DNA from: a virus
Length of the DNA: 30,763 nucleotides
IMG/VR virus record: IMGVR_UViG_3300032242_000320
Coordinates: 1 to 30,763 of that record
Strand: one strand, 5' to 3'
Program-made: the position numbers and the translations under genes
Notes under the pieces: generated by a model
The model's input: only the letters and a program-made list of their open reading frames with translations
What the model was told of the DNA's origin: nothing
Database searches by the model: none
Shown here: positions 1 through 30,763 of the stretch, piece by piece
Numbering within the stretch: the first letter of the stretch is position 1
Layout: every line of letters begins with the position of its first letter

Positions 1-3000
1 CCTACTGCAGCACCTGAGCCTACTGCTATTCGTCAGTTAGATCCTATTGTTGGTAAAGCAGCACCAGCATTGTATGCTGCTGGTTCAACTACTCCACTAA
101 CTGTTACAGAACAAAATTTTTTAGAGAACTGGTCTAAAGTTAAACTGCTTCATGAAAAACTTATGGCTATGCCAAATGATAGAGCAATGGCTGAATATGC
201 TAAATTGCAGCCTGCTTATCAACAAGTTCTTTATAATTACTATGGTGTTGATTATGGTAACAAGCCAAGCAACAGTCAGTTAGTTGATTCACCTGAATGG
301 CGACAAAGCCAGCAAACTAATACACAAACAGACAGTGTATGGAGTTCAATTAAACAAGGACTAATGAGTCCGTTCCGTGCAATTGGTCACGCTGCAGATT
401 TTTACTCGCATATTCTTACCACGCCAATTCACATGCTTGAAAATTCTATTATTAATCATGAATCTTTTTGGTCAAAGAAAAATCTTGAAGCTTCTTTTGA
501 TGGCAAAATGCTTTATGACAATGGTGAATTAAATAAATTAATGAGCCGTTATGGTCAAGAAACTTCTTATGTAGCTACACATCTTCTTGCTGGAGAAACC
601 CCTGGTCAAATTATTCAGCAGTATGGTACAAGAGATCGTGCAGTTCTTGAATCTATTCAAGCTTTGTTTCAAGACCCAGTTAAATTGCAACAGATTATTG
701 GCGAGTATGATCAAGCACGACTGTCACCTGGTCGTGATGCTGCACGCTGGTTAGACAATACACTTGGTATTAATCGCAATCAAGAGTCAGGTTTATTTAA
801 ATTTGGTTCAGGTCTTATTGATGCTAGCGTAAGCATTCTTGCAGATCCATTAACTTATTTAACTATGGGTGGTTCTGCAGTTATGAAGGGCATGGGCGAA
901 TCAGCCAAGCTTGGTGATGCATTATTAAATACTAGAGATGTTGCTGCTCACTTTGCTAATCCTCGTGTTGCAAACTTTTGGGGTCAATATGGCAAAGCAA
1001 TTGATGAACTTAAAGCTGCTAAAATTGCTGGCGATAAAGTTGGAATGGCAAAAGTTGAAAATAAAATTTTAAATACATTCCCTGAACATGGTTCATTAGA
1101 TGAACAACAACTTTATTTATCTCATGCTATGGGTCTTAATACCCCGATGGATTTTGAACATTACTGGAAAAATGTTGAAACTAATATTTCTCCGCTTATT
1201 CGTGGTGCACAAGCTGGGGCTATGTGGCAACGTGAAGGTGCTGCTATTGCTAGAAAAAATCGTGGTATAACACAAGGTTTAAAACAAAAATCTATAGAAT
1301 TTTTTACAGGTAAATTAGATTACGATGCTTTAGATAAAGTAACTGCTAACAGCCTTCTTAATGAAGTTGATAAAATTGGTGCTGCTGAAATTGGTTCAGC
1401 TAAATTTGAAACTTTTGATAAATTAATTGAAGAAAACCGCATGAAAGGTTGGCGTGCAGTTATTCGCCGTCAAACTTCTTATGCTCCAGGATCTGGTTCA
1501 GTTAATGTAACCAATAATGGTGTAGCAAAAACTGCTGAAACATTTCGCCGTCAAGCATTTGTTGCTTTAAATGACAGAGTTATAGCTGATGTTCTTACTC
1601 AGCATTTTCTTGATTCATCTGTAGCTGGAAGAATTAATCTTAAACGAGCTATTGATGAAGCGACATTGCGTCGTTTTGGTGTTCATAACATGGGCACTGA
1701 AGGGGAAAGGTTTATGAATGAAACCCTTAATGCTCATTACGGTGAAGGTGCATTTAGTACTGTAAAAAATCAAGTTATGCCTTCAGCATCTGGCTCTAGT
1801 CGTGCTGGTGATATTATTGAATATAAAGGTCCAGCTAATGCTTTTGGTATTCAAGATAGTATCGCACCACTTAACATGCGAAATATCAAAGAATTTACTG
1901 CAGGTAAATATCGTGGTAGTAATGTTGCTGATGAAGGCAACATGAGTAAAGCATCACGTATTATTGGTGGAGCATTTAATAGTAAAACTGCTAATAACCT
2001 TTCTGATATCTGGGGTATGCTTACTCTTATTCCACAGTTAGGTATTCGTACAGCAATTGATGAAGGTTATCAATTTGCTATGTATATGAATCTTCCTGCA
2101 TTTAAAGAAATCCCTAATACTTTTCGTACTATGCGAGTATTAAAAGCATACAACCCAGAAGAGTATGTTACTGGACCAGCAAAACAATTATTATATAATA
2201 TATTAGGCAAAGTAGTTCAAAGACCATTAGGTCCTGGTAAATTTATTAGCAACGAAGCACGTGTTGCTTTAAAAGAATCGCTTACTCAAGCTAATCTAAA
2301 AACTGGTAAAACTTCAAAAGAAGTTGAAGATCTTTATCATGAAGAATTAATGAAACAAGCATTAGCTAAATATGGTAAAGGTCTTCCAGAATATCATGTG
2401 GAATCTTTAAAAGATCTTGGTAAATTAAATCCATCTGCCTTTGTGGACTCTAGTTCTGCTCGTAGCATTACTGCAAGTTTATCTGGCAAAGATATTTCTC
2501 CAGACAAATCATTACTTAATCATGATCAGCTTAATGCTTCACAAGAAGCAATGGGTTATAGTGTTGTTAAAGATTGGAAAATTAAAGATGCCAGCAGAGT
2601 TGCAGATGCTGATTTAAATTTATATATGTTTCGTAACTTTGTTCGTCATTTTAATTCTAATGCTTTTAAAATTGGTGGCAAAGAATCAAAACAACTTGAT
2701 GCGGCAGCATTGTTTTTAAAGCACAATGGTCTTAAAGATTCTGCAGACTGGCAACGTGCAACAAATGATTTTCTTAAAGGTTTAGGTTTTGAAGATACTG
2801 GATTAACCAAAGTTCTTCCTAATGATGCAGCTAAAGCTAGATTTCAAGAGTTTGTAGATTCAACTCGTCAGTTTGAACAGTATGCAAAACATTCAGATCT
2901 TGACAAAGCAACTTTGTTTGCACAAGATATGTTTGCAAATATTTACCACACATTCCATGGTGGTGCTGAACAGTTTAATAAAGAACTATTAAACTACTTT

Positions 3001-5112
3001 AAACCAGCGTCAAAACCTGGTAGCAAGATTCCTGACCATAGATTACTTTTATCTCAAATGGATTTAGAAAAGTATTCTGATTTAGTTAAAAATCATAAAA
3101 TGACTGGAGAGTTTTATACTCAATTAGATCAGTTGTCTCCTACATTTGCAGAGAACTTACGCAAAAATGGTACTAACAATGCTTACGATGTTATGGGTAG
3201 GCAAACTGATGCTATTTATCGTCAACCTGTAGTTCATCTTCATTACTTGCAGTACCGTCAGCAGTACGCAAAAATTGAAAAGCACATGAAAGATACTCTT
3301 ATCCAAGACATGACTAGCAAGTTTCCTAGAATGTCTCCAGCTGAAATAGATAAGAGAGCTCAAGAACAAGCATCTAGGTATTTTACTGAGCATTCAATGA
3401 ATGATGCCGTACGACATGTTATGAAATTTTCTGATAACCCAGAGATGCATACAATCTTTGCTGACAATGTTCGTGCAGTTGGACGATTCTACCGTGCAGT
3501 TGAAGATTTCCATCGCCGTACTTACCGTTTGCTACGTGACAATGGTGTCGGTGCACTGTATAAGATGCGTTTACAGAACCAAGGCTTTGGTGCTTTAGGT
3601 ACTGTGCATACAGATCAGAATGGTGACCAGTATGTAGTCATGCCATTTGATAATATTATCTACGGTGCAGTTAATAAAACACTAAACATGTTTGGTGGTG
3701 GATTAAACCAACCAACATTTGATAACATTACCTTTAAACTTACTGCAGGTAACCCATCTTTCCAAAATGATGCTGGTATGCCATACCTTAGTGGTCCACT
3801 AGCTGGTGTATCTGTAGTCATGGCTAAGGCTTTGCTTGGTATTCCTGATACTGCTATAACAAACAAGTTATCAAACAACGTTGATAACTTTGCTTTGGGT
3901 AGTTATGGCGACAATGTCAATATTCAAAAAGCAATCATGCCACGTATTGTTCAAAATCTTTGGAATGATCTAAGTCCAGATGAACAATCACAGCAAGAAG
4001 TGTCTGCACTTACTCAGGCTATTTGTTACAGCACTGCACATGGATTAGTGCCAGATGTATCTCAATACCAAAATCCAGATGGTTCTACTAATGTTGATGC
4101 TTATACAAAAGCTAAAGCAGACTACTTAAATAATTTACGCATCTCTGCTCATAACCTTGTTGTTACTCGTGGTTTACTTGGCATGATTATGCCTAGCACT
4201 GTTCAGTTATCTGACAATAAAGATTTGCCAGACATATTAAAAGATAATGGCTTACCGTCTATGCAGTCATCTTTCTATGACATCTTAGATGGCATCGGTA
4301 AAAAGTATCCTGAGATTCAAGACAAGTATGAAATGGCTTTGGCTACTTGGATGGGTAAACATCCTGGACAAGTTGCTTACACTTTGTCAAAAAAGAACAA
4401 AGAAATTGTTCCAATTATGAAGTACAGCAAAGATATGGAAAGTTGGGTTGTTGAAAACAAAAACCTAATTAATCAGTATGGATCTGCTGCTACACTCTTT
4501 GCTCCTAATACTGGCAAGTTTAACCCAGGAACATTTAACTACATGACTGCTGCAGGTTTAGCAGGTAATGTTGACGTTCAAGCATTTTATGATAAAGCTT
4601 TATTACAACAGTCCGTTAATAAGTACTATGACATTAACAATCAAGAAGCTAATCAGTTAATGAACATAGGATTTAATGATTTACAAGTTCGTCAACAGAT
4701 TGTTAATGCTGCAGCAAAAGAACGATTGAAGTTAGAAATTGCAGTGCCAGGATTAAAAGAAGCACTTAGCCCTACCGTATCTACTAAAGATGCTGTTGAC
4801 TTTGTTAACAATGCTCATACGTTTGCTAATGCCTATCCTAACAAGGTTGACGCTAATGTTCTTACAGCATTGAATACTATGTATGGAATCTACACACAAT
4901 TTATTGATCAAGTAGACAATGTTAATTCATACAATTATTCAAATGCTAATGATATTAAAATGAATATGAAGAATCAAGCAGTACAACAAATAGAACAAAT
5001 CATTGCATCTGATCCAACTAAAGTTCTTCAGCAATATTACGATTACGGAATTAAACGAATTATGAATGAACACGTGCGTGATGCTCGTGTCGGCGTGAAT
5101 AGGAATGGATAA
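1..5112 (+). CDS. Giant virion protein, probably internal or DNA-ejection protein (5' partial)
   Basis: The frame is open from the first base of the window, so the gene starts upstream and the in-frame TTG at 70 is unlikely to be the true start. About 1,703 residues are visible. I see no enzyme motif that I trust. The protein is mostly soluble and helical, with a segment near the start (SPFRAIGHAADFYSHILTTP) that could be an amphipathic helix and a Gly/Ala-rich stretch that could touch membrane. It lies before three other soluble structural-type genes and the capsid genes and overlaps the next start (TAATG at 5110-5114). Size and position fit the very large internal virion proteins of podoviruses (T7 gp16 is about 1,300 residues). 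That role is inferred from context. A tape-measure role is less likely because no tail-tube or tail-chaperone genes are nearby. Confidence 0.85.
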   Translation, partial: PTAAPEPTAIRQLDPIVGKAAPALYAAGSTTPLTVTEQNFLENWSKVKLLHEKLMAMPNDRAMAEYAKLQPAYQQVLYNYYGVDYGNKPSNSQLVDSPEWRQSQQTNTQTDSVWSSIKQGLMSPFRAIGHAADFYSHILTTPIHMLENSIINHESFWSKKNLEASFDGKMLYDNGELNKLMSRYGQETSYVATHLLAGETPGQIIQQYGTRDRAVLESIQALFQDPVKLQQIIGEYDQARLSPGRDAARWLDNTLGINRNQESGLFKFGSGLIDASVSILADPLTYLTMGGSAVMKGMGESAKLGDALLNTRDVAAHFANPRVANFWGQYGKAIDELKAAKIAGDKVGMAKVENKILNTFPEHGSLDEQQLYLSHAMGLNTPMDFEHYWKNVETNISPLIRGAQAGAMWQREGAAIARKNRGITQGLKQKSIEFFTGKLDYDALDKVTANSLLNEVDKIGAAEIGSAKFETFDKLIEENRMKGWRAVIRRQTSYAPGSGSVNVTNNGVAKTAETFRRQAFVALNDRVIADVLTQHFLDSSVAGRINLKRAIDEATLRRFGVHNMGTEGERFMNETLNAHYGEGAFSTVKNQVMPSASGSSRAGDIIEYKGPANAFGIQDSIAPLNMRNIKEFTAGKYRGSNVADEGNMSKASRIIGGAFNSKTANNLSDIWGMLTLIPQLGIRTAIDEGYQFAMYMNLPAFKEIPNTFRTMRVLKAYNPEEYVTGPAKQLLYNILGKVVQRPLGPGKFISNEARVALKESLTQANLKTGKTSKEVEDLYHEELMKQALAKYGKGLPEYHVESLKDLGKLNPSAFVDSSSARSITASLSGKDISPDKSLLNHDQLNASQEAMGYSVVKDWKIKDASRVADADLNLYMFRNFVRHFNSNAFKIGGKESKQLDAAALFLKHNGLKDSADWQRATNDFLKGLGFEDTGLTKVLPNDAAKARFQEFVDSTRQFEQYAKHSDLDKATLFAQDMFANIYHTFHGGAEQFNKELLNYFKPASKPGSKIPDHRLLLSQMDLEKYSDLVKNHKMTGEFYTQLDQLSPTFAENLRKNGTNNAYDVMGRQTDAIYRQPVVHLHYLQYRQQYAKIEKHMKDTLIQDMTSKFPRMSPAEIDKRAQEQASRYFTEHSMNDAVRHVMKFSDNPEMHTIFADNVRAVGRFYRAVEDFHRRTYRLLRDNGVGALYKMRLQNQGFGALGTVHTDQNGDQYVVMPFDNIIYGAVNKTLNMFGGGLNQPTFDNITFKLTAGNPSFQNDAGMPYLSGPLAGVSVVMAKALLGIPDTAITNKLSNNVDNFALGSYGDNVNIQKAIMPRIVQNLWNDLSPDEQSQQEVSALTQAICYSTAHGLVPDVSQYQNPDGSTNVDAYTKAKADYLNNLRISAHNLVVTRGLLGMIMPSTVQLSDNKDLPDILKDNGLPSMQSSFYDILDGIGKKYPEIQDKYEMALATWMGKHPGQVAYTLSKKNKEIVPIMKYSKDMESWVVENKNLINQYGSAATLFAPNTGKFNPGTFNYMTAAGLAGNVDVQAFYDKALLQQSVNKYYDINNQEANQLMNIGFNDLQVRQQIVNAAAKERLKLEIAVPGLKEALSPTVSTKDAVDFVNNAHTFANAYPNKVDANVLTALNTMYGIYTQFIDQVDNVNSYNYSNANDIKMNMKNQAVQQIEQIIASDPTKVLQQYYDYGIKRIMNEHVRDARVGVNRNG

Positions 5113-6650
5113 TGTCAGGACCGATACCACCACTCTTACCTCCAATTAATCCTGTCGCTCCAACGCCAGAACAAAGTGCTGCAGCCAAAGCTAAAGCAGA
5201 AGCAGAAGCTAAAGCAAAAGCGGCAGCAGCAGCTAAAGCTGCAGCAGAAGCCAAAGCTAAAGCGGAAGCTGATGCAAAAACTGCTAAAGAAGAAGCACGA
5301 AAAAAAGCTATTGCTAAAGCAAAAGCAGATGCTGCTAAAGCAAAAGCAGATGCTAATCAGCGCAAAGCTGGAACAGCAGCAACCACTGCTATGCAAAAAG
5401 AACAAGCAAATATTATGAAATTGCTTTATTCTGTTCAATATACATTTGATCCATCTGAATCAAGTAAAACAAAAAAAGAACAAGATTTAATTATAAGAAT
5501 AAATAATTATGAATTAAAATACAAAAAAAGTATTCTTGATACTGTAGATACTAAAAACAATCCCGTGTTTCAAAATTATAATACTTTAGGAACTGACAAA
5601 GTCATAACTGGTGCTGATGCTTTTAGAACATTTCTTGCATTACCAGTAGGATCTAAATACAAACCATATACTGGCACTTCAGTTCCAGTTCCTGGAGTAT
5701 CAGGTGGTCCTTCAACTACAAAAGTTTTTCCACCTGTTACACCACCCACTACACCTGCAGGTCCAGGTGGACAAGGTGGATCTAATCCTGTAAATGGTCC
5801 TGGTAAATTTATAATAAGTCAAGACAATAATGGTAATCCTGTTTACTATTGGAGTAATAACAAAACTCCAGTTAGTGCTAGTTTAATTGGCGACCCTAAT
5901 GGCAACATGTTATTAAACAGTTTTTACCCACAATACGAACGTGCACTTACTGGTGCAGGGTTAAATGCAGATAGTCCTTTATCTATGGATGCTGCGTTTT
6001 CTAAACTTACTCATGATTTAGAAGGCACTCCTGGTGCAGTAGATAAAATGAAAGACCTTCTTATTGCTAAACATATTATTCCACCTAGTGCAGTTAATGT
6101 TTCACTTAGTCAAAAAGGTGTTATTGATAATAGTATGGCTAAAGCCCTTCAATGGGTAGTTAGTGCAACTAGTGCTCATAATGTTTCTTTGTTTAATTTA
6201 GGTAAACCAAATCAAAAATTTATTGGTGTTAATGATTTTCTAAACAATATGAATCCGTTGTCTATTACAACAACTGATACACAAAAAGTTTATCAAAAAA
6301 TCATGCCTAAAGATTATGAACTAAGCATTGATCAAATGTTTCAAAATACCCTTGGTCGTGGAGCAACTAAAGAAGAGCTTGCTCATTTTTCTAAACAACT
6401 GCAATCTTATTCAGATGCTAATCCACAGCTTACTACAACAACCAAAACGGAAAATACTACTGGTGTTCCTGGTAATCCTTCTTATAATGCAACTGTAAAT
6501 CAATCTGGTGGTGTTAGTCAGGCAGCAGCAGGTGCTGAAATGCGTGATGAAGCTTTGCATACAAAAGGTGCAGAAGAATATAACAAGGGTGCTAAATATT
6601 TTAATTGGTTCCAGCAAGCAATTGGCAGCACAATGCAGTTAGGGGGTTAG
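5112..6650 (+). CDS. Structural protein with Ala/Lys coiled coil and Pro/Gly linker
   Basis: A 512-residue protein starting at the ATG that overlaps the previous stop, with AGGA a few bases upstream. It begins with a short Pro-rich tip, then residues of about 17-85 are almost entirely Ala, Lys, Glu and Gln, a strong predicted coiled coil or long single helix. A middle domain is followed by a Pro/Gly/Thr-rich linker (about residues 188-225) and a C-terminal domain that includes FQNTLGRGATKEELAHF and a low-complexity Thr/Asn/Gly tail. No catalytic motif is visible. It probably belongs with its two downstream neighbours to the set packaged inside the head or placed at the portal. The repeated AAAGCA-type codons of the coiled coil also create long false open frames on both strands, which I discarded. 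Confidence 0.85.
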   Translation: MSGPIPPLLPPINPVAPTPEQSAAAKAKAEAEAKAKAAAAAKAAAEAKAKAEADAKTAKEEARKKAIAKAKADAAKAKADANQRKAGTAATTAMQKEQANIMKLLYSVQYTFDPSESSKTKKEQDLIIRINNYELKYKKSILDTVDTKNNPVFQNYNTLGTDKVITGADAFRTFLALPVGSKYKPYTGTSVPVPGVSGGPSTTKVFPPVTPPTTPAGPGGQGGSNPVNGPGKFIISQDNNGNPVYYWSNNKTPVSASLIGDPNGNMLLNSFYPQYERALTGAGLNADSPLSMDAAFSKLTHDLEGTPGAVDKMKDLLIAKHIIPPSAVNVSLSQKGVIDNSMAKALQWVVSATSAHNVSLFNLGKPNQKFIGVNDFLNNMNPLSITTTDTQKVYQKIMPKDYELSIDQMFQNTLGRGATKEELAHFSKQLQSYSDANPQLTTTTKTENTTGVPGNPSYNATVNQSGGVSQAAAGAEMRDEALHTKGAEEYNKGAKYFNWFQQAIGSTMQLGG

Positions 6651-6653
6651 TAA

Positions 6654-7739
6654 ATGTCTACAACTACTCAGACAACTAGAGATGCTGAAGGTAATGTAAC
6701 TGGCACAGTAACTACTGTAGCTGCTGATTCTCCAACACAAACTGACTCTGCTTATATTTATGATAAAAAATTAAAAAAATGGGTACAACCACCTAAGCCA
6801 AATGGTAATGGTTATGTTTGGATTCCAAATCAAGGTTGGACTACACAGGCAGCACAATCACAAAAGTTTGGTTACAATTTAGCTTTAATTAATTCTGTTC
6901 CTGAATTAAAATCTCTTTTTGCTAAATTCTGGAAAGACGAACTTGCAGGTGCTGCTCCTGATCAGTCAACATTTACTGATGCTATTCAACGAACTAATTG
7001 GTACAAATCACGAACTACTGCTCAACGTGAATATGATGTAGCATTTGGTACAGGTAAAGGTAGTCCTCAGTACAATACTCTTCAAGAAAAAATTGCACAA
7101 CAAACTGCTTCAGTTAGACAGTACGCACAACAAGAAGGTGTTCAGCTTTCTGATGCTGATATAAAAAGTATCGGCATTGAAGCAACTCGCAATGGTTATA
7201 CTTCAGCTGAACTTAATGGTGTATTTTCTAAATACCTTGAGTCTGCCAAGGGTGGCATGGATGGTTTCTTTAACAACATCTCTGGTACTACTGGTGTTGG
7301 TGCTGATAAAACTGCCATACTTCAATGGGCTAAAGACAATGGTGTTAGTGTTTCTGATTCATGGGTTGCTGGTCAAGCAGATGAAATCCTTAAAGGCTCA
7401 CATGATGTGCAGAAATCTAAAGATTACATTACTAGCTTAGCAAAACTTGCTTACCCTGCACATGCACAGTACTTAGATTCTAAAACAAGTGTTATGGATC
7501 GTGCACAAACATATGCACAAAAGATTTCTAGTATGCTTGAAGTCCCTTATGAACAAGTAGATTTAAAAAATCAACATCTTCAAAATGCTATGCAAAGCAA
7601 TCAAGATGGTTCTGCTAAAAATATTACTCAAATTGAACAGCAATTACGTGGTACTGCTGACTGGGCTAAGACTAATAACGCTAAAGAAACAACTAACTCT
7701 ATTGTTAATAATATTTTAAATAAGTTTGGGTTGATGTAA
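6654..7739 (+). CDS. Hypothetical virion protein, ejection-protein neighbourhood
   Basis: A 361-residue soluble protein starting three bases after the previous stop, with a G-rich ribosome binding site (AGGGGG) upstream. It has a Thr-rich N-terminal arm, then NGYVWIPNQGW, then a helical domain with FTDAIQRTNWYKSR, and a long helical region (about residues 130-200). The motif of a short helix ending in a T..YK.R pattern also appears in the next gene (AQTEAYKKRF), so the two may share a distant fold. I recognise no enzyme signature. Position in the run before the scaffold, with overlapping stop and start (TAATG at 7737-7741), suggests a virion component. The specific role is unknown. Confidence 0.85.
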   Translation: MSTTTQTTRDAEGNVTGTVTTVAADSPTQTDSAYIYDKKLKKWVQPPKPNGNGYVWIPNQGWTTQAAQSQKFGYNLALINSVPELKSLFAKFWKDELAGAAPDQSTFTDAIQRTNWYKSRTTAQREYDVAFGTGKGSPQYNTLQEKIAQQTASVRQYAQQEGVQLSDADIKSIGIEATRNGYTSAELNGVFSKYLESAKGGMDGFFNNISGTTGVGADKTAILQWAKDNGVSVSDSWVAGQADEILKGSHDVQKSKDYITSLAKLAYPAHAQYLDSKTSVMDRAQTYAQKISSMLEVPYEQVDLKNQHLQNAMQSNQDGSAKNITQIEQQLRGTADWAKTNNAKETTNSIVNNILNKFGLM

Positions 7740-8605
7740 TGCCAGATAACTCTATGCCTTTTAACAATACATTAAGCAATACTCTTTATGATCAGGTTTC
7801 TGCACGACTAACATCACAAGGTTTAGCTTCACTTATCCCAACTGTTGTTGGTTTAATTACTAAATATGGTAATGGTATGCCAGAAACTATCAATGCTGAA
7901 CTGGCACAGACGGAAGCATATAAGAAAAGGTTTGCTGGTAATGAAGCACGTAAGGCTGCTAACTTACCAGTGTTGTCTGAATCAGAATATTTGTATAACG
8001 AATTACAATATCATCAGACTTTAACTGCCTACGGTGCTGGCGATCTTGCTACTGCTGACAACTTTTCTAAGTTTATTGGTGGAGATGTTTCTCCAACAGA
8101 ACTAAACAACCGTTTTCAAACTGCAGTTACTAAAGTTAACAATGCAGTTGCTAGTAATGATACTGCTTTGCTTGACCAGTTAAAGCAAATGTATCCAACT
8201 GTTCAACCTAATCACCTTGCTACTGCCATTCTTATGGGCAATGAAGGTTCTGAATACTTAAAGAATAAGTTTGGTGTAGCTGAAATTAAAGCAGCAGAGA
8301 CTGAGACTGGCGTTAAATCACAACTTGGTGCAGAGTTCTTGCAATCACAAGGACTTGATCGTAATCAAGCACGTCAAGGTTTGTCTGCAGTTAATACTCA
8401 ACTTGCTGGTTCTGTTGCTAATGCCAGCATTTTTGGTGACAGTCGTAATGCTCAAGACATTCAAACAGATCTTGAAAAAGAAAATCTTTTAGGTCAACAG
8501 AGTAAAGCTAATAAAGAATTAGCATCACGTGCTCGTGCTAACTTTGCTGGTGCAGCAGGTGCTACAGCACAGGGTCTACAACGTAAAGACGTTGGGGCTA
8601 TTTAA
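7739..8605 (+). CDS. Hypothetical virion protein, Gln/Ala-rich helical C-terminus
   Basis: A 288-residue protein that starts inside the previous stop codon (TAATG). The N-terminal half contains ELAQTEAYKKRF followed by LPVLSESEYLYNE and DVSPTELNNRF, a pattern I associate with a phage structural family of unknown function; this recollection is not a search result. The C-terminal half (about residues 180-288) is helical and rich in Gln, Ala and Glu, with no Cys. It ends the first structural transcription segment, because the next 126 bases are non-coding and structured. An internal virion or portal-associated role is likely but unproven. Confidence 0.85.
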   Translation: MPDNSMPFNNTLSNTLYDQVSARLTSQGLASLIPTVVGLITKYGNGMPETINAELAQTEAYKKRFAGNEARKAANLPVLSESEYLYNELQYHQTLTAYGAGDLATADNFSKFIGGDVSPTELNNRFQTAVTKVNNAVASNDTALLDQLKQMYPTVQPNHLATAILMGNEGSEYLKNKFGVAEIKAAETETGVKSQLGAEFLQSQGLDRNQARQGLSAVNTQLAGSVANASIFGDSRNAQDIQTDLEKENLLGQQSKANKELASRARANFAGAAGATAQGLQRKDVGAI

Positions 8606-8731
8606 CTAGAATCCATTGGGACCGACCAGCCCTCAATGCGTATAAGACTGGTAGTGGAAGCCGACATTATTTCCCCGAATAATGTTAGTGGTCTACGACA
8701 AACTACAAATGAAATGGGAGAATAGTTACAT
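8606..8731 (+). promoter_or_regulatory. Structured non-coding leader before the scaffold-capsid genes
   Basis: This is the largest non-coding gap in the right-pointing half. It contains a perfect 8-base inverted repeat (ACATTATT at 8664-8671 and AATAATGT at 8678-8685) with a six-base loop, flanked by GTAG (8651) and CTAC (8693) that could close an outer stem. A weak promoter-like pair, TTGGGA (8616) and TATAAG (8641), is spaced 19 bases apart. The ribosome binding site GGGAGAA lies before the ATG at 8732. The hairpin has no T-run, so it is not a classical terminator. It may separate or boost expression of the highly expressed capsid genes. The inverted repeat is direct observation; promoter and function are guesses. 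Confidence 0.45.
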
Positions 8732-9217
8732 ATGAGTAACAATGAATGGGACGATGACGACGATATCTTTAACGATGACGATAGTAACGAAGGTTACGAT
8801 TCAGATAATGGTATTAAAAACCTTCGTAAAGCTGATCGTTCAAAGTCCAAAAGAATCAAAGAACTAGAATCTGAACTGGAATCACTGCGCAATTTCCAGA
8901 GAGAGACTACCGTTAGTTCCGTTCTTGCAGAGAAAGGTGTCAATCCTAAGATTGCATCTTTCATTCCAAAGGATATTGCTACTGATCCAGAAGCAATTGA
9001 CAATTGGTTAAATGAAAACGGTGAGATCTTTGGATATGTTCGTGAAGAAACACAACGTCAAAGCAATGTAGATCCAGAGGATATGCAGGCTTTCCGACGA
9101 ATTGAACGAGCATCTAACTCTGCTACCTCACCTGACGATGTTAATGACATGGCAACACGTATTAACAGCGCACAATCTGCCGAAGAGCTTGTTGCTCTTC
9201 TTAACGGCATGATGTAA
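8732..9217 (+). CDS. Capsid assembly scaffold-like protein
   Basis: A 161-residue, strongly acidic protein. Residues of about 5-28 are mostly Asp, Glu, Asn and Ser (NEWDDDDDIFNDDD), followed by a basic patch and a coiled coil (about residues 38-58), then a conserved-looking segment LAEKGVNPKIASFIPKDI and a helical C-terminus. Small size, acidic start, coiled coil and position directly before the major capsid gene are the usual marks of a phage scaffold. It has its own ribosome binding site (GGGAGAA). Scaffolds normally occupy the procapsid interior and leave before DNA packaging. I see no protease motif, so release without self-cleavage is more likely. Confidence 0.75.
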   Translation: MSNNEWDDDDDIFNDDDSNEGYDSDNGIKNLRKADRSKSKRIKELESELESLRNFQRETTVSSVLAEKGVNPKIASFIPKDIATDPEAIDNWLNENGEIFGYVREETQRQSNVDPEDMQAFRRIERASNSATSPDDVNDMATRINSAQSAEELVALLNGMM

Positions 9218-9249
9218 TTACTCACACACAACCCTAAGGAGTAAGCCTA

Positions 9250-10455
9250 ATGGCTACTTATTCTGGCACTAATGCCTACACTGGCACTGGTTCGGGCACA
9301 CTAGGTGGTACTACAGGTGGTGCTGGTCTCGTCCAGCAAGCCTATGACCGACTAGTTGAGTTCGCACTTCGTGCACAGCCACTCATCCGCGATGTAGCGG
9401 ACAAAAAGCCAGTGCAGCAGTCTATTCCAGGTGCAACTGTTTCATTGCAGATTTACAAGGATCTTGATAAGATCACTTCAACTCTTCAAGAAACTCCTGA
9501 CCTAGATGCTGTTGCTCTTGGAACACCAGATATCATTAACCTAACCCTTAATGAATATGGTAATGCTGCAATTACGACTCGTCGTTTGCAGTTGTTCTCT
9601 CTTGCAGACGTTGATCCTGCTGTTTCAAACATCATTGCTTGGAACATGGCAGATTCGATTGACGATGTTGCACAGACAGAACTACTAAATGGTACTAACG
9701 TTATCCGTCAGGGTGGACGTACCTCAACTGGTGCTATCACTGATGCAGACGTATTCAATGCTGCTGCTGCTCGTAAGACCGTAGCAAAGCTACGTGCTAA
9801 CAAGGCAATCTACCGTAAGGGTAGCATGTACTGGGCTGGTATCCATCCTGAAGTATCTCACGATCTTCGTAAGGAAACTGGTGGCGGTGCTTGGCGTACG
9901 CCACACGAGTACCAGACCAACGATCAGATCTGGGCTGGAGAAATCGGTTCATTTGAAGGTGCTTACTATGTTGAGTCTCCTCGTCTGTACTCTTCAGTTG
10001 ATGGTACTACCAACTCTGCACTAAGCACTACCTTCACTGCTGCTACTGCTACTGCTACTGTTGGTAACTCAGGTGGTTATACCTTTGCTACTACCGTTTC
10101 TATGGTTGGTACTGCAAAAGTTGGAGATAAAGTTGGTGGTACTGGTATTGCTACTGCTGCCAAGATCACTGCATTCTCTGTAGATGGTCTAACTGTAACT
10201 GTTGACACTGCTAACACTGCAGCAGTCTCAGGAACAATCACCATTACACCTATCACCAAGGTATACCGCACGTTCTTCGCTGGACAGCAGGCTTTGGCTC
10301 AGGCTGTAGCGGAAGAACCACACGTAGTTATTGGTCCAATCACCGATAAGCTACAGCGTTTCCGTCCAATCGGTTGGTACGGTGTGCTTGGTTTCAAGCT
10401 ATACCGTCAGGCTGCACTATACCGTGTAGAAAGCTCATCGAGCATTCAGGTTTAG
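9250..10455 (+). CDS. Major capsid protein, N4-gp56-like
   Basis: A 401-residue protein with a strong ribosome binding site (AAGGAG, eight bases before the ATG). After a Gly/Thr-rich tip, residues of about 25-240 and 338-401 read like the HK97-fold coat proteins of the N4-gp56 family, for example AYDRLVEFALRAQPLIRDVA, the central GIHPEVSHDLR and the late VYRTFFAGQQALAQAV and FRPIGWYGVLGFKLYR. Residues of about 246-337 form a separate Ala/Thr/Val/Gly-rich beta segment that looks like an inserted surface domain. Codon choice is noticeably different from the neighbours, with more C- and G-ending codons, as expected for a very highly expressed gene. The family call is from pattern recognition, not a search. 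Confidence 0.85.
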   Translation: MATYSGTNAYTGTGSGTLGGTTGGAGLVQQAYDRLVEFALRAQPLIRDVADKKPVQQSIPGATVSLQIYKDLDKITSTLQETPDLDAVALGTPDIINLTLNEYGNAAITTRRLQLFSLADVDPAVSNIIAWNMADSIDDVAQTELLNGTNVIRQGGRTSTGAITDADVFNAAAARKTVAKLRANKAIYRKGSMYWAGIHPEVSHDLRKETGGGAWRTPHEYQTNDQIWAGEIGSFEGAYYVESPRLYSSVDGTTNSALSTTFTAATATATVGNSGGYTFATTVSMVGTAKVGDKVGGTGIATAAKITAFSVDGLTVTVDTANTAAVSGTITITPITKVYRTFFAGQQALAQAVAEEPHVVIGPITDKLQRFRPIGWYGVLGFKLYRQAALYRVESSSSIQV

Positions 10456-10473
10456 TACGGTTAGTCTTATTCC

Positions 10474-10492
10474 TCACCCACAAGGTGGGGGA
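10474..10492 (+). terminator. GC-rich hairpin after the capsid gene
   Basis: The arms CCCAC (10477-10481) and GTGGG (10485-10489) form a 5-base-pair stem with a three-base loop. The pairing can extend by C-G and T-A across one A-G mismatch. It sits 22 bases after the capsid stop. There is no clean T-run after it, so it may be a weak terminator, an RNA 3'-end stabiliser or a processing site that keeps capsid message more abundant than downstream genes. Confidence 0.4.
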
Positions 10493-10527
10493 TAGGGCTA
10501 GTTGTATTAACTAACGATTGGATTATC

Positions 10528-10776
10528 ATGTATCTTTTTAATACTCCCACTGTAGAAGAGAACCTTGACGTTCGTGATCGTTTGTTTATGCGTACACATT
10601 TAACTCGTGCTGTCAGTGTTCTTAAAATTGAAGGGGAATATTACGAGATGCGTTATCCATCACAAGACGAAATTGCTGAAGCACAGATTGTTTATCAAGG
10701 TGGACATGAGTATCATGTCAGTGATGCTGAAGCTGCAGACTTAATTGCTGCTGGTTATGAAGTGACTGCTTTGTAA
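10528..10776 (+). CDS. Small hypothetical protein after the capsid gene
   Basis: An 82-residue acidic protein. It contains VRDRLFMRTHLTRAVSVL, then a short beta segment EGEYYEMRYPSQDEI and a C-terminal YHVSDAEAADLIAAGYEV that looks like a compact alpha/beta fold. The start has no strong ribosome binding site (GGATTATC upstream), and its stop overlaps the next start (TAATG at 10774-10778). Genes in this position are often head-completion or capsid-decoration proteins, but I see no sequence evidence for either. Function unknown. Confidence 0.75.
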   Translation: MYLFNTPTVEENLDVRDRLFMRTHLTRAVSVLKIEGEYYEMRYPSQDEIAEAQIVYQGGHEYHVSDAEAADLIAAGYEVTAL

Positions 10777-11057
10777 TGAATACAGCAATAACTTTTCAAA
10801 TTTTAGGTAGCATTTCAATGGCGATTGGTATCTTAACTGTTGTAGGTAAAATATTAATTGTTAAACCATTGAAGGACTACATTGAAGAACAGACTCATAG
10901 CATCCAGCCACATGCGAATGGTGGTAAGTCTTTACCTGATATTGCTAAGAATGTAATTGAAATTAAATCTAATCTTGAAAATTTGTCACATCAAGTTGAT
11001 CGTGTTGAAACAAGACTTGATACTCACATTGAACAACATGTTAAAGGAGAAGCATAG
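10776..11057 (+). CDS. Small membrane protein with coiled-coil tail
   Basis: A 93-residue protein. Residues of about 8-30 form one hydrophobic helix (ILGSISMAIGILTVVGKIL), followed by a linker and a predicted coiled coil from about residue 55 to 90 (IEIKSNLENLSHQVDRVETR) with a regular heptad. The layout, one membrane anchor and a cytosolic coiled coil, resembles small actinophage membrane proteins of the DUF2746 kind; I offer that comparison with low certainty. It overlaps the previous stop and the next GTG start (TAGTG). It could be an accessory lysis or virion-anchoring protein, but its place between capsid and fibre genes gives no clear answer. Confidence 0.75.
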   Translation: MNTAITFQILGSISMAIGILTVVGKILIVKPLKDYIEEQTHSIQPHANGGKSLPDIAKNVIEIKSNLENLSHQVDRVETRLDTHIEQHVKGEA

Positions 11058-11398
11058 TGTCTGCAGGTACTTATAATATTAAAGCTGACCAAGGTTCTAC
11101 TTTTGTATTTAGTTTTACAATTAGTACTAGTGGTACTCCTTGGAATCTTACTGGCTATTCTGCACGTATGCAGGTTCGTGCTAGTACACAAGCTACAACA
11201 ACTGTACTTAATCTTGTTAGTCCAACAGATATTACTTTAACATCTGCTGGTGTAGTTACTGTTACTGTTAATGCAACTACCATGGCTGCTGCTACTGCTG
11301 GTACATTTGTATATGATCTTGAAGTTCAAAGTGGTAGTGGTATAGTTACTAGATTACTACAAGGTAAGTTTATTATTACACCAGAGGTGACACGATAA
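11057..11398 (+). CDS. Fibre/baseplate-type beta protein (BppU-like N-terminal module)
   Basis: A 113-residue all-beta protein starting at a GTG that overlaps the previous stop, with AAGGAG well placed upstream. The sequence YNIKADQGSTFVFSFTIS, then WNLTGYSARMQVR, then FVYDLEVQSGSGIVTRLLQG is typical of the N-terminal immunoglobulin-like module found in phage fibre and baseplate upper proteins, where it attaches receptor-binding parts to the virion. Here it stands alone and is translationally linked to the collagen-like fibre gene (stop and start within TAATG at 11396-11400), so it probably serves as the adaptor for that fibre. The family assignment rests on pattern recognition. Confidence 0.75.
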   Translation: MSAGTYNIKADQGSTFVFSFTISTSGTPWNLTGYSARMQVRASTQATTTVLNLVSPTDITLTSAGVVTVTVNATTMAAATAGTFVYDLEVQSGSGIVTRLLQGKFIITPEVTR

Positions 11399-12840
11399 TG
11401 TCAACAGATATTGTTGTTAGTGAATCTGTAACTGTAGTTAATATTGATGGTACTACTAATGTTAACAATGGTACTACTACTGTAACCATATCCAATGCAC
11501 AAGGTGCACAAGGACCTACAGGAGCTAAAGGCGATACTGGAGCGACTGGTCCCGCTGGTCCTACAGGACCCACAGGGGCAACTGGAGCGACAGGAACAAC
11601 TGGCGCAACTGGCAACGGCATTTCCAGCATTGTGCGCACGTCAGGCACGGGCGCTGCTGGTACGACTGACACGTTTACTATTACGTACACCAGCGGAGCG
11701 ACTACTACTTTTCAAGTTTACAATGGTTCGAATGGTACAAACGGCACTAATGGAACAAACGGAACAAATGGCACTAACGGTCGTGGTATAACTTCCATCA
11801 TTCGCACGTCTGGGACTGGTGCGGCTGGTACAACAGACACTTATACAATTACTTACACAGATGCGTCCACAACCACTTTTAACGTTGTCAATGGTGCTAA
11901 TGGAACGAATGGTACTAACGGTACTAACGGTACTAATGGTACTAATGGTACTAATGGTCAAGGTTACACACAACGTGGTGCATGGGTATCAGGTACAAGT
12001 TATGTACCGTATGATGTTGTTTATTACAATGGCACAACTTATTCTTGTATTCTTGCGACTTCAAGTAATGACCCAACATATACAACATATTGGCAAAAAA
12101 TGGCTCTGGGTATGGGAGCGCCATATGTTTATAATGCTCTAGATACTTATAATGTTGGAGACATTGTTACTCGTAACGGTTCATCTTATTACTGTATTCG
12201 CACTGCAACAGGATTTGCTCCACCAAATACAACTTACTGGTCTTTGCTTGTGTCTGTTGGAGCAACTGGAGCCACTGGCGCAACAGGTCCAATGGGTATT
12301 AATACACCTTCATTTTGGTATGCACCAACAAGTACATATACAACTCCTACATTATCTGCTGGTGTTTTAGTTACTCCATTTTCTGGAATTGCTAATGGTG
12401 TTACTGTTGGAAATAGTAAAACATATTGGGTTGAAGGAATTTTATCTGGATACTTTAGTCATAGTCCAGCAACAACAACAGGACTTCGTATACAAATGCA
12501 AGGTGATGCAGTTGCAAATGTAAATTTTAATTTCGTACAAGCAGGTTTGCTTGGTGCAAGTGCAAGCGGCACCTGGTTAAGTACTAATGAATTTACAAGT
12601 TATATAAATGGAACAACTTCGTGGATTACAGGTGGAACTACTGCTTCATCTGGAACACAAGCACAAGTTACTATTGCTTTTAGAGGAATTTTAAGAACAG
12701 CATCAACAGGTTCTTACTTTTTGCCAAAGATTGGTTTGTCTGCAGTATCAGGTAGTACATGGACAACTACTCGTGATTCTTATTTAGCATTAACTGAACT
12801 TGGTTCTGACACTACTACGTCATTAGGCACGTGGTCATAG
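11398..12840 (+). CDS. Collagen-like fibre protein with chitin-binding-type modules
   Basis: A 480-residue fibre. Order: short beta N-terminus; collagen repeat of about residues 34-72 (GPTGAKGDTGATGPAG); a beta module beginning GISSIVRTSGTGAAG; an NGT triplet array (109-129); a second copy of the beta module (GITSIIRTSGTGAAG); a second NGT array (165-188); two carbohydrate-binding-like modules (WVSGTSYVPYDVVYYNGTTY and YNALDTYNVGDIV) that resemble CBM5/12; a short second collagen tract (GATGATGATGPMG); and a beta C-terminal domain. Such proteins form trimeric fibres that bind cell-surface polysaccharide. It is likely attached through the preceding small beta protein. GC content rises visibly around 11500-11720, suggesting that part of the gene came from elsewhere. 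Confidence 0.85.
   Translation: MSTDIVVSESVTVVNIDGTTNVNNGTTTVTISNAQGAQGPTGAKGDTGATGPAGPTGPTGATGATGTTGATGNGISSIVRTSGTGAAGTTDTFTITYTSGATTTFQVYNGSNGTNGTNGTNGTNGTNGRGITSIIRTSGTGAAGTTDTYTITYTDASTTTFNVVNGANGTNGTNGTNGTNGTNGTNGQGYTQRGAWVSGTSYVPYDVVYYNGTTYSCILATSSNDPTYTTYWQKMALGMGAPYVYNALDTYNVGDIVTRNGSSYYCIRTATGFAPPNTTYWSLLVSVGATGATGATGPMGINTPSFWYAPTSTYTTPTLSAGVLVTPFSGIANGVTVGNSKTYWVEGILSGYFSHSPATTTGLRIQMQGDAVANVNFNFVQAGLLGASASGTWLSTNEFTSYINGTTSWITGGTTASSGTQAQVTIAFRGILRTASTGSYFLPKIGLSAVSGSTWTTTRDSYLALTELGSDTTTSLGTWS
11722..11784 (+). repeat. Nine-base repeat array, first NGT tract
   Basis: Seven in-frame nine-base units encode Asn-Gly-X triplets, mostly NGT. The synonymous codons are mixed (AAT/AAC, GGT/GGC/GGA, ACA/ACT), so the DNA units are not identical even though the peptide is. 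Confidence 0.85.
11890..11958 (+). repeat. Nine-base repeat array, second NGT tract
   Basis: Seven full units and one partial unit encode Asn-Gly-X triplets, mostly NGT. The later units are nearly identical in DNA (AATGGTACT or AACGGTACT), which points to recent expansion by slippage or recombination, unlike the first tract. Confidence 0.85.
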
Positions 12841-12944
12841 TGTCTAAATGTCGTAGTGGTTGTCCTACACAGGACCATGAGTCCTATGGTGACTGTTTAA
12901 AAGAATCAAGTATCAACATAGATAAGACTAGCTTAAGGAGTTAA
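12840..12944 (+). CDS. 34-residue cysteine-motif protein, short paralogue of the next gene
   Basis: A GTG start overlaps the stop of the fibre gene (TAGTG). The product begins VSKCRSGCPTQDHESYGDCL and ends after 34 residues at TAA 12942-12944. This is closely similar to the start of the following protein (CRTGCPTQDHGSWGDCL), including all three Cys and the His, so the two are tandem paralogues. The ribosome binding site of the next gene (AAGGAG) lies inside its last codons. It has no strong ribosome binding site of its own and would depend on coupling. It could be a real small metal-binding protein or the remnant of an incomplete duplication. Confidence 0.6.
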   Translation: MSKCRSGCPTQDHESYGDCLKESSINIDKTSLRS

Positions 12945-12945
12945 T

Positions 12946-13206
12946 ATGTCTTGTCGCACTGGTTGTCCTACACAAGATCATGGATCTTGGGGAGACTGTC
13001 TTCGTGCTTCTAATCTTCAACTTAATCCTGGAGATGCCAATGGCAATCTTGTTGCTAATGGTTGGACTAATAAAAAGTGGGATAAAGAGTTAGACTTGTA
13101 TGCTTCTGCAAGGAAGCAAGGTATTCAACCTGATGGTACAAGTACTGCAAAAATCCAGAAAGCTCTGGATATTAGTGAGAAGACAGGTGTTGCTTATGGC
13201 AGCTAA
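12946..13206 (+). CDS. Small protein with N-terminal Cys/His motif
   Basis: An 86-residue protein with a very good ribosome binding site (AAGGAG, five bases from the ATG). The N-terminal motif C-x3-C-x4-H-x5-C (CRTGCPTQDHGSWGDC) looks like a small zinc-binding knuckle. The C-terminal part, KWDKELDLYASARKQGIQP and IQKALDISEKTGVAYG, is helical and of a kind I associate with small actinophage structural-region proteins of unknown function. The stop overlaps the start of the next basic protein by 11 bases. No function is assigned. Confidence 0.8.
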   Translation: MSCRTGCPTQDHGSWGDCLRASNLQLNPGDANGNLVANGWTNKKWDKELDLYASARKQGIQPDGTSTAKIQKALDISEKTGVAYGS

Positions 13207-13360
13207 ACATCCAGGGTTCAAGGCAGTGCAGTCTAGCATTGCTAAGAAACAAGGTGTCAGTAAGAAAGCAGCTGGTGCTATCCTAGCGAGTTCATCTCGT
13301 AAGGCTTCTGCTACTGCTAAAAAATTAAATCCAAATCTAAAGAAAGTTAAAGGTAAATAA
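13196..13360 (+). CDS. Small basic helical protein
   Basis: I chose the ATG at 13196 (AGGTG six bases upstream), giving 54 residues, rather than an earlier in-frame start that would lie deep inside the preceding gene. The sequence MAAKHPGFKAVQSSIAKK, then GVSKKAAGAILASSSRKAS and a Lys-rich tail, is strongly basic and helical. Such small proteins recur in phage structural regions without assigned role; nucleic-acid contact in the virion is plausible from charge alone. Confidence 0.75.
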   Translation: MAAKHPGFKAVQSSIAKKQGVSKKAAGAILASSSRKASATAKKLNPNLKKVKGK

Positions 13361-13361
13361 T

Positions 13362-13595
13362 ATGGCAATGGCAAAGAAGGCCGTTAAGAAGTCAGCACCC
13401 ATGTCTGCTGCTGCTGATCGTAAGCAGGATGCTAAGGCTATGAAGGGTATGGCTCCAAAGGCTAAGGCAGCATTTAAAAAAGCTGACATGGCTATGGATA
13501 AGAAGAAGCCATCTGCTAAGGCAGACATGAAGATGGACAAAGCTCTTGCATCTAAAGTAAAGAAGCAGTTTCCAATGAAACGTGGCGGTAAATAA
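13362..13595 (+). CDS. Lys/Ala/Met-rich histone-like protein
   Basis: A 77-residue protein made mostly of Lys, Ala, Met, Asp and Ser, for example AKKAVKKSAPMSAAADRK and KMDKALASKVKKQF. It carries a large net positive charge and resembles the disordered tail of histone H1 or bacterial Lys/Ala-rich nucleoid proteins. An AAAGG site precedes the ATG. Placed among virion genes, it may be packaged with DNA to neutralise charge, or act as a nucleoid-binding factor after entry. That role is inference from composition; low-complexity sequence makes homology unreliable. Confidence 0.75.
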   Translation: MAMAKKAVKKSAPMSAAADRKQDAKAMKGMAPKAKAAFKKADMAMDKKKPSAKADMKMDKALASKVKKQFPMKRGGK

Positions 13596-13597
13596 TT

Positions 13598-13744
13598 ATG
13601 GCTAAACCAATTCAACCATCTATTGATTTTAAAATTCCACCACGAGTTCGTACAACTCGCAACGATACTTCAAATGTAAATCCAATTAATAAACCAAAGT
13701 TTGGTCCAGAAGTACCAATCATTACAAAGACAAGGGGAAAGTAA
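13598..13744 (+). CDS. 48-residue hypothetical protein
   Basis: The ATG at 13598 lies just after the previous stop, and the frame runs to TAA at 13742-13744. The product is MAKPIQPSIDFKIPPRVR followed by a Thr/Asn/Pro/Lys-rich stretch, rich in Pro and basic, with no hydrophobic core, so it is probably extended or disordered. The next gene's ribosome binding site (AAGGGG) is inside its end. Tight spacing on both sides and continuous small-gene packing support it as real. Function unknown. Confidence 0.6.
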   Translation: MAKPIQPSIDFKIPPRVRTTRNDTSNVNPINKPKFGPEVPIITKTRGK

Positions 13745-13745
13745 T

Positions 13746-13949
13746 ATGCCACTACATGTAGAACTAACAGGTAAGACACAGCAAAAAGCAAAGAACCCAA
13801 GTGCTGCTGGTATGGGTAAGTGGAAAGGTGACACTAGCAAAGTAGGATCTGTTGCTAGTCCATCAGGCTACAAGACTCGTACATCTGCAGTTGATATGGG
13901 AGCAGTGCACCCTGACTTTAAGTCAAAGGGAAAGACTCTAGCTAACTAA
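13746..13949 (+). CDS. 67-residue hypothetical basic protein
   Basis: I chose the ATG at 13746 because AAGGGG lies at good distance and because an earlier in-frame start would overlap the previous gene. The product, beginning MPLHVELTGKTQQKAKNPS, is rich in Lys, Gly, Ser and Thr, with GMGKWKGDTSKVGSVASPSG in the middle and AVDMGAVHPDFKSKGKTL at the end. No fold is obvious. It belongs to the run of small basic genes between the fibre and the large candidate effector. Confidence 0.7.
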   Translation: MPLHVELTGKTQQKAKNPSAAGMGKWKGDTSKVGSVASPSGYKTRTSAVDMGAVHPDFKSKGKTLAN

Positions 13950-13950
13950 T

Positions 13951-14235
13951 ATGAATAAGCCTGATCCTCGTCTTAAACGTGCTGGTGTATCTGGTTACAA
14001 TAAACCTAAGCGTACACCTAGCCATCCTACTAAGTCTCATGTTGTTGTGGCTAAAGAAGGTAGTCAAGTTAAGACGATTCATTTTGGGCAACAGGGTGTC
14101 TCTGGCTCTCCTAAGAAATCAGGGGAGTCAGAGGCATACCGTAAACGTCGTGAAGCTTTTAAAGCACGACATGCAAGTAACATCGCTAAAGGCAAAATGT
14201 CTGCAGCGTATTGGGCAGATAAGGTGAAATGGTAA
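13951..14235 (+). CDS. Conserved phage protein, DUF6321-like
   Basis: A 94-residue basic protein. The order is PDPRLKRAGVSGYNKPKRTP, then SHVVVAKEGSQVKTIHFGQQ, then YRKRREAFKARHASNIAKGK and a C-terminal MSAAYWADKVKW. This pattern is one I recall from a conserved phage family of unknown function (DUF6321-type); the family name is from memory and should be treated as tentative. There is no strong ribosome binding site directly before the ATG, so coupling to the upstream gene is likely. The stop overlaps the next start (TAATG at 14233-14237). Confidence 0.75.
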   Translation: MNKPDPRLKRAGVSGYNKPKRTPSHPTKSHVVVAKEGSQVKTIHFGQQGVSGSPKKSGESEAYRKRREAFKARHASNIAKGKMSAAYWADKVKW

Positions 14236-14474
14236 TGGCTGTTGGTTTACAGTTTAATTTAAATCGTGTCATTGGTAATACCATGACTGGTCCTACTTGG
14301 TATGACGCACAGAAAGCAGCCAATGTCTGGGCTAATACTACTACTTACTTAGATCTTCTTGGTGCTCTTAATTACAAAGCTGGCACTTCAGGTCTTGGTC
14401 TTAATGCTGTATGCAATCTTCTTGCTGGTACAACCAATTTAGATTCTGATGGTGCATCAGAGTTCTTTAGTTAA
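14235..14474 (+). CDS. 79-residue hypothetical protein
   Basis: I prefer the ATG at 14235, which overlaps the previous stop and has AAGGTG at better distance than the ATG two codons earlier (14229). The product begins MAVGLQFNLNRVIGNT and continues TWYDAQKAANVWANTTTYLD, then LGLNAVCNLLAG, with an acidic end. It looks like a small soluble helical protein with one Cys. It directly precedes the 902-residue gene and may be its partner in the virion, but nothing in the sequence proves this. Confidence 0.7.
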   Translation: MAVGLQFNLNRVIGNTMTGPTWYDAQKAANVWANTTTYLDLLGALNYKAGTSGLGLNAVCNLLAGTTNLDSDGASEFFS

Positions 14475-14482
14475 GGATAGTA

Positions 14483-17191
14483 ATGTCTGATGTTCAACCA
14501 GCTCCTAGTCCTTCTCCAGAAGCTTCACCACAACCGTCAACTAAACCAGAAGAAAACAAAGGATTCTGGGGACATGTCGCTGACGTTGCCGATTTTTTAT
14601 TTGCTACTAAATCTCTTGGTCGTGTTCTTACTGGCGAAAGTGGATGGGGAGATCTGGCTAATCTGGGGATTACTGCTGCCTCCTTCTTTATTCCTCCTTT
14701 ACGTCTTTTAAAGTTTGGTGCTAAACCACTAGAATCTATTATTGCTCATGCTGCTGAAGTTGCTGCATCTGATACTGCTAGTGCTGCAGCAAAAAGTGCT
14801 GCTGAAAGAACTGCAGAGAATGCTCGTTACCTTTTAGAGAACCCAGAGAAACATGAACAACTAGCACACATTGCTAGTGACCCATCTAATTCAGAAATTC
14901 CTAAATTAAATAATCTTCATGAAGAAGCAGATCATTTGCTAGAACATGGTACTGTACCTGAGCCACCTGTTCGTAGGGTTGGTGAATTATCTAAAGATGA
15001 AATTGAACCTAGCATTGCTAATGAAATGGATAGATTCAAAACAGAACCAAAAGAAATTGTTGTTAAAACTGACAGAACTATTGCTACACCTAAAGGTGTT
15101 GCTGAAAGATTTGGTAAAGTTTCTGGAAGTGGAGATGAAACTAAAAATGTTACTCGTGGTTTATTAGAAGAAGAAAATGCTCCTAAAGATTTATTAAAGT
15201 CATCAGTTGTAGAAAAAGACAGAGCTGACTATCCTTTCTTAACTCAAGAAGATATTGCACAGTATCGTGCTGATGGTAGATCTGAAGAATATATTGCTAA
15301 CATGAATCGTTTGGAAGAATCTCTTGGTGGTAGCAAAACTACTGAACCAAGGAATGTTAATCCTTATGCAGAAAAATATCCACATGTTCATCCAGATGTT
15401 GTTGCTAAAATTTTAACTGGTGAAATTGATGAGACTGGCAAACTTATTGTTAGTAGCATTGCTGAAAAGAAACTTAAAGCTTTAAATGAAGCTGGCAAAC
15501 GTGCAGGTTATACTGCTCCTACTGAAGTTAAAACTACCGAAGCATTAACTGCTGCAGAACAAAATAAACTTAATACCGTTAATGCAGAGTTTCCTGTAAC
15601 TGCTGATGGTAAACCTATTACTCGCCGTATGGAAGATAGTATGCCTGAAGATATGCGTACTGGTAATTTAAAAGTTGATCGTACTGCATGGTTATTGTCT
15701 GAGTCTAAGAAGCTGGAAAACTTCTTAAAAAAATCTCCTGACAATGCTGGTGAAATCCGTGTCACTAAAGATTTGTGGAACAAGCAAGCTAATGAACTGC
15801 AGTTAAAGATGGATCCAGATGAACGTATTCAAGCTAATCAACTTGCCGATGATTTAACTAAACGTAATCTTGCTGACTATCAAGCAGGTAAAGATGCTAC
15901 TAAACGTGGTGTTGTTGATTTTGATGTTGCTAAAGAAACGGACATTAATAAACTTACTGATGCTCGTAAACAATTAATTGAAGACTGGCGTGCAGAAACT
16001 GATCCTGATTTAAAGAAGGCTATTGCTTTTACTGGTAAAAAAGTTTCTGCTCGTATTGAACAGTTAAACAATCCTGCTGTTGAAGGTTCTGTTCTAACTA
16101 AAATTCGACCATTGAATATAAGCCATTCAGATCCTTCTTACAATAGTTTAATTAATAATACTATGAAAGATGTTATTGATAAACACATTGGCGAAACCGC
16201 AACACTTCCACCTATGTCAAGCAAAGCTTTAAAAAGATTTGAAGAACTAGGGTTAGAGCCACCTTCAGATGTTGTACCTGCAATTGAAGAGGTAGTTAGA
16301 AACCAAGCAATGGATGAAGTTATAAGTTCTAAAGAATATAAACAAGTTGCATCTAAAATTGATGAACACTTTGGTGGCACTATTGATACTGTAGATCCAT
16401 CAAAAGCTGATTTGCTTCGTGAACAAACTAAAGCATTACAAGATAAAATAAAAATTGAATTACTGCATACCGCAACATTAAAAGAATTATTACGAGATCC
16501 TAATAAAGTTGCAGAATTAAAAAATATTGAAAATCAATTAAATGAAATTAGAAATGCAAAAATTTGTTTAGCAATTAACGGTCAAGATTTAGTAAAAGTT
16601 TTTAAAGATGGAATATTTAGAACTCAATTTGAAACAAACACATCGGGTGGATATTTAAATCATCAAATGCGCAGCGATGTAGAAGCTATTCAACATGACG
16701 TTTGGATGGATGCAAGTCCTAGTGAACGACCTGTGTATGGTTACTTAGCAAAAGATGAATCACAAATTGTACATTCAAATGTAGATCCTTATGGTCATTA
16801 CAGAATTGTTTTTAAACCACATGTTAGGTCTAGAGCAACTTTTACTAATGGCGATTCCTTGGGAAATTTTAATCGTTTAATATCTTATCTTCCAGTACCA
16901 CTTGAAGGTGAATTAAAACCAAATCAAATTTTTCAAGCATTAACTACACATGATTTAAAAAATGTTTTTAAAAATGTTTCAGTTATTAATGATGTAAATT
17001 ATTCTGAAGCACAAATTTTTGGACCACTTAAAATTGAAGATATTGAATCTGTTTACTTTACAACTCCGCCAGAAAAATGGATGGCTAATGAACTAGATCA
17101 ATTAAAAGAAATTTTTAAAACACACAATATTCAATTTAATATGCATGGTAATGTTCCTGGTTCTACTACTGCTTCTACTTTGGACGGATAA
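14483..17191 (+). CDS. Large virion-block protein with C-terminal ADP-ribosyltransferase-like domain (candidate ejected effector)
   Basis: A 902-residue protein with a clear ribosome binding site (AAGGA). It starts with a Pro/Ser/Gln-rich tip, then a hydrophobic or amphipathic segment (about residues 27-85, including FWGHVADVADFLFATKSL and ITAASFFIPPLRLLKFG), then a long charged helical middle (about 85-690). The C-terminal domain (about 705-880) has the order: R713 in GIFRTQFET; RPVYGYL (749-755); YRIVFKPHVRSRATFTNGDS (ending at S792); and YSEAQIFGPL with E842 and Q844. That order resembles the R-S-E layout of ADP-ribosyltransferases and the DUF3626-type family. Base composition becomes more AT-rich from about 16430. 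A virion gene position suggests delivery with DNA, as for T4 Alt. Fold assignment is from motif spacing only. Confidence 0.75.
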   Translation: MSDVQPAPSPSPEASPQPSTKPEENKGFWGHVADVADFLFATKSLGRVLTGESGWGDLANLGITAASFFIPPLRLLKFGAKPLESIIAHAAEVAASDTASAAAKSAAERTAENARYLLENPEKHEQLAHIASDPSNSEIPKLNNLHEEADHLLEHGTVPEPPVRRVGELSKDEIEPSIANEMDRFKTEPKEIVVKTDRTIATPKGVAERFGKVSGSGDETKNVTRGLLEEENAPKDLLKSSVVEKDRADYPFLTQEDIAQYRADGRSEEYIANMNRLEESLGGSKTTEPRNVNPYAEKYPHVHPDVVAKILTGEIDETGKLIVSSIAEKKLKALNEAGKRAGYTAPTEVKTTEALTAAEQNKLNTVNAEFPVTADGKPITRRMEDSMPEDMRTGNLKVDRTAWLLSESKKLENFLKKSPDNAGEIRVTKDLWNKQANELQLKMDPDERIQANQLADDLTKRNLADYQAGKDATKRGVVDFDVAKETDINKLTDARKQLIEDWRAETDPDLKKAIAFTGKKVSARIEQLNNPAVEGSVLTKIRPLNISHSDPSYNSLINNTMKDVIDKHIGETATLPPMSSKALKRFEELGLEPPSDVVPAIEEVVRNQAMDEVISSKEYKQVASKIDEHFGGTIDTVDPSKADLLREQTKALQDKIKIELLHTATLKELLRDPNKVAELKNIENQLNEIRNAKICLAINGQDLVKVFKDGIFRTQFETNTSGGYLNHQMRSDVEAIQHDVWMDASPSERPVYGYLAKDESQIVHSNVDPYGHYRIVFKPHVRSRATFTNGDSLGNFNRLISYLPVPLEGELKPNQIFQALTTHDLKNVFKNVSVINDVNYSEAQIFGPLKIEDIESVYFTTPPEKWMANELDQLKEIFKTHNIQFNMHGNVPGSTTASTLDG

Positions 17192-17194
17192 ATA

Positions 17195-17368
17195 ATGGAT
17201 AAATTAATTGCAATACGTTTAGATAAAGTTAAATTATTTTATACTAAAAGCGATAGCAATGGATACCCTATGGGTTATCTTTTAACACCTGGTGGTACAA
17301 AAAGTCCTGTTGCTTATATAGATTCATTAACTAAAAGTGGAACATTCAAACCAGTGAAAGGTAAATAA
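17195..17368 (+). CDS. 57-residue small protein after the candidate effector
   Basis: The ATG at 17195 comes three bases after the 902-residue gene and the TAA at 17366-17368 overlaps the next start (TAATG). The product MDKLIAIRLDKVKLFYTK, then SNGYPMGYLLTPGG and a basic tail, looks like a small beta-rich protein. Its AT-rich, A-ending codon use matches the end of the preceding gene more than the following tail gene, so the two may have arrived together. It could be an accessory or protective partner of the candidate effector, or simply a small virion protein. There is no direct evidence for either. Confidence 0.7.
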   Translation: MDKLIAIRLDKVKLFYTKSDSNGYPMGYLLTPGGTKSPVAYIDSLTKSGTFKPVKGK

Positions 17369-18294
17369 TGTCTACATTTAATCAGATGGCAGATGAAGTA
17401 ACTCGCAAGCTTGCAGGTTACACACTGCGTCAAGATAGGCAGACTCATCTTATTGCTGACATTACTGCCAGCGATGGTACTATCTATGTTGCTGATGCAA
17501 CCAATGTATCTGTTGGTATTATTCAGATTGATGATGAACTACTTTACATTGATTCATTTGATCGTGACAACAACAAGCTTATTGTTGGTGGCTATGTAGA
17601 CTCAAGCAGCACTAATCTGTATGGTCGTGGTTACAATAGCACTACTGCAGTAGCACATACTAAAGGTACTAGGGTAATCATCTCTCCTACCTACACGGCA
17701 GTGGATGTTAAGAATGCTATCAATGAAACTATCCATGCAGTTTATCCAGAGATTTATGCTACCGATCAATACTCATTTACTTACCGTCCAGCACGATTGA
17801 CTTACGAACTACCATCTGAATTAAAAAAGATTATCATGCTATCGTATGAAAGCATTGGTCCATCTAAACAGTGGATTCCTATTCGTTCTTATCGTCTTGA
17901 TACTGCAGCAGACCGCACATCTTTTCCTAGTGGTAAGACTGTTTCACTATACAGTGGCATTGTTCCTGGTCGTAGACTTAATGTTCATTACTCTCACATT
18001 CCTTCCACTATGGAAAACGGTAATGACGACTTTGAATATACTACTGGATTGTTTGCATCATCTAAAGATGTAATTATTCTTGGTGCAGCAGCAAGGCTGG
18101 CTGCTTTTATTGATCCAGGTCGTTTGACTTTTGGTTCTGCTGAAGCTGATCAACAGTCACAGATTGCTGGTCGTGCTTATGGTGCTGGTACTGCAGCATC
18201 TAAATATCTGTATGCGTTATACCAACAGCGTCTACAAGAAGAAGCACAGCGTTACCAAGACGAGAACAACACTCGTATTCACTACTCACTCTAA
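17368..18294 (+). CDS. Tail or head-tail connector protein
   Basis: A 308-residue protein starting inside the previous stop. Residues of about 25-100 form a beta module (GTIYVADATNVSVGIIQIDD followed by LYIDSFDRDNNKLIV and TAVAHTKGTRVII) of a type found in phage tail and fibre proteins. The rest contains TAVDVKNAINETIHAVYPEI, LPSELKKIIML and a helical C-terminus ending LYQQRLQEEAQRYQDE. In short-tailed phages a protein with this mix often forms the connector ring or tail adaptor. The assignment is from architecture and context, with moderate certainty. Confidence 0.7.
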   Translation: MSTFNQMADEVTRKLAGYTLRQDRQTHLIADITASDGTIYVADATNVSVGIIQIDDELLYIDSFDRDNNKLIVGGYVDSSSTNLYGRGYNSTTAVAHTKGTRVIISPTYTAVDVKNAINETIHAVYPEIYATDQYSFTYRPARLTYELPSELKKIIMLSYESIGPSKQWIPIRSYRLDTAADRTSFPSGKTVSLYSGIVPGRRLNVHYSHIPSTMENGNDDFEYTTGLFASSKDVIILGAAARLAAFIDPGRLTFGSAEADQQSQIAGRAYGAGTAASKYLYALYQQRLQEEAQRYQDENNTRIHYSL

Positions 18295-18302
18295 GGATAG
18301 CA

Positions 18303-19622
18303 ATGGCTAAACGTAACTATACCTCTTCATCAGATGCTCGCACTCTTGCTGCGCCTATGACTGCAACTACTGCAAGTGGTAGTCCTAATCCATACTCAAC
18401 CATTACTTTGAATACGGTAACCACTAGTTCACTGCCTAGCGATTATCCTTATACTCTTGTAGTTGAACCTGACATTAGTGGTCAAGAAGAAATCATTACA
18501 GTACTAAGTCAAGTTAGTACTTATGTCTACAATGTTAATCGTGCTAGTGATGGTACATCTGCCAAAGCTCATGCCTCTGGCTCTGTTGTTAAGCACATGG
18601 TTACTGCTCGTGATCTACAAGAACCACAGAATCACGCTGAAGCTACTGGTGCTTACTCAATTAAGAATGATGGCAGTGATGTTGGAGTAACTACAACTTA
18701 CATTACCAAGTCATTACACGGCATTGGTGCTAGTGAGGGTAACGTTGTTGGTACAGATAAAGCACAAACTCTTACTAATAAAACTTTAACTAATCCTCAG
18801 ATCAATAGTGCAAGTTTGTTTGGAACTATTACCACTACTGGTACTCTTGCATTTGGAACTAATGCTTCTGTGATTACAGCCAACAGTACAACAATCAGTG
18901 CTACTGAGATTGCCTACCTTGATGGTGTTACCTCTGCAATTCAAACACAGATTGATAGCAAAGCTCCTACTGCTTCTCCTACATTTACTGGCACAGTTAC
19001 ATTGCCTAGCAGCACAAGTTTAACTTCTCCAACAACTTACAATGCAACATTAGGTGGCACTACTACTTTAGATAGTTCAGGTACTATCGCACTTGGCACT
19101 AACGCTAGTGCACTTACTGCTAATGGTGTAACTATTAGTGCTGCAGAGTTTGGTTATCTTGATGGACTAACTTCTAACATTCAAACACAGATTACTTCTA
19201 AATTAACTAACCCTGGTGCTTGGACTTCATGGACACCGACACTTAGTTGGACTTTTGCTGGTGTAACAAACTCGTCTAAGTATATTCAAATAGGCAAGAC
19301 TGTTTATTTTAACTTTAATATTTCTGCATCTAGTACTATCACACCTTCGGGTCAATTTACTTTTACCCTTCCAGTACAGCCAATACAAAATGGTGCTAGC
19401 CTTACAGGTTTCTTTCAAGTGGCTAGTACTAACTATTCAATTACTGGAAATTATAGTAGTTCTACTAACATGGCATTTCTTACTGTGCCTACAGCAACAG
19501 CAACTACAGCTAATACTCCGTTAAGTGTGTTGTCATTAACTTCAAGTATTGTTACTCTTGGAACTGTTACTACTACTGCTAACCGTTCAGTAAGTGTTAG
19601 TGGATTCTACGAGGTAGCGTAA
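18303..19622 (+). CDS. Tail fibre-like protein with internal repeats
   Basis: A 439-residue protein, rich in Thr, Ser, Ala and Asn, with AAGGA before the ATG. Residues of about 20-105 resemble the beta module of the preceding gene (ISGQEEIITVLSQ and HASGSVVKHMVTARDLQ). The middle has the fibre-typical AQTLTNKTLTNPQIN, then two 41-residue repeats at 180-220 and 260-300, each with NAS, TIS, YLDG and IQTQI elements. The C-terminal domain (about 310-439) starts AWTSWTPTLSWTF and is beta-rich, likely a trimeric tip. The stop overlaps the next start (TAATG). Confidence 0.8.
   Translation: MAKRNYTSSSDARTLAAPMTATTASGSPNPYSTITLNTVTTSSLPSDYPYTLVVEPDISGQEEIITVLSQVSTYVYNVNRASDGTSAKAHASGSVVKHMVTARDLQEPQNHAEATGAYSIKNDGSDVGVTTTYITKSLHGIGASEGNVVGTDKAQTLTNKTLTNPQINSASLFGTITTTGTLAFGTNASVITANSTTISATEIAYLDGVTSAIQTQIDSKAPTASPTFTGTVTLPSSTSLTSPTTYNATLGGTTTLDSSGTIALGTNASALTANGVTISAAEFGYLDGLTSNIQTQITSKLTNPGAWTSWTPTLSWTFAGVTNSSKYIQIGKTVYFNFNISASSTITPSGQFTFTLPVQPIQNGASLTGFFQVASTNYSITGNYSSSTNMAFLTVPTATATTANTPLSVLSLTSSIVTLGTVTTTANRSVSVSGFYEVA
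18840..18962 (+). repeat. Fibre-shaft repeat, copy 1
   Basis: A 41-codon unit encoding GTLAFGTNASVITANSTTIS and then a YLDGVTSAIQTQI segment. It is matched by copy 2 at 19080-19202. Such units usually form repeated turns of a trimeric shaft. Confidence 0.8.
19080..19202 (+). repeat. Fibre-shaft repeat, copy 2
   Basis: A 41-codon unit encoding GTIALGTNASALTANGVTIS and then a YLDGLTSNIQTQI segment. Peptide similarity to copy 1 is high while DNA has drifted at third positions. Confidence 0.8.
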
Positions 19623-21703
19623 TGGGTTACCCTGACATTACAGAAGAGTTTCAAGTAGACTTAAGTAATCCAGTAACTAACACTACTTTTAAACCAAACA
19701 AGATTGCTTATGATGTTTCAATAAACAACTTGGGTTTTATTGTAGATGTCAATGCACAGACTCCATACAAACGTGAGACTGCACAGTACAAGAAAGATCA
19801 GTTTGATGCAGCACCAGATCCTGGTGAGCAAACTCTTGTAGCTTCATGGTGGTTACGTTCACAAACATCTTGGCACTTTGGTGCTGGTGTTAAATACTTT
19901 GACCCAGGTTTAGATTACCCACATCAACAGAATCGTTTTTGGAACTCTCGTGGTATTGATGTATGGACTAAAGGCGATTTAAAATTACATAAAGATATTG
20001 CTTATGTATATTCTGATTCTGCTAACCATAACTTTGTAGCTTGTTCTGGTTCGTACTATAGCAGTGCAACTAAATATGAATGCATGATACTAGGTGACTC
20101 TGGTGGTTCATTAAAAAGATTTAGACTTAATGGTAACTCAACAGTTACTACTAGTCCTTACTTAATAAACTACTCACTTGTTGGTCACACTAGTACAACG
20201 TATCCATTTAGTTCTGTATGTACTGACGGCAATACTTACTATGCTGCATGTAGTACTTGTGTTCATACTGGTAGCGTTGATGGCACAACACAGGCTGATC
20301 GTGTACTTGTACGCCATGGTGCTAGTGCAACTACACCACCTGTAATTTCTTATGCCAAAGGATATATATTTTTAGGCGATGGTCGCAGTCTTTGGAATCT
20401 TAATCCTAAATATGTAGCTTCTCCATCTACAATTTCACACAGTGGATCTACGCAGTTAAGCACTTCAGGCAGTGGAACTGGTCAATCAGCTTATGGTGTA
20501 ACTACCCACATTAATCCTAACTGGACTTGGAACGCTGTTGCTGCTGGACGTACTGCTATCTGGGCAGCAGGTTATGGCGATGGTGTATCAGAAATCTGGG
20601 GTATTCAGATTGATGATGGTTCTACTGGTACATCATTTGGTACAGCAACTAACTTACCTGGTATGGCTAATGCTACTGTAATTGCAACGCTACCATTTGG
20701 TGAGCAAGTTCAATGTATGGAATATTACTTTGGCAATCTTATTGTTGGCACTAATAAAGGTGTTCGTATCTGTAAGATCTCAGCCAACATGGTATCCATG
20801 AAAGAGTTTATTACTGTTGGTCCACTGTTGTGGGACTACAACGGTTATGGTGTTAATGGTTTAACTGTTAATGACAAGTATGTATATGCTGCCACTGCAG
20901 TTACTGGAGAGTCAGTAACACACCGTGGTTGTCTTGTCCGTATAGATCTTAGCCAAGAGTTTGAAGATGGTACATATGCTTATGCTTATGATCTTGAAGA
21001 CTCTGCAGATGAAAACTCTATCTTTACTAACGCACTATTTATTGATGGTCGCCGTGTAGTTATCACTGAAGAAGCTGGTACATCTGGTGAGATTAAAGTA
21101 GAACATACAACTAACTATGTATCATCTGGTTATCTTGAGACTGGTTACATTAGGTACGCAACTATTGAACCTAAATACTTTAAGAACATTATGGTTAATA
21201 CTTTGTACTCTAGTGATTCATCTATGATGGTTACAACAATAGATAAAGATGGAAATCAATATGACATCTTACGAGCGTATGCAGATTCAGGCAATGAACA
21301 ATTAGCAACGTCACAACCTACTGGTAAACAAGAGATGTTGCGATATAGATTTACATTGTATCCATCGTCTGACTCATTACATACCCCTATCGTACAGTCA
21401 TATCAAGTTAAAGCTATCCCAGCTACGCCACGTCAACGGATCATACAGTATCCGTTATCTTGTTATGACTTTGAAATGGATAGATACAATATTCAGTTTG
21501 GTCATTCTAATAGAGCGTATGAAATACAGCAGGCACTTGAAGCATTAGAAGAAGCTGGAGATACAGTAACAGTTATTGACTGGCGAACTAAAGAACAGTT
21601 TACTGGACTGATTGAAACTATATCTTTCAATAACCAATCGTCTCCTGATAAGCGTCTTAACTCTTACGGTGGAACAATACTACTAACAGTAAGGAAACTA
21701 TAA
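19622..21703 (+). CDS. Minor tail / tail-tip protein, beta-propeller-like
   Basis: A 693-residue protein starting inside the previous stop. Residues of about 60-480 contain many short beta strands with recurring aromatic-Gly patterns (FVACSGSYYS, YFGNLIVGTNKGVRI, NDKYVYAATAVTGES) that suggest a propeller. The C-terminal part (about 545-693) has YRFTLYPSSDSLHTPIVQSY, then a domain with YEIQQALEALEEAGD and WRTKEQFTGLIETI, similar to distal tail modules. A podovirus nozzle-like protein (T7 gp12 type) or a minor tail protein are both possible. It is the last gene before the lysis pair. Confidence 0.75.
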   Translation: MGYPDITEEFQVDLSNPVTNTTFKPNKIAYDVSINNLGFIVDVNAQTPYKRETAQYKKDQFDAAPDPGEQTLVASWWLRSQTSWHFGAGVKYFDPGLDYPHQQNRFWNSRGIDVWTKGDLKLHKDIAYVYSDSANHNFVACSGSYYSSATKYECMILGDSGGSLKRFRLNGNSTVTTSPYLINYSLVGHTSTTYPFSSVCTDGNTYYAACSTCVHTGSVDGTTQADRVLVRHGASATTPPVISYAKGYIFLGDGRSLWNLNPKYVASPSTISHSGSTQLSTSGSGTGQSAYGVTTHINPNWTWNAVAAGRTAIWAAGYGDGVSEIWGIQIDDGSTGTSFGTATNLPGMANATVIATLPFGEQVQCMEYYFGNLIVGTNKGVRICKISANMVSMKEFITVGPLLWDYNGYGVNGLTVNDKYVYAATAVTGESVTHRGCLVRIDLSQEFEDGTYAYAYDLEDSADENSIFTNALFIDGRRVVITEEAGTSGEIKVEHTTNYVSSGYLETGYIRYATIEPKYFKNIMVNTLYSSDSSMMVTTIDKDGNQYDILRAYADSGNEQLATSQPTGKQEMLRYRFTLYPSSDSLHTPIVQSYQVKAIPATPRQRIIQYPLSCYDFEMDRYNIQFGHSNRAYEIQQALEALEEAGDTVTVIDWRTKEQFTGLIETISFNNQSSPDKRLNSYGGTILLTVRKL

Positions 21704-21924
21704 TGAAATCATTTTTAAAATGGTTGGCAACAAGTCCTGTTGCTACTGCATTAAAGATTGGTTTAGGTGCAGCACTAGGCTGGACACTAGATAATGTAGC
21801 TGGATTAAACCTTGGTCCACTACTCACGCCAGTAGTAATTGCTTTGGTTACTATTGCAATCAATGCATTGAACAAACAAGATACTCGTTATGGAAAGAAG
21901 GCAGTTAATGTTACCAATTCTTAA
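21703..21924 (+). CDS. Holin-like small membrane protein
   Basis: A 73-residue protein overlapping the previous stop, with AAGGA upstream. It has a short basic start (MKSFLKWLATSP), a Gly/Ala-rich segment (TALKIGLGAALGWTL) and one strong hydrophobic helix (LLTPVVIALVTIAINAL) followed by a charged tail (NKQDTRYGKK). Size, membrane segments and overlap with the endolysin gene fit a holin or a similar pore/anchor protein that controls release of the endolysin. It may have one or two membrane passes. The lysis role is inferred from context and shape. Confidence 0.65.
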   Translation: MKSFLKWLATSPVATALKIGLGAALGWTLDNVAGLNLGPLLTPVVIALVTIAINALNKQDTRYGKKAVNVTNS

Positions 21925-22315
21925 TGGTCATATTGGTACACCATATGGCAAGAAGGGTTCTATCTGGATGGCTGGACATCATCAGGGTGTAGACTTTCCT
22001 ACTCCTGTTGGTACTCCTGTGCAAGCTGTTGCTGATGGAACTGTAGTTGGAGTCGGTCAGGTATGGGGTCCAAACTTTGGTAACCATCAGATCATTATTA
22101 AGCACATAGTAGGTAAGCGTGACTTCTTTACTATCTATGCACACATGTCACAGGACAATGTTAAGGTAGGACAGAAAATAAAGAAGGGTACTGTCATTGG
22201 TAAGTCTGGTGCTGAAGGTCATGTGACTGGACCACACCTACACCTTGAGGCACACACCGTATCTCATTGGGATATTACAACTGATGTTAATCCTCAGCCA
22301 TTGCTAGACGCATAA
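21908..22315 (+). CDS. M23-family peptidase endolysin
   Basis: I chose the ATG at 21908 (AAGAAGG six bases upstream) rather than 21890, giving 135 residues. It is a single M23 (lysostaphin-type) zinc endopeptidase domain: zinc ligands H25 and D29 in the HxxxD motif (HHQGVDF), the H79 of FFTIYAHM, and the HxH motif H110-L-H112 (GPHLHLE). Such enzymes cut peptide cross-bridges of the host cell wall. There is no signal peptide and no cell-wall-binding domain, so it is a minimal enzyme that needs the neighbouring membrane protein for export. It overlaps the holin-like gene by 17 bases and is followed directly by a terminator. Confidence 0.9.
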   Translation: MLPILNGHIGTPYGKKGSIWMAGHHQGVDFPTPVGTPVQAVADGTVVGVGQVWGPNFGNHQIIIKHIVGKRDFFTIYAHMSQDNVKVGQKIKKGTVIGKSGAEGHVTGPHLHLEAHTVSHWDITTDVNPQPLLDA

Positions 22316-22329
22316 CTTAAAAGAAAAGA

Positions 22330-22366
22330 ATCCCCCTTCCATTAATTGGTTGGGGGATCTTTTTTT
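22330..22366. terminator. Bidirectional terminator between converging gene blocks
   Basis: The arms ATCCCCC (22330-22336) and GGGGGAT (22352-22358) make a perfect 7-base-pair stem, with an inner CCA/TGG pairing in the loop. On the plus strand it is followed by seven T from 22360 (CTTTTTTT). On the minus strand it is followed by TTCTTTTCTTTT. It therefore serves both the endolysin end and the left-pointing block. The stop codon of the leftmost minus-strand gene (22365-22367) lies in the T-run. Confidence 0.9.
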
Positions 22367-22535
22367 ATTCTACTTCGTCTTCTGTTCTATGACCACAGAA
22401 ACAACTACCGTTATTCCTAGGCGAGTTAGCACACGCCCAGTGTAACTGCCTAGCATTTAATAATGATAATCTTTTATTATTTTTTTTGTATGCAGTGTAG
22501 TAGTCAGCAGCACTTTTACATAGATTACAAATCAT
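22365..22535 (-). CDS. Small Cys-rich zinc-binding-like protein
   Basis: The ATG at 22535 has AAGGA seven bases upstream and lies inside the end of the sigma-like gene, so I prefer it to a longer upstream frame. The 56-residue product starts MICNLCKSAADYYTAYK and ends with CANSPRNNGSCFCGHR. C3, C6, C35, C45, C47 and H49 could bind one or two zinc ions. It resembles small actinophage zinc-ribbon proteins without known role. It is the last gene of the left-pointing operon and its stop sits in the terminator T-run. Confidence 0.75.
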   Translation of the reverse strand: MICNLCKSAADYYTAYKKNNKRLSLLNARQLHWACANSPRNNGSCFCGHRTEDEVE

Positions 22536-23178
22536 CTTCTGTTCCTTTACCATAACTATAATCTTCATCTTTGAATGGCTTAGTACCACCCACTAAACGA
22601 ACCATTTTATTTAATGCACGGTTAGCTTGCATCATGATTGCCTTGTCTGTTGTATCAGACTTCATAGCATCTACTAGTTCTGTACCTGTTAGTTCTTGTC
22701 CATAGTATAGATCAACTAATATCTGTTCACGGTCATTTAGTTTATCAAAGGCTGACTTAACGTCAGCACTAAATGCCATCCAGTCTCCAGACTCAGCCAA
22801 CGCTTTAGTAGACCTACCACCTGTAGATAAAGTGTTAGCAATCTTAGACCAGTCGTCAGATAGTACAGCAGGAATCATGACCTTGATAAACTGTTTGTCA
22901 TAAAAGAAATTATCAGAAGGATCATAGCCAGACTTAATGGCTTTTTCTTTTAAACAATAATCAAGTGCAGCATTACGTAAAGATCTAGCAACCAGTTTAT
23001 CTACATCTTTACTGTCTTCATGTTCTTTATTCCATGAGTCTAGCTTTACTGGATGCTCCGCAAACCAAAGCCACAACTCCTGCTGTACATCTTCTCTCTC
23101 TACCATTGGATATTTACGACCAAATTCTGCAGCAATCTGCTTGACCATAAGATTATACCCATCATAGAAATCTTCCAT
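22525..23178 (-). CDS. Sigma-70-like transcription factor
   Basis: A 217-residue protein starting within the previous stop (TAATG on the minus strand). The N-terminal half, VEREDVQQELWLWFAEHPVK and LVARSLRNAALDYCLKEKA, resembles sigma region 2 of small sigma factors. The C-terminal half, FDKLNDREQILVDLYYGQEL then TGTELVDAMKSDTTDKAIMM, resembles the region-4 helix-turn-helix. Other phages encode such proteins to redirect host RNA polymerase, often to late genes. I cannot see recognisable late promoters, so its targets are unknown. A simple HTH regulator is the alternative. Confidence 0.7.
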   Translation of the reverse strand: MEDFYDGYNLMVKQIAAEFGRKYPMVEREDVQQELWLWFAEHPVKLDSWNKEHEDSKDVDKLVARSLRNAALDYCLKEKAIKSGYDPSDNFFYDKQFIKVMIPAVLSDDWSKIANTLSTGGRSTKALAESGDWMAFSADVKSAFDKLNDREQILVDLYYGQELTGTELVDAMKSDTTDKAIMMQANRALNKMVRLVGGTKPFKDEDYSYGKGTEDDL

Positions 23179-23921
23179 TACTTACCCCATACCTTATTAG
23201 CCACAATAAATGTACCATCTTTGTGGATAGGAATTAATTGTGGGGTAACTTTATTGCCATCAATATATAGAATACCAAATGCTTGTTGCCAGTTAGAGAT
23301 ACCTGCTTTAAGATAAGAAGCTTTACGCATATCCATAAGGTTGCCTACTTCCATACCCCATACAGTTTTAACTGGACGACCACCATAAGCTTGGCTATGG
23401 TGCAGTAGTCCTGCTCTGTGTGTATGACCACACACTACAGATAGCCCTGACTTCTTTGCTAAACCTAGTGCTGTCTGTCCACCGGTCTGACTAGTACTAC
23501 CTTCGTCACCATGCAGCAGTAGCCACTGTGGTGCTACCTGCCATGGTTCAAAGTGATAATTAATACCTAGATCATCTAGTCTAAGAAAGTTTGTTAGCTC
23601 GAACTCTGGAGCTCCAAGGAGTCCAGGTAATCGCTTCATGATAGAATTGTATAGACGATCAGTATGGTTACTGCGTGTCATGTGTGTAACTTTGAGTTGT
23701 TCTAACACTCGTACTGTTTCGTCTCTGTCCTTTCCGATGCTACGTTCGTACTCTAGTGGAGTACCTTGAGACCATCGGCTGATAGTTTGCATATCCATTT
23801 CATCACCAACAGATACTACATCTGTTGGTTTAAATGCTTTGATAAATGCAGCAAGGTTATTCACTGCACGTTTGTCTTGATACGGAACTTGCAGATCTGA
23901 AACGATTACCTTGACTTCCAT
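23178..23921 (-). CDS. Calcineurin-like metallophosphoesterase
   Basis: A 247-residue protein with the metal-binding motifs of the family in order: D9-L-Q11, GDE at 39-41 with D43, N85-H86 with D88 (SNHTDR), H137 (HGDEG) and GHTHR with H166 and H168. A Gln replaces the usual His of the first D-x-H motif, a known variant in phage members. It hydrolyses phosphate esters or nucleic acid ends with two metal ions; the true substrate is not evident. It starts two bases after the previous stop without a good ribosome binding site and overlaps the sigma-like gene, so it is translationally coupled on both sides. Confidence 0.85.
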   Translation of the reverse strand: MEVKVIVSDLQVPYQDKRAVNNLAAFIKAFKPTDVVSVGDEMDMQTISRWSQGTPLEYERSIGKDRDETVRVLEQLKVTHMTRSNHTDRLYNSIMKRLPGLLGAPEFELTNFLRLDDLGINYHFEPWQVAPQWLLLHGDEGSTSQTGGQTALGLAKKSGLSVVCGHTHRAGLLHHSQAYGGRPVKTVWGMEVGNLMDMRKASYLKAGISNWQQAFGILYIDGNKVTPQLIPIHKDGTFIVANKVWGK

Positions 23922-23923
23922 GG

Positions 23924-24436
23924 TTAGTTATCCCACTTCCCATTTAAGACTAGCAATCCAATAACTCCATAATTAAGGATGTCAATAAAAGTATCTTCCA
24001 AGCTTTCATTGCTTGGTGTTTTTTTGTTGCTGATTAGATTTGATAGTCGTGCTACCTTGTCATGCAATCGCACTGCTAGTCCATTGAGTGGACCACCTGG
24101 TGCGTCAGCAATATTCTTTGGACCATAATCATTATGCTTTTTAATTAGTAAACTAACAGCATCAAGTGCTATGACCAGTGCATCAGTCTCTAGCTTTGTT
24201 GGTGTTGACCTAGTGGTTACAGTTACCTTGGCATGATTCGTTTTAGTTTTAGTGTTAGCACCCCATCGGATTCCTGGGTTATATGAACTGTAGTTATGCC
24301 CGTGTTCGTAAGGGTTCTTACTATGAAGTCCATTTCGTTCTTTGTAAATTTTATTTCTTTCACGTCGCTCAAGTTCTTCTAGCTCCTTAAGATCTCTTTC
24401 TATTGCACTTGTTACACATCTCTTGCAATGACCCAT
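23924..24436 (-). CDS. DUF1599 / nucleotide-modification-associated domain protein
   Basis: A 170-residue protein overlapping the primase stop (TAATG). Residues 1-40 have a CxxC (HCKRC) and a charged helix (LKELEELERRERNKIYKERN). A linker follows, then a C-terminal domain from about residue 85: LIKKHNDYGPKNIADAPGGP, VRLHDKVARLSNLI and EDTFIDILNYGVIGLLVL. This is the pattern of the Nmad1/DUF1599 family, which is linked in phages to modified or altered nucleotide pools. The N-terminal extension is unusual to me. The modification role is family-level knowledge only; no base-modifying enzymes are visible in the window. Confidence 0.75.
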   Translation of the reverse strand: MGHCKRCVTSAIERDLKELEELERRERNKIYKERNGLHSKNPYEHGHNYSSYNPGIRWGANTKTKTNHAKVTVTTRSTPTKLETDALVIALDAVSLLIKKHNDYGPKNIADAPGGPLNGLAVRLHDKVARLSNLISNKKTPSNESLEDTFIDILNYGVIGLLVLNGKWDN

Positions 24437-25053
24437 TACATTTCTACTTTCTTTTTGAAGTATTCATTACCATGCAGTAGGTAGATGGAGTTAACATCTT
24501 CACCTTCTGGCATGTTAATAATTATAACACTACTTAGTTCCTTAGACAAGGACTTAGCAAAGTCTATACCAGGTTGATCACCATCTGCAAATACAAATAC
24601 AGTATTGAAATCCTGCAGCAGTCTGGTGTAGTGTGGCTTCCAAGAGTTAACACCTGGTACACCCACTGCTGGTATGCCACATAGGTAGTGCAAAGTTATA
24701 GCATCTATCTCACCTTCACACACAGCAATAAAATCTTTGGCTGTATGTAAAGCAGTAACATTAAATAATCTTGTTTGAGTACCAGGAAATCCTAAGTACT
24801 TGGGTTCTTCTGGACCCATAGATCTGAACCTAATATCTACTACACCTGACGGTGTGATGTATGGTATGGCTAACCTATTGACAAACTGTTCTTGTCCAGG
24901 CAATGGGTCAACGACGACCCCTAATCGAATTGCTTCTGCCACCTTTAGGGGTATCCCTCGTTTGAGAAGATACTCTTCTGCCAATGGCAGACTGTCCTCG
25001 TAATGGCTTGTAGCTTTCTCCAGTAATACTTTCTGCGATCTTGATAGCTTCAC
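24436..25053 (-). CDS. DnaG-type primase, TOPRIM subunit
   Basis: A GTG start at 25053 is preceded by GAAGGAG at nine bases and lies 146 bases inside the zinc-finger gene in another frame. The 205-residue product has the RNA-polymerase-side segment (AEAIRLGVVVDPLPG, LAIPYITPSGVVDIRFRS, PKYLGF) and a TOPRIM domain: E113-G-E115 (VCEGEIDA) and D157-G-D159 (FVFADGDQPG). These acidic residues bind the catalytic metals for primer synthesis. It lacks the zinc-binding domain, which is supplied by the overlapping upstream gene. Split primases occur in some actinophages; here the overlap is long and translation probably depends on the internal ribosome binding site. Confidence 0.85.
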   Translation of the reverse strand: MKLSRSQKVLLEKATSHYEDSLPLAEEYLLKRGIPLKVAEAIRLGVVVDPLPGQEQFVNRLAIPYITPSGVVDIRFRSMGPEEPKYLGFPGTQTRLFNVTALHTAKDFIAVCEGEIDAITLHYLCGIPAVGVPGVNSWKPHYTRLLQDFNTVFVFADGDQPGIDFAKSLSKELSSVIIINMPEGEDVNSIYLLHGNEYFKKKVEM

Positions 25054-25270
25054 GATATGTTACTCCTTCATGTAACTTAATGATATTAAAACCATTTCCT
25101 TTTATTCCACAACCGTGGCAAACAAATATGTTGTCGCCTAAAGATACACCTGCGGATGCATGACTGTCGCTATGGAATGGGCATCTAATCTTTTGCCATC
25201 CATTATAGTTATCTCTTAGTCTGCCACCGTAGTGTGCAACAACTTTATCTATTGGTATTGTTAAATCCAT
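24908..25270 (-). CDS. DnaG-type primase, zinc-finger subunit
   Basis: A 120-residue protein with a CHC2-type zinc finger: C30-x2-H33 (CPFHSDSHAS) and C51-x2-C54 (FVCHGCGIKG), which recognises template for priming. It continues into FNIIKLHEGVTYREAIKIAE, the usual helix after the finger, and ends in a basic, probably disordered tail (RVSSQTRDTPKGGRSNSIRG). That tail is encoded over the start of the TOPRIM gene in a different frame, so its composition is partly forced by the overlap. It starts 26 bases inside the end of the nuclease gene. Confidence 0.85.
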   Translation of the reverse strand: MDLTIPIDKVVAHYGGRLRDNYNGWQKIRCPFHSDSHASAGVSLGDNIFVCHGCGIKGNGFNIIKLHEGVTYREAIKIAESITGESYKPLRGQSAIGRRVSSQTRDTPKGGRSNSIRGRR

Positions 25271-25589
25271 TTAGCAAATCCACCCATATATGTACAGGCA
25301 TAGTAGCATACCAGTCACCGACATTAGTAGTACCACGTTTCTTGTGTATAACTACACCAGTCTTAGCTTTATCGTTTGCTATTTCAACTAACAGTTCTGA
25401 TACCCACTGCGATAGTTCCATGCGAGCATGGTTCTTAACTTCTATTACAACAGATTCAATACCACTAATATCACCACGATCATTAACTCCGTTAAGGGAC
25501 CTGCGTTCACAGTTCTTGTAGCCTTTATCTACTAGGTATCTAACTACTGCTGTTTCTGCAGCAGTACCTTTCTGCTTAGCTTTACTCAT
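25245..25589 (-). CDS. Holliday-junction-resolvase-like PD-(D/E)xK nuclease
   Basis: The start at 25589 overlaps the stop of a tiny upstream gene (ATGAGTAA); an ATG at 25604 would add five residues. The 114-residue product has the order SKAKQKGTAAETAVVRYLVD (N-terminal Glu), ERRSLNGVNDRGDISG (Asp) and VVIEVKNH (ExK), then ELSQWVSELLVEIAND. This matches small archaeal-type Hjc or phage resolvase-like endonucleases that cut branched DNA before packaging. It sits between the membrane genes and the primase. An alternative is another small PD-(D/E)xK nuclease. Confidence 0.8.
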   Translation of the reverse strand: MSKAKQKGTAAETAVVRYLVDKGYKNCERRSLNGVNDRGDISGIESVVIEVKNHARMELSQWVSELLVEIANDKAKTGVVIHKKRGTTNVGDWYATMPVHIWVDLLNGFNNTNR

Positions 25590-25662
25590 CTTCAAACCAT
25601 TCATCTAGATCAGGTACGCTTGGCTGACTAACTGTTAGCGGTTCGACTGGCATGACTGTCAT
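25582..25662 (-). CDS. 26-residue acidic micro-ORF
   Basis: The ATG at 25662 overlaps the DUF1003 stop (TAATG) and has GAGGAG upstream. The product is MTVMPVEPLTVSQPSVPDLD followed by EWFEDE, with a strongly acidic, aromatic end. The stop overlaps the resolvase start. An acidic aromatic tail like this is reminiscent of protein-docking tails such as the tip of SSB, but that is only a resemblance. It may mainly serve to carry ribosomes from one gene to the next. Confidence 0.45.
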   Translation of the reverse strand: MTVMPVEPLTVSQPSVPDLDEWFEDE

Positions 25663-25958
25663 TACTTCTCCTCTAATATTTTAAGTATCTTTTTAACTGT
25701 TGCTAATGTTTGCTTATCTGTTTTGTAATCATTCTCTACCATTGCATGGTCTCGTTCTTCTGCACGATTAGCAGACATAAGAATAAATGTAGATAACACA
25801 ATAGATTCAAGTGATACAACTAGTGTAAGTAATCCATAGGGGAATGGTTCAGCTTGGAATGCAATCCAAATAACCCACCATACTAAATGAATAATAACAA
25901 ACTTAATGTCACCACAAAACTTAGTGATTGCATCTGATACTTTATCTAGAGAAGACAT
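25662..25958 (-). CDS. DUF1003-family membrane protein
   Basis: A 98-residue protein with two hydrophobic helices, FVIIHLVWWVIWIAFQ (about 20-35) and GLLTLVVSLESIVLSTFILM (about 42-61), then NRAEERDHAMVENDYKTDKQ and a charged end. The FPYGLLTLVVSLESI and STF-N-R-AERD pattern is the signature I recall for DUF1003, a bacterial inner-membrane family of unknown function. Bacterial members are usually longer. Its place inside a replication operon, right after a 21-residue membrane peptide, is unusual. It could alter the host membrane, exclude other phages or anchor replication. Confidence 0.75.
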   Translation of the reverse strand: MSSLDKVSDAITKFCGDIKFVIIHLVWWVIWIAFQAEPFPYGLLTLVVSLESIVLSTFILMSANRAEERDHAMVENDYKTDKQTLATVKKILKILEEK

Positions 25959-26007
25959 GACTAACCCACCATACTAATAGTAATCCAATGATAATTTTAT
26001 TTGCCAT
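25942..26007 (-). CDS. 21-residue membrane micro-protein
   Basis: The ATG at 26007 overlaps the helicase stop (TAATG), and GAGGCAAGG provides an upstream site. The peptide is MANKIIIGLLLVWWVSHVFS followed by R: a positive start, one hydrophobic stretch with two Trp and a short end, the form of a single-pass membrane peptide. It ends 17 bases inside the DUF1003 gene in another frame. The conserved-looking gene linkage supports translation, but a chance open frame of this size cannot be excluded. Confidence 0.45.
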   Translation of the reverse strand: MANKIIIGLLLVWWVSHVFSR

Positions 26008-26792
26008 TACCTTGCCTCTTCTAAGTCTGCTATAAACATATAGCCTGGATTAAACTGTAACCATACTGGTGACTTACCACTAGCGTCTGCACGACCATAC
26101 CTATTCTTAACTGCAGCAACACCAAGTAAACCAGTAGAGTTCTGACCTACGGTCAGGATCAAAGCTGGTAACTGTGCTACTTTACCTTGTAATGAACTGC
26201 GTGGCTGACATGGTTCACCGGCATAACCTTCTTGCGTATGATGTAGTACAAGGATTGCAGCATTGGTATCACGAGCAAGATACTTAAGTTCTTTTAATGC
26301 GCTACGCATGTTACTGAACTCTTCGCCACCATCCATACTGACATCCATCAAGTTGTCAATAACAATTAGAGCAGGTGACTCTCCAAGTAATTCTTCAACT
26401 GCAGTAACTTCATCGTCAATGTCAGAAAGACTTGGGCTAGAATCAAAACTCCAGTAAATATGACTAGCCAAAGCAAGCTTATCACGAGAGCCAATAGGGT
26501 CTTCAGATATGATCTTCTCTGCTTCATGTTGTGATACTCCTGTAATCATTGAATACAAACGCATAGCCATGGTGTGTGCATTGGTATCTGCTGACAGATA
26601 AAGCGTCGGTGCATTCATGCGTAGTGCTAAAGCTAAAGCAAGCGTAGACTTACCAGCACCAGGAGTGCCAGCAATCATACTTACTTCTGCTCGTCTTAAT
26701 ATAATCTGATTGTTTTCAAATGTACGAAAGACTGTAGGCATAGGTTCACCACCTATGTCTGGTCTACCTACAGATCTAGATAGGGTTTTCAT
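26007..26792 (-). CDS. RecA/DnaB-type ATPase, probable replicative helicase
   Basis: A 261-residue single ATPase domain. Walker A is G42-TPGAGK-S49-T50, Walker B is ALIVIDNLMD with D146, and a sensor-like LVLHHTQE (182-188) follows, then QGKVAQLPALILTVGQ and a C-terminal beta pair. This is the core of DnaB or RecA-superfamily phage helicases, without the N-terminal domain of full DnaB. It would unwind DNA at the fork with the primase pair or act in recombination. It overlaps the upstream acidic gene by 17 bases and the 21-residue gene at its stop. Confidence 0.85.
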   Translation of the reverse strand: MKTLSRSVGRPDIGGEPMPTVFRTFENNQIILRRAEVSMIAGTPGAGKSTLALALALRMNAPTLYLSADTNAHTMAMRLYSMITGVSQHEAEKIISEDPIGSRDKLALASHIYWSFDSSPSLSDIDDEVTAVEELLGESPALIVIDNLMDVSMDGGEEFSNMRSALKELKYLARDTNAAILVLHHTQEGYAGEPCQPRSSLQGKVAQLPALILTVGQNSTGLLGVAAVKNRYGRADASGKSPVWLQFNPGYMFIADLEEAR

Positions 26793-27018
26793 CCTTTGCT
26801 TTTAACTCCTTAACATATTCTATGGCGTAACTTACATCATAGTTAATAGCATCACCATCATAACCGATAGTGTCTAATAGTACATCCCATACACCATCAG
26901 GCAATGGATCACCAGCATTATAATGTTCTTCAATATCTTTCTTAGTGTACCAACTGATAGCTATTTCTTCTTCTGGGTCGTAGTCTTTCATGTATTTAAA
27001 TACGTCTTCGACTTTCAT
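26776..27018 (-). CDS. Acidic hypothetical protein before the helicase
   Basis: An 80-residue acidic protein (VEDVFKYMKDYDPEEEIAIS, then WYTKKDIEEHYNAGDPLPDG and a helical end YVKELKAKDENPI). It has a strong ribosome binding site (AAGGAG four bases from the ATG), preceded by a structured leader. Its end overlaps the helicase start, so control of this gene would also control the helicase by coupling. The shape suggests a helicase loader or inhibitor, but I recognise no family. Confidence 0.75.
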   Translation of the reverse strand: MKVEDVFKYMKDYDPEEEIAISWYTKKDIEEHYNAGDPLPDGVWDVLLDTIGYDGDAINYDVSYAIEYVKELKAKDENPI

Positions 27019-27127
27019 AATTCTCCTTAAATATAGGACAGTCCCCTACCATACAAGGAGTCATGGTAAGGGACTGCGTCCACTATAGCTTCCCCTCTAT
27101 AAGAGGACTATCTAGTAAGCGACCTTA
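27019..27127 (-). promoter_or_regulatory. Structured leader of the helicase operon
   Basis: Read on the minus strand, it carries hairpin A (27132-27111), a small stem (AGAGG/CCTCT, 27094-27106), hairpin C (27076-27039) and then the ribosome binding site AAGGAG just before the ATG at 27018. Hairpin C has 14-base arms with one mismatch. Its 10-base loop contains CTCCTT, complementary to AAGGAG. There is no T-run. The layout suggests a switchable ribosome binding site or RNA processing region. Confidence 0.6.
27039..27076 (-). ncRNA. Stem-loop with loop complementary to the next ribosome binding site
   Basis: The arms at 27039-27052 and 27063-27076 pair over 13 of 14 positions, and the plus-strand loop 27053-27062 contains AAGGAG (CTCCTT in the transcript). 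The real binding site AAGGAG of the next gene lies about 10 bases beyond the stem. A loop-to-site pairing of six bases is possible. Listed as an RNA element, not an independent transcript. Confidence 0.45.
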
Positions 27128-27132
27128 CTAGA
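27111..27132. repeat. Perfect 9-base inverted repeat at the SSB-like gene end
   Basis: TCTAGTAAG (27111-27119) and CTTACTAGA (27124-27132) are separated by four bases and include the stop codon of the SSB-like gene (27128-27130). It could be an RNA hairpin protecting the 3' end or a protein-binding palindrome. There is no T-run, so strong termination is unlikely. Confidence 0.7.
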
Positions 27133-27562
27133 ATGTTTGCCACTCTGGTTCGTTGGCTTTAAGATATACAGCCTTGCACTGGTCAGGTGTACCCTTGGCA
27201 GTTGGACACATGTACGCTTTGTAAGGACCGTAAGGACCAGTACCTTCACGCTTGGTCATAACACCATGAGCACACTGACGAACTGCTGTACCTACTGCTG
27301 TGGCTGCCTGTGCTACCACTGGTGGTGCGACAGGAGCAAACGCTGGTGGTTGAATAACTTCTCCACCTAGTGTTTCAATTACAGTCTGCACTGCATCAGG
27401 AGTAGTAGACAAAACAAAATCCTCAAAGGATTCTACTGCTAAACCAAAGCCTAAGTTATATGCTTCGCTTACCTTGTTGACAAACTCTTCGGGAGTATCT
27501 CCACGTAGAGTAACCAAGCTACCACGCTTAGTCTTAACTGTTACTGTTACATTCTTTTCCAT
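27128..27562 (-). CDS. SSB-like zinc-motif protein
   Basis: I chose the ATG at 27562 (AAGGA seven bases upstream) over an in-frame TTG at 27601 that would overlap the exonuclease gene more. The 144-residue product starts MEKNVTVTVKTKRGSLVTLR, has a helical middle with FVNKVSEAYNLGFGLAVESF, then a Pro/Ala-rich linker (APVAPPVVAQAATAVG) and a C-terminal zinc-like module: CAHGVMTKREGTGPYGPYKA, then MCPTAKGTPDQC. This C-terminal module is familiar from actinophage proteins proposed to bind single-stranded DNA. Placement between exonuclease and helicase agrees. The binding function is inferred. Confidence 0.7.
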   Translation of the reverse strand: MEKNVTVTVKTKRGSLVTLRGDTPEEFVNKVSEAYNLGFGLAVESFEDFVLSTTPDAVQTVIETLGGEVIQPPAFAPVAPPVVAQAATAVGTAVRQCAHGVMTKREGTGPYGPYKAYMCPTAKGTPDQCKAVYLKANEPEWQTF

Positions 27563-27572
27563 GTTCTTTTCC

Positions 27573-28181
27573 TTACTGTTTCCATTTGCATTCTTTGACA
27601 ACGCTACACATTACACAATGATTAAAGTTTGGTAGAAAGATTTCTTGCTTACGTGCGCTGTCAAACTTAGTTACGATATCAATGATAGCACTGGTTGGAT
27701 ACTTATCCAAATTGATAAGCTCACCAATGCCACCAGTTCTAGCCATCCAGTATGCACCATACTGTGGACGGACACCAAGTATAGCTTCCATGCCAACAGC
27801 ATAAAAGGCTAACTGCAGATCTGAACTAGGTGTACGACTACCAGTCTTGATATCCAATACAACTAACTCACCATCAGGTGTAACCATTACACGATCAAGG
27901 TGCATCTGTACTGGCACATCATTCCATATGGGAGTTAGACCTAGTTCAATAGCAGGTACACCATCGCTGACTTCCCAGATTTTCCAGGCAGCATTAGTTC
28001 GCCAGTTAATCCATGAGTCAACCATGTCACTACCATTGGCTGTCCACCAACTACCATCTTCTTTGTTGGGGTTAGCTTTACTTACTCGTCCTGCTGCTTT
28101 CCACTCGGACTTGTCTACATTTGTTTTATTTAATTGTTCATTTTGTAAACGAGTCCAAGCTTCATCCCAATACTTATTCAC
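27573..28181 (-). CDS. Cas4/RecB-like exonuclease, C-terminal part
   Basis: I chose the GTG at 28181 because AAGGAG lies seven bases upstream, giving 202 residues. It contains VQMHLDRVMV (D96), LVVLDIKTGSR (D110 and K112), LQLAFYA (Q123, Y127) and three C-terminal Cys (C189, C192, C198 in HCVMCSVVKECKW). These are the PD-(D/E)xK catalytic residues and three of the four Fe-S ligands of Cas4-type nucleases. The catalytic His and the first Cys are in the overlapping upstream gene. Together they total about 270 residues, the usual length of the single-gene actinophage exonuclease. Confidence 0.85.
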   Translation of the reverse strand: MNKYWDEAWTRLQNEQLNKTNVDKSEWKAAGRVSKANPNKEDGSWWTANGSDMVDSWINWRTNAAWKIWEVSDGVPAIELGLTPIWNDVPVQMHLDRVMVTPDGELVVLDIKTGSRTPSSDLQLAFYAVGMEAILGVRPQYGAYWMARTGGIGELINLDKYPTSAIIDIVTKFDSARKQEIFLPNFNHCVMCSVVKECKWKQ

Positions 28182-28377
28182 TCCATGTCTCCTTATCGTA
28201 GGCTTCAGTTGCTTCATGCACTGCTGACCCACCAACCAGATACCATGTTGGTCGTTCTGTTACCTTAACAATACGAGTCAGATAATATTTCCACCCACAA
28301 TCTAGATAGGTTGTGAGTGAAGAGTAAGATACATGTGGTGGTAAATCATAACCATTGATCTTAACGCTCACTGCCAT
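28174..28377 (-). CDS. Cas4/RecB-like exonuclease, N-terminal part
   Basis: The ATG at 28377 gives 67 residues; an earlier frame start at 28431 would overlap the upstream gene more. The product has PPHVSYSSLTTYLDCGWKYY (C27, first Fe-S ligand) and YLVGGSAVHEATEAYD (H54, metal-binding His of the nuclease motif I), then ends at TAA 28174-28176, right over the GTG of the C-terminal gene. On its own it cannot form an active site. It must pair with the next product, be joined by frameshifting, or be part of a recently broken gene. Confidence 0.8.
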   Translation of the reverse strand: MAVSVKINGYDLPPHVSYSSLTTYLDCGWKYYLTRIVKVTERPTWYLVGGSAVHEATEAYDKETWSE

Positions 28378-28525
28378 ACTTCCTTTCATAGTAGTATTCC
28401 ATGGCAAGATCTTCGGCATCGCTTTCAGCAATAGCTTCTAATTCTTTGTTACAATTATAACATAGATCTAAATCCATTTGGAATAGTTTTTCTTTATCTT
28501 TTATATTACAGCAGTTATCTGACAT
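28361..28525 (-). CDS. 54-residue protein with CxxC
   Basis: The ATG at 28525 lies 11 bases inside the WhiB gene end and the frame closes at TAA 28361-28363, inside the start of the exonuclease N-terminal gene. The product starts MSDNCCNIKDKEKLFQMDLD, then LCYNCNKELEAIAESDAED and a basic end. C5, C6, C22 and C25 could bind zinc or iron. No strong ribosome binding site, so coupling to WhiB is required. It fills a gap that would otherwise be the only non-coding space here, which supports it. Confidence 0.6.
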   Translation of the reverse strand: MSDNCCNIKDKEKLFQMDLDLCYNCNKELEAIAESDAEDLAMEYYYERKYGSER

Positions 28526-28814
28526 AATTAATATTCGCCATAGGATTATCTAATCTAATCCCATTTTGTTTCCTTATTTTTTTACGTTCTTCTTCTGTTG
28601 TACCACCCCAGAAACCATACTCTTCATGGTGAAGAGCATAAGTTAGACATGGTGCTAGGAATGGGCAGGAGTCACACAATACTTTAAGAGCAGAGAAGTC
28701 CTTGTTGTTCTTGGACTTACGTGACTTACTCCCATCCCAATCTTCATAGTAAAAGTCTTCTACATTGCTGTCAACACACGCTTGTGTGCCATCAAATGCA
28801 GGATACTTAGCCAT
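28515..28814 (-). CDS. WhiB-like iron-sulfur transcription factor
   Basis: A 99-residue protein with the family pattern: C13, C47-x2-C50-x5-C56 (CDSCPFLAPC), which hold a 4Fe-4S cluster, then the tryptophan turn G67-FWGG-T72 and TEEERKKIRKQ, the DNA-binding end. WhiB proteins bind the host sigma factor and regulate transcription, and are found in Actinobacteria and their phages. Phage versions can compete with host WhiB proteins or affect superinfection. The spacing of 33 residues between the first and second Cys is within the usual range. It overlaps the genes on both sides, so it is part of the early operon. Confidence 0.93.
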   Translation of the reverse strand: MAKYPAFDGTQACVDSNVEDFYYEDWDGSKSRKSKNNKDFSALKVLCDSCPFLAPCLTYALHHEEYGFWGGTTEEERKKIRKQNGIRLDNPMANINYVR

Positions 28815-29007
28815 CTACTTCTACCTTGTCGTAGTAAAATTCAAACAAACTATTGTTTGTTTCTGTGTGCAACTTATTTAATTCATCTTTAGTTAACATG
28901 ATGGAAAGATTATCTCCAAAATATAAAACAAAAGGATACTCATCACAGTCACGATTATTAATTGTAACCTTACAATTTTTATCTGATCTTGTAATCCAAC
29001 TTAACAT
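28807..29007 (-). CDS. 66-residue hypothetical protein
   Basis: It starts at the ATG just after the DUF932-like stop with GGAG upstream and overlaps the WhiB start by eight bases. The product MLSWITRSDKNCKVTINNRD, then CDEYPFVLYFGDNLSIMLTK and a helical acidic end, suggests a small beta-sheet followed by a helix. I recognise no family. Linked translation with WhiB suggests it may act in the same early step. Confidence 0.75.
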   Translation of the reverse strand: MLSWITRSDKNCKVTINNRDCDEYPFVLYFGDNLSIMLTKDELNKLHTETNNSLFEFYYDKVEVDG

Positions 29008-29958
29008 TTATACTCCTAGTAATTGTAGTGCACGATGCTTGATAGCAGTGTCAGTACCAAGCAACGCACGTTCTGCTTGCTTATTATTGTTGTTACTAAA
29101 GTGATCTACAGTTTCAACGATAGCTTGGAATGCACCAAACTTTGTAGCATACAAGTTCTCTTGTGTACCAGTATCACCAGTCCATACTGTGAATGCATTG
29201 GTACGCTTACGCAATGCTGCAGTCTTGGCTCGCTTCTCACTAGCACTGAGCAACACATCAGATGCGAACTCAATTTTTGCTGGCAATGGGAACAAAGCTT
29301 TAGCAAAGCTAATGAATTGATTGTCATCAAAGCGTAATGAACTTAGTACATTCGACATCTCTACATAAGCAGACATGTCTTTACGAACTAGATCCAAAGC
29401 CAAACGAATATCGTTTGTATTCAACTGATAGTTTTCTGTATGACGAATAGAATAATACTTATCATTCTTCTTACCATGTAACATAGATAGATTGATACCA
29501 TTGGTACATGCTAGTCGTTGCATGATAGGTGTCATCTGGAATGGTGTGCTACCATCATGAGAAGTACGAGCGACAATGTAACCTGTGTGTTCATCGTTGC
29601 CGACACTTACATCTTCTGGTAATTCAAGCACAGTCCATACAACTTTGCCACCACCTAGTTCACCAGCAGCAGCATACCTAGCCTGACCAGTACCAACTAC
29701 ATCATCAAGACAGCTAAAGATCTCAGCGTTCTGAATGACTTGGTATCTACTACCAACGACAGCGAGTACTGACTGGTCACCATTACTCTGTGTCTTTACT
29801 GTAGCAAATCTATTCTTAATGTCTAGACCTTCGACAGTCTGGACTTCAGATAGATTTACACGCCAATCTAAATCTGCAGCAGTAATTAATTCTGCAGCAG
29901 TAGATACATTGTATTCGTTGTTATTGCCCACGATAGTCCATGGTGCACGACGTGTCAT
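29008..29958 (-). CDS. DUF932-family phage protein
   Basis: A 316-residue protein with a good ribosome binding site (AAGGAGAATAAC before the ATG). The order DWRVNLSEVQTVEGLDIKNR, VVGSRYQVIQNAEIFSCLDD, TGYIVARTSHDGSTPFQMTP, QRLACTNGINLS and SIRHTEN matches the DUF932 phage/plasmid family (also TIGR03299). Its function is not known, but it is common near replication genes of actinophages and plasmids. The end (NNNNKQAERALLGTDTAIKH) is the usual C-terminal helix. No truncation is visible. Confidence 0.88.
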   Translation of the reverse strand: MTRRAPWTIVGNNNEYNVSTAAELITAADLDWRVNLSEVQTVEGLDIKNRFATVKTQSNGDQSVLAVVGSRYQVIQNAEIFSCLDDVVGTGQARYAAAGELGGGKVVWTVLELPEDVSVGNDEHTGYIVARTSHDGSTPFQMTPIMQRLACTNGINLSMLHGKKNDKYYSIRHTENYQLNTNDIRLALDLVRKDMSAYVEMSNVLSSLRFDDNQFISFAKALFPLPAKIEFASDVLLSASEKRAKTAALRKRTNAFTVWTGDTGTQENLYATKFGAFQAIVETVDHFSNNNNKQAERALLGTDTAIKHRALQLLGV

Positions 29959-29959
29959 G

Positions 29960-30277
29960 TTATTCTCCTTCTAATAGTTTATTTATTTCTTCATCCATGT
30001 TCTTACTATACAGTTCGTCAACAAGTAATTCTTCTACAGCTTCTTCACCAAAGCCAGTACAAGATGCAATGACTAGAGTAGCCAGGACTGATAGGTCTTT
30101 CTTAGCACCGTTCAAGTTGTTAGCTTCTAATCTTTTCCAGACATCATACAAACCTTGTAAGAAATCTAGTGCAACTTTATTTGTTAACTTAACACCCATC
30201 ATTTCTGGTCTGTCATGTTTGACATACCAACCAAATGGATCGTGATACCACTCTTGTTCTTTAATACCCTGTGGCAT
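29960..30277 (-). CDS. 105-residue hypothetical protein
   Basis: A mostly helical, acidic protein with a strong ribosome binding site (AAGGGGG before the ATG). It starts PQGIKEQEWYHDPFGWYVKH, then ALDFLQGLYDVWKRLEANNL and ends GFGEEAVEELLVDELYSK. No motif is convincing. The stop is one base from the DUF932-like start, suggesting linked translation. Function unknown. Confidence 0.8.
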   Translation of the reverse strand: MPQGIKEQEWYHDPFGWYVKHDRPEMMGVKLTNKVALDFLQGLYDVWKRLEANNLNGAKKDLSVLATLVIASCTGFGEEAVEELLVDELYSKNMDEEINKLLEGE

Positions 30278-30285
30278 AAACCCCC

Positions 30286-30705
30286 TTACTTAAGTGTCGC
30301 ACGGATAGTATTGAAGTCTGAATCTGTTTGATTCCATTCCCACTCTTCAGCATGATCAACAAGACTGGAGTAGTCCCATTCATCAACAAGTTCTTCAGCT
30401 TCGCTTTCACTACTAGCTTCAACAGTTATGTAAACATACTGTTCTCTTGTTTCTTCGAGCTTGACTTTAACTTCATATTCTTTTTTCATATAATGTAATT
30501 GAAGATCTTTTGTTCTTGAATTAACTTCATCAACAAATTCATTGTAAGCATCACACCAATCACGATTGGTTGCTTCTTTAAGTAATGCTTCACGTATTAC
30601 ATCAAAGTCTTCACGCAACTGATGAACAAGATTATTAATCTTTGTCTTGGCATCATTGAGTTCTTGCTGTGTGTAATATACATTACCCGATGATAGCGTC
30701 AGCAT
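30286..30705 (-). CDS. 139-residue hypothetical protein
   Basis: It has an excellent ribosome binding site (GGAGG six bases from the ATG), located inside the previous gene. Residues of about 10-75 form long helices (ELNDAKTKINNLVHQLREDF), possibly a coiled coil; residues of about 77-125 form a small beta-alpha module (YVYITVEASSESEAEELVDE). The second module is common in small phage proteins of unknown function. Acidic overall, soluble. Confidence 0.8.
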   Translation of the reverse strand: MLTLSSGNVYYTQQELNDAKTKINNLVHQLREDFDVIREALLKEATNRDWCDAYNEFVDEVNSRTKDLQLHYMKKEYEVKVKLEETREQYVYITVEASSESEAEELVDEWDYSSLVDHAEEWEWNQTDSDFNTIRATLK

Positions 30706-30763
30706 CTGCTACCTCCACTGGTGGAACACTATCTAGAATCTCTTGATAAGTTACAGCAGATAC
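30683..30763 (-). CDS. C-terminal end of a further left-pointing gene (partial)
   Basis: The frame is open from the right edge of the window to TAA at 30683-30685, showing 26 residues (VSAVTYQEILDSVPPVEVAD, then ADAIIG). It overlaps the next gene start by 23 bases and contains its ribosome binding site. Too little is visible to name it. Confidence 0.65.
   Translation of the reverse strand, partial: VSAVTYQEILDSVPPVEVADADAIIG

What the first reader, a model, noticed from the sequence alone, without database searches (positions are those of the whole stretch)
14483..17191. Candidate virion-delivered ADP-ribosyltransferase in the tail block
Seen: a 902-residue protein in the structural block has a membrane-active-looking N-terminus, a long helical middle and a compact C-terminal domain with R713, a FTNGDS motif ending at S792 and SEAQ with E842/Q844. 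Known: ADP-ribosyltransferases use an R-S-E order, and phages such as T4 inject them (Alt) to modify host RNA polymerase and translation. Inference: this phage may inject a toxin-like enzyme with its DNA. The usual catalytic Glu position here would be Q844 unless E842 serves, so it may be a variant or a different reaction.
Basis: partly seen in the sequence, partly recalled or inferred. Interest (0 to 1): 0.72.

Follow-up and report, generated by a model that had tools for sequence, protein, structure and literature searches.

The report
Swappable phage effector with ADP-ribosylating enzyme
A phage protein that probably travels in the virus particle has a fixed front part and an exchangeable tail end; here the tail end looks like an ADP-ribosylating enzyme with its own small partner gene, while relatives carry other ADP-ribose-related modules, or nothing, in the same place.

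Summary
The 902-residue ORF is real. Residues 693-889 form a DUF3626-type ADP-ribosyltransferase (ART) domain: Pfam E 1.1e-9; AlphaFold pLDDT 85; nearest solved folds SopF, Z 13.1, and DarT, Z 10.7.

The context is the larger finding. The gene fills an exchangeable slot before the tail-tube gene. Of 19 distinct phage proteins sharing its N-terminal module, 12 carry NADAR, DUF4326, DprA/SLOG-like or A1S_2505 modules in varying combinations, 6 carry no recognised cargo, and only the window carries the ART. The ART stretch is AT-rich (30% GC; flanks 39%) and is followed by a 57-aa gene (17195-17368) of an undescribed small family: all 47 profile hits adjoin an ART gene, none lie in 199 other loci.

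Best reading: a virion-borne polymorphic effector whose ART arrived with a partner (inhibitor or co-factor). Delivery, catalysis, target and partner role are inferred, not shown.

The parts
14483..17191 (+). 902-aa effector ORF: N-terminal module, helical spacer, C-terminal ART
   Evidence: same slot filled by relatives
14567..14839 (+). conserved N-terminal module (residues 29-119), proposed virion-loading/ejection part (inferred)
   Evidence: profile match in 19 distinct phage proteins; no PHROG match (residues 1-180), no Pfam or NCBIfam match to this part of the protein
14840..16558 (+). helical, E/K-rich spacer (residues 120-692); part (364-528) resembles the end region of cargo-less L022 protein
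   Evidence: helical character judged from sequence, not modelled
16559..17149 (+). DUF3626-type ART domain (residues 693-889)
16574..16576 (+). I698 codon, end of strand 1, proposed first residue of an I-Y-E triad
   Evidence: column V28/I22 of 76; strand 693-698; mapping to SopF inferred
16619..16621 (+).
   Evidence: K61, R3 of 76
16736..16738 (+). Y752 codon, proposed second residue of the triad (strand 2)
   Evidence: Y74, F2 of 76; strand 751-756
16856..16858 (+). S792 codon, conserved Ser of the RxTxTxGDSL motif
   Evidence: S68, T6 of 76
17006..17008 (+). E842 codon, proposed catalytic Glu (strand 5)
   Evidence: E73 of 76; strand 841-845
17195..17368 (+). 57-aa partner ORF, stop codon overlapping the tail-tube start (TAATG)
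   Evidence: profile built from five other ART neighbours hits it at E 5e-9
16073..17367 (+). AT-rich stretch (29-31.5% GC) holding the end of the spacer, the ART and the partner: proposed acquired cassette
   Evidence: GC by segment
17354..17370 (+). GTGAAAGGTAAATAATG, nearly the same as the junction in L011 and L012: end of the slot, likely ribosome-binding site of the tail-tube gene (inferred)
13951..14235 (+). 94-aa upstream gene (phrog_7595), left marker of the slot
14229..14474 (+). 81-aa upstream gene, 95-96% identical in L011 and L012
17368..18294 (+). tail-tube-type gene, right marker of the slot

Best explanation
The protein is a polymorphic effector of an actinobacterial podovirus-like phage. 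A constant N-terminal module probably loads it into, or ejects it with, the particle; a helical spacer follows; the C-terminus is exchangeable cargo. In relatives the cargo is a combination of NADAR, DUF4326, DprA/SLOG-like and A1S_2505 modules, or nothing. In this phage it is a DUF3626/SopF-like ART, predicted to take NAD+ and transfer ADP-ribose to a host macromolecule early in infection, with E842 as catalytic Glu and I698/Y752 in the NAD pocket. The ART came as an AT-rich cassette with a 57-aa partner gene that most likely holds the enzyme inactive in the cell that makes the virions, or otherwise serves as its co-factor. Shown: the ORF, the ART-type homology and predicted fold, residue conservation, the exchangeable slot, the composition break and the ART-partner linkage. 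Inferred: virion delivery, catalysis, target, and the partner's role.
For: ART: Pfam DUF3626; profile of 62 phage ART domains hits SopF structures 7dn8/7dn9 at E 7.8e-9 and 1.4e-7; model pLDDT 85.4, pTM 0.84; Foldseek SopF 5e-9, DarT 6e-5; VIA Z 13.1 and 10.7. SopF is described as an ADP-ribosyltransferase with an I-Y-E triad (passages). Slot: near relatives L011 and L012 (tail tube 88% and 82%) share 63% and 62% of the first 150 residues but have other C-termini; 19 distinct proteins mapped; L111 and L271 share 645 identical residues of 677 and differ by a DprA/SLOG-like insert. Cassette: GC 42% in the N-terminal module, 29.8% in the ART, 29.0% after it, 38.8% and 39.6% in the flanks. Partner: 47 hits among 32,660 ORFs, 43 just downstream and 4 upstream of an ART gene, none in 199 non-ART loci. 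Virion context: 13 of 50 other DUF3626-ART proteins carry MuF.
Against: No proteomics or activity. The N-terminal module matches no known virion-delivery family and its model is poor. The window ART is a long branch (1.79) with no close kin and lacks an Arg that 70 of 76 domains have (position 711), so activity could be lost. The partner is absent from 27 of 80 viral ART loci, from 5 of the 7 other phage and plasmid ART loci examined (L003, L004, L005, L007, L010), and from all 9 ART loci of actinobacterial genomes. Partner-like stretches lie inside three ART polypeptides (L217, L220, L261), which sits badly with a pure immunity role. In the window partner the usual LARGYWE is SGTFKP. The window ART is the only ART among the 19, so the exchange to ART rests on one phage.
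Confidence: 0.6

Rival explanations
1. The ART acts in the producing cell or against superinfecting phages, expressed late with the structural genes, and is never injected.
For: Gene sits in the late block; a tightly linked small partner recalls toxin-antitoxin or immunity pairs.
Against: The same N-terminal module carries quite different cargo in relatives, which points to a shared delivery or assembly role; other DUF3626 ARTs are fused to head proteins.
Confidence: 0.2
2. The C-terminal domain keeps the ART fold but is catalytically dead and serves as a structural part or as a decoy or sponge for NAD+ or ADP-ribose signals.
For: Long branch; loss of the Arg at 711 kept by 70 of 76; single occurrence in this slot.
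Against: Y752, Y770, R784, S792, E842 and Q844, each kept by 68 or more of 76, are retained.
Confidence: 0.12
3. The domain modifies nucleic acid, as DarT does, rather than protein as SopF does: the phage writes ADP-ribose on DNA or RNA.
For: DarT structures are the second-best folds (Z 8.3-10.7); relatives carry NADAR in the same slot, and NADARs reverse guanine ADP-ribosylation (abstract).
Against: SopF is closer by sequence profile and fold and is reported to modify a protein (passages). Phage and YbiA NADARs did not protect against DarT1 in vivo in that study (passage). DarT's partners DarG/NADAR are not adjacent here; the adjacent gene is the 57-aa partner.
Confidence: 0.25
4. The partner is not an inhibitor but a co-delivered subunit, chaperone or substrate adaptor.
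For: Partner-like stretches inside three ART polypeptides; a partner upstream of the ART in 4 to 6 loci; no partner beside the 9 bacterial-genome ARTs.
Against: Mostly a separate small ORF directly downstream (43 of 47), the arrangement that Jamet et al. 2017 take as immunity for MuF toxins (passages).
Confidence: 0.4

Closest known systems
SopF and the DUF3626 family (PF12294)
   Same: Sequence profile and predicted fold; acidic and aromatic triad residues in matching strands (SopF triad from a passage).
   Different: SopF is a Salmonella type III effector activated by host ARF (passage). The window domain is fused behind a phage-specific N-terminal module and followed by a partner gene.
MuF polymorphic toxins of temperate phages (Jamet et al. 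2017, PMC5576092, passages seen)
   Same: Constant N-terminal part, variable C-terminal enzyme, small ORF right after the gene, predicted delivery with phage DNA.
   Different: No MuF domain in the window protein; gene sits before the tail-tube gene, not after the portal; the exchanged modules found here are NAD/ADP-ribose-related or unassigned.
Phage polyvalent proteins and the viral NAD-ADPr network (Iyer and colleagues, PMC5512222 and PMC9503650; passages and two sections seen)
   Same: [quoted passage not shown] ARTs predicted to be packaged.
   Different: I saw no description there of this N-terminal module, this slot, or the 57-aa partner; neither DUF3626 nor SopF occurs in the searched text of those papers.
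DarT DNA ADP-ribosyltransferase
   Same: Second-best fold, Z up to 10.7.
   Different: Sequence identity 6-11%; not paired with DarG or NADAR here.
T4 Alt
   Same: Idea of a virion-borne ART (recalled; also in passages).
   Different: Alt is described as R-S-E class (passage); this domain is not.

Membership tests
DUF3626 / SopF-like ART | match to the family profile | tested here: met
   Pfam 38.2 bits against a cut-off of 27; SopF found by profile at E 7.8e-9
DUF3626 / SopF-like ART | ART fold | tested here: met
   pLDDT 85.4; VIA Z 13.1, rmsd 3.5, 187 aligned
DUF3626 / SopF-like ART | I-Y-E catalytic triad | tested here: inconclusive
   Y752 and E842 conserved and in strands 2 and 5, I698 in strand 1; no residue-by-residue superposition on SopF was made
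DUF3626 / SopF-like ART | NAD-dependent ADP-ribosylation | not testable with these tools
   needs an assay
R-S-E class ART (T4 Alt, VIP2 type) | conserved Arg in strand 1 and R-S-E order | tested here: not met
   strand 1 is 693-698 and holds no Arg in the window; R713 column K61/R3 of 76. At column 697 an Arg stands in 32 of 76 relatives, but not in the window
T4 Alt-like injected ART | present in virions and injected | not testable with these tools
   needs virion proteomics
MuF polymorphic toxin | MuF domain | tested here: not met
   no MuF match at E up to 1
MuF polymorphic toxin | variable C-terminal effector on a constant N-terminus | tested here: met
   (constant part is not MuF)
MuF polymorphic toxin | small ORF directly downstream | tested here: met
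   57 aa, 17195-17368
Polyvalent proteins | several effector domains in one virion-embedded polypeptide | tested here: inconclusive
   one recognised effector domain in the window, up to three in relatives; virion location untested
DarT/DarG or DarT/NADAR system | operon with DarG or NADAR antitoxin | tested here: not met
   next genes are the 57-aa partner and the tail-tube gene; the partner matches no family tried

The most novel reading that the evidence does not exclude
One podovirus-type delivery chassis ships interchangeable NAD/ADP-ribose tools. Relatives ship modules that remove, bind or process ADP-ribose (NADAR, DUF4326, DprA/SLOG-like), and this phage has replaced them with an enzyme that writes ADP-ribose, acquired with a small dedicated partner of an undescribed family that accompanies many virion-type DUF3626 ARTs and keeps them silent until delivery.
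Probability: 0.4. Interest if true: 0.8.

Novelty: new variant of a known kind. Interest (0 to 1): 0.66.

Why it matters
If true, it adds a delivery chassis, other than MuF, for phage effectors, with cargo drawn largely from NAD/ADP-ribose biology, the currency of several bacterial anti-phage systems. It links a bacterial effector fold (SopF) and a defence fold (DarT) to a broad set of phage ARTs, corrects the active-site assignment to an I-Y-E type, and supplies a 57- to roughly 100-residue partner family that can be tested directly as an ART inhibitor or co-factor. It also gives a simple rule for finding further cargo: read the gene just before the tail-tube gene.

Tried and rejected
R-S-E assignment with R713: rejected on conservation and strand position. 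My own first guess that the strand-1 Arg corresponds to N699 (note, from the 7-sequence alignments) was dropped: in the 76-domain alignment that column is A697 (R 32, A 26 of 76).

Searches that gave little: the whole ORF in viral contigs found no relative; A2 had no stretch to search with; the ART domain in plasmids gave one Hymenobacter record; phmmer of the ART domain alone against the PDB gave no convincing hit; the window partner by tblastn in phages gave no match even at E up to 1, the L237 partner none, the DSL-LC01 partner only itself; the partner profile had no PHROG match in 16 of 16 members and no convincing PDB match (best E 0.034); the DprA/SLOG-like profile had no PDB match. I called the A1S_2505 module macro-like in notes; no result supports that (PDB best E 0.046; NCBIfam names it A1S_2505), so I withdraw it. 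No fold search was run with the N-terminal model (pLDDT 64).

Rows dropped before counts. One search kept 80 of 197 confirmed loci. Of 88 ART domains, 12 identical ones were dropped (76 aligned). The structure alignment used 62 of 69; the Pfam tally 50 of 68 loci other than the window (13 left out for size, 5 more by me). Truncated or duplicate N-terminal-module ORFs were left out of the 19; L268 and L280, near-identical to L107 and L104, were mapped but not counted. The slot census counted 93 distinct tail-tube rows: 16 with the N-terminal module, 50 without, 27 undetermined; the sample is enriched by searches made with that module, so this is no frequency. Of the six 'no cargo' proteins three had a Pfam scan without match (L022, L104, L105); L113, L277 and L287 were tested only with my own profiles. 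L271, L276 and L284 were likewise assigned by my own profiles; of these only the L276 DprA/SLOG segment was also matched to PHROGs. Partner counts: the 47 hits include the five seeds and some identical loci; the tally is 53 of 80 viral loci, and by my count 52 with the larger ORF set.

Full report
The observation. The ORF at 14483-17191 is open from ATG to stop, 902 aa. The record is a 30,763-base virus record. Its tail-tube-type protein matches 31 phage records, 29 of them Streptomyces phages, and all three bacterial-genome relatives found are Actinomycetota, so an actinobacterial host is likely. No integrase was seen among the 29 window proteins scanned with PHROGs, but the record may be a fragment.

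The domain. Residues 706-793 match Pfam DUF3626 (E 1.1e-9, cut-off passed), and 699-874 match phrog_8314. Phage homologues include DSL-LC01, MissE2, Tierra (annotated capsid maturation protease and ADP-ribosyltransferase), D29 gp2 and SP-15. A four-sequence alignment found 197 viral loci, of which 80 were kept. In 76 distinct domains the conserved positions, in window numbering, are E717 (74), R730 (76), Y752 (74), Y770 (73), R784 (71), S792 (S 68, T 6), E842 (73) and Q844 (73). R713 is not among them (K 61, R 3). The window has Ile at 711, where 70 of 76 have Arg. The AlphaFold model from 62 sequences has pLDDT 85.4 and pTM 0.84; strands 693-698, 751-756 and 841-845 carry I698, Y752 and E842. 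The profile finds the SopF structures; Foldseek and VIA rank SopF first and DarT second. A review describes SopF as an ADP-ribosyltransferase with an I-Y-E triad like that of diphtheria-toxin-like enzymes (PMC10333799, passages), and another paper places DUF3626 in SopF (PMC6682159, passages). I therefore place the domain in the SopF/DUF3626 group and reject R-S-E. The residue mapping to SopF is inferred from strand order; no letter-by-letter alignment was made.

Virion context of the family. Of 50 other DUF3626-ART proteins scanned, 46 match DUF3626, 13 also carry Phage_Mu_F, and single members carry portal or minor-capsid domains; 5 carry a second ART type. Nine of 396 actinobacterial genomes hold a match.

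The slot. In near relatives L011 and L012 (tail tube 88% and 82%) the same place holds proteins of 1037 and 1114 aa that share 63% and 62% of the first 150 residues with the window protein but end differently. More relatives were gathered with the 94-aa gene, the tail tube and the N-terminal module. Nineteen distinct proteins carry the module. Cargo by profile: DprA/SLOG-like in 9 (PHROG 768, DprA-like, in each of the three segments tested), NADAR in 5, DUF4326 in 5 (Pfam seeds), A1S_2505 in 2 (NCBIfam), ART in the window only, no recognised cargo in 6. L111 and L271 differ by a DprA/SLOG-like insert in otherwise nearly identical proteins, and L113, L109 and L107 form a series of none, one and two modules on a related backbone. 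In the census, 50 of 66 determinable tail-tube rows lack the module altogether. Iyer et al. [quoted passage not shown] A1S_2505 has no assigned function here.

The cassette. GC is 42% in the N-terminal module, 36% in residues 151-530, 31.5% in 531-692, 29.8% in the ART and 29.0% in the gap after it, against 38.8% upstream and 39.6% downstream. The other complete members end on the first base of the tail-tube start codon, except L276 (4 bases short); the window ORF ends 177 bases before it. That gap is filled by a 57-aa ORF whose last codons and junction nearly match those of L011 and L012.

The partner. A profile from five small ORFs beside other ARTs, none from the window, hits the window ORF at E 5e-9. 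Over 287 loci and 32,660 ORFs it makes 47 hits: 43 within 250 bases downstream of an ART gene and 4 within 700 bases upstream; none fall in 199 non-ART loci (seeds and some duplicate loci included). A partner-first scan gave 12 loci: 11 have an ART gene next to the partner, and the twelfth starts at a contig edge; 9 of the 12 are contigs already known, 3 are new. Against a universal pairing: 27 of 80 viral ART loci lack it and three ART proteins contain a similar stretch; none of 9 bacterial-genome ART loci has it within about 1.5 kb. Jamet et al. [quoted passage not shown] I give inhibitor and co-factor similar weight.

How it most likely works. Shown by computation: homology, predicted fold, conserved residues, slot exchange, composition break, partner linkage. 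Inferred: the N-terminal module brings the protein into or through the particle; the ART uses NAD+ in the new host; the partner restrains or assists it. The target is unknown; protein (as SopF) and nucleic acid (as DarT) are both open.

Literature. DUF3626 occurs in 2 papers of the library, both about Salmonella; DUF4326 in 7. Searches for polyvalent/NADAR/SLOG/ART/virion, MuF toxins and NADAR/DarT listed no paper whose title or shown abstract describes this slot or partner; those lists were capped and subscription journals are largely missing.

Noticed in passing
17195-17368: Unlisted 57-aa ORF right after the ART gene, member of a small family linked to DUF3626 ARTs in phages.
   Followed up: yes
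   Followed up: partly
1-5112: A protein of at least 1,703 residues (open at the window start) without a PHROG, Pfam or NCBIfam match; 24% identity to a 1,764-aa protein of phage ct2KA10.
   Followed up: no
11398-12840: Tail-fibre-like protein with collagen repeats and CBM_5_12 carbohydrate-binding modules; it differs strongly between near relatives.
   Followed up: no
L189:4614-5135: The ORF after this ART matches the partner profile three times (reference list), so the partner may occur as a repeat.
   Followed up: no
L228 / L291:3-2096: One polypeptide with two matches to the ART profile (residues 138-320 and 492-653).
   Followed up: no
22525-23178: Sigma-factor-like gene (phrog_354, E 1.1e-13) on the minus strand of the window.
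   Followed up: no

What the first reader, a model, noticed from the sequence alone, without database searches (positions are those of the whole stretch)
27573..28377. Cas4-like exonuclease split so that active site and Fe-S cluster need both genes
Seen: the upstream gene carries the first Cys (C27) and the motif-I His (H54); the downstream gene carries D96, D110, K112 and the last three Cys. They overlap by eight bases (GTGAATAA), the downstream frame is +1 and has its own strong AAGGAG. Related actinophages, as I recall, encode this enzyme in one gene. So this is either an obligate two-chain nuclease, a programmed +1 event, or a fresh break.
Basis: partly seen in the sequence, partly recalled or inferred. 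Interest (0 to 1): 0.6.

Follow-up and report, generated by a model that had tools for sequence, protein, structure and literature searches.

The report
Two-gene Cas4-type phage nuclease
A DNA-cutting enzyme that most phages of actinobacteria make as one protein is, in a large family of (largely freshwater) actinobacterial phages, made as two proteins from two genes, and the parts that cut DNA and hold the iron-sulfur cluster are shared between them, so the enzyme should work only when both pieces come together.

Summary
A Cas4/RecB-type nuclease is encoded by two genes that overlap by eight bases. Chain A (67 aa) carries C27 and H54. Chain B (202 aa) carries D96, D110, K112, the QxxxY motif and C189/C192/C198. 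It is neither a fresh break nor a conserved frameshift. I found 167 distinct loci split at the same place, including both isolated Planktophila phages, in independent assemblies. Their junctions vary: overlaps of 1 to 47 bases, abutting genes, or one to two whole unrelated genes inserted between A and B (21 loci). B lies in all three frames relative to A. All ten catalytic, QxxxY and cysteine positions are invariant (159 A, 163 B sequences). dN/dS is about 0.05 for A and 0.14 for B, and both genes have ribosome-binding sites. A sister clade with shared downstream neighbours has one intact gene (81 of 81), as do the actinophage isolates examined. A tree gives one origin of the split (support 97/92). 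The break falls in a length-variable loop of a confident Cas4-fold model (pLDDT 92). Most likely this is a two-chain nuclease with a shared active site and a 1+3 interchain [4Fe-4S] cluster. Activity, dimer formation and the cluster are inferred, not shown.

The parts
28174..28377 (-). Gene A: N-terminal part of the Cas4-type nuclease, 67 aa, with first Fe-S cysteine C27 (28299..28297) and motif-I histidine H54 (28218..28216); alternative in-frame ATG at 28389
   Evidence: PDDEXK_1 profile positions 1-50; PHROG 1870 and PHROG 69; C27, H54, E58 invariant in 159/159 relatives
27573..28181 (-). Gene B: C-terminal part of the nuclease, 202 aa, GTG start, with D96, D110-x-K112, Q123xxxY127 and cysteines C189, C192, C198
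   Evidence: PDDEXK_1 profile positions 67-189; PHROG 1870 5e-47; all listed residues invariant in 163/163 relatives
28174..28181 (-). Eight-base overlap GTGAATAA (start codon of B, stop codon of A)
   Evidence: same eight-base overlap in L001-L005, L007
28189..28194 (-). AAGGAG, Shine-Dalgarno-like sequence of gene B inside the coding sequence of A, 7 bases before the GTG
   Evidence: B starts have an SD match of 4 or more bases in 61% of relatives against 17% at random positions
28361..28525 (-). 54-aa gene upstream that overlaps the start of A (operon arrangement)
27128..27601 (-). Next gene downstream; resembles mycobacteriophage L5/D29 gp49 (below cut-off). A similarly placed gene follows the nuclease in the intact sister L355 and in Planktophila phage F5
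   Evidence: (PF25690, E 2.5e-5)
26007..26792 (-). DnaB/RecA-like AAA ATPase, second conserved neighbour
   Evidence: AAA_25 4e-18; similar gene in L355 and L035

Best explanation
This is a Cas4/RecB-type PD-(D/E)XK exonuclease encoded as a conserved gene-in-pieces. Gene A makes a 67-aa chain: the N-terminal helices with the first cluster cysteine and the motif-I histidine. Gene B makes a 202-aa chain: the rest of the nuclease core with D96, D110-x-K112, the QxxxY motif and the last three cysteines. The two chains are translated separately, coupled in many members by overlap and by B's own ribosome-binding site. They associate through the faces that were contiguous in the one-chain ancestor. 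They rebuild one active site (His from A, Asp/Asp/Lys from B) and one [4Fe-4S] cluster with one ligand from A and three from B. The split arose once, by a break in a length-variable loop between two helices, and the break has since accepted other genes. Shown: the two genes, the conserved split, invariant residues, purifying selection, the intact sister clade, and a confident Cas4 fold for the joined sequence of a relative. Inferred: heterodimer formation, the cluster, nuclease activity, and a role in phage replication or recombination (from its place beside a DnaB-like ATPase and split primase genes).
For: 167 distinct loci are split at the same place with about 25 junction geometries. Both isolated Planktophila phages are split (PMC10202952). 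Whole unrelated genes sit between A and B in 21 loci; the ten examined match no homing endonuclease. C27 and H54 are invariant in 159/159 A, and D96, D110, K112, Q123, Y127, C189, C192, C198 in 163/163 B. dN/dS is 0.02-0.09 for A in most pairs and 0.08-0.16 for B. SD-like sites precede A and B in 67% and 61%, against 17% at random. A sister clade with shared downstream neighbours is intact in 81/81 loci. One origin on the tree, 97/92. The joined relative L067 folds at pLDDT 92.2, pTM 0.88, with the break in the loop between helices 43-65 and 74-89; best solved matches are Cas4-family ACE1, AdnA nuclease, Dna2, AddAB and Cas4.
Against: No protein-level evidence was available. The fold is of a covalently joined relative (the TAG between A and B read as Q), so it shows that the pieces fit one fold, not that separate chains bind. 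No coordinates were on hand to measure the cysteine cluster. In 77 loci, the window among them, a +1 shift could still make some fused protein.
Confidence: 0.82

Rival explanations
1. Programmed +1 ribosomal frameshifting at the overlap makes a single fused nuclease; A alone is a by-product.
For: In the window and 76 other loci B lies in the +1 frame relative to A, and B's frame is open for 78 bases upstream of its start.
Against: In 64 loci the frame is +2, in 5 it is 0 with a stop, and in 21 whole genes lie between. Junction sequences differ between groups and no shared slippery motif was seen on inspection. B has its own start codon (110 ATG, 10 GTG, 2 TTG) and SD sequence.
Confidence: 0.05
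2. Fresh disruption: a sequencing or assembly indel, or a decaying gene in this one phage.
For: Intact one-gene relatives exist in other actinophages.
Against: Same break in independent assemblies and a split in two isolates. All key residues invariant and dN/dS well below 1 in both parts.
Confidence: 0.01
3. The pieces are joined after transcription or translation: intron splicing, ribosomal bypass or split-intein trans-splicing.
For: Insertions between the pieces in some relatives superficially look like interruptions.
Against: In most loci the genes overlap or abut, so there is nothing to remove. The inserts examined are almost filled by one or two short genes with their own starts and match no homing endonuclease family. 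A ends and B begins with no room for an intein domain.
Confidence: 0.02
4. A and B are independent: B is a degenerate DNA-binding or structural protein and A has another job; no joint nuclease forms.
For: No biochemical data exist here; some split phage genes may be fossils.
Against: Catalytic and cysteine positions useful only together are invariant across 159-163 sequences, with B down to about 43% identity. A and B diverge in parallel (r = 0.85), which linkage alone could also give.
Confidence: 0.1

Closest known systems
One-gene Cas4-family exonucleases of actinophages (Streptomyces phage Success gp36, Mycobacterium phage Rebeuca gp69, Propionibacterium phage PA6 gp37; PHROG 1870)
   Same: Same family, His/Asp/Asp-x-Lys/QxxxY motifs and four cysteines; encoded near a DnaB-like helicase
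   Different: One polypeptide; about 30% identity; no break in the loop between the first two long helices
Intact sister clade in IMG/VR (L355, L362-L441)
   Same: 38-41% identity in alignment A10; same downstream gene types (gp49-like position and ATPase)
   Different: Single ORF of 277-284 residues in 81/81 loci; the linker is intact and varies in length
Genes-in-pieces NrdA of Aeromonas phage Aeh1 (nrdA-a/nrdA-b)
   Same: A phage enzyme encoded by two separate genes, reported functional without a self-splicing intron (PMC3653736, citing Friedrich et al. 2007)
   Different: Aeh1's split comes from a mobE homing endonuclease; here no homing endonuclease was found among the inserts examined, the split is old and clade-wide, and both catalytic residues and Fe-S ligands are divided
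CRISPR Cas4, AddB/AdnA and Dna2 Fe-S nucleases
   Same: Cas4 nuclease fold; one N-terminal and three C-terminal cluster cysteines (established knowledge of the family)
   Different: Those have all four cysteines in one chain; no CRISPR context was seen here

Membership tests
Cas4/RecB-type PD-(D/E)XK Fe-S nuclease | Catalytic His, Asp, (D/E)-x-K and QxxxY motifs | tested here: met
   H54 in A; D96, D110-x-K112, Q123, Y127 in B; invariant
Cas4/RecB-type PD-(D/E)XK Fe-S nuclease | Four cysteines, one N-terminal and three C-terminal | tested here: met
   C27 in A; C189, C192, C198 in B; invariant. Cluster itself not shown
Cas4/RecB-type PD-(D/E)XK Fe-S nuclease | Cas4-like fold | tested here: met
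   Joined relative L067: pLDDT 92.2, pTM 0.88; ACE1 1e-8, AdnA 3e-8, Dna2 2e-5, type I-C Cas4 5e-4
Cas4/RecB-type PD-(D/E)XK Fe-S nuclease | Single polypeptide holds the whole nuclease domain (the usual state, not strictly a criterion) | tested here: not met
   Two genes in the window and 167 distinct split loci
Cas4/RecB-type PD-(D/E)XK Fe-S nuclease | Exonuclease activity and Fe-S cluster | not testable with these tools
   Needs protein work
CRISPR-associated Cas4 | Encoded with cas1/cas2 and a CRISPR array | not tested
   No systematic cas or array search was run; the neighbours annotated are phage replication and WhiB genes
Gene-in-pieces phage enzyme (Aeh1 NrdA type) | Ancestral single ORF encoded as two genes without splicing | tested here: met
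   Intact sister clade and outgroups, single origin of the split
Gene-in-pieces phage enzyme (Aeh1 NrdA type) | Homing endonuclease at the break | tested here: not met
   Ten inserted genes scanned, none matches a homing endonuclease in Pfam or PHROGs; a lost one is not excluded
Programmed +1 frameshift gene | Conserved frame relation between the two parts | tested here: not met
   Frames +1 77, +2 64, 0 5, inserted genes 21

The most novel reading that the evidence does not exclude
The split is used: A is a small detachable activating subunit that gates a potentially self-harmful phage nuclease. B alone is inactive and lacks a complete cluster. The nuclease switches on only when A supplies the histidine and the fourth ligand of an interchain 1+3 [4Fe-4S] cluster, so that timing, cluster supply or the variable genes inserted between A and B control it.
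Probability: 0.2. Interest if true: 0.8.

Novelty: new variant of a known kind. Interest (0 to 1): 0.6.

Why it matters
Split phage enzymes are known, but the well-studied ones are single cases tied to introns, inteins or homing endonucleases. Here a whole clade of environmental phages keeps an Fe-S nuclease in two pieces, with the catalytic histidine and one cluster ligand on a 67-residue chain. It makes two questions testable: whether an Fe-S nuclease can be assembled and switched on by adding a small subunit, and whether a gene break can persist as an insertion site for new genes. The natural split point is also a ready design for a two-part conditional nuclease. Annotation pipelines may miss or mislabel the short A gene.

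Tried and rejected
Frameshift: rejected on frame relations and inserted genes. Fresh break: rejected on 167 loci and selection. A first fold of L067 without intact homologues left chain A at low confidence (pLDDT 68 overall). MAFFT alignments that mixed A-only rows with joined rows misplaced the start of B and were not used. Cellular genomes gave no relatives of A. Literature searches found no earlier description of a split Cas4-type nuclease; the library lacks most subscription papers, including the freshwater actinophage paper I looked for. L158 looked like a natural fusion, but an internal deletion has removed about 100 residues of B, including D96; treated as a deletion or chimera.

Full report
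WHAT IS THERE. On the minus strand, gene A (28377..28174, 67 aa) and gene B (28181..27573, GTG start, 202 aa) overlap by the eight bases GTGAATAA. B is in the +1 frame and AAGGAG stands seven bases before its GTG. A matches the start and B the rest of Pfam PDDEXK_1 (3e-6 and 1.5e-7; joined 3.5e-17) and PHROG 1870, phage exonuclease (joined 1.4e-60). A holds C27 and H54. B holds D96, D110-x-K112, Q123xxxY127, C189, C192 and C198. The surroundings are a phage replication module: a DnaB/RecA-like ATPase, two primase genes, a WhiB gene and a DUF932 gene. WhiB points to an actinobacterial host; the window itself is a virus record from IMG/VR.

THE SPLIT IS CONSERVED. The first viral-contig search with B returned 33 loci; every one long enough to show both pieces has A and B as separate ORFs. 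After wider searches there were 167 distinct split loci, the window included. The six with B alone start at a contig end. The two isolated Planktophila phages, LanE43AprF5 (OX376641) and LanE43AprE7 (OX376640), are split as well (the isolation is described in PMC10202952). The nearest relatives L001-L004 come from other metagenomes and carry the same break, so an assembly error is excluded. Many of the 167 are near-identical; at under 85% identity in B there are 27 usable representatives.

THE JUNCTION IS NOT A FRAMESHIFT SITE. Junctions range from overlaps of up to 47 bases, through TAATG, ATGA and exactly abutting genes, to inserts of 72-955 bases. Without inserts, B is in frame +1 in 77 loci, +2 in 64 and 0 (after a stop) in 5. 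In 21 loci one or two whole genes lie between, of several unrelated kinds: a 35-aa zinc-ribbon-like protein, an acidic 62-76-aa protein, and others of 26, 58-60, 71, 78, 108, 129, 171 and 107+218 aa. The ten scanned match no homing endonuclease in Pfam or PHROGs. B starts are 110 ATG, 10 GTG and 2 TTG, and 61% have an SD match of four or more bases, against 67% for A and 17% at random positions.

BOTH CHAINS ARE UNDER SELECTION FOR ONE ENZYME. C27, H54 and E58 are invariant in 159 of 159 A sequences; E79, D96, D110, K112, Q123, Y127, C189, C192 and C198 are invariant in 163 of 163 B sequences. Pairwise dN/dS is about 0.02-0.09 for A (0 and 0.21 in two near-identical pairs) and 0.08-0.16 for B. 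A and B identities correlate across 27 representatives (r = 0.85), as expected of partners, though linkage alone would also give this.

HISTORY. Streptomyces phage Success, Mycobacterium phage Rebeuca, and Propionibacterium/Cutibacterium phages PA6 and CA1NRNZ have one gene. In a search with a complete one-gene protein, 848 of 914 phage records hold at least 80% of it at one place, and a Planktophila phage is the only one of the 60 records listed that needed two pieces. A large environmental clade (L355, L362-L441; 38-41% identity in the alignment) has the enzyme in one ORF in 81 of 81 loci; in L355, followed by the same kinds of neighbour. In that clade the loop where the split falls varies in length. 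A maximum-likelihood tree of 53 proteins puts all split forms on one side of a branch (97/92) and the intact sister clade at 100/100. So the gene was broken once, long ago, and the pieces were kept. The root is not inferred by the tree itself; reading it as a break rather than a fusion rests on the one-gene state of all the outgroups.

STRUCTURE. The tool would not fold the window's pieces joined by an artificial frame step. In relative L067, A and B are in one frame and separated by a single TAG. Reading that TAG as Q and using intact sister sequences in the alignment gave pLDDT 92.2 and pTM 0.88. The break lies in the loop between helices 43-65 and 74-89, where confidence dips to about 70. 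Best solved matches are the Cas4-family protein ACE1, the AdnA nuclease domain, Dna2, AddAB and type I-C Cas4. Best viral matches are one-chain actinophage exonucleases. This shows the pieces make one Cas4 fold when joined. It does not show that separate chains bind, and no coordinates were on hand to measure the cluster.

MECHANISM AND CONFIDENCE. The best explanation is a two-chain nuclease: separately translated A and B rebuild one active site, with His from A and Asp/Asp/Lys from B, and one [4Fe-4S] cluster with one ligand from A and three from B. That they are separate genes is shown; that they assemble is strongly implied by conservation; activity and cluster are inferred from the family. 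Its biological role, probably DNA end processing in phage replication or recombination, is inferred from the family and neighbours only.

NOVELTY. Phage enzymes in pieces are known, for example NrdA of phage Aeh1, split by a homing endonuclease and still functional (PMC3653736). I found no earlier report of a split Cas4-type nuclease in the library searched, which is incomplete. I file it as a new variant of a known kind: a gene in pieces, clade-wide, in which both catalytic motif and metal ligands are divided.

Noticed in passing
window 24436..25053 and 24908..25270 (minus strand): The primase is also in two genes: a CHC2 zinc-ribbon ORF and a TOPRIM ORF that overlap by 146 bases; Planktophila phage F5 (L035) has the same arrangement (5590-5979 and 5828-6454).
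   Followed up: partly
L158 1466-1960: One contig has A fused in frame to the C-terminal half of B by a deletion that removes about 100 residues of B, including D96: a dead or altered nuclease, or an assembly chimera.
   Followed up: partly
L008, L012, L029, L071, L080, L111, L119, L137, L225, L243, L257 between A and B: The break between A and B holds several unrelated small genes of unknown function in different phages, as if it were a recurrent site of gene gain.
   Followed up: partly
L029 3483-3998 and L111 2597-2986: Inserted 171-aa and 129-aa proteins with no match in Pfam or PHROGs.
   Followed up: no
window 27128..27601 (minus strand): Gene after the nuclease resembles mycobacteriophage L5/D29 gp49 (below cut-off); a similarly placed gene follows the nuclease in the intact sister L355 and in phage F5.
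   Followed up: no
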